From the NCBI RefSeq assembly GCF_020866905.1, contig NZ_JAIVCC010000005.1, positions 856,088-920,087 of the forward strand: 64,000 bases of DNA, read 5' to 3'. The DNA comes from Salinimicrobium sediminilitoris. GTDB taxonomy: Bacteria > Bacteroidota > Bacteroidia > Flavobacteriales > Flavobacteriaceae. The notes under the pieces are model-generated. The model was given only the letters and a program-made list of their open reading frames with translations, searched no databases and was not told where the DNA came from. A program made the position numbers and the translations under genes. This document shows positions 1 through 64,000 of the stretch, one piece after another (the first letter of the stretch is position 1; every line of letters begins with the position of its first letter).

Positions 1-262
1 CTTTTGCTCCTTCTTTTTCGACTGCCTGTTTTATGGCATCGGCATAAGCTTTGGCATTGAATTTTTGAAGTTTATCATCATTTATCTTAAGTACCTTGCT
101 TACTCCGTATTGCCCAAGGTCCCCTGCGCCCTGTGCGTTAAAGGAAACGGCAGTGACATCTGTTCCCAACATGTCGGCAACACCTTTTGCATAAGAGGCC
201 ACTTCGAGTGCGGTCTTTTTAAATTTTCCTTCTTCTGATTCTGTATATACTAAAACTGACAT
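1..262 (-). CDS. etfA: Electron transfer flavoprotein alpha subunit (partial)
   Basis: Only the N-terminal 87 codons lie in the window; the gene runs off the left edge. The start MSVLVYTESEEGKFKK is the usual opening of ETF alpha in this phylum. The protein binds FAD with the beta subunit and carries electrons from acyl-CoA dehydrogenases to the respiratory chain via ETF-quinone oxidoreductase. It lies 73 bp downstream of etfB on the same strand, so the two form an etfBA operon. An acyl-CoA dehydrogenase that could feed it is encoded at 44087-45451. The FAD-binding C-terminal half is not visible. Confidence 0.9.
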   Translation of the reverse strand, partial: MSVLVYTESEEGKFKKTALEVASYAKGVADMLGTDVTAVSFNAQGAGDLGQYGVSKVLKINDDKLQKFNAKAYADAIKQAVEKEGAK

Positions 263-335
263 ATCTTTTTATGGTATATTTTTTATTGAATATTGAATAG
301 TTAAAAATGGAGTCTGGATTCCAGACACTTCATCT

Positions 336-1082
336 TTAAATCACCTTCGCCTCATTGTGAAGCAAATTCACCAACTCATCCAGGTTATCGGGATCGATAA
401 GTTTAATATCTCCTTTTGGCTGTGGCTTTTCAAATTTCACAGCTTCAGAATGTGTTCCTGCTTCTACCGGTTCCACTACATTAAGTGGCTTCTTACGGGC
501 CTGCATTATTCCCCGCATATTAGGAATACGAAGATCACTCTCCTGTACAATTCCTTTTTGTGTTCCAATAACTAAAGGGAGGCTTGTCTTAAGCGTTTCT
601 TTTCCTCCATCGATTTCGCGAATTGCCGTGGCTTCATTTCCTTCCACTTCCAATCCAATACAGGTATTTATGAAATTAGCTCCAATTAGACCTGCAACCA
701 TTCCGGGAACCATCCCGCCGTTATAGTCAATAGATTCACGGCCGGCAATAATAAGGTCATAACCCCCGTCCTGTGCTACTTTGGCAATTTGTTTTGCAAC
801 ATATACCCCATCTGTAGCCGGTGTATTTACGCGTATAGCGCTATCGGCTCCAATAGCCAGAGCTTTTCTTAAGGTAGGCTCGGTCTCTGTACCACCTACA
901 TTTACCACATCTACTGTTGCGCCTTGTTTTTCTTTGAACCACATTGCCCTGGTAAGACCAAATTCGTCATTTGGATTTATCACGAACTGTACCCCGGCAG
1001 TGTCGAATTTTGTGTCACCTTCAGAAAAATTAATCTTGGAGGTAGTATCAGGAACGTGACTAATACACACTAATATTTTCAT
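336..1082 (-). CDS. etfB: Electron transfer flavoprotein beta subunit
   Basis: 248 aa, the normal length for ETF beta. It opens MKILVCISHVPDTTSKINF and carries the family's conserved stretches: GTETEPTLRKALAIGADSA near residue 65, DLIIAGRESIDYNGG near 110 (AMP-binding fold), and the C-terminal signature around RIPNMRGIMQARKKPL near 185. It is the small subunit of the soluble electron carrier that takes electrons from acyl-CoA dehydrogenases. It is first gene of an etfBA operon and is transcribed divergently from the pyruvate dehydrogenase gene at 1248, with about 165 bp of shared upstream region. Confidence 0.95.
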   Translation of the reverse strand: MKILVCISHVPDTTSKINFSEGDTKFDTAGVQFVINPNDEFGLTRAMWFKEKQGATVDVVNVGGTETEPTLRKALAIGADSAIRVNTPATDGVYVAKQIAKVAQDGGYDLIIAGRESIDYNGGMVPGMVAGLIGANFINTCIGLEVEGNEATAIREIDGGKETLKTSLPLVIGTQKGIVQESDLRIPNMRGIMQARKKPLNVVEPVEAGTHSEAVKFEKPQPKGDIKLIDPDNLDELVNLLHNEAKVI

Positions 1083-1247
1083 ATATCTCAGTATTTTTTA
1101 AATAAAATTTATAATTGGTTTACGAAGATACATAAAAACTGAGGAAAAATACTGTGCGTGCATAAGAAATTTTTGTTCTGAAGTAGGCGATAATCCTTAT
1201 TTGAATTACTATTTTTGTGGTTCGAAATTTTTAATCAAATACGTGTA

Positions 1248-2228
1248 ATGAAGACAATCCAGTTCAGGGAAGCAATAGCCCAGGCCATGAGTGAAGAGAT
1301 GCGCAGGGATGAAACTGTGTACCTTATGGGGGAAGAGGTTGCTGAATATAACGGAGCTTATAAGGCATCAAAAGGGATGCTGGATGAATTTGGTCCCGAT
1401 CGTGTGATCGACACACCCATTTCAGAATTAGGTTTTTCAGGAATAGGGGTTGGTAGCGCCATGAACGGCAACCGCCCTATCATAGAATTCATGACCTTTA
1501 ACTTTTCCCTGGTGGGAATTGACCAGATCATAAATAATGCTGCCAAGATGCGCCAAATGAGCGGCGGGCAATTTAATATTCCTATTGTATTTCGTGGTCC
1601 AACAGCATCTGCGGGACAATTGGGTGCTACCCACTCCCAGGCTTTTGAAAGCTGGTATGCAAATACTCCGGGACTTAAAGTTATTGTTCCTTCTAATCCT
1701 TATGACGCAAAAGGGCTTTTAAAAGCTGCTATTCGCGATGATGATCCTGTGATCTTCATGGAGTCTGAACAAATGTACGGCGACAAAGGTGAAGTGCCCG
1801 AAGAAGAATATGTTTTGCCAATTGGTAAAGCCGATATTAAAAGAGAAGGTAGCGATGTTACTATTGTTTCTTTTGGTAAGATCATCAAGATATGTTACAA
1901 GGCTGCTGAAGAATTGGAAAAAGAAGGTATCTCCTGTGAGATCATCGACCTGCGTACTATTCGCCCGATGGATCACGAGGCTATCTTGGAATCTGTAAAA
2001 AAGACCAACAGGTTAGTAATCGTGGAAGAGGCATGGCCTTTTGGAAATATTGCTACAGAGATCACTTACCAGGTGCAGTCACAGGCTTTCGATTTCCTTG
2101 ACGCTCCTATTGTAAAGATAAATACTGCCGATACCCCGGCGCCATATTCTCCTGTATTGCTGGAAGAGTGGTTGCCAAATCACAACGACGTGATCAAAGC
2201 GGTGAAGAAAGTAATGTATAAGGAATAA
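1248..2228 (+). CDS. pdhB: Pyruvate dehydrogenase E1 component, beta subunit
   Basis: 326 aa from the ATG at 1248; an upstream in-frame TTG at 1215 adds 11 residues without family resemblance, so I prefer MKTIQFREAIAQAM. The protein has the transketolase pyrimidine-binding domain (about residues 1-180: GEEVAEYNGAYKASKG, DTPISELGFSGIGVGSA, RGPTASAGQLGATHSQ) and the transketolase C-terminal domain (about 190-320: VSFGKIIKICYKAAEELE, EEAWPFGNIATEI). With an E1 alpha encoded elsewhere it decarboxylates pyruvate using thiamine diphosphate. It stands alone here, without alpha or E2, which is common in flavobacteria. A terminator follows at 2252. Confidence 0.93.
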   Translation: MKTIQFREAIAQAMSEEMRRDETVYLMGEEVAEYNGAYKASKGMLDEFGPDRVIDTPISELGFSGIGVGSAMNGNRPIIEFMTFNFSLVGIDQIINNAAKMRQMSGGQFNIPIVFRGPTASAGQLGATHSQAFESWYANTPGLKVIVPSNPYDAKGLLKAAIRDDDPVIFMESEQMYGDKGEVPEEEYVLPIGKADIKREGSDVTIVSFGKIIKICYKAAEELEKEGISCEIIDLRTIRPMDHEAILESVKKTNRLVIVEEAWPFGNIATEITYQVQSQAFDFLDAPIVKINTADTPAPYSPVLLEEWLPNHNDVIKAVKKVMYKE

Positions 2229-2251
2229 AACCTTTCAAAAATAACATTTTC

Positions 2252-2277
2252 AAGCCTCCTTTTTGGGAGGCTTTTTT
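2252..2277 (+). terminator. Intrinsic terminator after pdhB
   Basis: AAGCCTCC-TTTTT-GGGAGGCTT hairpin directly followed by a T run, 24 bp after the pdhB stop codon. Confidence 0.85.
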
Positions 2278-2281
2278 GTTT

Positions 2282-2510
2282 ACAACCCCAATTACCAATC
2301 ATCAAATTCCAGCCACCAAGCACCAAGCACCAAGCATCAAGCACCAAACACCAGGCACCAAACACCGAACTCCAAGCACCGAACTCCAAGCACCGAACTC
2401 CAAGCACCAAGCACCAAGCACCAAATCTTTAAATCTGCAAATTGGAATTTGGAATTTGGGATTTGGAATTTGGAATTTGAGGATTCGGAATTTGAGGATT
2501 TTGAATTTGC
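2282..2510. repeat. Heptanucleotide tandem repeat arrays
   Basis: Two adjoining arrays with a strict 7-bp period. The first (about 2282-2426) has some twenty units of the type AAGCACC, with variants AAGCATC, AAACACC, AGGCACC and GAACTCC; part of it alternates AAGCACC/GAACTCC, giving a 14-bp super-period. The second (about 2436-2510) repeats TTGGAAT with variants TTGGGAT and TTGAGGA. Because 7 is not a multiple of 3, translation gives an artificial 7-residue repeat, so ORFs running through here are not real. The same words recur near 35850 and 50700. Confidence 0.85.
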
Positions 2511-2643
2511 CTCCGCCATTTGTGAAAAAAAACCTAAACTTTATTTTAAGGAGCAACTTCTCAATAAGATATACCTATTTAAAACGGAAGGAAGTATTAT
2601 ATTTGCCGCCCCTAAGAGAAAAAAAGAAATTAAAAATAATATA

Positions 2644-3159
2644 ATGAGTAAAACATTTGACGTTCTTATCGAAATCCCAAAAGGGAGCCGTAATAAATAT
2701 GAGTATGACTTTGATCTAAAGAAAGTGCGCTATGACAGGATGATCTTTTCTTCCATGATGTATCCTGCAGATTATGGTTTCATTCCCGAAACCCTGGCTT
2801 TAGACAGTGACCCCTTGGACGTACTTGTATTGGTGACCGAACCTACTTTCCCGGGTTGTGTGATGGAGGTAAAGCCTATTGGTGTTTTCCACATGGCCGA
2901 TGAAAAGGGGCCTGATGAGAAAGTGATCTGTGTACCTATTTCCGACCCTATCTGGAACAGGCTTAATGACCTTAGCGACGTAAATGGTCACCTTATCAAG
3001 GAAATAGAGCATTTTTTCAAGGTGTACAAAGATCTTGAGCAAAAGAAGGTTGATGTTGAAGGTTGGGGAGATGTTAAAGAGGCAAATGCTATTATCGAGG
3101 ATTGTATTAAACGATATAAAGACAGCAACGGGGAAAAAGGAAATTTTTCGATCCTTTAA
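2644..3159 (+). CDS. ppa: Soluble inorganic pyrophosphatase, family I
   Basis: 171 aa from the ATG at 2644 (MSKTFDVLIEIPKGSRNKYE). Longer in-frame starts run through the heptad repeats and are artefacts. The catalytic signature DSDPLDVLVL lies near residue 53, with metal-binding acidic residues; further conserved stretches are YDFDLKKVRYDR near 20 and YPADYGFIPETLALD near 40. The enzyme hydrolyses cytosolic pyrophosphate to two phosphates, pulling biosynthetic reactions forward. Its neighbour at 3452 is a membrane pyrophosphatase acting on the same substrate, an unusual adjacency of a heat-losing and an energy-conserving enzyme. A terminator with a GAAA loop follows. Confidence 0.95.
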   Translation: MSKTFDVLIEIPKGSRNKYEYDFDLKKVRYDRMIFSSMMYPADYGFIPETLALDSDPLDVLVLVTEPTFPGCVMEVKPIGVFHMADEKGPDEKVICVPISDPIWNRLNDLSDVNGHLIKEIEHFFKVYKDLEQKKVDVEGWGDVKEANAIIEDCIKRYKDSNGEKGNFSIL

Positions 3160-3186
3160 TCTTCCGGCGCTCACCATATTAAGAAG

Positions 3187-3214
3187 GCAGCTATTGAAAA
3201 ATAGCTGCTTTTTT
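3187..3214 (+). terminator. Intrinsic terminator after ppa
   Basis: GCAGCTATT-GAAA-AATAGCTGC stem of 9 bp with a tetraloop and six Ts, 28 bp after the ppa stop. It suggests that hppA downstream has its own promoter; a TAACTTTAG box at about 3416-3424 is a plausible -7 element. Confidence 0.85.
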
Positions 3215-3451
3215 ATTTTAAGATATTCCTAAGGTTTAATTTCCTTTCATTCTGCATTCGTTAAAAAACCAATTAAAAAATGGCATTATCATAAAATTAT
3301 TCTCTAAAATATATTTTTATCGCCTCAAGGCTACCTATGACTGAGAATATCTGAACTTTTTTGCCTGTTACTGACAAACATCATATTTAGGATGCTATAT
3401 TTTCCCCTCTTTTGCTAACTTTAGCACCGTAAATAAATTTAACAAAAAATT

Positions 3452-5824
3452 ATGGAATCATTGATGATCTGGTTGCCGGCTATCCTGGCGATCATAGGGC
3501 TCATTTTTATGTGGGCAAAACGCTCCTGGGTTTTGAAACAGGATGCGGGAGATGGAAAGATGAAGGATATTTCCTCTCACATTTACGAAGGAGCGCTGGC
3601 TTTCCTTAATGCCGAGTATAAGATCCTTACCATTTTTGTCATTGTCGCAAGCATTTTACTGGCAGGAATTTCATTTATTGTTCCTACCACCCATATTCTA
3701 ATTGTTGTAGCCTTTATATTTGGGGCTATTTTTTCGGCTTTCGCCGGAAATATAGGGATGCGTATCGCAACCCAGTCTAACGTTCGTACAACCCAGGCCG
3801 CAAGGACAAGTTTGCCACAGGCATTAAAAGTGTCATTTGGAGGTGGAACAGTTATGGGACTTGGTGTGGCCGGTCTTGCCGTTCTTGGCTTAACGACCTT
3901 CTTTATCATTTTCTATCATGTCTTTATGGGCGGGGAGTGGACAGATGTTCACCAAATGACCATTGTACTGGAAACTCTTGCAGGATTCTCTCTTGGAGCC
4001 GAATCTATTGCGCTATTCGCACGTGTGGGTGGTGGTATTTATACCAAAGCGGCCGATGTTGGTGCCGACCTTGTTGGAAAAGTGGAAGCCGGTATTCCAG
4101 AAGATGACCCCCGTAACCCTGCTACCATTGCCGATAACGTTGGGGACAACGTAGGTGATGTTGCCGGGATGGGTGCCGACCTCTTCGGAAGTTATGTAGC
4201 TACCGTATTAGCGGCTATGGTTCTTGGTAATTATGTGATCAAAGACATGGGCGGTGATATTATTTCTGAAGGTTTTGGAGGGATTGGACCCATTCTTTTA
4301 CCAATGGCGATCGCCGGCTTCGGGATCATTTTCTCTATCGTGGGAACGCTTTTGGTGAAGATTAGCAGTAGTACTGCTAAAGAAGCTGAGGTACAGTCAG
4401 CACTTAACAGAGGGAACTGGGTGTCCATCATCCTGGTTGCCATCTCATCTTTCTTCCTTGTGACCTGGATGTTGCCGGAAACCATGCAAATGGAATTCTT
4501 TGGCGAAGGCCCACAGTTGATTTCTTCAATGAGGGTTTTCTATGCCACTTTAGTGGGACTTGTAGTAGGAGGAGTAATTTCTGCTGTTACCGAATATTAC
4601 ACTGGGCTGGGTAATAAACCTGTACTTTCTATTGTTCAGAATTCCAGCACAGGTGCCGGGACCAACATAATTGCCGGTCTTGCTACCGGGATGATCTCTA
4701 CTTTTTATTCTGTACTTCTTTTCGCCATCGCGATATGGGCGTCTTATGCCTTTGCAGGTTTCTACGGAGTAGCGCTTGCGGCTTCGGCCATGATGGCGAC
4801 CACAGCAATGCAGCTGGCTATTGATGCTTTTGGACCAATTGCCGATAACGCCGGAGGTATTGCCGAAATGAGCGAACTGCCTTCAGAAGTTAGAGAGAGA
4901 ACAGATATTTTGGATTCAGTAGGAAATACAACTGCAGCGACAGGAAAAGGATTTGCCATCGCTTCGGCGGCACTTACCTCTCTTGCTCTTTTTGCAGCTT
5001 ATGTCACTTTTACTGGAATTGACGGGATCAACATCTTTAAAGCTCCTGTACTTGCCATGTTGTTTGTAGGAGGTATGATACCCGTAGTGTTCTCGGCTCT
5101 TGCAATGCAATCTGTTGGGAAAGCGGCCATGGAAATGGTAAACGAGGTGCGTAGGCAGTTTCGTGAGATCCCCGGGATCATGGAAGGAACAGGCAAGCCA
5201 CAATACGATAAGTGTGTAGAGATCTCCACAAAAGCAGCCTTACGTGAAATGTTGTTGCCGGGTCTTCTAACCATTGGATTCCCTATCCTAATCGTACTTA
5301 TACCCATGGCTCTTGGTTATGAAAATCCTCTTATCGCCGAAATGCTTGGAGGTTATATGGCCGGAGTTACCGTAAGTGGTGTGCTTTGGGCGATCTTTCA
5401 GAATAACGCGGGAGGTGCTTGGGATAACGCCAAGAAATCTTTTGAAGCCGGGGTGATGATCAACGGCGAGATGACCTATAAAGGTTCTGAAGCTCATAAA
5501 GCTGCCGTAACCGGTGATACTGTGGGAGATCCTTTTAAAGATACATCGGGTCCATCAATGAACATTTTGATTAAGCTTACTTGTTTAATAGGTCTTGTGA
5601 TCGCGCCTATTCTTGGAGAAGATATGGCTATGGCCAATACACCCGAAGTAGATGAAGTAACTATCATTCACGAGCAGGAGGAGGCAGAAGTAGTACCTGT
5701 GGTACAATTCTCAACAGATAAAAATGAGGCTCTTGTTGCTGCGGAAAAAATTGCTGATGCGGTTATTGCTTCGGAAGCTGTACCGGCTGAAAAAGCTTCA
5801 GAAGTAACTCCTGAAAAAGAGTGA
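3452..5824 (+). CDS. hppA: Membrane-bound ion-pumping pyrophosphatase
   Basis: 790 aa with about 16 hydrophobic segments, the normal fold of integral-membrane pyrophosphatases that couple PPi hydrolysis to H+ or Na+ export. The PPi/Mg site is clear: [20 protein letters not shown] near residue 195, [19 protein letters not shown] near 215-235, and the C-terminal [15 protein letters not shown] near 690. The segment [10 protein letters not shown] near 495 has Ala where K+-independent enzymes have Lys, so a K+-requiring enzyme is expected; H+ versus Na+ cannot be decided by eye. Odd: after the last membrane segment ([10 protein letters not shown]) there is an acidic, Ala/Val/Glu-rich tail of about 70 residues that core family members lack. 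Confidence 0.95.
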
Positions 5825-5853
5825 TTCAGAAGGAAATTTCCTAAAAAACTTTT

Positions 5854-5886
5854 AAAATCCCCTGCAACCACAGGGGATTTTTGTTT
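5854..5886 (+). terminator. Intrinsic terminator after hppA
   Basis: AAAATCCCCTG-CAACCA-CAGGGGATTTT, an 11-bp stem with a T-rich tail, 30 bp after the hppA stop. Confidence 0.88.
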
Positions 5887-5906
5887 TAAAATGTATCTTG
5901 AAAAAA

Positions 5907-5934
5907 AGTGTCAAAAATGGCATTTTTAAAACCT
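5907..5934. repeat. Odd-palindrome repeat, copy 1
   Basis: AGTGTCAAAAATG-G-CATTTTTAAAACCT: a near-palindrome around a single central base, ending 4 bp before the ATG of the App1-like gene. It belongs to the dispersed family also seen near 23524, 30114, 33251, 34147, 35077, 46090, 50443 and 55575. In RNA it would fold into a hairpin directly over the start region of the following gene. Confidence 0.7.
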
Positions 5935-5938
5935 GTTT

Positions 5939-6970
5939 ATGAAGCTCCTTTCCAGGATTAAAAATCATCTTACCGCCAAACCTGAAGTAAAACTGGCCAC
6001 CTACCGCAGTTATGGAACTTCCAGTCATCTTTATTTGTTGGGACGGGCTATAGATGATGATAACCTGAAGATGCATGAGGACCAATCATTTTTCAGGACA
6101 CTTTCCAACACCTATAAGCAGTTCGACAGCTATGAGATCTCAAATGCCGAAATTGCCCTGGAACTTCCAAATGGTGTGGTGCTTAAGACAAAAACCAATG
6201 CCAAAGGCTATTTCCTCTACGACAAGACCATTTCCCTAAACCTGAAGGAGTTTGCCAATGATGAAGGCTGGGTGAAGCTCAAGGTCTCTTTTGTGAATGA
6301 GGTGCATAACAGTAAGATCACCAACAACAATGAATTTGAAGCTGAACTGCTTATCCCGCCCATAAAGGCCAGCTACGGAGTCATAAGCGATATTGACGAT
6401 ACTATTTTACATACCGGGGTAACCTCTTTTCTTAAGTGGAGACTTATCAAAAACTCTCTTTTTAAAAATGCTCACAACAGGATCTCTTTAGAAGGTTCTC
6501 CTAAATTTTATAGGGACCTGCATGCCGGAAAGAAAGGAGATGAACAGAACCCCATAATCTATTTAAGCAATAGTCCATGGAATCTATACCAGTATCTCAG
6601 AATTTTCCTGGAGGTCAATGATTTCCCAAAAGGACCTATTTTGCTGCGGGACTTTAGAACCCCTTTTGATAAAACATTAAGACCCGAGAAGCCGCACAAG
6701 CAAAAGGAGATCGTAAATATCCTGAAGACCTATCCCCACCTTAATTTCATTCTCATTGGTGATAGTGGAGAACACGATCCTGCTATTTACACAGAGATCG
6801 CTGCCCAGTACCCAGATCGTATTTTGGCAATTTACCTGCGCAGCGTAAAACACCGCCGACAAATGAGACGGGTGAGAAGTATAGTGGACAACTTCGAGAC
6901 CGTTCCCGTCTTAATGGTCGAAAATTCCCAACAAGCCGAGGAACATGCGCGGGAACAGGGGTTTATTTAA
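5939..6970 (+). CDS. App1-like phosphatidate phosphatase domain protein (DUF2183)
   Basis: 343 aa. The catalytic part (about residues 145-300) matches the App1/DUF2183 HAD-like family: SDIDDTILHTGVTS gives the DxDxT nucleophile motif, followed by SLEGSPKFYRDLHAG, YLSNSPWNLYQYL and, near 270, LIGDSGEHDPAIYTEIA. The N-terminal third looks like a beta-rich domain (ALELPNGVVLKTKTNAKGYF). Yeast App1 dephosphorylates phosphatidate; bacterial substrates are not established. No signal peptide is seen, so it is probably cytosolic. It is a single gene between the hppA terminator and a heptad-repeat spacer. Confidence 0.85.
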   Translation: MKLLSRIKNHLTAKPEVKLATYRSYGTSSHLYLLGRAIDDDNLKMHEDQSFFRTLSNTYKQFDSYEISNAEIALELPNGVVLKTKTNAKGYFLYDKTISLNLKEFANDEGWVKLKVSFVNEVHNSKITNNNEFEAELLIPPIKASYGVISDIDDTILHTGVTSFLKWRLIKNSLFKNAHNRISLEGSPKFYRDLHAGKKGDEQNPIIYLSNSPWNLYQYLRIFLEVNDFPKGPILLRDFRTPFDKTLRPEKPHKQKEIVNILKTYPHLNFILIGDSGEHDPAIYTEIAAQYPDRILAIYLRSVKHRRQMRRVRSIVDNFETVPVLMVENSQQAEEHAREQGFI

Positions 6971-6983
6971 AGGTTTAATGTTG

Positions 6984-7010
6984 TTGCAGGTTGCAGGTTG
7001 CAGGTTGCCC
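6984..7010. repeat. Heptad repeat TTGCAGG x3
   Basis: Three perfect TTGCAGG units followed by a broken fourth (TTGCCC), just after the App1-like gene. Confidence 0.8.
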
Positions 7011-7168
7011 TTTCTACGTTCCGCGCTTCATGCGAAACGGAGCTTTTTGGTGACCGAAACAATCTGCCTCTTTTGAATGTGGATACCAACTTCCTGATGA
7101 CTTGTAACTTTTTTATGCCTTTATGCTCCATTATTAGAAAGGTAAGTTGCCATCACTGCCGACTTGGG

Positions 7169-7215
7169 ACTGTGCACTGCATACTGAACCTGACCACTGA
7201 TGACTGAGAACTGAA
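7169..7215. repeat. Degenerate heptad repeat ACTGnnn
   Basis: Units ACTGTGC, ACTGCAT, ACTGAAC, CTGACC, ACTGATG, ACTGAGA, ACTGAAC: the first four bases are held and the other three vary, with the 7-bp spacing kept (one unit lacks a base). It ends at the 3' end of the pcm gene. A related array lies at 43029. Confidence 0.75.
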
Positions 7216-7217
7216 CA

Positions 7218-7916
7218 CTAATTCCGTCTTGTAAAGGGCACAAACCTTACCGGCATCAAGTTTTTGATCTTCAGCTTTCCGTTCTTTTGTTTTGTTACAA
7301 GTCTTAGTTCCTGCGAAGCCGACATGGGGCCAACCGGGATGATCATTTTACCACCCACCTTAAGTTGTTCTGCCAGTCGGGGAGGGATTTCTTCGGGAGC
7401 AGCGGTAACAATAATAGCGTCGTAGGGCGCATGTTCTTCCCAACCGTAAAAGCCATCCCCAACCCTGAAGTGGATGTTGTCGTAACCCATTTCTATAAGT
7501 CTCTTTTTTGCAGTCTTCGCCAAAGGTTCGACAGTTTCAATGGTGTAGACCTCATCTACAATCTCAGCCAGCACTGCCGCCTGGTATCCAGATCCTGTTC
7601 CTATTTCCAGCACCTTCATTCCCGGTTTAGGATTAATGGCCTGGGTCATATAAGCAACAATGAATGGCTGAGAAATGGTTTGCCCTTTTCCAATGGGTAG
7701 CGGCCTGTCATCATAGGCATAGCTTTGCATGTTCGGGGGAACGAGTTTGTGTCGCTCCACAGTCCGCATGGCCTTTAGAACATTTTTATCATCTATTCCG
7801 CGGGAAGCAAGATGCTGCTTCACCATTCTCTCGCGCTGTTGCTGATATCTGTCCTGTTCAGTAAAGGGAAAGAAAAAGAGCAGGACAAAACCCCAGATAA
7901 ATACACCAATTTTCAT
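7218..7916 (-). CDS. pcm: Protein-L-isoaspartate O-methyltransferase, secreted form
   Basis: 232 aa. SAM-binding motif I is VLEIGTGSGYQAAVLAEIVD near residue 100, preceded by GQTISQPFIVAYMTQAI (substrate loop) and followed by YDAIIVTAAPEEIPP and the C-terminal GKMIIPVG. The enzyme methylates isoaspartyl residues so that damaged proteins can be repaired. The first 20 residues (MKIGVFIWGFVLLFFFPF) form a hydrophobic segment typical of a signal peptide or anchor, while the catalytic domain starts near residue 28. Export would put a SAM-dependent enzyme outside the cytoplasm, so the location is uncertain. It is a single gene. Confidence 0.92.
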   Translation of the reverse strand: MKIGVFIWGFVLLFFFPFTEQDRYQQQRERMVKQHLASRGIDDKNVLKAMRTVERHKLVPPNMQSYAYDDRPLPIGKGQTISQPFIVAYMTQAINPKPGMKVLEIGTGSGYQAAVLAEIVDEVYTIETVEPLAKTAKKRLIEMGYDNIHFRVGDGFYGWEEHAPYDAIIVTAAPEEIPPRLAEQLKVGGKMIIPVGPMSASQELRLVTKQKNGKLKIKNLMPVRFVPFTRRN

Positions 7917-8105
7917 TTTTCTATTTAAGGTAATGAAAATCAGTAAATTGTGAAAGAATACTTATTGAATAAAAAATAATGTGCGAAGTCAAAATTTCGC
8001 TCAGCTGTGTCTTCGCAAAGCTGCCATGCGAAAGCAGAAGACTATGCTAAACCGAAAAAATATTAACAAGAGAGACAGTCTAGTCTCCCATCTAAAATCT
8101 CAAAT

Positions 8106-8723
8106 CTACTTGAAAAGTCCGTGAAGTTCGCCATCCACTCTGGTGATAATATTACCCAGGTCTTCCGGATTATCGACAAAGTTGATGTTATCCACATCAA
8201 TGATGAGCAGATTACCTTTATTGTAGTTGTGTACCCAGGCTTCGTAGCGCTCATTGAGCCGGCTTAGATAATCGATGGAAATGGAATTTTCATATTCCCT
8301 GCCGCGTTTATGGATCTGGGAAACAAGATTGGGAATACTGCTGCGCAGGTAGATCAAAAGATCGGGTCCCTGTACCACACTTTCCATAAGGTCAAAAAGA
8401 GATTTATAATTCTCGTAATCCCTGTTGGTCATGAGCCCCATCGCATGCAGGTTGGGTGCGAAAATATGAGCATCTTCATAGATAGTACGGTCCTGGATGA
8501 TCGCTTTTCCACTTTCCCTAAGCTCAAGGATCTGGCGGAACCGGCTGTTTAAAAAGTAGATTTGCAGGTTAAATGACCAGCGTTCCATTTTGTTGTAAAA
8601 ATCTTCCAGATATGGATTTTCCAGGACATCTTCATATTGAGCTTCCCAGTTAAAATGTTTTGCTAGTAATTTGGTAAGGGTGGTTTTTCCCGCCCCTATG
8701 TTTCCCGCAATGGCTACGTGCAT
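8106..8723 (-). CDS. Deoxynucleoside kinase
   Basis: 205 aa, normal length for the dAK/dGK/dCK family. P-loop GNIGAGKTTLTKLLAKHF at residues 7-24; the substrate motif EDVLENPYLEDFYNKMERW near 33 supplies the catalytic Glu; QDRTIYEDAHIFAPNLHAMG near 80 includes the DR(S/T) motif; IYLRSS near 125 precedes the lid Arg residues. It phosphorylates deoxynucleosides at the 5' hydroxyl for nucleotide salvage in the cytosol. Which deoxynucleoside it prefers cannot be told. It is a single gene between spacers with short heptad runs. Confidence 0.9.
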   Translation of the reverse strand: MHVAIAGNIGAGKTTLTKLLAKHFNWEAQYEDVLENPYLEDFYNKMERWSFNLQIYFLNSRFRQILELRESGKAIIQDRTIYEDAHIFAPNLHAMGLMTNRDYENYKSLFDLMESVVQGPDLLIYLRSSIPNLVSQIHKRGREYENSISIDYLSRLNERYEAWVHNYNKGNLLIIDVDNINFVDNPEDLGNIITRVDGELHGLFK

Positions 8724-8814
8724 GTTCAGAGATTTTTGGCTGTTGATCCGGGAGCAGTGAAAACTCCGCCGGTAAATATAATGGAATTAGATTTTTTATT
8801 AAAAGTAAAATTGA

Positions 8815-8940
8815 AATTGGTTTTTAGTTAATGGGGAATTGGTAAACTGGTTAATTGGGGATTTGTAATTGGGGAGTGGTTATAGATGCTATCAAAGTCT
8901 ATAGTCTGGACTCGAGTCTCTAGACCCGAGGCTCTGGTTT
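8815..8940. repeat. Degenerate heptad spacer
   Basis: AATTGG/TTGGGGA-type words spaced about 7 bp apart at 8820-8880, then AGTCTAT, AGTCTGG, ACTCGAG, TCTCTAG, ACCCGAG, GCTCTGG at 8895-8936. No gene is visible. Confidence 0.55.
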
Positions 8941-9309
8941 TCAAAATATACTTTCAAACACCTCCCCGATAGAACACTCCTCACACTTCCCATACATCCA
9001 CAGGCAGTCGATCGTGTCTGTAATCATATGAAAAGCAAGTCCTATCATTACCAGTTTAATGATCCTGTGTTTAATAAAAACTGCTCCGAGGAAGTAAAAC
9101 GGAATAATATATTCAGAATGCAGGGGATGATAGCCTATTCCGCAACGCTCCGGCATAAAAATGGGGTCTGCAAAAACATGGTCAACATCCACCAGCATTG
9201 TCGCCAGTAAAATAAGCCATGCTTTTTTCCAGTTCTTCGGGTCGTACCAATAGGCTATGGCACCTATAAATATGAAGTGGAGAAAATAATGTACCAGCGT
9301 TTGTAGCAT
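8941..9309 (-). CDS. Small membrane protein of the DUF6122 type
   Basis: 122 aa with three to four hydrophobic segments (HYFLHFIFIGAIAYWY, AWLILLATMLVDVDHVF, YIIPFYFLGAVFI, IIKLVMIGLAFHMITDTID). The paired acidic/His motifs DVDHVFADP near residue 41 and HMITDTIDC near 103 resemble the metal-binding pattern of membrane-embedded hydrolases of the YdjM type. Recognised as DUF6122 by overall pattern; the biochemical role is unknown. Single gene. Confidence 0.65.
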   Translation of the reverse strand: MLQTLVHYFLHFIFIGAIAYWYDPKNWKKAWLILLATMLVDVDHVFADPIFMPERCGIGYHPLHSEYIIPFYFLGAVFIKHRIIKLVMIGLAFHMITDTIDCLWMYGKCEECSIGEVFESIF

Positions 9310-9503
9310 TGAGGAATCAAAATTTAAAATTCAGGATTCTTTGTTTCGGGTTGCAAGTTGCGGCTTCAAAATCTGGTCCAAAGTTAGCTTTAATACTCTA
9401 AAAACGCGAAATGGATGAACAGCTTTCACTGTCCATCCATTTTCCAGAACTGAAAGTCATTCCCCCAAATGATTTCAATTCTTAACTTTAGAATGGTGAA
9501 TAA

Positions 9504-9821
9504 TTAATCTGTTTCAGCTTCACTGCAGTCTACACCCTGTATCTGGTCATAAGCCTCCTGGTAGTAATCTCCCCAATAAGGACAATCGCTGAATTCGTTG
9601 TAAAATTCAAGCAAGGCGTTCTTATAGGCTTCGCAGTTTTCTGCGTTCGGATTTTGAGAATATGCCGAAAGGGCATCTGCTACGGGAGCATATTCGCTTT
9701 CGAAATTATTACACCCGGAAATTTCATCGTCGCCACCCGAGTCATCATCACTGGAACAGGCTGTAAGATTAAAAAGTCCGAAGCATAGAATGATTGATAG
9801 AAGTTTAATGGAATTTTTCAT
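9504..9821 (-). CDS. Small lipoprotein, unknown function
   Basis: 105 aa. Signal peptide with lipobox LTACSSDDDSGGDD near residue 22; the acidic residues after the Cys are the usual surface-export type of this phylum. The mature part is acidic with five further Cys residues (GCNNFES, ENCEAYK, DCPYWGD, VDCSEAE), which suggests disulfides. No family recognised. Upstream lies an AT-rich spacer of 209 bp before the DUF4870 gene. Confidence 0.7.
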   Translation of the reverse strand: MKNSIKLLSIILCFGLFNLTACSSDDDSGGDDEISGCNNFESEYAPVADALSAYSQNPNAENCEAYKNALLEFYNEFSDCPYWGDYYQEAYDQIQGVDCSEAETD

Positions 9822-10030
9822 AATTAGTTTTTTGATGTTTGGTTTTTTAATTGGTAGTTATCTTTTATTTAAAGGGATATAGTTCACTATCATGCGCACT
9901 CCCTGTGGTTTTTAAAACCCAATTGGGAGTATAATAAAATACCTTTAATAATTATTTTTTTCATGGTCTCGCTCTGGGGTTTGGTCTTTATCTCGAAGTT
10001 CAAAAATTTCATTTTTAAACTTCCTTTTTC

Positions 10031-10384
10031 TCAAATATTCTGAAACCATTCTTCAAACTTGTTTCCCAAAAAGGGCACAGGTTTAGCTTTGCCGTTAATG
10101 GCATTTATAAGTCCCATGATCCACAAGTACAACAGGAAGAGGGAACCAAAGAAACTCACTATCCATCCCAGAACAGGGATCATTCCTACGGCAAAAACGG
10201 CGAATCCACATACCGTGAGTCCTAAAGATTGCTTGATGTGGTAGGCTGCAAAAGGATCTTTTTTCTCATTGTTCATTACAAATGCTGCTACCAGGCCAAT
10301 GATGGTTAAATAGGCTATAACTGCAATAGTTTTATCACTGGTTCTCTCGTTTTCGGTTTGGGTTTGTGTATTTCCGGTTTCCAT
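10031..10384 (-). CDS. DUF4870 / Tic20-like membrane protein
   Basis: 117 aa. After a hydrophilic N-terminus (METGNTQTQTENERTSDK) come three hydrophobic segments: IAVIAYLTIIGLVAAFVM, SLGLTVCGFAVFAVGMIPVL and FFGSLFLLYLWIMGLINA. The motif FAAYHIKQSLGL near residue 46 and the closing NAINGKAKPVPFLG are typical of DUF4870. Inner-membrane protein; role unknown. Confidence 0.8.
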   Translation of the reverse strand: METGNTQTQTENERTSDKTIAVIAYLTIIGLVAAFVMNNEKKDPFAAYHIKQSLGLTVCGFAVFAVGMIPVLGWIVSFFGSLFLLYLWIMGLINAINGKAKPVPFLGNKFEEWFQNI

Positions 10385-10496
10385 AATCTGTTTTTTAAGG
10401 ATTCAAAAAAGGTGTTTTTAATGGTTGGTTAGCTGCCGGAGTGCTTTTGAGCTCTTAGTAAAACACCGGTAACATTCGGGGAGTAATTCAGAAACT

Positions 10497-11006
10497 TTAC
10501 AGGTTGAATTTCACACCGGCTGCAAGTACCAGCTGACTCCCATCTATGATCACGTATTTAGCTTCAGCAAAAGGGGTGATACTACTTCCAATATCGAAAT
10601 TCGCACCGGCGCCAAGGTTTAAACCAAATCGCCCATCACTGGTTTCCATGGAAGAATCTGCAAAGGGAGCATCGTCTATATCGAATTTGACATGAGTGTA
10701 ATTGAGACCGGCAATACCATAGAAACCGAGGCTCTCACTATTCATAAAATAGTAGTTGGCATTTCCATTTATTTCCCACCAGTTCAAACTCACGCCAGCT
10801 TCATCTTTTGGGAAGTAGTAGATAAAGGCCGGAGAAATGCTTAGATTTTCCAATACAGGGAATTCGGCATTGACACCCAGCCCCAGGTTTTCAATCTCGG
10901 TCCCGTAAGCAGCCATCGCCCCCATTTTTGTATCGGTTTGGGCATTTGTTACAAAGCAACTTCCAAGTATGATCAAAGCGCTGGTAAAAAGTAATTTCAT
11001 TTTCAT
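10497..11006 (-). CDS. Outer-membrane beta-barrel protein (OmpA/OmpX-like)
   Basis: 169 aa. A signal peptide ends at VTNAQ near residue 22; the rest alternates polar and hydrophobic residues in about eight predicted strands (AFIYYFPKDEAGVSLNWWE, NANYYFMNSESLGFYGIAG) and ends in a barrel-type terminal strand (VLAAGVKFNL). The length and pattern fit an eight-stranded porin-family barrel. Function unknown. Not obviously co-transcribed with the DUF4870 gene 112 bp downstream. Confidence 0.75.
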   Translation of the reverse strand: MKMKLLFTSALIILGSCFVTNAQTDTKMGAMAAYGTEIENLGLGVNAEFPVLENLSISPAFIYYFPKDEAGVSLNWWEINGNANYYFMNSESLGFYGIAGLNYTHVKFDIDDAPFADSSMETSDGRFGLNLGAGANFDIGSSITPFAEAKYVIIDGSQLVLAAGVKFNL

Positions 11007-11319
11007 GTTTAAACAGTTTAAAGGTTAGTGTTTTAAAATCTTTCAGAAGTTGTAATTCTGATTGGTGGGTGTAAAAGTCTAAATATTACTAGTTTAATTG
11101 GAAGGAAATTGAGTGAAGAGGGGTTTTGAATTAGTATAGCCGCCTCAAAAATTATTTAGAGGAAATTTTAAAGTGAAACCTGTCAATTATGCCTTAGCCT
11201 AATTCATACTGTACTTATTCTAATGAATAAAGGTATTTAATCAGTTAATTTTTTATTGGATCGTTTATAAAACCTACTTTTATTATGTCAAAACGTTCAA
11301 TTTTTGAATTTATACCAAA
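11007..11319. other. Divergent intergenic region, no feature seen
   Basis: 313 bp between the barrel gene (minus) and the response regulator (plus). AT-rich; it must hold both promoters, but I could not assign boxes with confidence and see no repeat or small ORF. Confidence 0.5.
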
Positions 11320-12084
11320 ATGAGAGTAGCGATCGTAGATGATGAAGTACATTGTGTAGAGGGGCTTGTCCTGCACGTGAAAAGCAAGTTTCCTGAAGCC
11401 GAGATCGTCTTTAAGGGCACCAAACCCGAGGACGCGCTGGTGTCTATTCCCAATGTAAAACCAGATCTATTATTTCTCGATGTGGAGATGCCGGGAATGA
11501 ATGGTTTTGAATTGCTCGATCAACTTTCTGTAGAAAATTTTGATGTTATTTTTACCACTGCCTACAGCCAGTATGCTGCACAGGCTTTTAAAGCCAATGC
11601 TGTAAATTACCTTCTTAAACCCATTGATGAAACAGAATTTGAAACAGCGGTGCTGCAGTGGAAAAAAGAACGGGAAATGAAAAAGACCCTTTCTTCTGAA
11701 AACATGAATGAGCTGTTGAATCACATGAAAAGAGAAGGGATTCTTAAAAATAAAATTGCAGTCCCGGTAACTGAAGGTTACGAGTTTATAGAAACAAATG
11801 AAATTTTATACTGCCAAAGTCAGAATAACTATACCTTATTATTTACCGTTGATAACCGGAAACTTGTATTGAGTAAAACTCTCAAGGAATTTGAAAAACT
11901 GCTCGACAAATACTTTTTCATCCGCATTCATAAGTCCTATCTCATCAATCCCAATTACATGAAAAAGTATTACCGGAATGACGGCGGATATCTTGTGATG
12001 CAGGACGGAAAATCCATCCCGGTAAGCAAAAGTAAAAAAGACCTGATCACCAATTTATTTGATGCAATTACCAAAACAGCTTAA
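11320..12084 (+). CDS. LytTR-family response regulator
   Basis: 254 aa. Receiver domain at residues 1-120: acidic pair DDE at 7-9, phospho-acceptor Asp54 in LLFLDVEMPGMNGFELLD, Thr in FTTAYSQYA and Lys in YLLKPIDE. LytTR DNA-binding domain at about 145-250: FIETNEILYCQSQNNYTLL, LVLSKTLKEFEKLL, FIRIHKSYLINPNYMKKYY, IPVSKSKK. It is the output partner of the histidine kinase that starts 35 bp downstream. Targets are unknown. Confidence 0.92.
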   Translation: MRVAIVDDEVHCVEGLVLHVKSKFPEAEIVFKGTKPEDALVSIPNVKPDLLFLDVEMPGMNGFELLDQLSVENFDVIFTTAYSQYAAQAFKANAVNYLLKPIDETEFETAVLQWKKEREMKKTLSSENMNELLNHMKREGILKNKIAVPVTEGYEFIETNEILYCQSQNNYTLLFTVDNRKLVLSKTLKEFEKLLDKYFFIRIHKSYLINPNYMKKYYRNDGGYLVMQDGKSIPVSKSKKDLITNLFDAITKTA

Positions 12085-12118
12085 TAACATTTCAAATTCT
12101 TCCAATCGACCGGGATCT

Positions 12119-14185
12119 ATGCTGAAGTTTTCAGGAAAACTCCGTAGACCCTTGTGTCTTCTATGGTTCATTCTTATTTTCCTTTGCACTACCTCGGGAT
12201 TTTCTCAATCTCGTCTTGATAGCCTTACAACTTCTTATGAGCAGGAAACCAATGATTCTTTAAGGGTTATTACCGGACTTCAAATGCTTCGGGAACTCCA
12301 CCGGAATGAGCACCGGGAAGAAAAAGAATATTCCTTTGCTCGTGATATTATTCAGGAAGCATTAAACACCGGAGATTCTTTGCTTTATGCGAGGTCACTG
12401 GACAACCTTGGCTTACTCTACAGGTTTCACCAACGATATGATGAAGCGATGCCCCTGCATATCAAGGCCTATAGGCTTATTGAGAATAAGGAGGTTGACC
12501 CGGTATACAAGATGATCTTTGCAAACAATGCGGGGGTGGCTGGGCGTTATGACCAGAGGTATGATACTGCCGTTTCCTATTACATGAAGGCGTTGAAAAT
12601 AGCAGAAAAGGAGAACAATCTTAAAAATATTGCAATTGCGGGTAATGGGATTGGTAATACCCTTGGAAATATAGCCGGGAGGCAGGACGAAGCTTTAAAA
12701 TATTTTGAGCGTTCCCTGGAAGCCGAAAAAGAACGGGGAAACAGTCTTGGGGTAGCCATGAATTACCTGTCTATAAGTGATTATTATATATCTAAAGATG
12801 AATTTGCAAAGGCCCGCGAATATCTTGATGAGTTACTAAGGTTAAACCTGGATAGGAATGATGACTATGGTCTCGCTATAACCTATGAGTTTTATGGTAA
12901 GTCTTACCTGGAGGAGGAAGAAGACCTGGACCGCGCTGCTTCCTATTTTATGGATGCCCTCAAGAGATTCCAGGAACTGGGTGATACACACCGGCAGGCC
13001 CAGATCCAGGGAAGCCTTGGGGATGTACGTTTAGAGCAGGATCGACTTGATCTTGCCCGGGATTACTTCCGGAGATCACTGGAGCTTGCAAAAGATCTCA
13101 ACCAACATGGACTTATCATGGCCAATTCCTATAAACTGGCCCAAATACTTGAAAGGCAAGAGAAACCTTCTGATGCTTTGCAATACCTCAAACAGGGAAA
13201 AGCCTATGAAGACAGTATCAAGCTTGAAGAACAAAATGTTGAAATAGCCGCACTCATTCGACAGTATGATATAGAAAAAAAAGAAGACCATATTCAGCTT
13301 CTTGAGAAAGATAAGGCGCTGCAGCAAACAGTTTTAGACAATCAGCGTCAAAAACTGGAGCAGCGCAGGATACTCGTGTTACTCATGGGCCTTGGATCTT
13401 TGTTCATCCTGGTGATCTTTGGCTTGCAGTACCGCAATATAAGGATGAAGAAGAAGGTCAATGCACGCATTCTGAAAGAGGAAAAAGAAAAGATGAAGGC
13501 GATTTACGAGCGCAATCTTGCCCGTGCAGAGATCCTGGTCACCCGCCTGAGAATCAACCCGCATTTCATTTTTAACAGTCTAAATGCCATCACCTATCTT
13601 ATCCAAAGTCAGCAGAATGCAAAAGCAATGAAATATCTCGTGGTTTTTAGCCGCTATACCAGGATGGTGCTGGAAACCTCCCAAAAACATGTGGTTCCAT
13701 TATCTGAAGAACTTCAGTTAACTCATTATTACCTTACCCTTGAAAAGAATCGTTTTGAGAAGGATTTTTCCTTCGAGATCAAAGGAGATGATATTCCTGA
13801 GGTGGGGAATGTGATGATCCCGCCATTACTGCTGCAGCCGTTGATCGAAAATGCCATCTGGCACGGACTGCTTCCAAGTAAACGCGAGACAAAGACCTTG
13901 CTTCTGGAAGTAATTCCTGAAGGGGAGGATATCTGGATCATTATTGATGATAACGGAGTGGGCAGAAGCGGCACCGGCAAGAGATCTTCTGAAAAAGATC
14001 ATAAAAGCATGGGCATGCAGATCATAAAAGAAAGGATAGAGCTTTACAACAAGAGTTATTCGGGGAATATTGATTTTGAGGTCATTGATAAAAAGGATGA
14101 ACAGGGGAGGCCTGAAGGTACCAGGATCCTTTTTAAACTGAAGCAAAATGCCTTTGCCAAAAATCCTGCGGAATTTTTAACCTGA
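12119..14185 (+). CDS. TPR-containing sensor histidine kinase, LytS/His_kinase type
   Basis: 688 aa from the ATG at 12119. A longer frame opens inside the regulator gene at 12059, but its first 20 residues precede a normal signal-type segment, so I prefer 12119. Order: export signal (LCLLWFILIFLCTTSGFSQS), about seven TPR-like repeats (residues 60-380, presumably periplasmic), a coiled-coil, one membrane segment (ILVLLMGLGSLFILVIFGL near 430), the His_kinase domain with RINPHFIFNSLNAITYLI (phospho-acceptor His), and an ATPase domain with PLIENAIWHGLLP (N box) and DDNGVGRS (G1). It forms a two-gene two-component operon with the LytTR regulator. Confidence 0.92.
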   Translation: MLKFSGKLRRPLCLLWFILIFLCTTSGFSQSRLDSLTTSYEQETNDSLRVITGLQMLRELHRNEHREEKEYSFARDIIQEALNTGDSLLYARSLDNLGLLYRFHQRYDEAMPLHIKAYRLIENKEVDPVYKMIFANNAGVAGRYDQRYDTAVSYYMKALKIAEKENNLKNIAIAGNGIGNTLGNIAGRQDEALKYFERSLEAEKERGNSLGVAMNYLSISDYYISKDEFAKAREYLDELLRLNLDRNDDYGLAITYEFYGKSYLEEEEDLDRAASYFMDALKRFQELGDTHRQAQIQGSLGDVRLEQDRLDLARDYFRRSLELAKDLNQHGLIMANSYKLAQILERQEKPSDALQYLKQGKAYEDSIKLEEQNVEIAALIRQYDIEKKEDHIQLLEKDKALQQTVLDNQRQKLEQRRILVLLMGLGSLFILVIFGLQYRNIRMKKKVNARILKEEKEKMKAIYERNLARAEILVTRLRINPHFIFNSLNAITYLIQSQQNAKAMKYLVVFSRYTRMVLETSQKHVVPLSEELQLTHYYLTLEKNRFEKDFSFEIKGDDIPEVGNVMIPPLLLQPLIENAIWHGLLPSKRETKTLLLEVIPEGEDIWIIIDDNGVGRSGTGKRSSEKDHKSMGMQIIKERIELYNKSYSGNIDFEVIDKKDEQGRPEGTRILFKLKQNAFAKNPAEFLT

Positions 14186-14276
14186 TTCATGTGGTTTGCG
14201 AGATCGATACATTTCACGGTAACTACTCCTATTTTGTTTAGGAAGATTTCGATTTCCGGAATAATTTTTAAAATCT

Positions 14277-14870
14277 GCCGCCCCTCCGGGGCTCTTGATT
14301 TTTGTACGATATAATCCCGGGGTTGAAACCCTGGGCTATAAATATGTCGCCCCTCCGGAGCTTTTTATTTATCCCCTCCTCCGGAGGGGTGCCCGCAGGG
14401 TGGGGTGGGTGTAGACTGAATTTCCAAGAGATCCTGAAACAAGTTCAGGATGACGAGAGAACCATTTTGGAAAGGACTGTAATTTATGAATAGCCCCATT
14501 CAGGTGGGGAATTTAAAATGATGATAATTTGGGCTTCAGCCCAAACCGGTGAGAATTCTATTCTCTGAATTTCTTGTCACTCTTTATTTATGCCGCCCCT
14601 CTGGGGCTCTTGATTTTGGTACGATATAATCTTGGGGTTGAAATCCCGGGCTATAAATATGTCGCCCCTCCGGGACTTTTAATTTATCCCCTCCTCCGGA
14701 GGGGTGCCCGCAGGGTGGGGTGGGTGTAGACTGAATTTCAAAAAGATCCTGAAACAAGTTCAGGATGACAGCAGAACCAGACCGGAAAGGATAGTGACTT
14801 ATGAATAGCCCCCACCTTCAGGTGGGGGATTTAAGATGATAATGATATAGGGCTTTAGCCCAATTCTTTG
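14277..14870. repeat. Tandem 315-bp repeat, two copies, rich in palindromes
   Basis: Copy 1 starts at GCCGCCCCTCCGGGGCTC (14277), copy 2 at GCCGCCCCTCTGGGGCTC (14592): a period of 315 bp. Each carries, in the same order, a GCCCCTCCGGGGC hairpin, GGTTGAAACCCTGGGCTAT, a CCCCTCCTCCGGAGGGG hairpin followed by TGCCCGCAGGGTGGGGTGGG, TCCTGAAACAAGTTCAGGA, a CCCCACC/GGTGGGG-type hairpin, and GGGCTTCAGCCC. A third TCCTGAAACAAGTTCAGGA sits alone at 14900. The rest of the spacer between 14186 and 15056 shows no gene. Mosaics of this kind are REP-like. Confidence 0.85.
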
Positions 14871-14962
14871 GAGTCTGGGTCATAAAGCACTCACGAGATC
14901 CTGAAACAAGTTCAGGATGACGGGTGGAAGGAAGGATGTTCCTTTTTCCGAAGGAAAAAGAA

Positions 14963-14991
14963 AAAGCCGAGATCCATAGGATCCCGGCTTT
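14963..14991 (-). terminator. Terminator of the PD40-amidohydrolase gene
   Basis: AAAGCCGaGATCC-ATA-GGATCcCGGCTTT; read on the minus strand it is followed by a T-rich run. It lies 65 bp past the stop codon of the minus-strand amidohydrolase gene. Confidence 0.75.
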
Positions 14992-15007
14992 AATCTCAAT
15001 CAAGTCT

Positions 15008-15056
15008 AATTTCTAACAGCGCAGCGGTCTAATTTCTAGCAGCGCAGCGGTCTATT
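15008..15056. repeat. Two 23-bp direct repeats
   Basis: GTCTAATTTCTA(A/G)CAGCGCAGCG occurs twice in tandem, followed by a partial third GTCTATTTTA that abuts the stop codon of the amidohydrolase gene. Internally the words GTCTAAT and TTCTAAC again have a 7-bp step. Confidence 0.7.
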
Positions 15057-18000
15057 TTAATGAGCCATACACCCATGCCCCGTGCTCTCCTCATGCCATC
15101 CAAAAGAAGGATTATACCGGTTGTTCTCCCAGTAAAATGGTAACCTTTCTTTTGGCTCGTTTCCTATCTCATTCATGGTTTCAGCGTCATAAAGTCTTCC
15201 GTTGACCATAGTGTAGATGATGCTGTTGGTGTTCTTAATATCCTCCAGCGGATTCTTCTCCATCACGATCAAGTCGGCTAGCTTTCCTTCTTCAAGGGAA
15301 CCGATCTCGCTGCCCAAGCCAATATATTCTGCGGAATTGATGGTAGCAGTTTGCAACGCTTCCATGTTGCTCATGCCGCCCATTTGAATCAGCCAAAGCT
15401 CCCAGTGAGCTCCAAGCCCCTGAAGTTGTCCATGCGCGCCCATGTTCACTTTCACGCCTTCATCAGAAAGTTGTTTGGCAGTTTCTGAAACCAATATTGG
15501 TCCCTGCTCATATTCTTCTTCCGGCAAAGTGGTGCGGTGCCTTGAGCGGGAATCGATCACCGACCGCGGAGTGAAATTCAGAAGTTTTTCATTTTCCCAC
15601 ACATTGGTCTTGTCATAGAAATAATACTCCCCGTTGATTCCGCCGTAGTTAACGATCAGCGTGGGAGTATAACCGGTGTCGCTGTTGCCCCAAAGGGTAA
15701 GCACATCTTTATAGACCGGTGCCACGGGAATATTGTGTTCGATCCCGGTATGCCCGTCCACGATCATGTTCATGTTGTGCAAAAAGGTACTTCCACCCTC
15801 GGGCACCACATTCATATCGAGTTCTTTTGCTGCCTGCATCACCTGCTGACGTTGCTCCCGGCGCGGCTGATTGTAACTTTTAACTGAAGTCGCTCCAAAT
15901 GCCTTGGTCCTTCTCAAAGCTGATCGCGCATCTTCCAGGCTGTTGATCTCTGCTTTAAAATCCCCTTCGGCCCCGTACAGGATGATCCCGGTGGAGTAGA
16001 GGCGTGGGCCAACCATTTCGCCGCTCTTGATCAATTCGGCCATTCCAAAGACGGTTTCACTTAAAGCAGAAGGATCATGTGCTGTAGTCACGCCGTAAGC
16101 CAGGTTAGCGAATGCCGGCCAGTGCTGCTGCGGAGTCAGGCCATATCTAAAGGCGCCAATGTGGGCATGGGCATCCACCATTCCGGGCATTATCGTTTTG
16201 CCTGCCACATCGTAAACCTTCGCATTTCGCGGAACACTTACTTCTGAAGCTGTTCCTATCTGCACGATCTTGTTGCCTTCGATCACAATACTTCCGTTCT
16301 CGATCACCTTATCGCCGTCCATGGTAATGATTCGCGCATTGGTGAAAGCGATCTGTCCCTTCGGAACATCTGTCTTCACCTGCAGCCCGATCTTTGTTCC
16401 CTCTTTGGTGATTGGCGGAATAGAATCCACAGAATTCTCTAAAAAGGTAAACCGCTCGGTAATTTTGTTGGTGAAATATTCGTCTCCTAGAGTCCAGTGC
16501 ACATTCTGGCTGTCGTTTGACCAGTGCAGGTTGATCCCCGCATCTTTCGCCAACTGACTCACCGGAAGGATTTTACTGTCAGGGCCAATTTCCACAGCTT
16601 TTCCAGCCATGACCAGCGGTGCCACGTATGCTTTGTGCAGGTTGCTAAAGGCTACCCATTTATTGTCGGGACTTGGAACCAGTCGGCCGCCGTACTTGGA
16701 TTCGATGTGGGTGCGCTCGTCCTTTCCGTTGAGGTCGATACTCTTCAGGGATTTGGTAAGGTTTCCGAATAAATATCCCCCTGTTTGGAACAGGATACGG
16801 TCATCATTGGTGTTGAACATGGCAAACTCGCCTTCATCGTGGATCTTTTTCATATTTTCTCCGGAAGCCTTCATCAGGTAAATTCCGGGGTTCTTGGTGA
16901 AGGTCCTTCCCAGGTCAGAGTTTCCGCCTTCCTTGTTGAAGACGATCATCTTACCATCGCCTGAAAAAGAAGGGTTCCTGAAAATGCCTTTTTCAGCAGT
17001 TAGTTTTTTTGCATTCCTTCCGTTGAGGTCTACAGTTCTTACAGCGCCCATATTGTTATCGCTCCAGGTCACATATACGATGCTCTTTCCGTCGGGAGAG
17101 AAGCTGGGTTCAAATTCGAATTCTTCAGCATCGGTGATGCGCTGCGGAGTTCCGTTAGGAAGGTTTTTCTTCCACAGGTAACCCACGGCATTGAAGACCA
17201 AAGTTTTCCCGTCGGGGGATGTCACCGCATGACGGATCACTTTCGGATTAAATTCCTCTGTATGTACCTGGTGATCGGTGTGGTGGCTTTCGGCTATTTT
17301 GATGGTGGTGTCGACGTTGAAAGGTATTTCTGAAACATTGGTGTTATCAATGTTCACTTTTTTGATCTTTCCTTCGGCCCACATCACAATGTCTTTGTTG
17401 TTCGGCATCCAGCTGAAACCGGGATATACCCCGAAGATCGCCCATGCCTCCTGCTGGTCTTTGCTCAACTGGTCGTATACCGGCCATTCCTCACCCGTTT
17501 CCAGGTCGTGGATGAACAGTACAGATTTTGTGCGTACCCGCTTTACAAAAGCCAGCTTTTTTCCGTCAGGGGATACCTGCGGTCTTGCAGCACCCCCGGG
17601 ACCTCCGGTTACCCGGTCGATCTCTCCGGTTTTAAAGTCGTAGCGATTGATTACATAGATCTGCTTGTTGGGATCTTTGTTGTATTGGAAAAATCCGCCG
17701 GGGTACTCATCCTGGCTGTAGTAAAGATAACGGCCATCAGAGGAAATACTCGGCTCGTTCATATCCTGCTGTTCGTTCTTCTTTTCCACAAGCTGGATCC
17801 CTGCTTTTCCTGCGCCTAAATGGTACATCCACATTTCCCCGGCACCAAGGGAGCGGCCGGAGGTAAAATGCTTTCGGGCAACGATCGCGTTCCCGTCGGG
17901 CATCCACTCGGAGTTGTTGAGCAGCCTGAAGTTTTCATGCGTGAGTTGTTTGGCATTCTTGCCGGTTGCATCCATGATCCAGATGTTGTCTCCGCCACCG

Positions 18001-18338
18001 GCGTCACTGGTATAGGAGATGCTTTTCCCATCGGGGCTAAACCGCGGCTGCACATCATAGGCCATCCCGCTGGTAAGTGCAGTGGCTTTTCCACCGTCGA
18101 TTGGCATAATGTATAGATCCCCTAAAAGGTCAAAAACGATCTGCTTTCCGTCGGGGCTTACGTCGAGGTTCATCCAGGTACCTTCATCGGTATTGAGGGG
18201 AACTTCTTTGATGTTCCAGTCATCGGTATAGGGATCATTCACGTCCCATTTCTTTTCATCTTTCTTTTCTTCTTCCTGCGCAAATACTAAGGAGGTTGAC
18301 ATTAGCAGCAGCAATGCCAGTAGCGATCTTTGGATCAT
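15057..18338 (-). CDS. Secreted PD40 beta-propeller amidohydrolase
   Basis: 1093 aa. Signal peptide (MIQRSLLALLLLMSTSLVFA) at residues 1-20, then about ten TolB/PD40-type repeats (residues 50-620) with the typical SPDGKxIxF cores: VSPDGKQIVFDLLGD, FSPDGKSISYTSDAGG, VSPDGKKLAFVKR. The amidohydrolase domain (about 660-1050) has GKTIMPGMVDAHAHIGAF (metal-binding HxH), DGHTGIEHNIP and VNMGAHGQLQGLG, and ends EEGKLADLIVMEKNPLEDI. This family is common in Bacteroidota and probably acts in the periplasm on an amide or peptide; the substrate is unknown. A degraded copy of its first codons and upstream region lies at 19265-19371. Confidence 0.9.
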   Translation of the reverse strand: MIQRSLLALLLLMSTSLVFAQEEEKKDEKKWDVNDPYTDDWNIKEVPLNTDEGTWMNLDVSPDGKQIVFDLLGDLYIMPIDGGKATALTSGMAYDVQPRFSPDGKSISYTSDAGGGDNIWIMDATGKNAKQLTHENFRLLNNSEWMPDGNAIVARKHFTSGRSLGAGEMWMYHLGAGKAGIQLVEKKNEQQDMNEPSISSDGRYLYYSQDEYPGGFFQYNKDPNKQIYVINRYDFKTGEIDRVTGGPGGAARPQVSPDGKKLAFVKRVRTKSVLFIHDLETGEEWPVYDQLSKDQQEAWAIFGVYPGFSWMPNNKDIVMWAEGKIKKVNIDNTNVSEIPFNVDTTIKIAESHHTDHQVHTEEFNPKVIRHAVTSPDGKTLVFNAVGYLWKKNLPNGTPQRITDAEEFEFEPSFSPDGKSIVYVTWSDNNMGAVRTVDLNGRNAKKLTAEKGIFRNPSFSGDGKMIVFNKEGGNSDLGRTFTKNPGIYLMKASGENMKKIHDEGEFAMFNTNDDRILFQTGGYLFGNLTKSLKSIDLNGKDERTHIESKYGGRLVPSPDNKWVAFSNLHKAYVAPLVMAGKAVEIGPDSKILPVSQLAKDAGINLHWSNDSQNVHWTLGDEYFTNKITERFTFLENSVDSIPPITKEGTKIGLQVKTDVPKGQIAFTNARIITMDGDKVIENGSIVIEGNKIVQIGTASEVSVPRNAKVYDVAGKTIMPGMVDAHAHIGAFRYGLTPQQHWPAFANLAYGVTTAHDPSALSETVFGMAELIKSGEMVGPRLYSTGIILYGAEGDFKAEINSLEDARSALRRTKAFGATSVKSYNQPRREQRQQVMQAAKELDMNVVPEGGSTFLHNMNMIVDGHTGIEHNIPVAPVYKDVLTLWGNSDTGYTPTLIVNYGGINGEYYFYDKTNVWENEKLLNFTPRSVIDSRSRHRTTLPEEEYEQGPILVSETAKQLSDEGVKVNMGAHGQLQGLGAHWELWLIQMGGMSNMEALQTATINSAEYIGLGSEIGSLEEGKLADLIVMEKNPLEDIKNTNSIIYTMVNGRLYDAETMNEIGNEPKERLPFYWENNRYNPSFGWHEESTGHGCMAH

Positions 18339-18539
18339 ATATAAAGTTTGAGAATTTTAAGAGGGCTAAATATATGGAATGTTTTTATGTTTTTTGGGGA
18401 TGCCAGGAGGTAAGCCGCTCCCTTTAAGTTGGTAGTTTTGGAAACCTGAGTTGCCTCGACAACAATTTTCGTTATGGATTAAGGGAATTTGTCAACAAAA
18501 ACTTGAGAATAGAAGCTTTCTGCTATATTTATCACCTGA

Positions 18540-19100
18540 ATGAAAAAAGTACTTTTTACAATCCTCACGATTTTTGCTGTAACCCGGGCACAGGCTCAAT
18601 ATTGGGAAGAAGTCATTGATGTTTCTGTAGGTTATGGAATAAGTGTGCCTTATGATGAGGTGGGGTATTTTGGTGCAGGTGTTTATGCACAGGGAGAGTA
18701 TTTATTTGGAGTGAACGAGTGGATTGATTTGAGAGCATATGCCGGTTATACGCTGGCCGAAATGAAGGGAGATCTTTCCGGGTCTAATGCCGGCCGGACT
18801 AAATCGACTGCAAGCGCCGTTCTCTTTGGAGGAAAAGCGCGCGTGAGGTACCCGTTTGAATGGGTGGCGCCTTTTGCTGAATTAGGATTAGGTGGGTCAC
18901 TTGGATCTTTTCAAACTGTCACCCCCAATATCAATATTGATAAGAAAGGACTTTTTGCACACATTCCTTTCTCTTTGGGTGTGGAACTGGGGCCGCGACA
19001 TAATATGAGTGTTAAATTGACTTCTTATTTTCATACCGGTGTGAAACAGTTCACCGCAGCTGCTGCAATTGGGATAAGAATTCCTATTGGTTATTATTAG
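18540..19100 (+). CDS. Outer-membrane beta-barrel protein
   Basis: 186 aa. Signal peptide ending TRAQAQ near residue 19, then alternating strands (VIDVSVGYGISVPYDE, WIDLRAYAGYTLAEMKGD, ARVRYPFEWVAPFAELGLGGS) and a terminal strand AAAIGIRIPIGYY. It looks like an eight-stranded porin-family barrel. Function unknown. It stands between the amidohydrolase gene and a decayed copy of that gene's 5' end. Confidence 0.7.
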   Translation: MKKVLFTILTIFAVTRAQAQYWEEVIDVSVGYGISVPYDEVGYFGAGVYAQGEYLFGVNEWIDLRAYAGYTLAEMKGDLSGSNAGRTKSTASAVLFGGKARVRYPFEWVAPFAELGLGGSLGSFQTVTPNINIDKKGLFAHIPFSLGVELGPRHNMSVKLTSYFHTGVKQFTAAAAIGIRIPIGYY

Positions 19101-19264
19101 GATTTCTCACCGGAGACGAGCTGTATTACTATAAACACAATTTTAAAATTGCAAAGCATATAAATTTGCCGATCCCGCTATCAGTGAAAAATTCATTTGC
19201 AACTTAATAATTACCGTAACAGAAGGAAAAAACGGGAATAGTAAACTCATTCCAAATGAACCTT

Positions 19265-19342
19265 CTACATTTCTTCTTCTTCCACAAATACTACGGAGGT
19301 TGACATTAGCAGCAGCAATTCCAGTAGCGATTTATGGATCAT
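19265..19342 (-). pseudogene. Remnant of a second amidohydrolase 5' end
   Basis: Read on the minus strand this encodes MIHKSLLELLLLMSTSVV and then seven more residues to a stop, against MIQRSLLALLLLMSTSLV in the gene at 15057-18338. The nucleotide match extends beyond the start codon, through TTTTAAGAGGGCTAAATATA at about 19350-19369 (18355-18374 in the parent), so about 105 bp are duplicated including the promoter side. Only the signal peptide remains. Confidence 0.85.
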
Positions 19343-19412
19343 ATAAAGATTTTAAGAGGGCTAAATATAGGGGTTTTTGAAGGTTCTATTGCCAAAACTA
19401 TCGACAAGGATA

Positions 19413-19500
19413 AGGCGTTGAAAAGTTTCTTTAAGAAAAGGTGTTCCTGTAGGTTTATAATGTTATTTTTAACATTCCCTACAATTTATGGTAATTAATA
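19413..19500. repeat. Shared 85-bp upstream element, copy A
   Basis: Contains TGTAGG at 19448 and CCCTACA ending at 19483, framing an inner inverted repeat AATGTTA-TTTT-TAACATT. The flanks also match copy B at 23597-23685 (GAAAAGTTTCT before, CTACAA then an AT-rich stretch after). Both copies sit about 40-100 bp before a plus-strand start codon, so they may carry a promoter or operator. Confidence 0.65.
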
Positions 19501-19586
19501 AATCTCTGGAATATTGACAAAAAGCCTGACAAGACATGGCAGTGTCATGTTATACCGTTGCTTTCAGAAATTTTAAACAGTTAAAA

Positions 19587-21293
19587 ATGACATCAAATCA
19601 CCAAATTATAGTTCAAACTCTTGTTGAACAAAAGAGAGATGAGTTGTACCCAGAAATTTCAATAAATGATTTCTTTCATATTTATGCAACTGAACAAATT
19701 TTGAAAAATTACGATTTGAATTATGAAGAAATTGAAAAGGGAATAACAGAAGGTGGCGGAGACGGTGGGATTGATGGTATATATACATTTATAAATGGGG
19801 AATTAATTCAATCAGTTGATGACATTGTTGACGCAAAAAAAAATACACTATTAGAGTTAGTGGTGATTCAATCCAAGTTTACCAATAGTTTTACTGAAAC
19901 AGCAGTGGAGAAGTGTAACTCTTCAGCAAAGGAACTGTTTGACCTTTCAAATGACTTAGATGCATTAAGATCCGTTTATAATGAGCAGTTAATTAGGAGT
20001 GTCAAGATATTCAGGGAACAATACAAGAAGATCATTAGCAAATTTCCCGAATTAAGTATACAATATTTTTATTGCTCCAAAGGAACTGAAGTTCATCCGA
20101 ATACAGAAAGAAAGGTGAGTGTTATTGACTCAACTTTTCAAGAGTTGTATTCAGATGCTTCCTTTAAATTCGAATTTATTACAGCTCAAAAATTATTAGA
20201 GATTTCTAGAAAAGAACAAACAAGAGTAAAACAACTTCTTCTCAAGGACAATCCAATTTCAACTACAGATGAAGGGTATATTGCCATTGCATCCATAAGG
20301 TCTTACTTTGATTTTATTACGAGTGATGATAAAAAACTTCTAAAATATTTTTTTGATGCAAATGTAAGAGACTATCAGGGAACCGTAGAAGTAAATAAAG
20401 GAATTAAAGAAACATTAGAAAATCCTGGAGAAGAAGATTTTTGGTGGCTCAATAATGGAATTACAATTACTGTTAGCAAAGCAACATACTCTGGAAAAAC
20501 TCTAACAATTGAGGACCCTCAAATAGTTAATGGCCTTCAAACTTCGTTTGAAGTTTATAATTATTTCCGAGGTGTCCCCGATTCTCAGGATGAAAGAAAC
20601 GTTCTTGTACGAGTTATTACTACGAAATCAGAAAAGAGTCGATTAAAGGTAATTCGTGCTACTAATAGTCAGACCAAGGTTCCTCTTGCCTCACTTCGTG
20701 CAACAGAATCCATTCACCGGGATCTAGAAGACTTTTTGCTCACAGAAGGTTTTTATTATGACAGAAGGAAAAACTTTTACAAAAACAATGGAAAACCAAT
20801 TAATAGCATCGTAAGCATTTCTTATTTAGGCCAAGCAGTAATGGCAATAGTTTTGCAAGAGCCTGATTATGCACGTGCCAGACCTTCATCTTTATTAAAA
20901 AATGATAGTGATTATAAGCGTGTCTTTACTGAAGATTATCCAATTAAACTGTACGCAAAGTGTGTAAACATTCAAAAGCAAACCGAACATAGATTAAAAG
21001 CAAGCAAGAGCTCATTTTCAACTTCACAAATTGGGGATATGAAATATCATGTAGCTCTTTATATTACTTGTCTTGCTCTAAAAAAGGAATCTCCAACTCC
21101 GAAAGAAATTGAAGGTTTGAATTTATCAGAAGTTTCTGAAGACTCTTGGCAAACTGCTATTGATGATGTGAATGTCTTATACGATTCCCTCGGTGGAACT
21201 AACGCGGTTGCAAAGGGGAAGGAATTAATTACTGAGCTAAAAGAATTGATTAGAGAAAAGATAACTGCAGCCGATAAGGTGTATAGTAAATAG
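19587..21293 (+). CDS. AIPR family protein with nuclease-like N-terminus (phage defence candidate)
   Basis: 568 aa from the ATG at 19587; an ATG at 19536 would add 17 residues that do not look like the family. The C-terminal two thirds carry the AIPR (abortive infection phage resistance) pattern: FWWLNNGITITVSKA near 290, IEDPQIVNGLQTSFEVYNYF near 320, RATNSQTKVPLASLRATE near 370. The N-terminal 150 residues contain GGGDGGIDGIYTFIN followed by LELVVIQSKF, which has the D...QxK layout of Mrr-like PD-(D/E)xK nucleases. The gene is more AT-rich than its neighbours, consistent with transfer. It is followed 83 bp later by a GIY-YIG nuclease. Confidence 0.85.
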   Translation: MTSNHQIIVQTLVEQKRDELYPEISINDFFHIYATEQILKNYDLNYEEIEKGITEGGGDGGIDGIYTFINGELIQSVDDIVDAKKNTLLELVVIQSKFTNSFTETAVEKCNSSAKELFDLSNDLDALRSVYNEQLIRSVKIFREQYKKIISKFPELSIQYFYCSKGTEVHPNTERKVSVIDSTFQELYSDASFKFEFITAQKLLEISRKEQTRVKQLLLKDNPISTTDEGYIAIASIRSYFDFITSDDKKLLKYFFDANVRDYQGTVEVNKGIKETLENPGEEDFWWLNNGITITVSKATYSGKTLTIEDPQIVNGLQTSFEVYNYFRGVPDSQDERNVLVRVITTKSEKSRLKVIRATNSQTKVPLASLRATESIHRDLEDFLLTEGFYYDRRKNFYKNNGKPINSIVSISYLGQAVMAIVLQEPDYARARPSSLLKNDSDYKRVFTEDYPIKLYAKCVNIQKQTEHRLKASKSSFSTSQIGDMKYHVALYITCLALKKESPTPKEIEGLNLSEVSEDSWQTAIDDVNVLYDSLGGTNAVAKGKELITELKELIREKITAADKVYSK

Positions 21294-21376
21294 CTACCTC
21301 CGAAATGACTGTCATCGCCATTATACACCACATTCTTTTTAAGTCTGTAAATTCCTTATTTCTTAATTCTTAGTTT

Positions 21377-22240
21377 ATGAAAAACTTCGGTAAAACTATA
21401 AAGATCTTCCTTGTAGACGGGGAGCCAAATGGCAGGATGACCTGCGAATTGTCTAACTGGACTGGGAAAGCTCTGAAAATTCCAAGGAAGAAAATTAAAG
21501 AATCCTCAGACCGGCCGGAATTGGAAAACACCGGGATCTATATTCTATTTGGAAAATCTGATAAATCAGAAAACAAAGAACTTGCTTACATAGGTGAAGC
21601 AGAGGGGATTTATAAAAGATTGAACCAGCATTTATCTGCAAAGGATTTCTGGAACGAAGCCCTTGTCTTTGTAAGCAAGGATGAAAACCTTAATAAGGCT
21701 CACATCAAATACCTGGAAAGCAGATTACATGAAATTGCGTTGAAAGTTAATCGTTACGACCTGGAAAATGGTAATTTGCCACCGAGGTCTTCAATATCAG
21801 AATCTGACAAAGCAGAAATGGAAGAGTTCCTGGAGAACATCAGACTGTTGGTGAATTCTTTAGGATATAAAATATTTGAAGAGCTTAGAAAAGCCCAAAC
21901 AACTCAGGAGGAGGTAAACAATACCTTCTACATAAATTCAGTAAGAGGTGCCAACGCGAAAGGACAAATGACCAACGAAGGATTTGTCGTTTTAAAGGAT
22001 TCAGAAATAGCAAATTCCATTACCAACTCCTTCCCGGAGAATTTGGTTAAATTCAGGCAAAGCTTAATTGATGACAACATAATTGTTGAGGTCAATAATA
22101 AGCTCGTGTTGAGAAAGGATCATTTGTTTTCCAGTCCGTCAGCTGCAGCTGCTGTTGTAATGGGAAGAAGTGCAAATGGTTTAACGGAGTGGAAACTTAA
22201 TGACGGCCGTCCACTAAAAGCGGTGGAATCTAACTCATAA
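21377..22240 (+). CDS. GIY-YIG nuclease with C-terminal DUF4357
   Basis: 287 aa. The GIY-YIG domain spans about residues 50-130: GIYILFG, then AYIGEAEGIYKRLNQH with the catalytic Arg, and LESRLHEIALK with the metal-binding Glu. Residues 1-45 (KTIKIFLVDGEPNGRMTCEL) form a small beta-rich segment found in this family. The DUF4357 part covers about 195-285: KGQMTNEGFVVLKDSEIA and SPSAAAAVVMGRSANGLTEW. Probably a cytosolic DNA endonuclease. Its place after an AIPR gene suggests a shared defence role, which is inference. Confidence 0.88.
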   Translation: MKNFGKTIKIFLVDGEPNGRMTCELSNWTGKALKIPRKKIKESSDRPELENTGIYILFGKSDKSENKELAYIGEAEGIYKRLNQHLSAKDFWNEALVFVSKDENLNKAHIKYLESRLHEIALKVNRYDLENGNLPPRSSISESDKAEMEEFLENIRLLVNSLGYKIFEELRKAQTTQEEVNNTFYINSVRGANAKGQMTNEGFVVLKDSEIANSITNSFPENLVKFRQSLIDDNIIVEVNNKLVLRKDHLFSSPSAAAAVVMGRSANGLTEWKLNDGRPLKAVESNS

Positions 22241-22254
22241 AAAACCTTTCAAAA

Positions 22255-22944
22255 ATGACAAAATTTCTATTCCTTCTGTTTTTATGCCTGTTGACAACAA
22301 GCTGCATCGATGATGAAATGAGGAGACCAATTCCTGGAGGCGCGCCTCAGGAAAAAGAATTTGAAGAAATAAAAGCTGTCGCGCATTTGCCGGTACATAT
22401 TGACAGCACAAAATACCTGTTGCATCCTGTAGGGGAACTGGGGGAGGAGAGATCGGAGTATTTCGGTTCCGGAGGCTCGTCGGGAGGTCATGTATATCAA
22501 TCTTCAGATGTGATTAAGGGGAGAATGAGCAACATCAAATTTCAGCAAATAGATTCTGAAGAATTGGTGCCGCTAACGAACGGACGGGTGGTGATCTATT
22601 CTGTTGAATTCCTCCGCAGCATCTTTGAAAATACCGGAAAACAGTTTCTGATTTACGAAATGCGGGATCGGGATACCAATGGTGATGAAAACCTGGATGG
22701 GGAAGATGCAAACTCACTTTACATTAGCAACATTAACGGAGAAAACTTCAGAAAACTCACTCCAAAAGGTCAGCACCTGCTGCAATTGACGGTAGTTGAC
22801 GAGATGAACCGGCTCTACTTCAAAACCAGTGAAGATAGCAACGGAGACGGGCACTTGGATAACAAAGACCGGCAGCATTTATTTTATATTGATCTAGCTG
22901 TTGAGACTCCAAAAGTTGTAGAATACGATCCTCTAAAAAAATAA
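22255..22944 (+). CDS. Lipoprotein with EF-hand-like loops, unknown function
   Basis: 229 aa. Lipobox LLTTSCIDDEM near residue 18. Two Asp/Asn-rich loops, RDTNGDENLDGEDANS near 140 and DSNGDGHLDNKDRQH near 195, look like calcium-binding EF-hand or dockerin-type loops. The sentence-like context (SLYISNINGENFRKLTP, HLFYIDLAVETPKVV) resembles propeller blades. It starts 14 bp after the GIY-YIG gene, so it may be co-transcribed, but its content does not suggest a defence role. Confidence 0.7.
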   Translation: MTKFLFLLFLCLLTTSCIDDEMRRPIPGGAPQEKEFEEIKAVAHLPVHIDSTKYLLHPVGELGEERSEYFGSGGSSGGHVYQSSDVIKGRMSNIKFQQIDSEELVPLTNGRVVIYSVEFLRSIFENTGKQFLIYEMRDRDTNGDENLDGEDANSLYISNINGENFRKLTPKGQHLLQLTVVDEMNRLYFKTSEDSNGDGHLDNKDRQHLFYIDLAVETPKVVEYDPLKK

Positions 22945-22978
22945 AAAAATACTATTTTGACCGCTTTTAAATATTCAA

Positions 22979-23416
22979 ATGGAAAAAATACTACTCCTGT
23001 TTTGTCTGGTTACCTTGCTCTCCTGTTCTAAAGAAGATACAGCACCAGATGATCCCGTTGTGGCAACCTGGAGCCATGTAAAAATGATCAAAACGCCTTT
23101 ACAGGGAGAGCCGGTAGTTATTGAAGGCAACGACTGCTCAAAAATGGAAACCATGACCTTTAAAAATAATGGAAAGCTTGAGGTCGCTTATTACCGCTAC
23201 GGTGAAAATTCTGAATGTATAATAAATGAAACTGCCTCCGGGATCTATGAATGGAAAAAAGTTTCCGAAGGATTATACAACCTTAGCAGGGGAGGGAATA
23301 CCGGGACCACTTATGAAGTCTCTTTTCCCAATATGAACACTCTTCATATGACCGTGCAATTATCTACAGCAAATGTTCAGTGGCAAAGCTACACCTATGT
23401 ATACCAAAAGCTTTAA
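22979..23416 (+). CDS. Lipocalin-like lipoprotein
   Basis: 145 aa. Lipobox TLLSCSKEDT near residue 16. The remainder is a compact all-beta domain opening with VATWSHVKM and containing METMTFKNNGKLEVAYYRYG, the arrangement of the small lipocalin-like lipoproteins abundant in Bacteroidota. It lies 34 bp after the preceding lipoprotein gene, probably in the same transcript. Ligand unknown. Confidence 0.65.
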   Translation: MEKILLLFCLVTLLSCSKEDTAPDDPVVATWSHVKMIKTPLQGEPVVIEGNDCSKMETMTFKNNGKLEVAYYRYGENSECIINETASGIYEWKKVSEGLYNLSRGGNTGTTYEVSFPNMNTLHMTVQLSTANVQWQSYTYVYQKL

Positions 23417-23476
23417 GAGTAAAGATTTCCAAAATTTAAATTTTTACACGCCCTAGCTTCAGCGGTGGTAGGTCAA

Positions 23477-23527
23477 AAATCACACTTCTAACCTCGCACT
23501 TCTAAAATCCAACTTCCTCAATTACCT
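23477..23527. repeat. Degenerate heptad repeat ACTTCTA
   Basis: ACTTCTA, ACCTCGC, ACTTCTA, AAATCCA, ACTTCCT: 7-bp step with varied units, closely like the array at about 36865-36945. Confidence 0.7.
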
Positions 23528-23554
23528 TTTAAAAATGCCATTTTAAGAACCTCT
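23524..23554. repeat. Odd-palindrome repeat, copy 2
   Basis: TACCTTTTAAAAATG-C-CATTTTAAGAACCTCT, followed by TCCGCAGCAGC as in copies near 30114 and 33251 read on the other strand. Confidence 0.65.
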
Positions 23555-23596
23555 TCCGCAGCAGCTGCCTGCTCAATTTCCGATTGGCGATAATGA

Positions 23597-23685
23597 AGAG
23601 GTTTAGAAAGTTTCTCAATGAAAATGCTGCTATGTAGGAATTTATACTATTTTTAACAATCCCTACAAAATTATAGCAAAGTAAC
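23597..23685. repeat. Shared 85-bp upstream element, copy B
   Basis: TGTAGG at 23633 and CCCTACA ending at 23667 with TTTATACTATTTTTAACA between them; flanks match copy A at 19413. It ends about 37 bp before the start codon at 23722. Confidence 0.65.
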
Positions 23686-23721
23686 ACTCAACAACGCGAG
23701 CATATCGACAATTCAGAAAAA

Positions 23722-24948
23722 ATGAAACAACAATTACTATTAATTTTATTGACAGCATTTTTAAGTCTTAACTGCTATGCCCAGATCAATTATGAAAAGG
23801 GATATTACATTGATAATGAGGGTCAAAAAACTGAGGTCCTTATTAAAAATATTGACTGGAACAATAATCCCACCGAATTTGAATTTAGACAATCTGCGGA
23901 TAGCCAATCTGAGAATGCCACAATAAAAACTGTAAGGGAATTTGGAATAAACAACTTTTCAAAATACAGCCGGCAGCTGGTAAATATTGATCGATCCAGT
24001 GGGAACTTAGATCTTTTGAGTGAAGACAGCAGCCCTCGATTTAAGGAAGAAGAACTTTTCTTAGAAGTATTAATAGAAGGAAAAGCCAATCTATACTTGT
24101 ATAATGATGGTAATATTACCAGGTATTTTTACAGTAAGGATGGTTCCAAAATTGAACAATTAATATTTAAAAAATATTTGACCTCAGACAATAACATTGG
24201 TACAAATGAGGGGTATAAACAGCAATTATTCAATGATTTGAAATGTCCAGCTTTTACAATGAGAAAAGTTGAGAATGTAGATTACAGGAAAAATGAATTA
24301 ATAAGTTTTTTTGAAGATTATAACAAGTGCCATAACCAGGACTATATTAATTTTAAAGAAAAGCAAAAAAAGGATCTATTCAATTTGAATATCCGGCCCG
24401 GTATTAACTTTTCATCTCTTTCAATGTACAATACTGTTAGTGATTTCAAGGATACCGATTTTGGTGATGAATTAGGATTTAGGCTGGGAATAGAGGGAGA
24501 ATTTATTATGCCATTTAACAAAAACAAATGGGCGATCATTCTTGAACCAACCTATCGTAACTATAAATCTGAACAGTCGCAGGAATCGGGTACTGTATCT
24601 GGTGGGATCCTTATTACAAGAGTTGATTATAAATCGATTGAACTGCCAATAGGTGTGCGGCACTATTTATACTTCAATGATAATTCAAAGCTTTTTTTAA
24701 ACGCATCCTATGTTGTTGATCTTAATCTTGATTCAACACTTGAATTCTTTAGACAAAATGGTTCAATGTACTCTTCACTGGACATTAAACCTAAAGGAGT
24801 TATAGCACTGGGTGTTGGTTATAAATTTATGGACAAATACAGCATCGAAATGAGATATCATACCAGTCGGGAACTATTAGTTGGATACTCGTATTGGAGA
24901 TCTGATTATGAAACTGTTTCAATGATAATTGGATACTCTTTGTTTTAA
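23722..24948 (+). CDS. Outer-membrane beta-barrel protein with N-terminal periplasmic domain
   Basis: 408 aa. Signal peptide ending NCYAQ near residue 22. Residues 25-215 form a soluble domain (YEKGYYIDNEGQKTEVLIKN; EGYKQQLFNDLKCPAF; ISFFEDYNKCHNQDY). From about 220 a barrel follows (NIRPGINFSSLSMYN, FRLGIEGEFIMPFN, IELPIGVRHYLYF, ALGVGYKFMDKYSIEMRYH) and ends in a terminal strand MIIGYSLF. The layout matches the PorT-like barrel proteins of flavobacteria. Function unknown. It is preceded by the shared 85-bp element also found before the AIPR gene. Confidence 0.7.
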   Translation: MKQQLLLILLTAFLSLNCYAQINYEKGYYIDNEGQKTEVLIKNIDWNNNPTEFEFRQSADSQSENATIKTVREFGINNFSKYSRQLVNIDRSSGNLDLLSEDSSPRFKEEELFLEVLIEGKANLYLYNDGNITRYFYSKDGSKIEQLIFKKYLTSDNNIGTNEGYKQQLFNDLKCPAFTMRKVENVDYRKNELISFFEDYNKCHNQDYINFKEKQKKDLFNLNIRPGINFSSLSMYNTVSDFKDTDFGDELGFRLGIEGEFIMPFNKNKWAIILEPTYRNYKSEQSQESGTVSGGILITRVDYKSIELPIGVRHYLYFNDNSKLFLNASYVVDLNLDSTLEFFRQNGSMYSSLDIKPKGVIALGVGYKFMDKYSIEMRYHTSRELLVGYSYWRSDYETVSMIIGYSLF

Positions 24949-24963
24949 TAACCATCCTAACAA

Positions 24964-25116
24964 ATGAATAAGATAAGGATAATTGGTGCAGTCCTCTTCT
25001 GTATAGGAATAACGGGTCATTTTTTAGTGGATACTGAAGATTTCGGCTTCTGGACTGGAGCAGCAATGGGAGCGGGTGTGACTATGTTATTGATCGGAAA
25101 ACTTAAATGGGCTTAA
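24964..25116 (+). CDS. Small two-segment membrane protein
   Basis: 50 aa starting MNKIRIIGAVLFCIGITGHF, 15 bp after the barrel gene. Two hydrophobic segments (IIGAVLFCIGITGHFLV; FWTGAAMGAGVTMLLIG) are joined by an acidic turn (DTEDFG). The clear start, membrane pattern and close spacing support a real gene. Function unknown. Confidence 0.6.
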   Translation: MNKIRIIGAVLFCIGITGHFLVDTEDFGFWTGAAMGAGVTMLLIGKLKWA

Positions 25117-25211
25117 TTGTTCTCTGCATTATTAATGTGAATAATCGAATGAAACTTAGCATTTATCCATAGACCTGAAATGGTTTTTAAAATAATTAAA
25201 ATAAATCTGTT

Positions 25212-25712
25212 GTGACCAAAACAAACCTCTTTCTCCTCCTCAGCTTTTTACTGGCTGCAAGTTTAACGGGCTGGTTCTATTACCAGGTTGATCATGAGGT
25301 GGGGGAAATTAATTTTGATGGCAGCCTGGATGATCCTGCCTTTGAGCTTTGTGATGAAGATAGGGTGCAACAGGATTATTCTCCTGTTGGTGCCAATTAT
25401 CGCGGCGGAAAAAAAGCGATCGAAAAGGAGATCCTGGACAGGCTGCAGGAGAAGTTGCTTTTTGAAGGATCAGGGATAATTACCCTTAGGTTTGTCGTGA
25501 ACTGCAATGGGGAAACAGGACGCTTCAGGATATGGACTATAGACGGGAAAATACAGGAAAAAGAATCTATTCAGGAGCAAATCCATATTTTTAAAGCTTC
25601 CGTAGCACAACTGAAGCATTGGGAGCCGGGCTCATGGAAAGAAAAGAAATTTGACAGCTATTACCAGGTCAATTTTAAGATCAAAAACGGAAAGATCACA
25701 GATATTTTCTAG
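25212..25712 (+). CDS. Exported protein with a TonB-C-like domain
   Basis: 166 aa with a GTG start and an N-terminal membrane segment (LFLLLSFLLAASLTGWFYY). The stretch GSGIITLRFVVNCNGETGRF near residue 95, followed by LKHWEPGSWKEKKFDSYYQV and a final NFKIKNGKITDIF, matches the C-terminal domain of TonB-like proteins. It lacks the long Pro-rich spacer of true TonB, so a role in energising transport is doubtful. Its stop lies 5 bp before the next gene, so the two are co-transcribed. Confidence 0.6.
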   Translation: MTKTNLFLLLSFLLAASLTGWFYYQVDHEVGEINFDGSLDDPAFELCDEDRVQQDYSPVGANYRGGKKAIEKEILDRLQEKLLFEGSGIITLRFVVNCNGETGRFRIWTIDGKIQEKESIQEQIHIFKASVAQLKHWEPGSWKEKKFDSYYQVNFKIKNGKITDIF

Positions 25713-25717
25713 AGCTT

Positions 25718-26560
25718 ATGAGAAAGTTTTTCAACGTTTTAAAGATTATCCTTACCGTGATATTGTTTGCGTATTCGCTGTGCTTTCTGCTTTTCATTTT
25801 TGTCATGCCTAAAGAAAGGAGGTTTGATTTTGCAGGGCATATGCAGGGTACTTATTTGTCACAGAGCATGTTCGATGTGCTCACCTGGCAGCATCCAACC
25901 TATGCCAAGGCTTATTTCGAACAGTCGGTCGCTTTAAATAAACGGGGGGAGTATGCCAAAGGATTTCGGTTGCTGGACAGGGCGGTTGAGCTGGATCCAA
26001 AAATGCACCTTGGCTATCGCGGGTACATGAAGCTGCGTTTTCTTCGGGATTATGATGCTGCCCTGGCAGATCTTGACCGTCTCGATAGTCTTACTCCAAA
26101 TCATACCGATGCGCCCTGGGGAGAAGATATTGATTTTCTAAGAGGGGAAGCCTGGTTTGGAAAAGAAAATTACCGGAAGGCGATTCGAGTATTCAACCGC
26201 AGCCTCGAAAACCAGGGGGAAGATTGGGCAGATATTCAAACCTTCGTATACCTGGGAATGGCAGAACATGAATTGGGTAATTATGAGCGGGCTATTTCAG
26301 AATTTCAAAGGGCTTTAAAATATTCAGCTTCAACTCCCGAAGCACACTTAGGCCTGGCGCAGGTCTATCGGGAAATCGGCAATCCAGGCCTGGCCCGGGA
26401 GCACATTTTAGAAGCGGAAAAAAGCATGGCCTATAAAAGAGAGGATTCCTACAACGAGTATTTGAATGAGATCTATTACATTGATATAGCAGCGATGAAG
26501 AAGGATTTGGATCTTGAGACGGCCTCAACCACTACTGCTGATGAACACTCCCGGTCCTGA
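25718..26560 (+). CDS. TPR-repeat membrane-anchored protein
   Basis: 280 aa. One N-terminal membrane segment (ILTVILFAYSLCFLLFIFVM), then about five TPR units (residues 65-240): AYFEQSVALNKRGEYAKGFR, FLRGEAWFGKENYRKAIRVF, TFVYLGMAEHELGNYERAI, HLGLAQVYREIGNPGLAREH. It is probably a periplasm-facing scaffold. It starts 5 bp after the TonB-C-like gene, which points to joint work. Confidence 0.75.
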   Translation: MRKFFNVLKIILTVILFAYSLCFLLFIFVMPKERRFDFAGHMQGTYLSQSMFDVLTWQHPTYAKAYFEQSVALNKRGEYAKGFRLLDRAVELDPKMHLGYRGYMKLRFLRDYDAALADLDRLDSLTPNHTDAPWGEDIDFLRGEAWFGKENYRKAIRVFNRSLENQGEDWADIQTFVYLGMAEHELGNYERAISEFQRALKYSASTPEAHLGLAQVYREIGNPGLAREHILEAEKSMAYKREDSYNEYLNEIYYIDIAAMKKDLDLETASTTTADEHSRS

Positions 26561-26577
26561 AGTAGAAGCTGAATAAA

Positions 26578-27123
26578 ATGACACCAACCAATACTTATCT
26601 TTTCACCTCCCGACGGCTCGGTTTCCGGCCATGGATTTTGGATGACCTGGAGGAATTCGCCGCACTTAACGCTGATCCTGCGGTGATGGAGTTCTTTCCG
26701 AAGCCATTAAGCAGGGAGGAATCGGCGGAGTTTCTCGACAGATTATTTAATCATTATACGAAGCATGGCTACTGCTACTTCGCTGTGGAGTTGCTGGAGA
26801 CGGGGGAATTTCTTGGCTTCACAGGCCTGGCTTACCAAACTTTTGATTCAGAATTCACTCCGGCCACAGATATTGGTTGGCGGCTTCAAAGAAGAGCGTG
26901 GGGGAAAGGCTATGCCACCGAAGGCGCCAAAAGATGCCTTCAATATGCTTTTGAAGACCTGAAGCTGAATAAGATAATTTCCACCTGCCCAAAATTAAAT
27001 CATCGTTCTGAACGGACAATGCAGAAGATAGGTATGGTTAAAAAAGGAGAGTTTGATCATCCGGGACTTCAGGAGTATCCCGAACTCCAAAGCTGCGTAT
27101 TGTATGAGATTGGAAAGGAGTGA
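26578..27123 (+). CDS. GNAT-family N-acetyltransferase (RimJ/RimL type)
   Basis: 181 aa. It opens like the RimJ/RimL branch (TSRRLGFRPWILDDLEEFAA) and carries the acetyl-CoA motif A region DIGWRLQRRAWGKGYATEGA near residue 100, then LNKIISTCPKLNHRSERTMQ with the conserved Asn and KIGMVKKGEF. It transfers acetyl groups from acetyl-CoA to an amine; the substrate is unknown. It follows the TPR gene by 17 bp and may be the last gene of that transcript, since a terminator lies just behind it. Confidence 0.9.
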   Translation: MTPTNTYLFTSRRLGFRPWILDDLEEFAALNADPAVMEFFPKPLSREESAEFLDRLFNHYTKHGYCYFAVELLETGEFLGFTGLAYQTFDSEFTPATDIGWRLQRRAWGKGYATEGAKRCLQYAFEDLKLNKIISTCPKLNHRSERTMQKIGMVKKGEFDHPGLQEYPELQSCVLYEIGKE

Positions 27124-27152
27124 AAACCGGGATTTTTCAGCCCGGGTTTTAT
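27123..27152 (+). terminator. Intrinsic terminator after the GNAT gene
   Basis: AAAACCGGG-ATTTTTCAG-CCCGGGTTTT with one bulged C; it overlaps the stop codon and is followed by a T-rich stretch. Confidence 0.75.
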
Positions 27153-27261
27153 CATTTTTTTAATAGATTTGGAAACACCTAACAGGAAAGCCGGTATTTA
27201 AAATGCTAATCTTGTGCCGGTGAAATAAGTATATAACTATCATACTCATTACTCTTTAGAC

Positions 27262-27813
27262 ATGATAAACAGATTACTAAAAACCGGAACTGTAATTGGA
27301 ATGGCCATATGCGTCATTGGATATATATTTTTAAAATTGCTTTCCTTATCCGCGGGATATTTCAACATCTATGACATCACATATTCATTGACGGCTTTGA
27401 TGGGTTGCTTATTTATTCTAACGGGTAGCCGGTTTGTTAAGGAAAAGATTTATGATGTTTTAAAAATTATCGGGCTTTTGTTTGTAGTGATGCTGGGGAG
27501 CAGCTTACTCAATGAATTGAATGTTTTTGAATTGAGTAAATTTCACGTGTTTTATATCAAAATCCTTCCTATGCTTTTATTTACAGGAATTTATTCCATG
27601 TACCTGGATTACTTCAGAAAAAAGGAAGACCATGATAAATTGGATTATTGGAAAATTATCCTGTTAACCCTGATCATCATTAATGTCTATTTCATCCATT
27701 TCAATTTTCACCCCTCCTTATTTAAGGATGTCAATCAGGTTTTATTCTGGATAATCGTTACCGGAATTCTGCTGAATGAATATATCGGGTCGAAAATGGG
27801 GCGCATTGATTAA
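27262..27813 (+). CDS. Polytopic membrane protein, unknown
   Basis: 183 aa with about six hydrophobic segments (TGTVIGMAICVIGYIFLKLL; ITYSLTALMGCLFILTG; VLKIIGLLFVVMLGSSLL; VFYIKILPMLLFTGIYSMYL; WKIILLTLIIINVYFIHF; VLFWIIVTGILLNEYIG) separated by short charged loops. No family recognised. Single gene. Confidence 0.6.
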   Translation: MINRLLKTGTVIGMAICVIGYIFLKLLSLSAGYFNIYDITYSLTALMGCLFILTGSRFVKEKIYDVLKIIGLLFVVMLGSSLLNELNVFELSKFHVFYIKILPMLLFTGIYSMYLDYFRKKEDHDKLDYWKIILLTLIIINVYFIHFNFHPSLFKDVNQVLFWIIVTGILLNEYIGSKMGRID

Positions 27814-27836
27814 CATCGGCTGCACTCAATAAAATC

Positions 27837-28052
27837 TTAAAGATCTGGATTGTCTTCTATTTCCTTGATTCGCTTCTGTATTTTAATCAGGTTATAAAGT
27901 ATTAAAATACCACCTAAAAGTAATAGCGAATAAATAGCCCAGCCCCAGGGAATAAAGATCACGGCAAACCCATAGCACACAAATGCAAAGACCGCAGCCG
28001 CAACGAGAATGTTTCGGCCCTTCTTTGCTTTTTGGAGTTGTTCCGGAGTCAT
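27837..28052 (-). CDS. Small membrane protein, unknown
   Basis: 71 aa. Basic N-terminus (TPEQLQKAKKGRN), two hydrophobic segments (ILVAAAVFAFVCYGFAVIFI and AIYSLLLLGGILILYNLI), then a charged tail (KIQKRIKEIEDNPDL). It converges with the preceding membrane-protein gene, with 23 bp between stops. No family recognised. Upstream, 28053-28344 shows no further gene. Confidence 0.6.
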   Translation of the reverse strand: MTPEQLQKAKKGRNILVAAAVFAFVCYGFAVIFIPWGWAIYSLLLLGGILILYNLIKIQKRIKEIEDNPDL

Positions 28053-28344
28053 ATTTTTAGATTATCTGCCAAAAATAGGGAATTGCTGCTGCCATTGAAA
28101 AACAAAAATTTCGCGTATAAAAATCTATCTCAATTTTGCTGAAAGTTTTACTATCCTGAAAAAAAGTAAGTAAAGTTCTGGTTTTCAGTAAAGCTCTAAA
28201 GATGTCCTTTTGCATAAAAGTGTAAAAAAAGAATCTATAAAGGAATTTTTTAACTAATTTGCTGATAGAAGATCCTGCTGCCGCTTTAATAAATGGCTCT
28301 CCCTACCTTCATCTTCTGCTTTTAAACCAACCAAAAAGCACTTT

Positions 28345-28887
28345 ATGAGAGCATTAAAAATTATGCTGTTCCTAACAGCACTGGTAAGCTTTGTTTCCTG
28401 TTCAAAAGAAGAAAACGATCCCGAATTAGAGACGGAAATGCTCCTGGGGGAATGGCACCTGGAAGAGTTTAATTATTCGGGCACCAATGTTTATTCAGCC
28501 GGCAATGAGACTGCTTCTGTTTCTTATACGGGAGAAGCCGTTGAAATAGATTTTGAAACTGTTTTTCTCAAGGATGGAACTTATATAACTGTGGGCACCT
28601 ACACCATTATCCTTACTTCAACTGCCGAGGGAGAAACTGCTGTTGAGGAGTTCACCTATTCTGATATTAATACCACCGGGACCTACAGTATCGAAGACAA
28701 CAAGATCACTACGACCCATGAACAGGAATACCCGGGACAGGAGATGATTGCCGAAATTAGTGAGGGTGTTATAAAGGAGCTTACGCCAAACAGGCTGATT
28801 CTTACTTATGAATATAGTGGTACCACAGAAGTCTGGGGTATGGAAGTCGAAGTTAACACGAATGTTATTCAAATTTTCTCCCGATAA
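28345..28887 (+). CDS. Lipocalin-like lipoprotein
   Basis: 180 aa. Lipobox VSFVSCSKEENDP near residue 18. The mature part begins LLGEWHLEEFNYSGTNVYS, the usual lipocalin-like opening, and is rich in Thr/Glu beta strands (GTYITVGTYTIILTSTAEGE, NRLILTYEYSGTTEVWGME). Exported and surface-anchored; ligand unknown. It lies 11 bp before the next lipoprotein gene, so the two form one transcript. Confidence 0.65.
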   Translation: MRALKIMLFLTALVSFVSCSKEENDPELETEMLLGEWHLEEFNYSGTNVYSAGNETASVSYTGEAVEIDFETVFLKDGTYITVGTYTIILTSTAEGETAVEEFTYSDINTTGTYSIEDNKITTTHEQEYPGQEMIAEISEGVIKELTPNRLILTYEYSGTTEVWGMEVEVNTNVIQIFSR

Positions 28888-28898
28888 TAAGACCGGTT

Positions 28899-29843
28899 AT
28901 GAAAAAAACATTGCCATGGTTGCTGCCACTCTTTATCTTTTCGTTTTTATCTTCCTGTGAACCCGAAGGTCCGGGAGACAAAGATCCCGAGCCACCTGTC
29001 GCCGAAGATATCATTGAAATTCCTGATGAGCATTTTAAACATGCGCTGGTCAACACCAATTCTATCGACACCAACGGAGATCATGTAGGGGACAGCAATA
29101 TCGACCTGAACAACGATGGGGAGATTCAGCGCAGCGAAGCGAATTCCATTCGAGGTTTAGTAATACACTTTAACTACAACGATTTTAACAGATACGTAGA
29201 TCTTAAAGGGATTGAAAATTTTGTGAATCTTGAATATTTTAAAATGACAGGCGACCTTCTGTTTGAGGAAATTGATCATGAGTTATTAAGTTACGATTTG
29301 TCTAATCTTAAAAAGTTACGTTTTCTGGAGATGAATAATCTTGGAACTAATGCTTTTAAAGATTTAGATCTACAAGGTCTTGCCGATCTGGAGGAACTAA
29401 AAATTATCAATAGCAGACCGGACTATAGTAAGGATGGAGAAGATTATGGCAATCCTCTCAATTTTATGGATGTTAATCTTGCAGGTACTCCAAACCTTAC
29501 CATCATGGACATTACAAACAGTTTTCTAAATATTGATTTCTGCCAGGTGCCATCTCTGAAAAGGCTAAATATGTTCTATTTGGAAGGAGGAGAGCCCGAG
29601 ATTTTTGACTTCCACTGTTTGACAGAGCTGGAGTGGCTGAATATTTCAGAAAACAGAATTAAGTCTCTCATCCTCAAAAATTCATCGATCTTAAATACAT
29701 TGCTGGTTAAGGATATCGGATATTATGGCATCAATTATCCCTTTGTAGAATATATCTGTATTGACGATTTTCCTGAAGAGCATGAGCAGATCGCCACTTT
29801 AATAGATGAGCATACCGTGGTGGTGACCGATTGTAGTTTTTAG
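28899..29843 (+). CDS. Leucine-rich-repeat-like lipoprotein with EF-hand loop
   Basis: 314 aa. Lipobox FLSSCEPEGPGD near residue 25. The N-terminal module (EIPDEHFKHALVNTNSIDTN, then DLNNDGEIQRSEANSIRGL) is the well-known flavobacterial block in which an EF-hand-like loop precedes leucine-rich repeats. It continues with LKGIENFVNLEYFKMTG, LKKLRFLEMNN, LADLEELKIINSR, LTELEWLNISENRIKSL. Probably surface exposed and involved in binding; partner unknown. Confidence 0.75.
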   Translation: MKKTLPWLLPLFIFSFLSSCEPEGPGDKDPEPPVAEDIIEIPDEHFKHALVNTNSIDTNGDHVGDSNIDLNNDGEIQRSEANSIRGLVIHFNYNDFNRYVDLKGIENFVNLEYFKMTGDLLFEEIDHELLSYDLSNLKKLRFLEMNNLGTNAFKDLDLQGLADLEELKIINSRPDYSKDGEDYGNPLNFMDVNLAGTPNLTIMDITNSFLNIDFCQVPSLKRLNMFYLEGGEPEIFDFHCLTELEWLNISENRIKSLILKNSSILNTLLVKDIGYYGINYPFVEYICIDDFPEEHEQIATLIDEHTVVVTDCSF

Positions 29844-29879
29844 AACATCCGGAAGGTGATCCGGGAAGGAGAATTAGCT

Positions 29880-30071
29880 ATGGCGGTAAAATTTCAGAAT
29901 AAATATTGCATTGAATCCACCCGATTGCAGAAATGGGATTATGGATGGGATGCTGCATATTTTATCACCCTTTGCACAAAAGGCCGGGGGCATTTTTTCG
30001 GAAAAATTATTGATGGGAAGATGCAATTTTCACCGGCAGGTGCAATTGCCAATGTTTTGTGGCACGATTAA
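29880..30071 (+). pseudogene. Truncated RAYT (IS200-like, REP-associated) transposase
   Basis: 63 codons: MAVKFQNKYCIESTRLQKWD, then YGWDAAYFITLCTKGRGHFF, GKIIDGKMQFSPAGAIANV and LWHD before a stop. This is the N-terminal end of the REP-associated tyrosine transposases; the HUH motif (normally followed by PNHVHGI) and the catalytic Tyr are absent. The reading frame stops just before a repeat cluster (GTCGAGACC and the odd palindrome at 30114), suggesting deletion or insertion there. Not functional. Confidence 0.8.
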
Positions 30072-30084
30072 TTTCCTTAACCGC

Positions 30085-30150
30085 GTCCGGTCAAGCATAG
30101 TCGAGACCCCGCCCTCCAAAAATGTCATTTTTGTCACCTCTACGTGCAGC
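30085..30150. repeat. Composite repeat: GTCGAGACC motif plus odd palindrome, copy 3
   Basis: GTCCGGTCAAGCATAGTCGA followed by GACCCC and, at 30114, CTCCAAAAATG-T-CATTTTTGTCACCTC. The same two-part order recurs at 33228-33290. It directly follows the RAYT remnant. Confidence 0.7.
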
Positions 30151-30333
30151 AAATCTTAAGTACAGATAAAAACTATCTTAGAGCAGAACGAACCCTGATC
30201 CAGTAAAATTTTAATTCCAGGAATTTGCTTAAATTTCCAATTCCCTGCCATACTGTAATTCAAATTAGAAATAATAAAGACTATTGTATCTCACCGGTCA
30301 TTAATTGCCGACACTATTAATAAAAATTGTTTT

Positions 30334-32370
30334 ATGAAGGGTATCATTCTCACTGTCTTATTTTTAGTCTTACATCAAACTTCTTTTTCGCAGGAAACAA
30401 TTATTAAAGACCATTCAATTCCTGCCCTGAACAAGGTAATTGATTCTTTAGAAAACAACTATAAGAGATCTGAAATACCAACTTTCCTGTCTCTGCCGCA
30501 AACTACAGGAGATTATTTTTATTTAAAAACTGAATTCCCTGATGATTTTATAAATGCTTTAAAAGCAGGTATTCCGCTGGATTCACTTATTGGGAAATTT
30601 CCAAATCTCCAGATCGACCGAGATCTATTAATCATAAAGAACAACTACGTGCTTTCCAATGGCGAAGAGAAACTGGAACTAAAATCCTTTCAGATAAAAT
30701 TTAATAGTGACCATAAGATCACCCTGGAAGCATCAGATTCTTTAGTGAAGGCAAATCATAGACTTTATTATTTAAATCAGCCAGATTATGCTTCCGGCAT
30801 TAGAAGAGTCAGGGGGTTTTACTTACATGGAGATTTTGTTCAGAAGGAGATTCCGAAGAAATATTCAAAATGGGTCAATTACACCAGTCATCTTGTGCCA
30901 CCAACCCGGCTGTTTTCTAAGAGCGATACTGATCCTTTTTCGCATATCACAGTGACTACGCCTATAGATTCCCTGGTTACCTACTTCGCTAAAGTTACCC
31001 ACAAACCTGTGTTTGACAGAAATGAGGATTTCAAGTTACGTATAAGACTAATGGATCAATGGGAAGAGAAAAGAGCTGTACGTGCCGATAGTTTATTCAG
31101 AAATGATCCCGTTTTTAAGAACCTGCTTTTCGAAGCCCTCGATTTTGCTGAGACTAATCAAAAATCCAATGGCGAACTGGAGGTTTTTGTTGCACAACTT
31201 ATTTCAAGAGAACGGGCGCTGAATTTAATGAGAAACAATCAGCAGATAGGAACCTGTAGTTTTGATAACGGTCCCCTTGAGCAACAGAAGCGGATGGCCC
31301 GGCTGGCCGCAGAAATTCCCGATTGGAATGTTTTTATTCAGTCTTTTCTAAATGTCATGAATGATCATGTTTCCAGGGTTGCCAACTCTAATATAGCAAG
31401 TGAGTCGAGAAAAACCTATATAGAAGAACTTACCAAATTGGATCTTGATGTAAGAACCTTGTTGTTGGGCTCGAACATGCGTATTGCTGAGACCTCAAAT
31501 GCTCTTTATTTTTCTGATGGAAGTAAGGTGGCCAAAGCATTTACTGCATTAAACGAAACCAATAAAGATTTTTTTGAGGCTGCTGTTGATGGCCTGATCA
31601 AGGACGAGCAGGTTGATGCCTTCAACAAACTGCATTTTTATAATACCCTTAGCTATTACCATTATTTTCTTGAGGATTCTCCCAGAAAAGAACGCGTGGC
31701 TCAAAAGATGGAAAAAATGTCAGCTTTTATGCCTGTTTCGATTAGATCAAGAATGGAAGAACCGCATAAGGAATTAAAAGATCTGCTTTTTCAGGAAAGT
31801 GAAAAGTTGGAGGAGTTCAACATTCTTGATTCTTCCATTGGAAATATTTATTCATATAGTTACGGAGGAGATTGCTGGATGGCCGAGATTCAGGAGAATG
31901 CCGGGAATCCGCGATTGATCTATGATCTTACCATGCCTATTGAAGAAAAGATCACCCCGTTAAGTAATTTTTTGAAACAAAAGCCAGAGCTAACCAGAAG
32001 AATTGAGGATCATAGCTTCATCAAACGCTTATTGGATGCTGATGCCGAAAGTAAACTTTATTTAAAATTTACAGAAGACAGATCATTTTATAATTTCCGT
32101 AATAAGGTGCTCAAAGATGTTCCCGGGGCAATTAAAGAAAATTGGGATTTTAAAAATGCTGTTTCCTTTTACATTTCTTATCCCGACAGAAGATATGTGA
32201 GATTTATCCTTTTTGAAAATAATGATGTCATGGTTCTGAAGATTCCCAGGGATTACAGTCTTCCTAATTACCGTTTTGAAGATTTAGTCACAAAAACAAA
32301 TGAATCTTTTCTTTCTGTGACCTATGAAAGCTACAAAATCTTTAATGAGAAGGGTGAAATGCTGAATTAA
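30334..32370 (+). CDS. Large exported protein, unknown function
   Basis: 678 aa. Signal peptide (GIILTVLFLVLHQTSFSQ) at residues 2-19. The rest has no motif I recognise: an alpha/beta opening (NKVIDSLENNYKRSEIPTF), a mixed middle and a helical stretch (residues 290-480) with RKTYIEELTKLDLDVRTLL and EKMSAFMPVSIRSRMEEPHK. Two isolated Cys (GTCSFDNG near 307, GDCWMAEIQ near 514) could form a disulfide. No extra membrane segment and no lipobox. It is flanked by odd-palindrome repeats. Confidence 0.65.
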   Translation: MKGIILTVLFLVLHQTSFSQETIIKDHSIPALNKVIDSLENNYKRSEIPTFLSLPQTTGDYFYLKTEFPDDFINALKAGIPLDSLIGKFPNLQIDRDLLIIKNNYVLSNGEEKLELKSFQIKFNSDHKITLEASDSLVKANHRLYYLNQPDYASGIRRVRGFYLHGDFVQKEIPKKYSKWVNYTSHLVPPTRLFSKSDTDPFSHITVTTPIDSLVTYFAKVTHKPVFDRNEDFKLRIRLMDQWEEKRAVRADSLFRNDPVFKNLLFEALDFAETNQKSNGELEVFVAQLISRERALNLMRNNQQIGTCSFDNGPLEQQKRMARLAAEIPDWNVFIQSFLNVMNDHVSRVANSNIASESRKTYIEELTKLDLDVRTLLLGSNMRIAETSNALYFSDGSKVAKAFTALNETNKDFFEAAVDGLIKDEQVDAFNKLHFYNTLSYYHYFLEDSPRKERVAQKMEKMSAFMPVSIRSRMEEPHKELKDLLFQESEKLEEFNILDSSIGNIYSYSYGGDCWMAEIQENAGNPRLIYDLTMPIEEKITPLSNFLKQKPELTRRIEDHSFIKRLLDADAESKLYLKFTEDRSFYNFRNKVLKDVPGAIKENWDFKNAVSFYISYPDRRYVRFILFENNDVMVLKIPRDYSLPNYRFEDLVTKTNESFLSVTYESYKIFNEKGEMLN

Positions 32371-32421
32371 TTTAAGGGAAAAGATATCTTCCCGTTTTAA
32401 AAATTCAAAATAAAAGATTTT

Positions 32422-33210
32422 ATGAGCTCACAGCTTGAATTTATAAGAAATGCGACCCTCGTTCTTAATTACGCAGGCAAAAGGATTTTAATGGATCCTA
32501 TGTTTGCCAAAAAGGGCGAATATCCAGGCTTTCCCGGCACCGTAAATTCTGAAGTTAGGAATCCGCTGGTAGAGATGCCGGTTAAGCCAGAAAGTCTATT
32601 TGATGTTGATGCCGTTCTGGTTTCTCATTTGCACACAGACCACTGGGATCCGGTCGCGAAACAGATCCTGCCAAAAAACCTGAAGATCCTTGTTCAGAAT
32701 GAAGATGATGCGAAAATAGTTTGCTCACAGGGTTTTACTAATGTTGAAGCTCTGCCGGAAAAGGCAGATTTCGAAGGTCTTAAGTTCACGAAAACCCATT
32801 GCCAGCACGGGAACGATATGGCCTATTCGGTACCCGAAATGGTTGAATTCCTGGGGAAATCCTCGGGATTCTATTTTACCACGGAAGGGGAGAAGTCAGT
32901 TTACTTTTTAGGAGATACGATCTGGATCGAGGAGGTAGAAAATAATTTAAAAAGCTGGATACCCGATGTGGTCGTGGTCAATGCCGGCCATGCACAAATG
33001 GAAGATGAACGGTTTGGTGCAATTATTATGGGAAAAGAAGATTTGGAAAGGATTCACGAACTATTGCCGACCGCCACAATCATTGCCATTCATATGGAAG
33101 CTTTAAATCACTGTATTTTAAGTCGAAGGGAGTTAAGGAGATTTGCCGAAGAAAAGGGCTTTTCAGAAAAATTGATCATTCCGAAAGATGGTGAGGTAAT
33201 TGATTTTTAG
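32422..33210 (+). CDS. MBL-fold metal-dependent hydrolase (UlaG-like)
   Basis: 262 aa. The metallo-beta-lactamase motif HLHTDHWDP near residue 70 supplies the His and Asp ligands; further ligands are likely in KTHCQHGNDM near 124, FLGDTIW near 164 and IAIHMEALNH near 220. It opens QLEFIRNATLVLNYAGKRIL as in UlaG/YtnP-type hydrolases. No signal peptide, so cytosolic. Substrate unknown. It follows the 678-aa gene by 51 bp on the same strand and may be co-transcribed. Confidence 0.85.
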   Translation: MSSQLEFIRNATLVLNYAGKRILMDPMFAKKGEYPGFPGTVNSEVRNPLVEMPVKPESLFDVDAVLVSHLHTDHWDPVAKQILPKNLKILVQNEDDAKIVCSQGFTNVEALPEKADFEGLKFTKTHCQHGNDMAYSVPEMVEFLGKSSGFYFTTEGEKSVYFLGDTIWIEEVENNLKSWIPDVVVVNAGHAQMEDERFGAIIMGKEDLERIHELLPTATIIAIHMEALNHCILSRRELRRFAEEKGFSEKLIIPKDGEVIDF

Positions 33211-33227
33211 ATATAGATAATTAAACG

Positions 33228-33290
33228 GTGGTCCGGTCGGGCGGAATCGAGACCTCGTTGTCCAAAAATGCCATTTTTGTCACCTCTCCG
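33228..33290. repeat. Composite repeat: GTCGAGACC motif plus odd palindrome, copy 4
   Basis: GGTCCGGTCGGGCGGAATCG then AGACCTCG, followed by TCCAAAAATG-C-CATTTTTGTCACCTCTCCG. The order and spacing are the same as at 30085-30150. It ends about 75 bp before the next gene. Confidence 0.75.
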
Positions 33291-33362
33291 GTAGCAGCTT
33301 TTGAGGTGGATAATATCAGAGAAAGTTTATCTTAGTGGAAGCTAACCAACCAGTTATCATCA

Positions 33363-34082
33363 TTGAATGCTTCAGATAACAATGATATTTTCACCTACAG
33401 GAGACTCAGGCGGGCGATAGGATACCTGGGAATTGCGCTTCCGGTGCTGCTGGTGGTATTTTCTTTTATTCCCTTTTTCAAAACCGAAGTGCAGCCCTCC
33501 ATAAGTGATTACTATTACACTAATCTCCGCGACATTTTCACCGGGACTTTAGGCGCGGTTGGATTATTTATGATCTCTTATAAAGGACATTGGAATAAGT
33601 CACTTTTGAAGAATGACCAGCTGCTTACCAATATTGCGGGTATCATGGCAGTGGGCGTGGCGCTTATTCCCGTGACGCCGGAGTTTGAAGTTGAAAATAT
33701 CCTTACTCTTATTCCCTATGATTTTTCCTGGTTGGGCTGGTTCCACTACGGTTTTGCTGCCCTGCTCTTCGGAAGCTTCGCGTTGCTGGCGATCAACGTT
33801 TTTACCATCGGACAGAATGAGCCCCAAGATATTCCTGTAAGCACAATTAATGAAAATCATATCTATAGGTTTTGCGGGATTGCCATTATTATTCTCATGA
33901 TCCTGGTTCCTGTTTCCGAAATGCTGAAATTATTCAGGTATTCTACGCTTATCCTTGAATCTCTTGCCCTGTTTTTCTTTGGAGCGGCCTGGTTGATTAA
34001 AGGTCGGGCGCTGGGAGACCGGGGAAAACTGGGAGAGAAAATTTACCGGGAGCATAACGCGGAAGGCACTGAAGAACGATGA
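33363..34082 (+). CDS. Polytopic membrane protein, DUF998-like
   Basis: 239 aa with six or seven hydrophobic segments (IGYLGIALPVLLVVFSFIPF; IFTGTLGAVGLFMISY; IAGIMAVGVALIPV; WFHYGFAALLFGSFALLAIN; IAIIILMILVPVSEMLKL; LILESLALFFFGAAWLI). The loop SISDYYYTNLRDIFTG after segment one resembles DUF998-type proteins. The only start consistent with the frame is TTG at 33363. Function unknown. Single gene between two odd-palindrome repeats. Confidence 0.6.
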   Translation: MNASDNNDIFTYRRLRRAIGYLGIALPVLLVVFSFIPFFKTEVQPSISDYYYTNLRDIFTGTLGAVGLFMISYKGHWNKSLLKNDQLLTNIAGIMAVGVALIPVTPEFEVENILTLIPYDFSWLGWFHYGFAALLFGSFALLAINVFTIGQNEPQDIPVSTINENHIYRFCGIAIIILMILVPVSEMLKLFRYSTLILESLALFFFGAAWLIKGRALGDRGKLGEKIYREHNAEGTEER

Positions 34083-34146
34083 TTATGCAGCAAAAACAAT
34101 CCTTCCGGAATTTCAATTTCTAAAAGGTTAAAAGGAAGCAAGACCG

Positions 34147-34225
34147 GATCTTAAAAATGCCATTTTTTAGAAGTCTGAATTTCCGCAGAAAAATACGAAA
34201 CCTCTTCCCCCAAAATTCTTTATCT
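34147..34225. repeat. Extended odd-palindrome repeat, copy 5
   Basis: GATCTTAAAAATG-C-CATTTTTTAG, then CTGAATTTCCGCAGAAAAA and CCTCTTCCCCCAAAATTCTT. It aligns over about 75 bp with 35077-35157; the two lie on either side of the alpha/beta hydrolase gene as direct repeats. Confidence 0.75.
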
Positions 34226-34245
34226 TCTTGTACCATCCTAATAAA

Positions 34246-35061
34246 ATGAAAGCTAAATTGATCACTTTTTTCTCTGTCATATTAATTCTGTACCTCCTTA
34301 TTTGCACTTTGCTGTCATTTTTCCAGGAGAAAGTAATATTCTTTCCCCAGTCTCTGGAAAAGGATTTCAGGTTTGAGTTTGAAGGGGATTTTGAAGAACA
34401 TTATGTCATAATGAAAGATAGCAGCAAATTACATTCCCTGCTCTTCAATACAACCGATCCAAAAGGAGTGATCCTGTATTTGCATGGTAACGCGGGTTCT
34501 CTGCAAGACTGGGGGACGGTGGCAGGTACTTTCACCAGCCTGGGATATGAAGTTTTTATCCCCGATTACCGGGGCTACGGCAAAAGTGAAGGCAGAATAA
34601 AAAATGAGGCGCAGCTGCACAGAGATATGCAAACTCTCTATAATTACCTGAAAAAAGAATATTCTGAAAACGACATCATCGTACTGGGCCATTCCATAGG
34701 TTCGGGGTTGGCGGCAAAGTTGGCTGCGAAAAACGATCCAAGATTACTTATCCTGCAGGCGCCACCATACTCTTTGCCCCACCTGGCAAAAAAGATGTTT
34801 CCGCTCAATCTTTTTCCGTCGTTCCTTATCGATTACAAACTTGAAACCGGAAAATATGTGAAAAAGGCCAATGTTCCGGTTGCGGTTTTTCATGGAGATG
34901 AAGATGAGATCGTTCCCTATGGCTCTTCCCTTAAAATTAAGCAGCATTTTAAGCCCGGGGATACTTTAATAACTCTCGAAGGCTTGGGCCACAACGATTT
35001 TTTAAATACACGGCAATATGCAGAAGCAATAGAGGAAATCCTGGCTAATAACAGCGATTAA
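34246..35061 (+). CDS. Alpha/beta hydrolase, membrane anchored
   Basis: 271 aa from the ATG at 34246; the upstream TTG at 34228 adds six unconvincing residues. N-terminal membrane segment (LITFFSVILILYLLICTLL), then a hydrolase fold: oxyanion loop YLHGNAGSLQDWG near 78, RGYGKSEG near 110, nucleophile elbow LGHSIGSGLAAKLA near 148, acid residue in VFHGDEDEIVPYG near 220 and His in LGHNDFLN near 255. It belongs to the YqkD/BEM46-like serine hydrolases. Substrate unknown. Flanked by direct copies of the extended palindromic repeat. Confidence 0.87.
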   Translation: MKAKLITFFSVILILYLLICTLLSFFQEKVIFFPQSLEKDFRFEFEGDFEEHYVIMKDSSKLHSLLFNTTDPKGVILYLHGNAGSLQDWGTVAGTFTSLGYEVFIPDYRGYGKSEGRIKNEAQLHRDMQTLYNYLKKEYSENDIIVLGHSIGSGLAAKLAAKNDPRLLILQAPPYSLPHLAKKMFPLNLFPSFLIDYKLETGKYVKKANVPVAVFHGDEDEIVPYGSSLKIKQHFKPGDTLITLEGLGHNDFLNTRQYAEAIEEILANNSD

Positions 35062-35076
35062 TCTGAACCTGGAAAT

Positions 35077-35157
35077 GATCCTGAAAATGCCATTTTTGGA
35101 AGGCCTGAATTTCCGCAGAAAAAACCGCCCTCTTTCCCCTCAAATTTTTCATCCTGT
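35077..35157. repeat. Extended odd-palindrome repeat, copy 6
   Basis: GATCCTGAAAATG-C-CATTTTTGG, then AAGGCCTGAATTTCCGCAGA and CCTCTTT-type sequence, as in the copy at 34147. Confidence 0.75.
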
Positions 35158-35288
35158 CTCTGCATAAAAAAAATTAATATACATTGCCATAGCTTTTACC
35201 GATCTCTGACTTAACAACTTTTTTAAATTCACAGGATAATCCTTCGAAAAAGGTGCAACAGTCCCTTTTTTAAGCATAAAAATTTATC

Positions 35289-35825
35289 ATGAAAAATAGT
35301 TTTTTGACGAGCCTCGTTTTTTGCTTCCTTTTTATTTTTTACACTAATACTTCCCGGGCACAGCAGGAATTCAATCTTACCGGGGGAACAGGATCACCCG
35401 AAATGATCAATGTTGGGCTGAGAATGCGGGTGGATCAGAATCAATATGGTTTAGCCATAGGTACTAATTTGGCTTATAAGAATGATAATATAAACGTGTC
35501 CGGGGATTATTATTATCATTTCAGCGGAAGATCGGGACATACCTCTTTGCGCCCGTGGTACATCAAATCGGGATTAACTTATATGCACAGTGAAGGGGAT
35601 TGGGAAATACGACAGAACCTCTTGCTGGTGCCCAGGCTGGGAAGGGAATTCAATATAACTCCCGAATTTGGAGTGGCCCTGGAGGCGGGAATTATGCTTA
35701 TGCTCATTGATAAAAATACAGCAAAGAAGGAAAGGACAGATGCTGTATCAGGTGATCTTGATCTTATAGGATCGGGATTTATACAACCCTCTGCCGGCCT
35801 GAAATTTTTCTACAGACTCTATTAA
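35289..35825 (+). CDS. Exported outer-membrane-like protein
   Basis: 178 aa. Signal peptide ending TSRAQ near residue 25. Alternating strands (MINVGLRMRVDQNQYGLAIG, INVSGDYYYHFSGRSGH, FGVALEAGIMLMLID) and an aromatic terminus (PSAGLKFFYRLY) suggest an eight-stranded barrel. Function unknown. Single gene. Confidence 0.65.
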   Translation: MKNSFLTSLVFCFLFIFYTNTSRAQQEFNLTGGTGSPEMINVGLRMRVDQNQYGLAIGTNLAYKNDNINVSGDYYYHFSGRSGHTSLRPWYIKSGLTYMHSEGDWEIRQNLLLVPRLGREFNITPEFGVALEAGIMLMLIDKNTAKKERTDAVSGDLDLIGSGFIQPSAGLKFFYRLY

Positions 35826-36153
35826 TGATCAATAGACAATTACAAGCACCAAATTTTAATAATTTGAAAATGTGAGGATTTGAAAGTTTGAAAATTGGAG
35901 CTGATCTCTCTACTGCACCTCGGCGGCCTTTATAGAATCTTTGCAGCCGTTGCAAGAAATAATGAGTGGGTTACATGCACCAGGTCCGGGAGAAATTTGA
36001 AGATTTCAGAATTTTAATCTTTAGAATGTAGATATGATTATTGGTAAATTCATATACACTAAGTAATAATATTTTCAAAAAACAACTGGTTTGTTAAAAT
36101 TAATTTTACTTTTATGATATTCTGATAATTCACTAACACTAATCCTATAGAAT
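35826..36153. other. Intergenic region with weak heptad runs
   Basis: 328 bp. The first part (35841-35900) has AAGCACC and TTTGAAA-type words about 7 bp apart. The rest is AT-rich without an ORF, hairpin or repeat that I could support. Confidence 0.5.
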
Positions 36154-36660
36154 ATGCTCTATTTACTTTGGTCTCTTTTAAACATTGCCTTAGCTCTTTA
36201 TTTCATTTATCTATTTGTTGGGTTTATAGCAGTAGGTAGGAAAGTTTTAGGGAAAAAAGCCAGGTGGCTTTCTGTTCCGGTTTTGGCTCTAGGGCTAATA
36301 AATTTAGTGGCTGCGGCAGGTCCGGAAGTAAAAAACAATGAGGTGTTGGTTGCAGACTCTAACAAGGACGAAATTGAGATGAAGTATAAGAGTATTGTGG
36401 TTGAAGATAACTTAAGTCTGGATTTTTCTCTTGGTGTAGATTATTATGTTAAAGACGGGGAGGTAATTTTGGTGAAATCTCTTAGTAATGTTAGCGGATT
36501 AATTCCAGGATATGAATATGAATACGTTTCTTTCCATGCGGGAAAAGTTCAGGAAAATGGACAGGTTCCTTTTTCAGCCGTGGGGTTTCTAAAATGGAAA
36601 TTCGGTGGAATTGGCATCTATAGCCAAATGAAATCCTTTGAAGGAAAGTTGCAACTATAG
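36154..36660 (+). CDS. Membrane-anchored protein, unknown
   Basis: 168 aa. Two hydrophobic segments (LLWSLLNIALALYFIYLFVG and LSVPVLALGLINLVAAAG) with a basic loop between them (GRKVLGKKARW), then a soluble C-terminal beta-rich domain (IEMKYKSIVVEDNLSLDFSL, YEYEYVSFHAGKVQENGQV). No family recognised. Confidence 0.6.
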   Translation: MLYLLWSLLNIALALYFIYLFVGFIAVGRKVLGKKARWLSVPVLALGLINLVAAAGPEVKNNEVLVADSNKDEIEMKYKSIVVEDNLSLDFSLGVDYYVKDGEVILVKSLSNVSGLIPGYEYEYVSFHAGKVQENGQVPFSAVGFLKWKFGGIGIYSQMKSFEGKLQL

Positions 36661-36977
36661 AAATTTCAGGAAACGAGTAGCAACTAAAAAAGTTTAAACA
36701 CGAACTCCCGATTGCCAATTTTCAGGTTTCAGGTTTTTTTTCTCTGATGCCACAGTAGAGCAAGTTGTTCTAAACTCAGGACAGTCACTATTATTAGTGA
36801 ATTTGTGGCTCAACTTTCCCGCTAATTTGAGGTGATTGTGCTTTGTCATATGCCTTCAACTTCCCATTTTTCAATTATTACTTCCAACATCCCTCTTCAT
36901 ACTTCTAATTTCCCAAATCTAACTTCCGAATTCTAACTTCATTCTTTATCTTGGGAACCTTAAAATCCCTTTTACCC
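36661..36977. other. Spacer with heptad repeats
   Basis: 317 bp without a gene. TTTCAGG x2 at about 36720-36735, and at 36865-36945 a degenerate array ACTTCCA, ACATCCC, TCTTCAT, ACTTCTA, ATTTCCC, AAATCTA, ACTTCCG, AATTCTA, ACTTCAT with a constant 7-bp step. Confidence 0.7.
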
Positions 36978-39425
36978 ATGATAAAAAAGTTACCGATGTA
37001 CGGGCTGCTTTTAGCGGTTGGTGTAAGTTGCCAGACGCAAAAAGGAGTGCCGGCACAAAAAAGTGAGGCTTCAGCTGAAAAAAAGACAAAGGAGGCTACC
37101 AAACCTTATAGCGAGGTGATCACTGCAGCAGCAGAGAGCGATCAAGGCTTATTCGCCACCCATTTTGTTGACGATAAGCTCTACTTTGAAATTCCGCTTG
37201 ACATGCTGGAGAAAGACATGCTGCTGGTGAGCCGTATCGCCGGAGTGCCATCAGGTTATGGTGGCGGTTATGTTAACGCCGGTTCCAAGGCGAACGAGCA
37301 GGTGGTTCGCTGGTCGAAGAGAGGTGATAATATTGACATGAAAGTGATAAGCTTCGAGAATGAAAGCGAGGAAGGATCGCCTATTTACCAGTCGGTCGCT
37401 GCAAATAATTTTTTCCCAATACTCTTCAGTGCGAAGATTGCGGCTTATAATGATGATAAAACTTCCGCAGTAATTGAAGTGAGTGATCTTTTCAAAGAAG
37501 AAGTAGCAGCCATTAACGGAGTTTCCCCCAATCTTCGGAAGCGCTATAAAGTGAAAAAACTTGACAAATCCCGCTCTTTCATCACTTCGGCAAATGCATT
37601 TCCCGAAAATATCGAGGTGAAGCACGTGATGACCTATGAAGCGGAGGAACCGCCCGAAAGAGATCAGGCCGGGACTATCACCATGATGATGAACCAGTCG
37701 ATGATCCTGCTTCCGGAAGAGAAAATGCAACCGCGCCTGGCCGATCATCGTGTAGGTTGGTTTACTACCCGTAAGTATAATTATAATTCCGATGAGCTAA
37801 AAAGTGATGATTACAGGATCATCAACCGCTGGCAGCTGGTTCCAAAAGATATTGAAGCCTACAAGAGAGGTGAGCTGGTAGAGCCGGTGAAGCCTATTGT
37901 ATGGTACCTGGATCCTGCTACGCCCAAAAAGTGGCGGCCTTATTTCAAGCAGGGGATCGAAGACTGGAATGTGGCTTTTGAAGCTGCAGGTTTCAAAAAT
38001 GCAGTGATCGCCAAAGATCCTCCTACAAAAGAAGAAGACCCCGATTTTAGTCCCGAAGATGTGCGATATTCGGTGGTGCGCTATGTTGCGAGCACGACCC
38101 GTAATGCCATGGGCCCTTCGGTGACCGATCCCCGTACCGGTGAGATCATCGAGAGTGATATCATTTGGTACCACAACCACCTGCGTTCTTACAGGAACCG
38201 CTATATGATCGAGGCCGGGGCGCAAAATCCTTCGGCTCGTACTCTTAATACGCCCGAAGAAGAAATAGGGGAGATGATGCGCATGGTGATCGCACATGAA
38301 GTAGGTCACGCGCTCGGTTTGCCCCACAACATGAAGGCCAGCTCTGCGTACGCAACAGATTCTTTGCGTTCTCCAGAGTTTACCCGGGAATATGGTCTAA
38401 CACCTTCCATTATGGATTACGCGCGCGTGAACTATGTGGCCCAGCCGGGAGATGAAGATGTACGCTACATCAGGATGATGGGGCCTTATGACCTTTACGC
38501 GATCAACTGGGGTTACAGGTATATCCCGGAAGCAGATTCCCCGCAGGAAGAAAAACCAATTTTAAGCCAGTGGATCCTCGAGAAGGCAGGAGACCCTGTC
38601 TATGAATTCGGAAATGGTTACGGCGGAATTGATCCGCAGTCGCAGAGGGAAAGCCTTGGTGACGACCAGATCAAAGCCAGCGAGTACGGACTTGCCAACC
38701 TGAAAAAGGTGGTTCCAAATCTTGTGGAGTGGACCTCAAAAGACAATACCGATTATTCTGAATTATCTGAAGTTTACCGCGAACTTACTTATATGTGGAG
38801 AGGCTATGTTTCCCATGTAGTAGCCAATGTTGGCGGCGTCTATGAAACCCGAAAAACCTCAGATCAGGATGGAACTGTCTATACCCCGGTTCCCGAAGAA
38901 AAACAAAAGGCCGCAGTGGCATTTTTAAATGAACACGCTTTCTCCAAACCAGACTGGCTGCTGAACAGGGAGCTTTTGGAACGTATTGAACCTACAGGTG
39001 CCATTGAACGGGTACAGAACCTGCAGAGCAGGGCATTAAATGATCTGCTGGATGAGGACCGCCTGCAACGAATGATCGAAAATGAGCAGGTTAATGGTAA
39101 TGACGCTTACACCGCAGTTGAAATGATGAATGACCTTAGAAAAGGCATTTTTGAAGAGCTGTACAATTCTCAGGAAGTTGATGCTTATAGAAGAAGCATT
39201 CAGCGTGCCTATGTTGATACCGCCGCAGAATATGTTCAGAGTTTAAAAAAGGATGAAAATAGCGATATTACTTCCACTGATATTGTTGCTTTAATGCGTG
39301 GAGACCTGGAGCAACTAAAGAGAGATCTTAGAACTAGAAAAAACAGGACTAGCGATCAATTGAGCCTTTACCACTGGAATGACCTTATTGCAAGAATAGA
39401 TGCAGCCCTTGACGTGGATGCATAG
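36978..39425 (+). CDS. Zinc-dependent metalloprotease lipoprotein (DUF5117/DUF5118 type)
   Basis: 815 aa from the ATG at 36978; the upstream TTG at 36951 is unlikely. Lipobox AVGVSCQTQKG near residue 17. The DUF5117-type region covers about 60-290 (LYFEIPLDMLEKDMLLVSRI). The metzincin site IAHEVGHALGLPHNMKASSA near 440 has the full HEXXHXXGXXH pattern, with the Met-turn probably in SIMDYARVNYVA near 478. The helical C-terminal part (residues 600-815) is typical of this family. It is probably an extracytoplasmic endopeptidase; substrates are unknown. A terminator follows. Confidence 0.9.
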   Translation: MIKKLPMYGLLLAVGVSCQTQKGVPAQKSEASAEKKTKEATKPYSEVITAAAESDQGLFATHFVDDKLYFEIPLDMLEKDMLLVSRIAGVPSGYGGGYVNAGSKANEQVVRWSKRGDNIDMKVISFENESEEGSPIYQSVAANNFFPILFSAKIAAYNDDKTSAVIEVSDLFKEEVAAINGVSPNLRKRYKVKKLDKSRSFITSANAFPENIEVKHVMTYEAEEPPERDQAGTITMMMNQSMILLPEEKMQPRLADHRVGWFTTRKYNYNSDELKSDDYRIINRWQLVPKDIEAYKRGELVEPVKPIVWYLDPATPKKWRPYFKQGIEDWNVAFEAAGFKNAVIAKDPPTKEEDPDFSPEDVRYSVVRYVASTTRNAMGPSVTDPRTGEIIESDIIWYHNHLRSYRNRYMIEAGAQNPSARTLNTPEEEIGEMMRMVIAHEVGHALGLPHNMKASSAYATDSLRSPEFTREYGLTPSIMDYARVNYVAQPGDEDVRYIRMMGPYDLYAINWGYRYIPEADSPQEEKPILSQWILEKAGDPVYEFGNGYGGIDPQSQRESLGDDQIKASEYGLANLKKVVPNLVEWTSKDNTDYSELSEVYRELTYMWRGYVSHVVANVGGVYETRKTSDQDGTVYTPVPEEKQKAAVAFLNEHAFSKPDWLLNRELLERIEPTGAIERVQNLQSRALNDLLDEDRLQRMIENEQVNGNDAYTAVEMMNDLRKGIFEELYNSQEVDAYRRSIQRAYVDTAAEYVQSLKKDENSDITSTDIVALMRGDLEQLKRDLRTRKNRTSDQLSLYHWNDLIARIDAALDVDA

Positions 39426-39457
39426 AAGATGAGACATGTTGCATAAATTACTTTTTA

Positions 39458-39486
39458 AAGCTCCGCTATTCGCGGAGCTTGTTTTG
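39458..39486 (+). terminator. Intrinsic terminator after the metalloprotease gene
   Basis: AAGCTCCGC-TATTC-GCGGAGCTT, a 9-bp stem followed by GTTTTGTT. Confidence 0.8.
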
Positions 39487-39570
39487 TTCAGTAGATCATT
39501 TTTGCTTTAAGTCATCTACTGATAACCAATTAATTAGTCTAAATTTACTTTTACACTAATGGAGGAGATT

Positions 39571-41304
39571 ATGAAGAAGGTAAGTTTAATTTTAATGATC
39601 CTGTAGTTGGCAGTTCTTTCCTGTAAGAATTCAACAACGCCTGAAAATGATGAAGTGCTATTGGAAACCTCCAAAGTAGGTTCTACTTATGGATGTGCAC
39701 CACCAACAGTGGATAGTGAGTGGTACAGAAAGAATAATGTTGCACCGCTTCTGGACGGGCTTGATGTACTGCATTATCCCGTTACCACAAATGATCCTAA
39801 AGCTCAGGAATATTTTAATCAGGGACTGGTGCTTTCCTATGGTTTCAACCATGCCGAGGCTGCAAGGTCATTTTACTATGCTACCAAACTGGATTCCGAA
39901 TGTGCTATGTGCTATTGGGGCTTCGCTTATGTTTTGGGGCCAAACTATAACGCAGGAATGGAGCCCGACAATTATGAGCGGGCTTATGAAGCCATTCAGC
40001 AGGCTGTTAGCCTTTCAGATAATGTTACAGAAAAAGAAAAAGCGCTTATCGATGCACTTGCTTTGCGGTATGTTCCGGAACCCGTGGAAGACCGTCGGGA
40101 ACTGGATGTAAGGTATTCTGCTGCGATGGAAGATTTGTTCAACAGGTATGACAGTGATCCCGAAATAGCAGCCCTTTATGCCGAATCTGTCATGGACCTC
40201 TATCCGTGGAATTTATACGACAAAGAAGGGGAGGCCAGGGAGTGGACTCCAAAGGTGATCATGCTGCTTGAAAAAGTGATAAAGGATTTTCCCGACCATC
40301 CGGGAGCCCATCACTTTTACATACATGCCACAGAGGCTTCAAAGACTCCCGGGAGGGCGCTTGGTAGTGCAAAAAAGTTTGATGAAGGCTTAGTGCCGGG
40401 TGCCGGCCATCTACTTCATATGCCCTCACATACCTATATCCAGACGGGAGATTATCACAAGGGTAGTTTAGCTAATTTAAGAGCGGTGGAAAGAGACAGT
40501 GCTTATGTTACCCTCTGTCATGCACAGGGCGCATATCCTTTGGTTTATTATCCGCATAACTACCACTTTCTCGCTGCAACCGCGACTCTGGAAGGCAATA
40601 GCAAATGGGCCCTTATGGGTGCCGAAAAACTGGCTGAGAAAATTCATCCCGATATCATGACAGAACCTGGATGGTCTACCCTGCAACACTTTTACATGAT
40701 CCCGTACTTTGTAGATGTGAAGTTTGCAAAATGGGATAAGATCCTTGCAAGGCAGGTAACAGACACACTGTTATACCCCGAGGCAATTTCCCGCTATTCA
40801 CGCGGTATGGCTTACCTGGGTAAAAAAGATTTACAGAAGGCGAAGGAAGAACTAAAGAAGCTCAAATTCCTGGAAAAGGATGAAAGGCTGGCAGAAATGA
40901 TGATATGGGAGATCAATTCCATGAAGATCATAGTGGAGATCGCCAGGAAAGTCCTCGAGGCTGAAATTTTAGCCAGCGAAGAAGAATTTGACCGGAGCAT
41001 AATTTTGCTGCAGGAAGCTGTAGCTTTGGAAGATAGTCTGAATTTTCAGGAACCGCCGGACTGGTTTTTCTCGGTTCGCCATACCCTGGGAGCGGCACAA
41101 ATAGAGGCCGGAAGATATCCGGAGGCAGTTAAGACCTTAAGAGAAGACCTCGAGACCCTTCCAAAAAACGGCTGGGCACAACACGGGCTGAAACTGGCCT
41201 ATGAAAAAATGAATGACCGGGAAAAAGTTCTGGAGATGGAAACTGCACTTAAGGATTCCTGGGCCACAGCAGATGTGGTGATAAATACCTCCAGAATCAA
41301 ATGA
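39571..41304 (+). pseudogene. TPR lipoprotein with in-frame TAG in its signal peptide
   Basis: The ATG at 39571 opens MKKVSLILMIL, then TAG at 39604-39606, then without frame change LAVLSCKNSTTPENDEV and 550 more residues. Together these give a perfect lipoprotein signal peptide split by one amber codon. The mature part is a TPR protein: YFNQGLVLSYGFNHAEAARS near 65, CAMCYWGFAYVLGPNYNAG near 95, HHFYIHATEASKTPGRAL near 230, HMPSHTYIQTGDYHKGSLAN near 270. This family of conserved-His TPR lipoproteins is common in the phylum. Reinitiation at the TTG directly after the stop is possible but would lack the KK export signal. Otherwise the frame is intact, so decay is recent or the base is an error. 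Confidence 0.8.
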
Positions 41305-41346
41305 TCTTTTCTTGAAAGTATAGTAGAGTTTCAAATAAAGATAACC

Positions 41347-41371
41347 GCCCTGCAGAGATGCAGGGCTTTTT
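41347..41371 (+). terminator. Intrinsic terminator after the TPR gene
   Basis: GCCCTGCA-GAGA-TGCAGGGC and a T run, 43 bp after the stop codon. Confidence 0.88.
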
Positions 41372-41495
41372 ATATTCTCAGAAATTCTTTATCAGAGGTA
41401 GGCAGGAGAGGGTTATCTATTGAAAATTAACTTGTTATACTATCAAAAATTAGGTATTTTACACATTCTTAGGTGTTTCCATAAAATATTATGAA

Positions 41496-42389
41496 ATGAA
41501 TAAGGTTTTTATTAATGGTTTAAAGATAATAGGATTGTTTCTACTGGGCTTTCTGTCAGTAGTCCTTTTATTGATGTATACCGGAGTGATCTGGAGATCG
41601 CCGGAGCACTATTCTGTTGCAGCCGTAAAGGATTTTAAACAGCCTGTAATGAGCATGGAGGAGTACAGCAACGTACCCGGCCATCGCCGACCCTATACTT
41701 TCCACCTCAGCAAAGGCGATGGGGAAGCATATATTGTGGGGATTGAGCACACTAAAGATACGAACAACCCACAGCTTGACACCATAAACAGGATCTGGGA
41801 AGATTTTAAACCCAATGTGGTATTGGTGGAAGGAAGATTGGGCTTTTTGTTTAGCGGAATCCAGGATCCTGTAAAGACACATGGAGAAGGAGGCAGGGTT
41901 ATAAGCCTGGCCAGGCGGGACAAAGTAAAATTCTACACCTGGGAACCTCTTAAGCAGGATGAGGTGAATATGATGCTGAAGCGTTTTCCTGCTGAAAAAG
42001 TCGCACTCTTTTATTCCCTTAGACCATACCTGAGCAACTATAGGTATGGAAAGCCTGCAAATCCGGCTAAGAATTTACAGGGTTACATTGACAGCAGGAC
42101 CGATTATGATGGCATAAGAGGAGAGATAACCACAGTTGCACAGATAGACAGTATATGGGCGGCAGATTATCCGCAGGAAAAGGACTGGCGGGATTCGACA
42201 GATGAATTTGGCTGGCCTAAAGGAGAACTCTCAGAAATGGCAGCATACTCAAATGAGCTGCGGAATATCCACATGTGTACCGCTATTCTTGAACTCATGG
42301 AGCAGGGGAATAAGGTGTTTGTAAGTATGGGCTCCAGCCATGCCTACAGGATCGAAAAAACATTAAAGGAGGAGCTTAGAAGAGAGTAA
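41496..42389 (+). CDS. TraB/GumN-like membrane-anchored protein
   Basis: 297 aa. One N-terminal membrane segment (IGLFLLGFLSVVLLLMYTG). The body has the TraB/PrgY/GumN layout: YIVGIEHTKDTN near 80, PNVVLVEGRLGFLF near 106, and at the end KVFVSMGSSHAYRIEKTL near 275 (the family's GxxH). Distant relatives of this clan include the Tiki metalloproteases, so a protease role is possible but not shown. Single gene. Confidence 0.7.
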   Translation: MNKVFINGLKIIGLFLLGFLSVVLLLMYTGVIWRSPEHYSVAAVKDFKQPVMSMEEYSNVPGHRRPYTFHLSKGDGEAYIVGIEHTKDTNNPQLDTINRIWEDFKPNVVLVEGRLGFLFSGIQDPVKTHGEGGRVISLARRDKVKFYTWEPLKQDEVNMMLKRFPAEKVALFYSLRPYLSNYRYGKPANPAKNLQGYIDSRTDYDGIRGEITTVAQIDSIWAADYPQEKDWRDSTDEFGWPKGELSEMAAYSNELRNIHMCTAILELMEQGNKVFVSMGSSHAYRIEKTLKEELRRE

Positions 42390-42479
42390 AAAATAAAGGG
42401 TAACCCGGCGATCTGTCAATCCTCATAAAAAAGATTTGTATCTCATTTTGTTGCTTAAAAAATATGCGACCGGTCTTAA

Positions 42480-42926
42480 CTATTCCTCAATCGGAATAGC
42501 TAATATAGGAATACTGGCTTTCTTCACTAATTCCAGGGAAACGCTTTCCTGCAAAAGGTTGTGCAGAAAGCTGTGTTTATGTGTCCCTACAATAAGAAGA
42601 TCGCAATTCAGCTTTTGCGCCTCTTCCAAAACAGCTTCTACAGTTGAACCCTGTATGAGCAGGGCTTCTTTTTCTATATCCCCGCTCAAAAAGTTGTCGC
42701 AGTACATTTGCAGGTTGCGATGTTCCTCCCTGAATTCTTCGGCCTTAAAATCTCTGATGTATTGCGGTCCGGGTTCATAACCCACAAAATCGGGATCGGG
42801 TTCTGCCACGTGCAACACCCAGACTTTGGCACCGAACTTTCCTGCCAGGCCATCGGCATAACCGAGCAAATCTCCTACGGCGTCATTAAAATCTACTGCT
42901 ACTAATATGTTCTTTAGTTCGTTCAT
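42480..42926 (-). CDS. Universal stress protein (UspA family)
   Basis: 148 aa single-domain Usp. It opens NILVAVDFNDAVGDLLGYAD and closes with the nucleotide-binding pattern LLIVGTHKHSFLHNLLQESV followed by KKASIPILAIPI. The glycine-rich ATP loop (GxxGxnnGxxS) is replaced by GTHKHSFLHNLLQES, so ATP binding is uncertain. Cytosolic. It converges with the TraB-like gene. Confidence 0.88.
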   Translation of the reverse strand: MNELKNILVAVDFNDAVGDLLGYADGLAGKFGAKVWVLHVAEPDPDFVGYEPGPQYIRDFKAEEFREEHRNLQMYCDNFLSGDIEKEALLIQGSTVEAVLEEAQKLNCDLLIVGTHKHSFLHNLLQESVSLELVKKASIPILAIPIEE

Positions 42927-42961
42927 GATGTTGTCTTTTTTATGATTTTTTGTTCCGGTTC

Positions 42962-43075
42962 CCTGTTGCCTGTTGCCTGTTGCCAGTATTTAAGGTCAAT
43001 TACTAACCTAAAATAAGGTAACCTTATTCAGGCAAGGTCTCACTGATCACTGCCACTGATCACTGAATACTAGTA
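42962..43075. repeat. Two heptad arrays: CCTGTTG and CACTGAT
   Basis: CCTGTTG x3 at about 42962-42984 and CACTGAT, CACTGC, CACTGAT, CACTGAA at about 43028-43055. Both lie between the stress-protein gene and the dehydrogenase gene. Confidence 0.8.
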
Positions 43076-43990
43076 CTCCTTTTCCCGTGAAACTTCATTC
43101 TCCAGGTTTTTCCCTTCCTGCATTAAGCGAAAATTCTTCAGGATCTGTGGAATTACAGATTCTACGTGGGTGGTACTGGCGATATGCGGGGAAATCCTGA
43201 TCTTTTTATTGTTCCAAAATGGATGTCCTTCTGGCAAAGGTTCCTGCCTGAAAACATCCAATGCAGCTCCCGAAAGGTGTCCATTGTTTATCATTTCCAG
43301 CAGGTCATCTTCTACAAGATGCTCCCCCCGTGCCACGTTGATCACATAAGCCTCCTTAGGTAGCTTCTCAAAAAGGTGTTTATTCAATATGTTTCTTGTC
43401 TCGGAAGTAAGAGGCAGCAAATTCACCAGCACCCTGCTGTCCTTCAGGAAATCCTTCAACTGGTCATCACCGTGATATTTTGTCACTCCCAGGATCTCTT
43501 TATTGGTACGGGACCAGCCGGTGACATTGAATTTGTTCTGAATAAGTTTTTCGGCTACCCCCACACCTAGAACACCCATGCCCATAATTCCCACCTGTAC
43601 TTCTTCGGGCCGTAAATAGGCGGTGGGATTCCATTCCTTGCTGCAATGGTGCTCAGCGAGATTGCGAAGGTGTTCAAGAACCAGGGAAAGGACAAAGACA
43701 CTCATATCTTTCGTAAGCTGTTCATCTACCAGCCGGGTAATACGAATGTGTTGCGGAATTTCCTTATCACATATGATATGGTCTATTCCTGCTCCCATGG
43801 AAGCGATCACTTTTAAATTGGGATAATCCCGAAAAGCTCCGTGGGGATGTTTCCAGGACAGGGCAAATTTTACCTTTTTAGGGTCTCTGACATCGGGATA
43901 CACCTCCAGATCAAGATCGGGTGCTTTTTCTTTCAAAGCTTCCACCCAGGGTTTCGGATCTTTTTGGGAAGTGATGATGAGGAATGACAT
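43070..43990 (-). CDS. D-2-hydroxyacid dehydrogenase (GhrA-like)
   Basis: 306 aa from the ATG at 43990; a start at 44008 would add MSKNFY. Rossmann motif VGIMGMGVLGVGVAEKL near residue 135, then GWSRTNKE. Catalytic Arg in INVARGEHLVEDDLL near 225, Glu in VFRQEPLPEGHPFW near 257, and His in ISPHIASTTHVE near 276. The pattern is of the glyoxylate/hydroxypyruvate reductase A branch, which reduces 2-oxoacids with NAD(P)H. It lies downstream of the acyl-CoA dehydrogenase gene on the same strand, separated by a heptad repeat. Confidence 0.88.
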   Translation of the reverse strand: MSFLIITSQKDPKPWVEALKEKAPDLDLEVYPDVRDPKKVKFALSWKHPHGAFRDYPNLKVIASMGAGIDHIICDKEIPQHIRITRLVDEQLTKDMSVFVLSLVLEHLRNLAEHHCSKEWNPTAYLRPEEVQVGIMGMGVLGVGVAEKLIQNKFNVTGWSRTNKEILGVTKYHGDDQLKDFLKDSRVLVNLLPLTSETRNILNKHLFEKLPKEAYVINVARGEHLVEDDLLEMINNGHLSGAALDVFRQEPLPEGHPFWNNKKIRISPHIASTTHVESVIPQILKNFRLMQEGKNLENEVSREKEY

Positions 43991-44047
43991 ATAAAAATTT
44001 TTAGACATTAGTGGGTAGTCATTAGTTGTCCGGAGCTTGAATTCTAT

Positions 44048-44082
44048 ATATTTCTAAAGACTAAAGACTAAAGACTACAGAC
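44048..44082. repeat. Heptad repeat TAAAGAC
   Basis: TAAAGAC x3 and TACAGAC, just past the stop codon of the acyl-CoA dehydrogenase gene. Confidence 0.85.
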
Positions 44083-44086
44083 TTTT

Positions 44087-45451
44087 TTAACTCACAAACG
44101 CACTATACCCCGTGATCGCTCTTCCTACAATAAGGGAGTTGATCTCCTTGGTGCCTTCATAACTATAAATGGCTTCGGCATCTGCGACAAATCGTGCAAC
44201 ATCGTATTCCAGCAGAATTCCGTTGCCGCCCATGACTTCCCTTGCCCTGCTCACAACATCGCGCATCCTCATGCTCGTATAGACTTTTGCCAGGGAGGCA
44301 TGTTCATCTTTTAGCAGGTCCTGGTCCTGTAGTTCAGATAGCCTGAAACAGAGGGTTTGCATTGAGGTGAGGTTGGCGATCATCTCCACCAGGTGGTTTT
44401 GGATCAATTGGTACGAAGCTATAGGCCTTCCAAATTGTTCTCTTTTCTTAGTGTACTTGAGAGCGCTCTCATAAGCCCCGCGGGCGCAGCCCACAGCCTG
44501 CCAGGCTACCCCGGCACGTGTCATCCTCAGCACCTTTGCAGTGTCTTTAAAAGATTCCGCTTTTTGAAGCCTGTCTTTCTCATCGATTTTGCAATCGGTA
44601 AGGGTGATGAGGGCGTTCTGCACAATACGCAGTGCCATCTTGTCTTCCATTTTTTCAGCTTTAAAACCGGGGTTGTCATTTCGAACTAAAAATCCTTTTA
44701 CCTGATTTGAATCTTCATCCCTGGCCCATATCACGATCACATCTGCAAAAGTGGCATTTCCTATCCATTTTTTCTGTCCGTTAAGCACCCAGTGCTCCCC
44801 ATCAAACTTACAGGTAGTTTCAAGTCCGCCGGCAACGCCGCTTCCCACATTAGGTTCGGTGAGGCCGAAAGCCCCAATGGCCTCAAGGCGCTGCATTTTT
44901 GGAAGCCATTCTTCTTTTTGTTCATCGCTTCCGCAGAGATAAATAGAACCCATTGCGAGCCCGCTATGGACTCCAAAAAAGGTGGAAATGGAAACATCCA
45001 CCCTGGCGATCTCCTGCGCAATGATACCTTCCATCAAAAATGGCAAATTAGGGCAGCCGTAGCCCTCATACGGCACTCCCGTGATATTGAGTTTTTTAAA
45101 TTTATCGATGATCTCATGAGGAAACTTTGCGCGGTTCCAGTGATCGTTGACCAATGGCCGCACCTCATCTTCCATAAAGTTCCGCACCCTTAGCTGTAGT
45201 TCGCGCTGTTCTTCTGTCAATTTAAGGTCCAGATTATAGAAATCCCCGTCAATTGGTGGAAGGTCGTGCTGACCTTTGCGACGTTTGGTCTTTAGCATTT
45301 TCATGAGCCCTTTAAGCTGATTATCGTCCAGCTGACCCAGGGTTTGCATAGCTTCAGGTAGATCGATCTGTTTATTGATCTTCGCCAGTTGATCAAGATC
45401 GATGTTTTTTAAAAGATTGATGGTGTTTCTAACTTTTCCGAAAAAGGCCAT
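44087..45451 (-). CDS. Acyl-CoA dehydrogenase (glutaryl-CoA dehydrogenase-like)
   Basis: 454 aa. The core domain starts near residue 75 (LTEEQRELQLRVRNFMEDEV) after an N-terminal extension of about 70 residues rich in Leu and Lys. FAD/substrate contacts are FGLTEPNVGSGVAGGLET near 195 and WVLNGQKKWIGNATFADV near 220. RMTRAGVAWQAVGCARGAYE near 310 and KREQFGRPIASYQLIQ near 340 are conserved, and the catalytic Glu lies in IYSYEGTKEINSLIVGRAI near 430, the position used by glutaryl-CoA dehydrogenases. It passes electrons to ETF, whose genes are at 1-1082. Confidence 0.9.
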   Translation of the reverse strand: MAFFGKVRNTINLLKNIDLDQLAKINKQIDLPEAMQTLGQLDDNQLKGLMKMLKTKRRKGQHDLPPIDGDFYNLDLKLTEEQRELQLRVRNFMEDEVRPLVNDHWNRAKFPHEIIDKFKKLNITGVPYEGYGCPNLPFLMEGIIAQEIARVDVSISTFFGVHSGLAMGSIYLCGSDEQKEEWLPKMQRLEAIGAFGLTEPNVGSGVAGGLETTCKFDGEHWVLNGQKKWIGNATFADVIVIWARDEDSNQVKGFLVRNDNPGFKAEKMEDKMALRIVQNALITLTDCKIDEKDRLQKAESFKDTAKVLRMTRAGVAWQAVGCARGAYESALKYTKKREQFGRPIASYQLIQNHLVEMIANLTSMQTLCFRLSELQDQDLLKDEHASLAKVYTSMRMRDVVSRAREVMGGNGILLEYDVARFVADAEAIYSYEGTKEINSLIVGRAITGYSAFVS

Positions 45452-45637
45452 AGGTTTTGGTTTTTCTAAAAATAGGCATTAAAGAAGAAGCATCTTGTTA
45501 AAGCTTTCTCAAACCGAACCTTAGTGCAGAGTATTAAGTAGTGAGAAGTAAGATTTTTCTTTAGAGGCGGAATATCTCGTTTGGAATGATCCCGAAATTT
45601 GATTTAACTTCCCAAAAATAACTTAAACACAAGTAAA

Positions 45638-46018
45638 ATGGGAATTTTTTCATCATTAATGGGCAATGCCGGTGCAGTCGACAATCAAAATTTACAGAAT
45701 GATTACGGGCAGTTGCTTTTTGAATCTGAAATTATAGAAGCAGGTTTTAAAATTTTTAGGGACACCTTTATCTTTACCAATAGAAGATTGATCCTGGTGG
45801 ATAAGCAGGGATTGACCGGAAGCAAGACTCAATATCTCTCGGTAAGCTATAAGAGTATTTCCCGCTTTAGTGTAGAAACAGCAGGAACTTTTGATCTTGA
45901 TGCCGAATTGAAAATATGGATTTCGGCTGAACAGCAACCAAGTATAAGCAGGAAGTTTAATAAATCTGTGAACGTGTATGAAGTGCAGAAAATCCTGGCA
46001 CAACATGTTTTAAGGTAG
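45638..46018 (+). CDS. Bacterial PH-domain protein (bPH type)
   Basis: 126 aa, a single PF08000-type pleckstrin-homology-like domain: GQLLFESEIIEAGFKIFRDT, FIFTNRRLILVDKQGLTGSK, YLSVSYKSISRFSVETAGTF, LDAELKIWISAEQQPSISRK, ending VYEVQKILAQHVL. No export signal, so cytosolic. Function unknown. Confidence 0.88.
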   Translation: MGIFSSLMGNAGAVDNQNLQNDYGQLLFESEIIEAGFKIFRDTFIFTNRRLILVDKQGLTGSKTQYLSVSYKSISRFSVETAGTFDLDAELKIWISAEQQPSISRKFNKSVNVYEVQKILAQHVLR

Positions 46019-46089
46019 ACTTTTAGCAAAACTTTAGTTGCTTTCTTTCCTTCGTCGGCTTCACTTTATTTAAATTAATGGGAAATCCT

Positions 46090-46120
46090 GAGGTGTCAAA
46101 AATGGCATTTTTGGAACCTC
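46090..46120. repeat. Odd-palindrome repeat, copy 7 (best palindrome)
   Basis: GAGGTGTCAAAAATG-G-CATTTTTGGAACCTC: 15-bp arms around one central base with two mismatched positions. It ends 20 bp before the ATG of the SDR gene. Confidence 0.8.
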
Positions 46121-46140
46121 TTCAAAAAAAAGTTTGAGCT

Positions 46141-47037
46141 ATGAAAGATGACAACAAAGAAATGAAGGACCCACAAAAGAAAGAAGCACAACCCCCTTTT
46201 GAAAATCAGGAACGGCAGCAGGTTACGCCGGGTAAAGAAAAGAAAATGCATCCCAAAGTCGATCACGGCGAGGAATCTTATAAAGGCTCGGGTAAGCTGG
46301 AAGGGAAAAATGCCATCATTACAGGAGGTGATTCAGGAATTGGTCGCGCTGTGGCCATAGCCTTTGCAAGGGAAGGAGCGAATGTCTTGATTTCCTACCT
46401 GGAAGAACACGATGATGCCAAAGAAACTGCCAAATGGATAATAAAGACTGGAAAAAAGGCAGTTTTGGTGCCAGGAGATGTAAGTGAAGAAGAACACTGC
46501 AGCAAGATCGTCCAAAAGGCTGTAAATGAGTTTGGGCAGATCGATATACTTGTTAATAATGCAGCCTTTCAAATGGCAAGAGAAAAGATACAGGATATTC
46601 CCAGCGATGAGTGGGATAAGACCTTCAAAACAAACATCTACTCCATGTTCTACCTGGTGAAAGCTGCCGAACCTCACATGAAACCCGGGAGTACAATAAT
46701 TAATACTACTTCTATCAACGCATATAAGCCACATCCGCAACTGCTGGCCTATGCTGCCACAAAAGGGGCTATTCAAAACTTTACAGCCAATCTCGGGCAA
46801 ATTTTAGCACCAAAAGGAATTCGTGCAAACTGTGTAGCTCCGGGTCCGGTTTGGACGCCATTGATCCCGTCTACCATGCCCATGGATGAGGTAGAAACTT
46901 TCGGGAAAGATACTCCCCTTGGCAGGCCGGGACAACCGTCTGAATTTGCGGCGCCTTTTGTACTATTGGCCTCGGAAGGGTCAAGTTATATGACCGGCTC
47001 TACCGTCCAGGTGACGGGAGGAAGACCAACAATTTAG
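46141..47037 (+). CDS. SDR-family oxidoreductase (YghA/YhdF-like)
   Basis: 298 aa. An N-terminal, charged extension of about 45 residues (PQKKEAQPPFENQERQQVTP) is typical of the YghA/YhdF branch. NAD(P) site AIITGGDSGIGRAVAIAFAR near residue 60, NNAAFQ near 137, catalytic YAATKGAIQNF (Tyr, Lys) near 203, and VAPGPVWTPLIP near 232. It reduces or oxidises a carbonyl/alcohol in the cytosol; the substrate is unknown. The next gene starts 29 bp later on the same strand. Confidence 0.92.
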   Translation: MKDDNKEMKDPQKKEAQPPFENQERQQVTPGKEKKMHPKVDHGEESYKGSGKLEGKNAIITGGDSGIGRAVAIAFAREGANVLISYLEEHDDAKETAKWIIKTGKKAVLVPGDVSEEEHCSKIVQKAVNEFGQIDILVNNAAFQMAREKIQDIPSDEWDKTFKTNIYSMFYLVKAAEPHMKPGSTIINTTSINAYKPHPQLLAYAATKGAIQNFTANLGQILAPKGIRANCVAPGPVWTPLIPSTMPMDEVETFGKDTPLGRPGQPSEFAAPFVLLASEGSSYMTGSTVQVTGGRPTI

Positions 47038-47066
47038 TTTATTTTTGCACTTTTCACATTAAAGAA

Positions 47067-47678
47067 ATGTCCAGATTAACCACAGACCGTTCAACTGAAG
47101 GGGAAGTCTCCTTTTCCCGGTTTTACAGGATCTTTTTCATCCTGTTTTTAAGCTTTACCCTTAGTATGCCTGCAACTTTGCAGGCACAACGCACCGAGCC
47201 GAACAGCGAAGCTGTAGAAACCAGCGGCGATATCATACTTTTGGCGTTGCCTGCATCGGCTGCACTTAGCAGCGTTGTGATGAAAGACAAAAAAGGTTTT
47301 TGGCAATTCACTAAAAGTTTCGCGACTAATATTGCTATTACAGGGGCACTTAAATATACCATCAATAAGCGAAGGCCTTTCAATGAAGGGGGGCAGGCAT
47401 TTCCCTCGGGACATACATCCATTACATTTCAGGCAGCATCCTTTATCCACAGGAGGTATGGCTTTAAATATAGTATTCCCGGATATTTACTTGCCGGCTG
47501 GACCGGCTACAGCCGTATTTATGCCACGCGCCATGATGGATATGATGTACTTGCCGGGGCAGTGGTAGGCATAGGCAGCAGTTTTTTATTCACTACTCCC
47601 TACCAACGGGAACATATGCAGCTTAGCTTTAAGAGTTCCGAAGATGAATTTTTGCTGGGATTTATTTACAGATTTTAA
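47067..47678 (+). CDS. PAP2-family phosphatase
   Basis: 203 aa with a hydrophobic N-terminal segment (RIFFILFLSFTLSMPATLQA) that may be a cleaved signal. All three acid-phosphatase motifs are present: KYTINKRRPF near 95, the PSGHTS core near 112, and SRIYATRHDGYDVLAG near 150 with catalytic His and Asp. It is shorter and less hydrophobic than lipid-A-type PAP2 enzymes, so it may be a periplasmic phosphatase. It lies 29 bp after the SDR gene. Confidence 0.9.
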   Translation: MSRLTTDRSTEGEVSFSRFYRIFFILFLSFTLSMPATLQAQRTEPNSEAVETSGDIILLALPASAALSSVVMKDKKGFWQFTKSFATNIAITGALKYTINKRRPFNEGGQAFPSGHTSITFQAASFIHRRYGFKYSIPGYLLAGWTGYSRIYATRHDGYDVLAGAVVGIGSSFLFTTPYQREHMQLSFKSSEDEFLLGFIYRF

Positions 47679-47708
47679 GAGAGGGGCAACAGTTAAACTG
47701 GATCAAAC

Positions 47709-47741
47709 AAAAAACGCTTCCCGAAAGAGAAGCGTTTTTTT
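47709..47741. terminator. Bidirectional terminator between PAP2 gene and metK
   Basis: AAAAAACGCTTC-CCGAAAGA-GAAGCGTTTTTT; A and T runs on both sides serve both converging genes. Confidence 0.85.
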
Positions 47742-47756
47742 GCTGTTTTTGAGAAG

Positions 47757-49013
47757 TTATATTCCAAACTCTTCTTTTACTTTATCAACGTAATCAAGTT
47801 CCTCCCAGGTAAATAACTTCACCTCCAAAGTTTTTTCTCCGTTATAAGGACTCTTGAATACTTTTCTTTCAGTACGTGGTTCTTTTCCAAAATGGCCGTA
47901 CGCCGAAGTCTCCCGGTAAATAGGATTTCTTAGGCCCAACCTTTCTTCAATGGCCGATGGTCTCATGTCAAATATCTTAAGTACTTTTTGTGCGATCTCG
48001 CCATGAGAAAGATCAACTTTTTTAGAACCATAGGTTTCAACCAGGATGGAAGTTGGTTCCACAACTCCAATAGCGTACGATACCTGCACCAGGACCTCGT
48101 CGGCCACGCCGGCAGCCACAAGGTTCTTAGCGATATGCCGCGCCGCATATGCAGCAGAGCGATCCACTTTACTTGGATCCTTTCCTGAAAATGCACCCCC
48201 GCCGTGAGCTCCTTTTCCGCCGTAGGTATCTACAATAATTTTTCTTCCGGTGAGCCCGGTATCCCCATGAGGTCCCCCAATGACGAACTTTCCGGTAGGA
48301 TTGATATGGTATTTGATCTTGTCATTGAATAATCCCTGAACATATTCCGGCAGCTGTGCCTGCACCCGCGGAATAAGAATTTCAAGAATGTCTTTTTTGA
48401 TCTTGTCGAGCATGCGGTTATCATCCTCGTCAAATTCGTCATGCTGGGTGGAAACCACGATGGCAACTATACGTTGCGGCACATTGTCATCGCTGTATTC
48501 AATGGTAACCTGGCTCTTGGAATCGGGGCGCAGGTAAGTAATTTCGTCATTTTCGCGGCGCAATTTTGCAAGCTCGATAAGGATCTTGTGAGAAATATCA
48601 AGCGCGAGGGGCATATAGTTTTCGGTTTCTTTGGTGGCGTAACCAAACATCATTCCCTGGTCACCTGCACCCTGTTCCTCCTTGTTGCCACGATCCACAC
48701 CCTGGTTGATGTCCTGGGACTGTTCGTGGATTAGGGAGATCACCCCGCAGGAATCCCCGCTAAATTTATACGCGCCCTTTGTGTAACCAATGTCATTGAT
48801 CACCTCTCTTGCAATGGTTTGAACATCGAGGTAAGTATCACTTTTCACCTCCCCGGCAAGTACCACCTGCCCCGTAGTAACGAGGGTTTCACAGGCAACT
48901 TTAGATTCGGGATCAAAAGCAAGAAAATTATCTAAAAGGGTATCGCTAATCTGGTCTGCAACTTTATCCGGGTGGCCTTCAGATACACTTTCTGAAGTAA
49001 ATAAATATGGCAT
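47757..49013 (-). CDS. metK: S-adenosylmethionine synthetase
   Basis: 418 aa. It opens [20 protein letters not shown] with the ATP-binding motif, then [19 protein letters not shown]. The signature [18 protein letters not shown] lies near 117, [20 protein letters not shown] near 265 and [20 protein letters not shown] near 291 (P-loop-like). The enzyme makes SAM from methionine and ATP in the cytosol. It is about 30 residues longer than E. coli MetK, mainly from an insertion near 200-230. A SAM-II-like aptamer lies upstream, so feedback by its own product is expected. Confidence 0.97.
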
Positions 49014-49034
49014 GCTTCGTAGTTTTTATATTCC

Positions 49035-49118
49035 GGGAGAAATTTGACGTGGAAGCGCTAGAGGAGTTTTCACTGCTTTAGCATTTTTAAGGGTTGCAAT
49101 CAGTCAAATTTTTCCCTG
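49035..49118 (-). promoter_or_regulatory. SAM-II-like riboswitch upstream of metK
   Basis: Read on the minus strand, P1 is AGGG (49117-49114) with CCCT (49093-49090). The loop between them, ATTTGACTGATTGCA, aligns with the known SAM-II loop AUUUAACCGUAUUGCA. Then come TTAAAAATGCTAAAG and CAGT (49075-49072), which can pair back with ACTG (49104-49101) to form the pseudoknot; in the reference this pairing has other bases, so the pair is kept by covariation. A 14-nt arm GTCAAATTTCTCCC (49048-49035) is complementary to GGGAAAAATTTGAC in the aptamer (one mismatch), a possible switching partner. It ends 22 nt before the metK start. Confidence 0.75.
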
Positions 49119-49132
49119 TAATTTTTCAGCAG

Positions 49133-49140
49133 CAAATGTA
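49133..49140 (-). promoter_or_regulatory. Probable -7 box of the metK promoter
   Basis: On the minus strand TACATTTG fits the Bacteroidota consensus TAnnTTTG, about 16 nt before the riboswitch. A matching -33 TTTG at ideal spacing was not found. Confidence 0.45.
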
Positions 49141-49183
49141 TGGAATTTGATTCAAATCAGGATACTAATTTCTATTTTTAAGA

Positions 49184-49312
49184 ATGGTTTGGGCGCTCCG
49201 CCCCGTCCTCCCGGCCGTCCCGTCAGGCTTTCGCGGGTCGCTTCCCTCATCCATAAGGCTTCGGGAGAGCTCCAACAACCGCTCAATCCTTAGCGCAAGG
49301 CTATCTAACTAT
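49184..49312. repeat. GC-rich structured element, REP-like
   Basis: GGGCGCTCCGCCCCG, CAGGCTTTCGCGGGTCGC, CTTCGGGAGAGC and CCTTAGCGCAAGG-type stretches in an otherwise AT-rich spacer. The GGGCGnnCC ... GGCTTTC ... CTCAATCC order resembles repeats that I have seen between genes in other Bacteroidota. The 61-codon frame over it has an unusual composition and is not taken as a gene. Confidence 0.45.
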
Positions 49313-49323
49313 GGCTATCGTAT

Positions 49324-49368
49324 AAAAAAGGCTTTTTCACCGGTAGATCCCGTGAAAAGCCTTTTTTA
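49324..49368 (-). terminator. Terminator downstream of the barrel gene
   Basis: AAAAAAGGCTTTTTCAC and GTGAAAAGCCTTTTTT pair over about 15 bp; it lies just past the stop of the minus-strand barrel gene at 49387 and could act in both directions. Confidence 0.8.
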
Positions 49369-49386
49369 GAATCAGAAGACCAATTA

Positions 49387-50019
49387 TTAAAATTCTTCAG
49401 CAGTAGCTTCTGCCTCAGCACGGGAAAGGAATATCTGTATCCCCAGGTTGATGCCTAAAGAATGCTGATAATCTGTGTTTCCTCCACCCACCAGGCCATT
49501 GTATTTCACGCTCGCCTCAAGAGCCACGTACTGGTTAAGGAACAGGGAATATCCCGGGCCAAATCCAAAGGCAAAACCATTGGTGGTTGGACCATCTTCC
49601 ACATTTACCCCGGCAATACCTGCATGAGTTTCCAAAAAGAAATAGCCGGTAGGTATTTTATTGCCAAGATTGATATCTGAGGGTGCCACATAAAATCTTC
49701 CCAATGCCTGGACTCCGTAAACAAAAGTATTAACCGATTCATCATCGGGTCCTTCAGAATTGTTATACCCCAGGTTCACAATTGCTCCTGCGACAAAGGT
49801 ATCGGTGAAGAAATATCCGGCCTTTGGACTTATCCCGATGTTGTATCCCGAATCTTCATTTAACCCAATGTTAATTCCGAAGAGTCCGTTGGTAGAAGTA
49901 GTGCTAAGACCACTTCCAATGTCGGCCCCTAGCATAAAATTTCCTTCCTGCAATTGCCCATGGGAAATATGGGTGAATCCAAAAATCATCAAAGTCGATA
50001 GAAGTAAAATTTTTTTCAT
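49387..50019 (-). CDS. Outer-membrane beta-barrel protein (porin family)
   Basis: 210 aa. Signal peptide ending THISHGQ near residue 22, then strands such as GNFMLGADIGSGLSTTST, NIGISPKAGYFFTDTFVAGA, GVQALGRFYVAP, and GFGPGYSLFLNQYVALEASV. The terminal strand LGINLGIQIFLS is followed by a short charged tail (RAEAEATAEEF), which is unusual for a barrel. Function unknown. Confidence 0.75.
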   Translation of the reverse strand: MKKILLLSTLMIFGFTHISHGQLQEGNFMLGADIGSGLSTTSTNGLFGINIGLNEDSGYNIGISPKAGYFFTDTFVAGAIVNLGYNNSEGPDDESVNTFVYGVQALGRFYVAPSDINLGNKIPTGYFFLETHAGIAGVNVEDGPTTNGFAFGFGPGYSLFLNQYVALEASVKYNGLVGGGNTDYQHSLGINLGIQIFLSRAEAEATAEEF

Positions 50020-50253
50020 AACTGTTATTTTTAAGGTTTAGGGGGGATTGTTATCATGTATAAATTACTAACAACCAAGCGTTTAAATGGCAATTTTTAA
50101 TACTTTTTAAGTGCCAATTCACGAATTTTTATTAGGAGAATTCGCAAATTCCTACACTCTTACGAAGAATGTTGTTCTTCAAGTTAATATTTAAAAGAAA
50201 ATCCTCTACAAACATTTGGATTTCCTGAAAAAATCAAATTATTTTCAAATTTA

Positions 50254-50286
50254 TTTGTTCCTTAAAGTTTTCTGTCGTTAACTTTG
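50254..50286 (+). promoter_or_regulatory. Promoter of the met leader and metY operon
   Basis: TTTG at 50254-50257 and TAACTTTG at 50279-50286 match the Bacteroidota -33/-7 consensus, with 21 bp between. The transcript would start about 50293, roughly 12 nt before leader peptide 1. Confidence 0.7.
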
Positions 50287-50304
50287 CCTAATACAAAACA
50301 GGAA

Positions 50305-50373
50305 ATGAAACAGGTAATTTGTAATATGATGTGCATGATGTGGAGAAAGTCCGCAGCGCGTCCTATTGCATGA
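50305..50373 (+). CDS. Met/Cys-rich leader peptide 1
   Basis: 22 codons. It opens MKQVICNMMCMMWRK and ends SAARPIA. Four Met codons and a Cys codon are packed in codons 8-12, and codons 17-18 (GCAGCG, 50353-50358) can pair with CGCTGC in the 5' arm of the terminator at 50394. A ribosome that stalls at the Met codons would leave GCAGCG free (antiterminator), whereas one at the stop codon would cover it (terminator forms). This is the geometry of ribosome-mediated attenuation. The operon downstream makes methionine. Confidence 0.85.
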   Translation: MKQVICNMMCMMWRKSAARPIA

Positions 50374-50393
50374 TCCTGAAAAGATAAAATTGC

Positions 50394-50424
50394 AAAAAGC
50401 CGCTGCCACCGCAGCGGCTTTTTT
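50394..50424 (+). terminator. Attenuator terminator 1 of the met operon
   Basis: AAAAAGCCGCTGC-CACC-GCAGCGGCTTTTT, a 13-bp stem and T run, 20 nt after the leader 1 stop codon. The 3' arm GCAGCG repeats the GCAGCG of the leader ORF. Confidence 0.88.
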
Positions 50425-50442
50425 GTTTTAAGTATAAAACAA

Positions 50443-50473
50443 GAGGTGCCAAAAATGGCATTTTAAAGACCTT
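50443..50473. repeat. Odd-palindrome repeat, copy 8
   Basis: GAGGTGCCAAAAATG-G-CATTTTAAAGACCTT, lying between attenuator 1 and leader peptide 2; it would be part of the leader RNA. Confidence 0.7.
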
Positions 50474-50489
50474 TTAAAAACTAAAGCTG

Positions 50490-50606
50490 ATGACAGCTAA
50501 AACAGAAAAAATGAAAATTAACCCGGTAACAGCAATGATGATGCGTTGTATGATGATGTGCATGATGTGCGCAGGAAATCGCTATTGCCAAAAGATGAGG
50601 ATCTAA
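50490..50606 (+). CDS. Met/Cys-rich leader peptide 2
   Basis: 38 codons from ATG 50490; an alternative ATG lies at 50511. The core AMMMRCMMMCMMCAG gives eight Met and three Cys in codons 16-27. Eleven of 38 residues are Met and four Cys. The last codons hold GCCAAA (50587-50592) and GGAT, which can pair with ATCC and TTTGGC in the 5' arm of the terminator at 50629. It shares ATGATGTGCATGATGTG with leader 1, so the two probably arose by duplication. Confidence 0.85.
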   Translation: MTAKTEKMKINPVTAMMMRCMMMCMMCAGNRYCQKMRI

Positions 50607-50628
50607 TTTAGTTATATATTCAGTTACT

Positions 50629-50668
50629 AAAATCCCTTTGGCAAGCGAGTCAAAGGGATTTTTTTTTT
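50629..50668 (+). terminator. Attenuator terminator 2 of the met operon
   Basis: AAAATCCCTTTG-GCAAGCGAGT-CAAAGGGATTTT followed by six more Ts; 12-bp stem, 22 nt after the leader 2 stop codon. Confidence 0.88.
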
Positions 50669-50691
50669 AGGCAATTAGCAATGAAAAATAA

Positions 50692-51110
50692 CGAAGCACC
50701 AACTTTCAAGCACCAAATTCCAATTTGGAAAGGGTTTTTTAATCCGCAACCCGCAACCCGCAACCCGCAACCCGCAACCCGCAACAATAAACAGTAAACA
50801 ATGAACAATAATCAGTCACCAATGAGTAAAAGACAACAACAGAGGAAACCCGGATGAGATCTCTCGTCGCATCTCCTTTCTCCGAAAGAAAATGCTCTGT
50901 CGAGATGACAATTAAAAATTAGAAAACCGAGAACCGAGAACCGACAACAAAAACTTAAAAAGCATCTAGTACCAAATTCCAAATTCCAAATTGGGAAAAT
51001 TAAAACATTCGTGAATTCGAGGCCATTTTTAACCCGCAACCGACAACGCAACCATAAACCATAAACCCGAAACAACAAACAATTAAACCTTAAACTTTAA
51101 ACATTGAACC
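50692..51110. repeat. Long heptad-repeat spacer before metY
   Basis: About 420 bp made largely of 7-bp steps: AAGCACC/AAATTCC (50698-50730), CCGCAAC x6 (50742-50785), AATAAAC, AGTAAAC, AATGAAC, AATAATC, AGTCACC, AATGAGT (50786-50828), AGAACCG x2-3 (50922-50945), CCAAATT x3 (50972-50994), and AACCATA x2, AACCCGA, AACAACA, AACAATT, AAACCTT, AAACTTT, AAACATT (51048-51105). The last array runs up to the metY start. It would form an untranslated leader after attenuator 2. No ORF. Confidence 0.85.
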
Positions 51111-51111
51111 C

Positions 51112-52416
51112 ATGAATACACCACAAAAATTTTCGACCAACGCCCTGCATGCAGGCCATGACGTAACAACAAATGGCGGAACCAGAGCAGTTCCCATTTA
51201 CCAAACAACTTCTTACGTCTTCAAAGATTCAGATCACGCTGCAAATCTATTTTCCCTGGCCGAACCGGGCTTCATTTACACCCGACTGAACAACCCAACA
51301 AATGATGTACTGGAGCAAAGGCTGGCGGCGCTCGAAGGCGGGATCGCTGCTGTAGTAACAGCATCTGGAACGGCGGCCATAAGCACAACGCTGCTCACCC
51401 TGCTAAAAACCGGAGATCATATCGTCGCTTCCAGCAGTCTTTACGGCGGAACTTACAATCTACTGGGCGTTACTTTACCCAGGCTCGGCATCAATACTAC
51501 TTTTGTAGATCCTACAGATCCAAAAAATTTCTCTGAAGCTGTAAAAGAGAATACCCGTGCAATTTTTGTAGAGTCACTTGGAAACCCGAAGCTCGATGTG
51601 CTCGATCTGCAGGCGATTTCCAAAGTGGCTAAGGAACATAAAGTTCCATTTATAGTGGATAATACAGTAGCCACTTCTGCTTTGGTCAAACCTATAGATC
51701 ATGGCGCCGACCTGGTGATCCATTCCCTCACAAAATACATCGCCGGCAATGGTACTTCTCTCGGCGGAGTCATTAACGACGCCGGAAAATTTGATTGGGC
51801 CAACGGCAAATTTCCGGAATTCACCGAACCGTCTCCCGGTTACCACGGACTCGTTTATCACGATGCTTTAAAAGAAGCAGCCTTTATAGCTAAAGTAAGG
51901 ATCGAAGGCTTACGGGATTTAGGCGCTGCCCTTAGTCCGTTCAATGCTTTTCAGATCATTCAGGGGTTAGAGACCCTGGAGATAAGGATCAAAAAACACA
52001 GCGAAAATGCATTGGCTTTGGCAAAATGGCTGCAGCAAAAAGAAGAAGTGAGCTGGGTGAACTATCCCGGGCTGGAGAGCAGTGCTTATTATAAACTGGC
52101 ACAAAAATATCTTCCAAAAGGGCAAAGCGGAGTGGTGACTTTTGGAGTGAAAGGCGGCTATGAAGCTGCAAAAGTGTTAGTGGACCAAACAAAACTTTTC
52201 TCTTTGCTAGCCAATATTGGGGATACTAAATCTTTGATCATTCACCCCGCCAGCACTACGCATCAGCAGTTAAATGACCAGCAGCAGGAATCAACCGGTG
52301 TAACAAAGGATCTGGTAAGACTTTCTGTTGGTTTGGAAGACCTGGAAGATCTTAAAGCAGACCTGGAACAGGCCCTGGCGCAAATTTCCAATAAGAAAGC
52401 AGTTAAAACAGCATAA
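51112..52416 (+). CDS. metY: O-acetylhomoserine aminocarboxypropyltransferase
   Basis: 434 aa, the usual length. PLP-enzyme of the Cys/Met metabolism family: PIYQTTSYVFKDSDHAAN near 28, ASGTAAISTTLLTLLKTGDH near 83, SSLYGGTYNLLG near 106, and the PLP-Lys in HSLTKYIAGNGTSLGGVI near 207. It joins O-acetylhomoserine with sulfide to give homocysteine (or with methanethiol to give methionine). First gene of the operon metY-metX-hom-osmC, preceded by two attenuators. Confidence 0.95.
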   Translation: MNTPQKFSTNALHAGHDVTTNGGTRAVPIYQTTSYVFKDSDHAANLFSLAEPGFIYTRLNNPTNDVLEQRLAALEGGIAAVVTASGTAAISTTLLTLLKTGDHIVASSSLYGGTYNLLGVTLPRLGINTTFVDPTDPKNFSEAVKENTRAIFVESLGNPKLDVLDLQAISKVAKEHKVPFIVDNTVATSALVKPIDHGADLVIHSLTKYIAGNGTSLGGVINDAGKFDWANGKFPEFTEPSPGYHGLVYHDALKEAAFIAKVRIEGLRDLGAALSPFNAFQIIQGLETLEIRIKKHSENALALAKWLQQKEEVSWVNYPGLESSAYYKLAQKYLPKGQSGVVTFGVKGGYEAAKVLVDQTKLFSLLANIGDTKSLIIHPASTTHQQLNDQQQESTGVTKDLVRLSVGLEDLEDLKADLEQALAQISNKKAVKTA

Positions 52417-52472
52417 GAACCCAATCCGGAATAGCTGAAATATTGTCTGCTGTTCCGGTAAAATAATAATTT

Positions 52473-53486
52473 ATGTTACAGGAAATCATACTTCCCGACT
52501 TTGAAAATTCCGGCGGCAGCCTTCAAAAAATTCATGTGTTTTTTCGCTTTTTTGGCAGGGAAGCCGGCACTGCGCCTGTAGTGCTGGTGAATCATGCCCT
52601 TACGGGAAATGCCGATGTCACGGGAGAGAAAGGCTGGTGGAAGGAACTGATTGGTCCCAACAAATGTATCGACACCAACAGGTTTTGCATCCTGGCGATC
52701 AACGTTCCCGGCAATGGCGCAAGTGGGAATAGTGAACATCTGTTGCACAATTACACAGAATTTACCATACATGATGTGGCCAGGATCTTTTCCTCTGTTC
52801 TTGAGGAGCTGAAGATCGAAAGCCTTTTTGCAGCCATTGGTGGATCAATCGGCGGAGCTCTTGCCTGGCATCTGGCAGTGCTAAAGCCAAACCTCATACA
52901 AAACCTAATTCCCATAGCGACCGATCTCAAGGCTACCGACTGGGTGCTGGGGCAGTGTAAGGTACAGGACCAGATCCTCAACAATTCGGTAGATCCCATT
53001 CACGATGCCCGCATGCACGCGATGACTTTTTATCGTACTCCGGCTTCCTTTTCAGCAAAATTCCGCCGGAAAAGGAACGAACTCAATTTCCAGTTTGAAG
53101 TGGCGAACTGGCTAAGCTATCACGGCAGGAGGCTGGAAGGCCGGTTTGAACTCGCAGCTTATAAGCTAATGAACCATTTGCTTACTACCATAGATGTTTC
53201 GGGAGGGAAAGGGGAACCTTCAGCAGCTGCTAAAAAGATCAGCGGGAGTATCCATCTTATAGGGATCGATAGCGACCTGTTTTTTCTTCCGGAGGAAATA
53301 AGGGGAACCTATCGGGAACTTTCCGAAGTAAAGGAAAATGTGAGTTACCACGAGATCAAGTCTATTCATGGCCACGATGCTTTTCTTATCGAATATGAGC
53401 AGTTATCACAAATTTTAGATTCCATTTTTAATCAAAATAACACACAAAATGAAGAAAATAAATATAGTTCTCTTTGGAACCGGTAA
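52473..53486 (+). CDS. metX: Homoserine O-acetyltransferase (alpha/beta hydrolase fold)
   Basis: 337 aa. VLVNHALTGNADVTGEKGWW near residue 37 is the oxyanion region; IDTNRFCILAINVPGNGAS follows; the nucleophile Ser is in IGGSIGGALAWHLAV near 128; the acid residue is likely in LIGIDSDLFFLPEE near 265, and the His in IHGHDAFLIEYEQL near 302. The enzyme acetylates homoserine for the following sulfhydrylation. Its 3' end overlaps the hom start by 38 bp, so the two are translationally linked. Confidence 0.9.
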   Translation: MLQEIILPDFENSGGSLQKIHVFFRFFGREAGTAPVVLVNHALTGNADVTGEKGWWKELIGPNKCIDTNRFCILAINVPGNGASGNSEHLLHNYTEFTIHDVARIFSSVLEELKIESLFAAIGGSIGGALAWHLAVLKPNLIQNLIPIATDLKATDWVLGQCKVQDQILNNSVDPIHDARMHAMTFYRTPASFSAKFRRKRNELNFQFEVANWLSYHGRRLEGRFELAAYKLMNHLLTTIDVSGGKGEPSAAAKKISGSIHLIGIDSDLFFLPEEIRGTYRELSEVKENVSYHEIKSIHGHDAFLIEYEQLSQILDSIFNQNNTQNEENKYSSLWNR

Positions 53487-54525
53487 CGTAGGAAGTATCC
53501 TTGTAAATCAAATTTTGCAGGCCCGGGAATCACTTCAGCAGAAAGAAGACCTTGAGATCAACCTGCCCGTCATCGCTAATTCTACAACAGCTTTTTTTCA
53601 AAAGGAGAATCAGCAGCCTTCGTGGGAAGCCGATCTAAAGAATTTCGGTTTTCCTTATAAGCTGGAGGATATTCTGGATTATGTGCAAAAACAGCAGTAC
53701 GAGAATCTTATTGCCGTAGATGCTACGGCCAGTGAGGAATTTGTGGATAATTATCTTGATCTTATTCGTGGCGGTTTTCACATCGTTGCCGCCAATAAGG
53801 TAGCCAATACCCTTTCGTCTCAATTCTATACTCAATTACGGGAAACGTTGCAGGAGCACAACAAGCATTTTCTCTATGAGACAAACGTGGGTGCCGGATT
53901 GCCAGTTATTGAGACCCTGCGGAATTTTTATCGTGCCAATGAGCGGGTGACAAAGGTGAGGGGAGTATTTTCAGGTTCTCTTAGCTATATCTTCAATACC
54001 TATTGCGAGGTGGAAAAGGCATTTTCGGAAGTTCTTACCGAAGCGGCCGACAAAGGTTTCACAGAACCCGATCCACGGGTAGACCTTTCTGGAAAAGATG
54101 TTGCCCGTAAGCTGTTGATCCTTGGCAGGGAACTGGGGTTACAAAAAGAGTTTGAGGAGATAAGCATTCAGGACCTGGTGCCGGTTCATCTCAACGGGCA
54201 ATCTACCCTCAAGAATTTTCAAAAGAAAAAGAAGGATCTGGACCCGATTTTTCTGAAACTAAAAAAGGATCTTAGGCATGATGAGGTACTACGGCATGTT
54301 GGCGAGCTGGATCTTCAAACCGGAATTCTGGATGTGAAACTGGTGACCGAAAACCGAACTTCTGCCCTTGGCAGCCTTAAAAATGCCGATTCTTCCTTTG
54401 AAATATTTACAGAATCTTATGGCGAGCAGCCTTTGGTCATTAAAGGCGCGGGTGCAGGAGCCGCAGTGACGGCACGTGGAGTTCTTACAGATTTAATTAA
54501 ATTAGCCGAAAAATTACCCTCATGA
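53449..54525 (+). CDS. hom: Homoserine dehydrogenase (stand-alone)
   Basis: 358 aa. N-terminal NAD(P) site NIVLFGTGNVGSILVNQIL at residues 4-22; the catalytic part has AANKVANTLSSQFYTQL near 114, YETNVGAGLPVIETLRNFY near 143, VFSGSLSYIFNTYCEVEKAF near 170 and GKDVARKLLILGRELGL near 220. It resembles the dehydrogenase half of ThrA/MetL without the aspartokinase and ACT parts. It reduces aspartate semialdehyde to homoserine, the precursor for metX. The ATG lies inside metX and its stop overlaps the osmC start by 4 bp (ATGA). Confidence 0.93.
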   Translation: MKKINIVLFGTGNVGSILVNQILQARESLQQKEDLEINLPVIANSTTAFFQKENQQPSWEADLKNFGFPYKLEDILDYVQKQQYENLIAVDATASEEFVDNYLDLIRGGFHIVAANKVANTLSSQFYTQLRETLQEHNKHFLYETNVGAGLPVIETLRNFYRANERVTKVRGVFSGSLSYIFNTYCEVEKAFSEVLTEAADKGFTEPDPRVDLSGKDVARKLLILGRELGLQKEFEEISIQDLVPVHLNGQSTLKNFQKKKKDLDPIFLKLKKDLRHDEVLRHVGELDLQTGILDVKLVTENRTSALGSLKNADSSFEIFTESYGEQPLVIKGAGAGAAVTARGVLTDLIKLAEKLPS

Positions 54526-54947
54526 AGATCCATCTAAAAAGGCTCAACGACAACTACCATTTTGAAACAGTTAATGAACGCGGCAATGTAATTCATCTCG
54601 ATAACAAGAGTGAACCGAATCCGCAGGGAGCAAGCCCCATGGAGTTGCTACTCATGGGAATTGCCGGCTGCAGCGGAATTGATATTGTAATGATCCTGAA
54701 AAAACAACAACTGGAGATGACTAATCTGGAGATGGATGTTGAAGGTTTTAGAGTTGACGGTGCTGTTCCCAATGTTTTCACCAGAATTCACCTAAAGATC
54801 TCAATTGATGGGGAAATTCCTGAAAATAAAGCAAAAAGAGCAGTAGATCTTTCCCTGGAAAAGTACTGTTCAGTTGCAAAAATGCTGGAAAAGACAGCCG
54901 AAATTACTTCGGAAGTTATATTGAACGGTTCTCCGGTGAGTAAGTAA
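54522..54947 (+). CDS. OsmC/Ohr-family protein
   Basis: 141 aa. SPMELLLMGIAGCSGIDIVM near residue 39 gives the first redox Cys, and LEKYCSVAKMLEKTAEI near 116 the second, the two-Cys pattern of OsmC-like peroxide reductases. Overlaps hom by 4 bp. In this phylum it often closes the methionine operon, but its sulfur-related role is not established. Confidence 0.9.
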   Translation: MKIHLKRLNDNYHFETVNERGNVIHLDNKSEPNPQGASPMELLLMGIAGCSGIDIVMILKKQQLEMTNLEMDVEGFRVDGAVPNVFTRIHLKISIDGEIPENKAKRAVDLSLEKYCSVAKMLEKTAEITSEVILNGSPVSK

Positions 54948-54964
54948 TTCCGGCACCTGACCCC

Positions 54965-56053
54965 ATGAAAAAATTGCTGTTTCTTGTTATGCTGATCTCT
55001 GCGACTGTTTTTTCGCAGGAGAAGCATTACTCGTTGGAGGCAAATTATTTCTACGGAAGCATTTGGGAGCACAACCCGAATATCTCTCACCTTATTACCG
55101 AACATCCCTATGGGCTCCTGCTGCATTTCAACCGGAAGACTTACGGGGATGAGCCCTGGGAGAGGCGGTACAATTATCCCAACGTGGGATTTTCGCTCTC
55201 CTATCAGGATCTTAAAAATGAGCATTTAGGCGAAAATTTTGGCGCTTATGCACATCTGGGTTTTTACCTTTTAAATAGGCACCTTTTGCTAAAAGTAGGG
55301 CAGGGCCTGGCAGTGACCACGAATCCGTATCATCCCGATGACAATTACCGCAACAACGCCTACGGCTCCCGCCTGCTCAGTTCCACCATTTTCACCGGAA
55401 ATCTTCAATTCGAAAATCTTCTAGGCGGCCTTGGATTCCAGACAGGCCTTGCATTGATCCATTACTCCAATGCCGATTTCAAATCTCCAAACAGCTCCAC
55501 CAACACCCTGGCCTGGAGCGCCGGATTGAATTACGATTTTGACCACGGCTCTCAAAGAGAATTTATTCCCAAGGATCCAAAAATGCCATTTTCGGCACCC
55601 TTTAGGTACAACTTTGTTTTGAGAAGCGGAGTGAATACGACCGGGGTAATAGGATCGGAATCTTATCCTTTCCTAACACTTTCAGCTTATGCCGATAAGG
55701 CTTTGAACCATAAGAGTACGTTACAGGCGGGAGCAGAACTTTTCCTGTCACGGGCAATGGAAGAATATATTTATTTTCATTCGGTCGCTTTTCCGCTTGA
55801 CGGTTCGGCGGGAGATGAAGACGCGAAGCGGGTTGGGATCTTTGCGGGACACCAATTGACCTTCAGGAAGCTTAGTCTCATTACGCATTTAGGATACTAT
55901 GTTTACTATCCGTACGATAAATATGTGGACAGGATCTACAATCGCGTTGGTTTGCAAAGAGAGATATGGAATGACCTTTTTGGATCTGTAACCGTCCGCT
56001 CGCATGGCGCAAATGCCGAAGCAGTTGAATTTTCAATAGGATACCGGTTATGA
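54965..56053 (+). CDS. PagL-like acyloxyacyl hydrolase (lipid A deacylase)
   Basis: 362 aa. Signal peptide ending ATVFSQ near residue 18. A barrel-like protein with the PagL-type site ALIHYSNADFKSPNSS near 158, in which the His and Ser of the catalytic set are seen. It would remove an acyl chain from lipid A in the outer membrane. An odd-palindrome repeat copy lies inside the frame at 55575-55602 and encodes PKMPFSAP. It follows osmC by 17 bp and overlaps the next gene by 4 bp, so it may be read with the met operon. Confidence 0.7.
   Translation: MKKLLFLVMLISATVFSQEKHYSLEANYFYGSIWEHNPNISHLITEHPYGLLLHFNRKTYGDEPWERRYNYPNVGFSLSYQDLKNEHLGENFGAYAHLGFYLLNRHLLLKVGQGLAVTTNPYHPDDNYRNNAYGSRLLSSTIFTGNLQFENLLGGLGFQTGLALIHYSNADFKSPNSSTNTLAWSAGLNYDFDHGSQREFIPKDPKMPFSAPFRYNFVLRSGVNTTGVIGSESYPFLTLSAYADKALNHKSTLQAGAELFLSRAMEEYIYFHSVAFPLDGSAGDEDAKRVGIFAGHQLTFRKLSLITHLGYYVYYPYDKYVDRIYNRVGLQREIWNDLFGSVTVRSHGANAEAVEFSIGYRL
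55575..55602. repeat. Odd-palindrome repeat inside a coding sequence, copy 9
   Basis: ATCCAAAAATG-C-CATTTTCGGCACCCTT. The length and frame keep the surrounding protein open. Confidence 0.65.
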
Positions 56054-56820
56054 ATGTGCTGCTGAAAAAATACCTGCCAATATTGCCTTTTTTGAGCCTG
56101 CTGCTTTTTCTGGGCTGTGATACAGAAGACGCACCCGATTGTTTCCAAACCGCCGGGAAGAAGATTACAAAAGAAATTCAGGTAGAAGCTTTTCACGAAC
56201 TCATTGTTTACGAGGATATCAACCTGTTTATTGAGCAGGGGACAGAACATAAGGTTGCCGTGGAAACAGGGGAGAACCTAATGAAGGAGATCTCTGCTGA
56301 AGTCGTTGACGACAGACTTATTCTGCGAAATTCCAACGGATGTAATTTATTGCGGGATTATGGTCTTACCAATATCTATGTTACCGTCCCTAATCTGGAG
56401 TGGCTGCAAAATTCAGGGAACCGCGTTATAAAAAGTGTGGGGGAATTACATTTTCCGGACATCTGGCTGCGTAGTCTTAACCAGGAACGCGCAAAAGGAG
56501 TGTATACGGTAGGGGATTTTGATCTGCATTTGGTCTCAGATCATGTGCGGGTGACAGGGGATGATTTCTCTAATTTCTTTCTCCGTGGGGAAACAGATCA
56601 TCTTGATCTTTACATTGCAAATGGCGACGGCAGGGTGGAAGCGCAGGAAATGATCGCAGAGACAGTGGAGATACAGCACCGCGGGACGAATAAGTTGCTC
56701 GTTAATCCGCAGCAGGTGTTGAATGGGGAAATAAGAAGTACGGGAGATGTGATCTCTGTCAACCGGCCACCCATAGTTCAGGTGGAGACGTTTTATACCG
56801 GCAAGTTGATCTTTGAGTAA
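56050..56820 (+). CDS. Lipoprotein with GIN/DUF2807 adhesin-like domain
   Basis: 256 aa. Lipobox LLFLGCDTEDAPDC near residue 24. From residue 45 the right-handed beta-helix-like DUF2807 pattern is clear: VEAFHELIVYEDINLFIEQG, HKVAVETGENLMKEISAEVV, IYVTVPNLEWLQNSGN, and VRVTGDDFSNFFLRGETDHL. The family is named for putative adhesins. It overlaps the PagL-like gene by 4 bp, so the two are co-translated. Confidence 0.8.
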   Translation: MNVLLKKYLPILPFLSLLLFLGCDTEDAPDCFQTAGKKITKEIQVEAFHELIVYEDINLFIEQGTEHKVAVETGENLMKEISAEVVDDRLILRNSNGCNLLRDYGLTNIYVTVPNLEWLQNSGNRVIKSVGELHFPDIWLRSLNQERAKGVYTVGDFDLHLVSDHVRVTGDDFSNFFLRGETDHLDLYIANGDGRVEAQEMIAETVEIQHRGTNKLLVNPQQVLNGEIRSTGDVISVNRPPIVQVETFYTGKLIFE

Positions 56821-56948
56821 ACCCTGACAGCGGTTAAATTCCAACCAAACCTGCAAGATCTTTTTTCTTTTAGCCACGGATGCACGGATAATTTTCTGAT
56901 TCTGCCGGAGATTCAATTCTGTTAGCGGTTTTGGATATCCGAATTAAT

Positions 56949-57026
56949 CTGCAAGGTCTTTTTTGGACCTTGTAGGTTTCTACCTGAAAAATAAGACCTA
57001 CAAGGTTTTAAAAACCTTGCAGGTCT
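56949..57026. repeat. Adjacent palindromes of the CAAGGTC type
   Basis: CTGCAAGGTC-TTTTTTG-GACCTTGTAG at 56949-56976, then AGACCTACAAGGTTTT-A-AAAACCTTGCAGGTCT at 56994-57026 (16-bp arms with one mismatch). A weaker relative, CCTGCAAGATC, lies at about 56850. They lie between two converging genes and could also end transcription from either side. Confidence 0.8.
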
Positions 57027-57042
57027 GGTGGAGGTGGGTTGA

Positions 57043-57942
57043 TTATTTCTTCAGCGTCAATTCCGAAAATAAATTCTCAAGGTTCTTATTTTTCCGGTTT
57101 AATTGTAGGGTTTTTAATCCGTTGTCGTGGGCGAAGTCGAACACTGTGGGGCGCATATCTTTTTCAGTGTCAAAGGTGAGCTCATAGACAAATCCAACGA
57201 TATTATTAATATTTAAAAGGTAAGGCAGGCGCTGCAGGGCAACTTCTTCAATGCGGTAGTCAAATTCTACCTCAATGATCTGCACCTGTTCGTCGCGTAA
57301 TTCCGCAAGACTTTTATCGGCTACGATCTTTCCTTTGTTGATAATTATCACCCGCTCGCATAAGGCTTCCACTTCGCGCATGATGTGGGTGGAGAGAAAA
57401 ATGGTTTTTTCCCTGCCGGTTTGTTTGATCAATTCCCGAATTTCGACCAATTGGTTAGGATCCAATCCGGTGGTAGGTTCATCCAGGATCAAAACTTCGG
57501 GATCGTGTAAGAGGGCATTTGCAAGGCCTACCCGCTGCCGAAAACCTTTGGAAAGTTGTTCGATCTTTTTATTGGCTTCGGGCAATAATCCGGTCTGAAT
57601 AATTACCTCTTCAATTCGGCTTTTTGGCACCTTGTAAATGAGCGCATTGAACTCGAGGTATTCCCGCACGTACATTTCGGTATAAAGGGAATTATGTTCT
57701 GGTAAATATCCGGTGCTTCTTTGTGCCTCCAACATCTCTTCTGCAAGGGGATGACCGTTAACAGTAGCTTCCCCCGAAGATGGCTGCAAATAACCGGTAA
57801 GGATCTTCATTAAAGTTGATTTTCCCGCGCCGTTGGGACCGAGAAAGCCTACAATTTCCCCTTTTTGAATAGAAAAGGAAACTTCGTCAAGGGCCTTTTG
57901 CTCCCCGTAATATTTTGAGATCTTATTTACCTGTATGGACAT
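57043..57942 (-). CDS. gldA: Gliding-motility ABC transporter ATPase GldA
   Basis: 299 aa. Walker A GFLGPNGAGKSTLMKILTGY near residue 33, signature LSKGFRQRVGLANALLHDPE near 132, Walker B EVLILDEPTTGLDPNQ near 152, switch His in FLSTHIMREVEAL near 184. The overall sequence, including the opening MSIQVNKISKYYGEQKALDE, fits GldA, which with GldF and GldG forms an ABC exporter linked to gliding or surface secretion. gldF/G are not in the window. Divergent from the aromatic operon. Confidence 0.92.
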   Translation of the reverse strand: MSIQVNKISKYYGEQKALDEVSFSIQKGEIVGFLGPNGAGKSTLMKILTGYLQPSSGEATVNGHPLAEEMLEAQRSTGYLPEHNSLYTEMYVREYLEFNALIYKVPKSRIEEVIIQTGLLPEANKKIEQLSKGFRQRVGLANALLHDPEVLILDEPTTGLDPNQLVEIRELIKQTGREKTIFLSTHIMREVEALCERVIIINKGKIVADKSLAELRDEQVQIIEVEFDYRIEEVALQRLPYLLNINNIVGFVYELTFDTEKDMRPTVFDFAHDNGLKTLQLNRKNKNLENLFSELTLKK

Positions 57943-58099
57943 AGCAGCTTTTTTTCAAAAGTAAATCAACTTTTTCAAAAGAAGGAAATTTTAGAAGGAG
58001 AAGTCCGGAGCAAGGGAATTCTACTAAATCGTTCTCGTGAATTATTACAAAAAAAATATCGTTTTCTGAAAATATGTACTACATTAGCTTTTCACAAAG

Positions 58100-58183
58100 A
58101 TGAGAATGAGCAATTTATTTATCTGGAACGCCTGGTATTATTTTTATTTCTATAACAGAGATAGGATCGGGAGTGCCATATAA
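58100..58183 (+). CDS. Aromatic leader peptide (Trp/Tyr/Phe-rich)
   Basis: 27 codons, opening MRMSNLFIWNAWYYFYFYN and ending RDRIGSAI. Codons 9-18 hold two Trp, four Tyr and two Phe, with another Phe at codon 7. Codons 23-25 contain ATCGGGA (58166-58172), complementary to TCCCGAT in the 5' arm of the terminator at 58205. Stalling at the aromatic codons would leave this segment free to block the terminator. A second ATG at 58106 could also be used. The genes behind make Phe and Tyr. Confidence 0.88.
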   Translation: MRMSNLFIWNAWYYFYFYNRDRIGSAI

Positions 58184-58204
58184 TTAAACTAATAGTTATA
58201 ACTG

Positions 58205-58236
58205 AAATCCCGATGTAAGCATCGGGATTTTTTTTT
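58205..58236 (+). terminator. Attenuator terminator of the aromatic operon
   Basis: AAATCCCGATG-TAAG-CATCGGGATTT with six more Ts, an 11-bp stem 21 nt after the leader stop codon and only 8 bp before the pheA start. No other transcript end is needed here because gldA is divergent, so the hairpin is best read as an attenuator. Confidence 0.9.
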
Positions 58237-58244
58237 GCCATAAA

Positions 58245-59072
58245 ATGGAAGAAAAAATAGCAATACAGGGAATAAAAGGTTCGTTTCACCACCAGGTTGC
58301 CGGGGAATACTTCAGGCAGGATGTGCAGGTAGATGAATGCCGCTCCTTTCGGGAAGTGGTGGATAGTTTGTTGACCAACCGGTCTGTTAGTGCGGTAATG
58401 GCCATAGAGAATTCCACGGCCGGTACTATACTTCCTAATTATGCTTTGATCGACGAAAACAATCTTCAGATAAAAGGGGAGCATTACATACCCATTTTTA
58501 TGAATCTTATGGCGCTTCCGGGGCAAAAGATCGGAGATATTAAAAAAGTCTGTTCTCACCCAATGGCATTATTACAGTGCCAGGATTTTTTCAAAGATCA
58601 TCCGCACATTGAACTTATAGAAGATACGGATACTGCAGATGTGGCTAAAAGAATAAGCGAGCAAAGACTTAAAGGGGTTGCGGCTCTCGCCAGCAAGTCT
58701 GCAGCCCAAATCTATGATCTGGAGATCCTGAATGAAGGAATACAGACTATGAAGAGCAATTCCACTCGCTTCCTGGTGCTTTCCTCCAAAAATGCGGCCC
58801 CTGTAGTCACCGGATCTAATAAGGCTTCTCTCAAGATCATTCTTGAAAACAAAAAAGGAAGCCTGGTAAGTGTACTAAATATTTTACGGGATTTTGATCT
58901 TGATATGACCAAGATTCAAAGTGTTCCGGTAGTTGATATCCCCTGGAAGTATGCATTTTTTATAGATGTGCTGTTTCAGAATGAAGAGGAATTTCAAAAG
59001 GTATTGGGAATACTTTCAGGATTAACTGAAGAATTAAAAGTATTGGGGATTTATAAAAACGGGTTATTATGA
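58245..59072 (+). CDS. pheA: Prephenate dehydratase
   Basis: 275 aa, without a chorismate mutase domain. The catalytic domain (residues 5-185) opens IAIQGIKGSFHHQVAGEYF and has AIENSTAGTI near 65, SHPMALLQCQDFF near 105, and NSTRFLVLSS near 165 with the essential Thr of the TRF motif. ACT domain at about 190-275 (LKIILENKKGSLVSVLNILR); the ESRP motif that binds Phe in many homologues is here KIQSVPV, which may alter feedback. It makes phenylpyruvate. Overlaps the next gene by 4 bp. Confidence 0.93.
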   Translation: MEEKIAIQGIKGSFHHQVAGEYFRQDVQVDECRSFREVVDSLLTNRSVSAVMAIENSTAGTILPNYALIDENNLQIKGEHYIPIFMNLMALPGQKIGDIKKVCSHPMALLQCQDFFKDHPHIELIEDTDTADVAKRISEQRLKGVAALASKSAAQIYDLEILNEGIQTMKSNSTRFLVLSSKNAAPVVTGSNKASLKIILENKKGSLVSVLNILRDFDLDMTKIQSVPVVDIPWKYAFFIDVLFQNEEEFQKVLGILSGLTEELKVLGIYKNGLL

Positions 59073-60217
59073 TAGCACAAGCCAGTAGATTAAATCATGT
59101 TGAAGAATACTACTTCTCAACAAAATTGAAGGAAGTGAGGGCTTTACAAGATTCCGGGAAGCCTATTATTAACCTGGGCGTGGGAAGCCCAGACCTTGCG
59201 CCACCGCCACAGGTGATGACGGCTTTACAAAAGGCCTTGCTCAACCCAGATGCTCACCAGTATCAGCCGTATCGCGGAACTAATGACTTTCGGAAAGCTA
59301 TAGCAGAATTCTACCAGAATTTCTATAACGTAGACCTGAATTCAGAAACTGAGATCCTTCCCCTCATGGGCAGCAAGGAAGGAATAACGCATATTTCTAT
59401 GGCGTTTTTAAATGAAGGAGATGAGGTGCTTGTGCCAAATCCCGGCTACCCCACCTATGCTGCTGTTAGTCGTTTGGTGGGAGCCAGTACGGTGTTGTAC
59501 GATCTTAGTGAAGAAACCGGCTGGCTGCCCAATTTTGAGCAACTGGAAAAGAGGGATCTAAGCAGTGTGAAATTAATGTGGGTAAATTACCCTAACATGC
59601 CCACCGGTGCGGTGGCAAAAAAGGCAATTTTTGAACAGCTTATTGCCTTCGGAAAAAAGCATAGCATTCTTATAGTAAATGACAACCCATACAGTTTTAT
59701 CCTGAATGAGGAGCCGGAAAGTATCTTGAAGTATGCCGATGATACAGACGGCGTGCTGGAGCTGAATTCTTTAAGTAAAAGTTTTAATATGTCCGGCTGG
59801 CGAATTGGGATGCTTTGCGGAAGTGAAAAACACATCAATTCTGTCCTGAAAGTGAAGACCAACATGGACAGCGGAATGTTTTTCCCGCTACAGGCGGGTG
59901 CGGCAATGGCATTGAGACTTCCGCCAGACTGGTTTAGGGAGCAGAATAAGATCTACCTGCGCCGGAAAGAGGAAATAAGCATATTGGCAGATGCCCTTGA
60001 CTGTAGTTTTACCCAAGATCAAACCGGAATGTTCCTTTGGTGCAGGGTACCAAGAGGTATTACTTCGGAAGCTTTTGTAGATCATCTTTTAAAGCAGTAT
60101 CATATTTTTGTGGCCCCGGGATTTATTTTTGGGAGTCAGGGGGAAGGGTACATCCGGTTCTCTCTTTGTTCTTCCGAAGAAACTATTATTAAAGCCTGTA
60201 AAAGATTATCGGCATGA
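59069..60217 (+). CDS. Class I/II aminotransferase (aromatic or aspartate type)
   Basis: 382 aa. Fold-type I PLP enzyme: NLGVGSPDLAPPPQVMTAL near 32, NPGYPTYAAVSRLVGA near 125, MWVNYPNMPTGAV near 170, NDNPYSFIL near 203 and the PLP-Lys in LSKSFNMSGWRIGML near 236. Its place between pheA and tyrA, with 4-bp overlaps on both sides, suggests that it transaminates phenylpyruvate and hydroxyphenylpyruvate (or prephenate). Specificity is inferred from context only. Confidence 0.9.
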   Translation: MIAQASRLNHVEEYYFSTKLKEVRALQDSGKPIINLGVGSPDLAPPPQVMTALQKALLNPDAHQYQPYRGTNDFRKAIAEFYQNFYNVDLNSETEILPLMGSKEGITHISMAFLNEGDEVLVPNPGYPTYAAVSRLVGASTVLYDLSEETGWLPNFEQLEKRDLSSVKLMWVNYPNMPTGAVAKKAIFEQLIAFGKKHSILIVNDNPYSFILNEEPESILKYADDTDGVLELNSLSKSFNMSGWRIGMLCGSEKHINSVLKVKTNMDSGMFFPLQAGAAMALRLPPDWFREQNKIYLRRKEEISILADALDCSFTQDQTGMFLWCRVPRGITSEAFVDHLLKQYHIFVAPGFIFGSQGEGYIRFSLCSSEETIIKACKRLSA

Positions 60218-61062
60218 AGGTTCATATTATAGGTTTAGGTTTAATAGGCGGGTCTTTTACATTGGGATTGCGGAGAGAATTTCCGGAAGTGGAAATTTCC
60301 GGGAGTGATGCAAATGAAGCTCATCTCGATAAGGCGCAAAAACTCAGGCTCATTGACCGTCCTGCAGGGTTGGAAGCATTAGATCATGCAGACGTGGTGA
60401 TTATTGCCGTTCCTGTTGATGTGGCAAAGAAAGTGGCCGTTGAGGTCCTTGATAAAGTAAGGGCAAATACGCTTGTTTTTGATGCAGGTTCGACAAAATC
60501 GGGATTATGTGAAGCGATAGAGCAGCATCCTAACCGACGAAACTTCCTGGCGGCTCATCCTATTGCGGGTACAGAATTTTCGGGACCTTCAGCCGCTGTA
60601 GAAGACCTCTTCAGGAATAAAACCAATATTATTTGTGAAGTGGAAAAAACAGCTTTTAAACTTCAGGAAAGAGGGTTGGAAATATTTCAGAAGCTGGGAA
60701 TGCGCATTAGGTATATGGATCCCAAGTCCCACGACCGGCACATCGCTTATGTTTCTCATCTGTCGCATATCAGCTCTTTTATGTTGGGAAAAACCGTGCT
60801 TCAGAAAGAGCAGAACGAAAAAGACATTTTTGACCTGGCAGGAAGTGGATTTGCATCCACAGTGCGACTTGCGAAGAGTTCTCCCGCTATGTGGACCCCA
60901 ATTTTTCAGCAGAACAAAGGCAACATCCTGGAGACACTGGAAGAATATATTAGCAACCTTACCAAATTCAAAAATCTTATCGAAAATGATGATTTTCAGG
61001 AGGTTTTTCTGGAGATGGAACGAACAAATCATATTAAAACGATTTTAAACGGAATAAACTGA
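60214..61062 (+). CDS. tyrA: Prephenate dehydrogenase
   Basis: 282 aa. NAD-binding motif IIGLGLIGGSFTLGLRREF near residue 4; VVIIAVPVDVAKK near 63, AHPIAGTEFSGPSAAVEDLF near 113 with the catalytic His, and HDRHIAYVSHLSHISSFML near 172. It oxidises prephenate to 4-hydroxyphenylpyruvate. No ACT domain is visible, so feedback control may be weak or reside in transcription. Overlaps the aminotransferase gene by 4 bp. Confidence 0.93.
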   Translation: MKVHIIGLGLIGGSFTLGLRREFPEVEISGSDANEAHLDKAQKLRLIDRPAGLEALDHADVVIIAVPVDVAKKVAVEVLDKVRANTLVFDAGSTKSGLCEAIEQHPNRRNFLAAHPIAGTEFSGPSAAVEDLFRNKTNIICEVEKTAFKLQERGLEIFQKLGMRIRYMDPKSHDRHIAYVSHLSHISSFMLGKTVLQKEQNEKDIFDLAGSGFASTVRLAKSSPAMWTPIFQQNKGNILETLEEYISNLTKFKNLIENDDFQEVFLEMERTNHIKTILNGIN

Positions 61063-61069
61063 TCATAAA

Positions 61070-62158
61070 ATGGAAAATAAAAAGGAACTGAGAACCTGGT
61101 TGGACAATTTTGGACTGGATCATCCCCTTGTAATTGCCGGCCCCTGCAGTGCAGAAACTGAGGAGCAGGTACTCAAAATAGCACACCAGTTAAAAGACAC
61201 CGATGCCACAGTTTTAAGGGCAGGGATATGGAAACCGAGAACCCGCCCGGGTAATTTTGAAGGTGTGGGTGCGCTTGGGCTAAAATGGCTTCAGAAAGCA
61301 AAAGAGGAAACCGGAATGTTGACTACGACGGAAGTTGCCAATCCAAACCACGTGGATCTCGCTCTCAAACATGATATTGATATCCTGTGGATAGGCGCAC
61401 GAACTACGGTTTCTCCTTTTATTATTCAGGAAATTGCCGATGCTCTTAAAGGTACAGACAAGGTTGTGCTTGTAAAAAATCCGGTGAACCCCGATCTTTC
61501 CCTTTGGCTGGGAGCGGTGGAGAGATTTTACACTAGTGATATCAAAAACCTTGGGGTGATCCACCGCGGATTTTCCACTTACGAAAAGACCAGGTATAGG
61601 AATAATCCTGAATGGCAGATTCCTATTGATCTACAGACAAAATTCCCCGATTTGCCGTTGATCCTTGATCCGTCGCACATTGCCGGAAACAGGACGTCGA
61701 TCTTTGATCTTTGCCAGACCGCTCTGGACCTTAACTATGACGGACTCATGGTAGAGACACACTACGATCCCGATAATGCATGGAGTGACGCCGCCCAACA
61801 AATTACACCGGCCACACTGGTGCAGTTTATGGAAGATTTGAGGATTAGGAAAGTGATTTCAGAAAGCGAGGAATTTAAGTCCAAACTTCAGAGTTTGAGA
61901 GCGATGATAGATATTGCCGATACTCAATTACTGGACGTGCTATCGAGAAGAATGAAGATATCTGATGAAATAGGGAAAGCTAAAAAATCACAGAACGTAG
62001 CGGTGCTGCAAAATCAGCGATGGAGTGAAATTCTGGAAAAAATGACCGGGGAAGGGCAGCAGAATGGATTGAGTGAAGAATTTATCATGAGGATCTTCAA
62101 AGCTATTCACCAGGAGTCAATCGACCACCAGGAGAAGATCATGAGGTCTATGCAGTAA
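61070..62158 (+). CDS. DAHP synthase fused to chorismate mutase (type II)
   Basis: 362 aa. N-terminal DAHP synthase of the type I-beta/KDO8P-like branch (residues 10-255): PLVIAGPCSAETEEQVLKIA, ATVLRAGIWKPRTRPGNFEG, LWIGARTTVSPFIIQEI, and LILDPSHIAGNRTSIFDL. C-terminal AroQ-type chorismate mutase (about 268-360): LQSLRAMIDIADTQLLDVLS and RRMKISDEIGKAKKSQNV, ending AIHQESIDHQEKIM. It joins the first step of the shikimate route and the branch step to prephenate in one protein, feeding pheA and tyrA. It begins 7 bp after tyrA. Confidence 0.95.
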   Translation: MENKKELRTWLDNFGLDHPLVIAGPCSAETEEQVLKIAHQLKDTDATVLRAGIWKPRTRPGNFEGVGALGLKWLQKAKEETGMLTTTEVANPNHVDLALKHDIDILWIGARTTVSPFIIQEIADALKGTDKVVLVKNPVNPDLSLWLGAVERFYTSDIKNLGVIHRGFSTYEKTRYRNNPEWQIPIDLQTKFPDLPLILDPSHIAGNRTSIFDLCQTALDLNYDGLMVETHYDPDNAWSDAAQQITPATLVQFMEDLRIRKVISESEEFKSKLQSLRAMIDIADTQLLDVLSRRMKISDEIGKAKKSQNVAVLQNQRWSEILEKMTGEGQQNGLSEEFIMRIFKAIHQESIDHQEKIMRSMQ

Positions 62159-62323
62159 AAGACGAGGGTTGTTATTGCAGGTGCAGATACTGCAATGTTG
62201 TAAAATAATAGGTATTGAAAATTTATAATGTAATTTTGCCTATCTAGTTAAGAGTACAGAATATATGGTTTTGAGTGCTACTTTTTTCCTATTGCGGAAA
62301 GCTCCAAAACCTAAAAAAAATTT

Positions 62324-63280
62324 ATGACAGGAACTGTTTACAAATCTACCGGAAGCTGGTACCAGGTAAAAGCTGATGACGGACACTTTTATCAATGCCG
62401 AATTAAAGGAAAGTTCAGGATCAAGGGTATTAAAAGCACCAATCCTGTGGCTGTGGGAGACCGGGTGGAATTTAAACTGGAAAATACTTCCGAAGAAGAT
62501 CAAAACGGGGTGATCACAGGGATCAAGGAGCGGGAAAATTACATTATCCGCAAATCGGTAAACCTGTCAAAGCAAACGCATATTATTGCCTCAAATATTG
62601 ATCAGGCTTTTTTACTGGTGACCATGAAAAGTCCGCCAACCTTTACCATTTTTATTGATCGTTTCCTTATCACTGCGGAAGCTTATGAGATCAAGGCAAT
62701 TTTGCTTTTCAACAAGATAGATACCTATAATGATGATGAGCTGGACGAGGTGAAATATCTCGCAGCCATGTACCGGCAAATTGGTTATGAATGTATAAGG
62801 ATTTCGGCAAAGACCGGAAAAAATGTGGAGAAGGTAAAAGAGCTTATGAAGGGGAAAACCAGTCTAATCTCCGGTCATAGCGGAACAGGGAAGTCTACTT
62901 TGATCAATGCGATCGAACCTAAACTGGACCTAAAGACTACCGAAATTTCTGAGCAGCACCGTCAGGGCCAGCATACCACTACTTTTGCTGAAATGTATGA
63001 TCTTGATTTTGGTGCCCAGATCATTGATACTCCCGGGATAAAAGGTTTTGGGGTAGTAGATATCGAAAAAGAAGAATTAGGGAATTATTTTCCGGAGTTC
63101 TTTGCGCGGAAACAGGATTGTAAGTTCTATAATTGCCTTCACCTGGAAGAGCCTAAATGCGCTGTAAAAGAGGCGTTGGAAGCCGGGGAGATCCCCTGGT
63201 CCCGTTACAAAAGTTATCTGCAAATATTGAAAGGCGAAGACGAACAGAATTATCGATTTGACAATCACCAGCCCGAATGA
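62324..63280 (+). CDS. rsgA: Ribosome small-subunit GTPase RsgA
   Basis: 318 aa. Circularly permuted GTPase: N-terminal OB-fold (residues 1-75), NKID (G4) in LLFNKIDTYND near 127, G1 P-loop SGHSGTGKSTLINAIEP near 184, G3 DTPGIKGFGV near 229, and a C-terminal zinc site with Cys and His in DCKFYNCLHLEEPKC near 268. It helps the late maturation of the 30S subunit. It is separated from the aromatic genes by 165 bp, so it may have its own promoter; the next gene overlaps it by 4 bp. Confidence 0.95.
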   Translation: MTGTVYKSTGSWYQVKADDGHFYQCRIKGKFRIKGIKSTNPVAVGDRVEFKLENTSEEDQNGVITGIKERENYIIRKSVNLSKQTHIIASNIDQAFLLVTMKSPPTFTIFIDRFLITAEAYEIKAILLFNKIDTYNDDELDEVKYLAAMYRQIGYECIRISAKTGKNVEKVKELMKGKTSLISGHSGTGKSTLINAIEPKLDLKTTEISEQHRQGQHTTTFAEMYDLDFGAQIIDTPGIKGFGVVDIEKEELGNYFPEFFARKQDCKFYNCLHLEEPKCAVKEALEAGEIPWSRYKSYLQILKGEDEQNYRFDNHQPE

Positions 63281-63729
63281 GAGCAGTAATACAAAGAGTT
63301 TCTAAAGCATCGGTCACTATAAATGGTGTCAAAAATGCTGAAATTGGTAAAGGTTTATTGATCCTGTTGGGAATAGTTGAAGAAGATACTTCCGAAGATA
63401 TTGCATGGCTATGCAAAAAGATCGTGAACATGAGGATCTTTAATGATTCCAATGGAGTGATGAATGATTCTCTACTTGACGTGAATGGGGATGGTATAGT
63501 GGTAAGCCAGTTCACCCTGCATGCGAGCACAAAAAAAGGAAATCGTCCCAGTTATATTAAAGCCGCCAAACCCGACGTTGCTATTCCTTTATACGAGGAA
63601 TTTGTAAACCGATTTGAGCAGGAGCTTGGAAAAGCAGTAGGCACAGGAGAATTTGGTGCAGACATGAAAGTGGAGCTATTAAATGATGGGCCTGTGACTA
63701 TAATTTTGGATTCAAAAAATAAGGAATGA
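63277..63729 (+). CDS. dtd: D-aminoacyl-tRNA deacylase
   Basis: 150 aa, the normal length. It opens MRAVIQRVSKASVTING and carries SQFTLHASTKKGNRPSY near residue 79 and LNDGPVTIILDSKNKE at the end (the GP motif is here GPVTI). It hydrolyses D-amino acids from tRNA, a proofreading role. Overlaps rsgA by 4 bp. Confidence 0.95.
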   Translation: MRAVIQRVSKASVTINGVKNAEIGKGLLILLGIVEEDTSEDIAWLCKKIVNMRIFNDSNGVMNDSLLDVNGDGIVVSQFTLHASTKKGNRPSYIKAAKPDVAIPLYEEFVNRFEQELGKAVGTGEFGADMKVELLNDGPVTIILDSKNKE

Positions 63730-63737
63730 TAGAATAG

Positions 63738-63766
63738 CCCTTTCGGGGTTCTAACCCTGAAAGGGT
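63738..63766. repeat. Palindrome between dtd and the MazG-like gene
   Basis: CCCTTTCGGGGTT-CT-AACCCTGAAAGGG, 13-bp arms with one mismatch. It lacks a T run, so it looks REP-like rather than an intrinsic terminator. Confidence 0.65.
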
Positions 63767-63780
63767 TCAAAATAAACATA

Positions 63781-64000
63781 ATGAACATACAGGATTCTCA
63801 AAAAGCAGTAGATAACTGGATCAAAGAGCACGGGGTGAGGTATTTTAATGAGCTCACCAACATGGCGCAGCTTACCGAAGAAGTTGGGGAAGTGGCCCGC
63901 ATTATTGCCCGTCGTTATGGGGAACAAAGTGAAAAAGAGAGCGACAAAGCAAAGGACCTGGGCGAGGAACTTGCCGATGTTGTGTTTGTGGTGCTCTGCC
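63781..64000 (+). CDS. MazG-like nucleotide pyrophosphohydrolase (partial)
   Basis: The first 73 codons are visible; the gene runs off the right edge. It opens MNIQDSQKAVDNWIKEHGV and has the MazG-type metal motif MAQLTEEVGEVARIIARRYG near residue 28, followed by LGEELADVVFVV near 60. It would hydrolyse (d)NTPs to monophosphates plus pyrophosphate, which ppa or hppA could then use. It lies 51 bp after dtd. Confidence 0.88.
   Translation, partial: MNIQDSQKAVDNWIKEHGVRYFNELTNMAQLTEEVGEVARIIARRYGEQSEKESDKAKDLGEELADVVFVVLC

Follow-up and report, generated by a model that had tools for sequence, protein, structure and literature searches.

The DNA at 50254-50668 of the 64,000-nt stretch of Salinimicrobium sediminilitoris analysed here (the window) lies in front of a methionine operon, metY-metX-hom, and raises the question of how that operon is controlled. 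An original prediction, made from the letters alone, held that two short Met-rich leader ORFs, each followed by its own terminator, lie there in series and govern the operon by ribosome stalling. The two-attenuator reading is supported by the comparisons described below, and we consider it very probable that metY-metX-hom is governed by a series of two ribosome-mediated transcription attenuators. Added to that reading here are a putative protector helix in leader 1, an enrichment of Cys that equals that of Met, and an alternation with the SAM-I riboswitch among relatives.

The features of the window copy are collected in Table 1. Re-reading and recomputation reproduced the promoter, the 22-codon ORF1 with its four clustered Met codons and the 13-bp terminator that had been predicted. 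A sigma-70 scan of the DNA 5' of ORF1 in the window found no promoter there; the Bacteroidota pattern did match, and we take the promoter at 50254-50286 to be of that class. The strict form of this pattern stands 5' of ORF1 in 15 of 25 leader-1 units. ORF2 had been described as having 38 codons, with eight Met and three Cys in codons 16-27. This composition held, and 38 codons are indeed obtained from the less conserved upstream start at 50490; however, the in-frame ATG at 50511 is the start kept in relatives, and the probable length of ORF2 is corrected to 31 codons. Both predicted pairings, GCAGCG with CGCTGC and GCCAAA plus GGAT with TTTGGC plus ATCC, exist in the window, and that of leader 2 is part of a longer one, TTGCCAAA:TTTGGCAA, with TTTAGT:ACTAAA as an additional inner pairing. 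In the fold of leader 1, the Met codons lie within a protector hairpin that ties up the antiterminator segment. The operon 3' of the leaders makes the amino acid that would be read in them, by way of metY and the metX-like and homoserine dehydrogenase-like genes, the last two of which score below their cut-offs. Window metY is 91-96% identical to that of five Salinimicrobium records. The metX-like and homoserine dehydrogenase-like ORFs share 38 nt (53449-53486).

Table 1. Features of the leader region and operon in the window copy.
Feature	Position	Strand	Basis
Promoter, Bacteroidota-type (assumed class), TTTG-N21-TAACTTTG	50254-50286	+	pattern match
Leader ORF1, MKQVICNMMCMMWRKSAARPIA, 22 codons, Met at codons 8, 9, 11, 12	50305-50373	+	
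Protector hairpin (region 1:2) of leader 1	50311-50378	+	fold and pair counts
Antiterminator segment of leader 1, GCAGCG, codons 17-18	50353-50358	+	complement of terminator 1 5' arm
Terminator 1, 13-bp stem then U run	50394-50423	+	-20.8 kcal/mol
Leader ORF2 from conserved start, MKINPVTAMMMRCMMMCMMCAGNRYCQKMRI, 31 codons	50511-50606	+	
Antiterminator segment of leader 2, GCTATTGCCAAA plus GGAT	50581-50602	+	complement of terminator 2 5' arm and loop
Terminator 2, 14-bp stem, U run to about 50668	50629-50662	+	-18.4 kcal/mol
metY, O-acetylhomoserine/O-acetylserine sulfhydrylase, first gene past the leaders	51112-52416	+	NCBIfam TIGR01326, 654 bits, cut-off 495
metX-like homoserine acetyltransferase	52473-53486	+	TIGR01392, 197 bits, below curated cut-off 500
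Homoserine dehydrogenase-like gene	53449-54525	+	C-terminal part of PRK09436, 358 bits, below cut-off 726

Chance alone did not produce such units. When a unit is defined as an ORF of 12-60 codons with at least five Met, at least four of them within six codons, and a terminator 5-45 nt past the stop codon, the 64-kb window holds two, and none turned up in any of 25 dinucleotide shuffles. Another Met-cluster ORF, the third in the window (47458-47568), overlaps a gene on the same strand (47067-47678) and is without a terminator. The original prediction further implied that relatives that keep metY should keep the short ORFs. We searched the 12 genomes of the genus with covariance models of leader 1 (R1, 24 sequences) and leader 2 (R2, 19 sequences; these 12 genomes were the scope of the R2 search) and found leader 1 in 11 of them, at 84.8-131.5 bits, and leader 2 likewise in 11, at 62.7-145.8 bits. 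In the exception, G003, a metY search at E <= 1e-60 gave nothing and the R1 and R2 matches are all below 38 bits; metY is present in the other 11. Most genus genomes, or near-identical named records, had been fed into the two models, which makes the scores dependent on that input but leaves the co-occurrence with metY as independent evidence. One genome (G001) carries its leaders on contig C26 and metY at the start of contig C6, and linkage is not visible there.

Conservation of the alternative pairings was measured in alignments of 24 of the 25 leader-1 units (L008 omitted) and 19 of the 22 leader-2 units (L008, L091 and L146 omitted), with L005, which is near-identical to the window copy, kept in both. 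The antiterminator of leader 1, formed by codons 17-18 plus one base with the terminator 5' arm, is paired in 87.5% of cells versus 29.8-47.6% in slid versions, and that of leader 2 in 82.2% versus 30.3-51.2%. In leader 1, 13 cells are changed on both sides versus 4.4 in shuffled alignments, and the covariation score is 0.230 versus 0.079; in leader 2 the corresponding values are 8 versus 3.4 cells and 0.184 versus 0.137, and neither score was reached in 500 shuffles, support that lies in cells and score and can be inflated by relatedness. Counted by base pair, two-sided changes stay within the shuffled range in both antiterminators, with 2 versus 1.3 shuffled in the first (reached by 169 of 500) and 4 versus 2.6 in the second (reached by 95 of 500). 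Terminators 1 and 2 are paired in 95.5% and 97.2% of cells, and both covary (0 of 500 shuffles reach their scores); since the ORF tail and the 3' arm share the same 5' arm, the covariation of antiterminator and terminator is not independent. Met runs are conserved with drifting positions and flanks and the alternative pairings covary, as the original prediction had expected of a working device. The protector hairpin of leader 1 is paired in 78.6% of cells, with a covariation of 0.245 versus 0.174 shuffled (0 of 500), on a structure taken from the window copy, a choice that favours the protector against slid versions; the outer helix by itself does not reach significance (43 of 500 shuffles).

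Folding of 25 leader-1 and 18 leader-2 units (L061, L091, L146 and L193 being outside the leader-2 set, and L184 in neither) gives a similar picture. We folded the RNA that would be free past a ribosome at the last Met of the run, without the terminator 3' arm, and compared it with 60 shuffled tails. Pairs between ORF tail and 5' arm exceed the shuffled mean in 25 of 25 leader-1 and 18 of 18 leader-2 units, and their mean expected number is 8.1 versus 4.3 shuffled for leader 1 and 8.1 versus 3.3 for leader 2; single units are often not extreme against their own shuffled tails: L125, for instance, ranks 24 of 60, and the second leader of L008 ranks 28 of 60. In the window copy both terminators are more stable than the competing antiterminators (-20.8 versus -15.5 kcal/mol in leader 1, -18.4 versus -15.3 kcal/mol in leader 2), so antitermination must be kinetic. 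In folds of the ribosome-free RNA, the protector is the preferred structure of leader 1 in 17 of 25 units and not in the other 8, whereas leader 2 prefers the antiterminator in 14 of 18 and the protector in 4, the window copy not being among these four. Leader 1 as modelled has the trp/his-type layout with a protector and leader 2 mostly lacks one, and from folding the two gates are predicted to differ in their default states.

From the anatomy, conservation and covariation shown here, and the alternation with SAM-I, we infer the following course of events, in which translation, stalling, tRNA sensing, default states and multiplication are proposed. Each leader ORF would be translated right behind RNA polymerase. 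If Met-tRNA (and probably Cys-tRNA too) were short, the ribosome would stall in the Met/Cys run and leave the ORF end free; that end could then pair with the terminator 5' arm ahead of synthesis of the 3' arm, and transcription would continue. With the tRNAs charged, the ribosome would reach the stop codon and cover the ORF end, and the terminator would form. By usual footprint sizes, a ribosome in the Met run of ORF1 would have its edge near 50350, just short of GCAGCG at 50353, and one at the ORF1 stop codon would cover from about 50354 on. When untranslated, leader 1 would be closed by its protector hairpin and leader 2, mostly without a protector, would be open. Since transcripts would have to pass both gates, repression would be expected to multiply.

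How widely this device serves metY was surveyed in 199 genomes of the Flavobacteriaceae, 140 of which have metY at E <= 1e-150; all 140 upstream regions were read, up to about 1.3 kb. A SAM-I riboswitch lies 5' of metY in 107 regions (14 by Rfam and 93 by a sequence pattern, with 17 of 17 pattern cases tried in Rfam confirmed). Met leaders lie there in 15, of which 11, including the window genome, are tandem and four have leader 1 alone (L068, L125, L127 and L184); in four tandems (L061, L091, L146 and L193) the second unit, and in L184 the single leader, was identified by eye, and the second terminators of L091 and L146 are weak. One region (L133) has SAM-II on the metY strand, and 17 have no recognised element, two of these with the upstream DNA cut off (L057 and L196). 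None of the 140 regions has SAM-I and a Met leader together 5' of metY: Rfam finds no SAM-I 5' of metY in the 15 leader regions, and in the other 125 no Met-cluster ORF is followed by a terminator within 110 nt. Met-rich reading frames that lack such a terminator lie about 0.7-1.3 kb away in ten of those 125. Both states occur within a single genus (g93), where one genome (G103) has a leader and another (G318) SAM-I (75.8 bits) 5' of metY, in both cases behind metK. Two regions with tandem leaders 5' of metY (L072 and L082) have a SAM-I riboswitch behind metY, which in L072 stands directly 5' of an ORF that is metX-like by eye. This interchange at one locus makes the proposed charged-tRNA sensing and SAM sensing comparable in close relatives. 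In the window genome itself a SAM-II riboswitch (49068-49123, minus strand, 56.3 bits) lies 5' of metK, which places a SAM sensor at metK and leaders at metY; SAM-II is found on the strand opposite metY in several relatives too.

R1 matches above 60 bits (those below were not counted) occur in at least 33 of 397 family genomes. Among the 33 best R1 family matches the first recognised downstream gene is metY in 28, metX in two (L201 and L263), an O-succinylhomoserine sulfhydrylase-like gene in one (L223) and a TonB-dependent receptor gene in one (L226), and in one (L207) the contig ends and the gene is unseen. In G328 (L226 and L315), leader 1 stands before the TonB-dependent receptor gene and leader 2 alone before metY about 3.2 kb on, each with its own ORF and terminator; the units can therefore be separated. 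This arrangement bears on the idea that one unit only works as an attenuator and the other is a relic or redundant copy. The four of 15 leader-bearing family regions that make do with leader 1, and the poor second terminators of L091 and L146, would suit that idea, but both units are kept in 11 of 12 genus genomes, both antiterminators covary, and the separated units of G328 are each complete, and we judge it unlikely. One-gate and two-gate leaders form a natural series for testing what a second attenuator gains.

Related leaders also stand before other sulfur genes. A tandem lies 5' of metX in G596, and the leader-like ORF of a match before metX in G623 (55.8 bits) contains just one internal Met. 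G649 has one leader 1 (L255) before cysE-cysK-cysJ-cysI-siroheme genes and a tandem before metY-metX-hom, which together look like a sulfur-amino-acid attenuation regulon. In a sample of the class (395 genomes), R1 matched at least four non-family genomes at 52-56 bits; clear tandems outside the family were found in G593 before metY and in G715 before sulfite/nitrite reductase-like and siroheme genes, and the leader device was not recognised in G488 and G559, which match R1 in the same range. Tandem leaders are also present in a MAG record (L008). Of 149 class genomes, 5 have metY at E <= 1e-150, and four of these are family members. Weaker R1 matches, where inspected, are mixed: two at 49-50 bits (G263 and G250) are Met leaders before metY, others (G205, L296 and L299) are without Met leaders, and some within the genus are Asn leaders.

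The leader peptides themselves indicate what might be read. Initiators excluded, Met makes up 19.4% of leader-1 and 24.0% of leader-2 residues (25 and 18 peptides) versus 1.2% in five window proteins, and Cys 8.0% and 14.3% of the same peptides versus 0.4%; the Cys enrichment is as strong as that of Met. This equal enrichment, together with the occurrence of related leaders ahead of metX and of genes for cysteine, sulfite reduction and siroheme, makes it probable that both sulfur amino acids are sensed. From genus to genus Met and Cys change position, but the cluster is kept and their numbers stay similar, and the gaps within the Met cluster are multiples of three. It could be argued that the leaders sense something other than charged tRNA, as a methionine- or SAM-responsive nascent-chain arrest peptide would, or a general slowing of translation, and the C-terminal stretch SAA..I(A/V) of leader 1, conserved in many species, is what such a peptide might show. 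RNA pairing can explain this stretch as well, however, and the drift of Met and Cys positions at similar number also speaks against the idea; we consider sensing of this kind improbable.

In three leaders (L002, L003 and L054) the ORF2 tail is read in another frame (ending ..AIAK, not ..YCQK) with the tail DNA GCTATTGCCAA kept; selection there therefore seems to act on RNA pairing. This observation speaks against functional Met/Cys-rich metal-binding peptides whose terminators merely end their messages, a reading to which the MMCCMMCMMC-like runs, which we take to resemble copper-binding motifs, lend some appeal. Further evidence against it comes from the terminator partners encoded in the ORF ends, from the location ahead of metY, metX or sulfur genes, and from the alternation of the leaders with SAM-I, and we regard it as very improbable. 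A SAM-binding riboswitch or T-box that went unrecognised in this region, as SAM-I and SAM-II at neighbouring genes and at the same site in relatives might suggest, is hardly credible, given that Rfam riboswitch models (SAM included) and T-box models have no match at 50254-50668 at E up to 1 and that the conserved helices found all involve ORF ends and terminators. Other Rfam matches in the region (BTnc231, STnc320, Phe_leader and others) are below gathering scores and were taken as chance matches to terminators.

The tandem plan recurs with another amino acid. To the left of the window, at a distance of about 7.4 kb, asnA (TIGR00669, 405.6 bits) has a leader (L308, G000:C10:848666-848781, minus strand) in which an Asn-rich leader ORF (..FNNNNNNFNNNLNRLRLRKAIIV) and a terminator are followed by another ORF with Asn codons and another hairpin that resembles a terminator; its tail GCTATTATTGTATAA resembles the tail of leader 1, and Asn-rich first leaders like it are present in L297, L302, L303 and L312. 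This recurrence at asnA may point to serial gates as a general design in these bacteria. One may tentatively picture, as possible rather than probable, a Bacteroidota sulfur-amino-acid module of two units with opposite defaults (untranslated, gate 1 closed and gate 2 open) that would read Met- and Cys-tRNA, multiply the response, exchange with SAM-I at one locus even within a genus, and exemplify such a general design.

In trp/his-type attenuation of Proteobacteria, a short ORF rich in the regulated amino acid and protector, antiterminator and terminator helices precede a biosynthetic operon. The leaders described here are alike in the ORF, the antiterminator and the terminator, in the putative protector of leader 1, in standing before a biosynthetic operon, and, as in known attenuators, in a proposed capture of the 5' arm that precedes synthesis of the 3' arm; they are unlike it in their Met/Cys codons, in having two units in series, in a leader 2 mostly without protector, and in belonging to Bacteroidota. 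Mycobacteria have cysteine-responsive polycysteine leader ORFs, in which a sulfur amino acid is also sensed through a short leader ORF, but in another phylum, with Cys runs and a leaderless ORF. The Salmonella mgtCBR leader contains two ORF-based attenuators, mgtM and mgtP, of which the proline-codon-rich mgtP is described as answering conditions predicted to lower proline-charged tRNA (PMC3641672). The likeness is that a single leader holds two ORF-based attenuators; those respond to different signals (ATP and proline) and are called a singular example in the abstract of that report, whereas here both are Met/Cys-rich and lie before a biosynthetic operon. Streptomyces lividans has a putative leader, metL, before metNIQ (PMC8079986), like ours a Met- and Cys-containing ORF before a methionine gene cluster; metL is described as a single unit with a different peptide and no typical Rho-independent terminator, and serves a transporter, not synthesis. 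For Flavobacterium psychrophilum, of the same family, strong clues are given for leader-peptide attenuation 5' of amino-acid biosynthesis operons, in a report whose main text does not contain the word methionine (PMC9723704). Small ORFs reminiscent of leader peptides are described in B. thetaiotaomicron (PMC7366714), and an interchange of leader peptides with T-boxes is also on record (PMC2965389). The original prediction knew of no tandem met attenuator in this phylum, and the open-access library searched brought up no description of one, nor of any Met leader in Bacteroidota; an earlier listing in subscription papers or supplements is possible. The mechanism is of a known kind; new, to judge from that literature, are the use of Met and Cys in this phylum, a tandem whose gates look unequal, and an exchange of the leaders with SAM-I. 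The case for ribosome-mediated methionine/cysteine attenuation in Bacteroidota is here one of comparative evidence, not of one sequence.

Two further features of the DNA around the leaders were observed. Between terminator 1 and ORF2 lies a hairpin-like palindrome, AGGTGCCAAAAATGGCATTTT..ACCT (50443-50471), which is visible in most of nine Salinimicrobium copies and not in L058, and which in some species opens an in-frame 5' extension of ORF2. The spacer of about 440 nt between terminator 2 and metY contains many short direct repeats (CCCGCAA and CCGAGAA/CCGACAA, at 50740-51070) and varies strongly among Salinimicrobium species.
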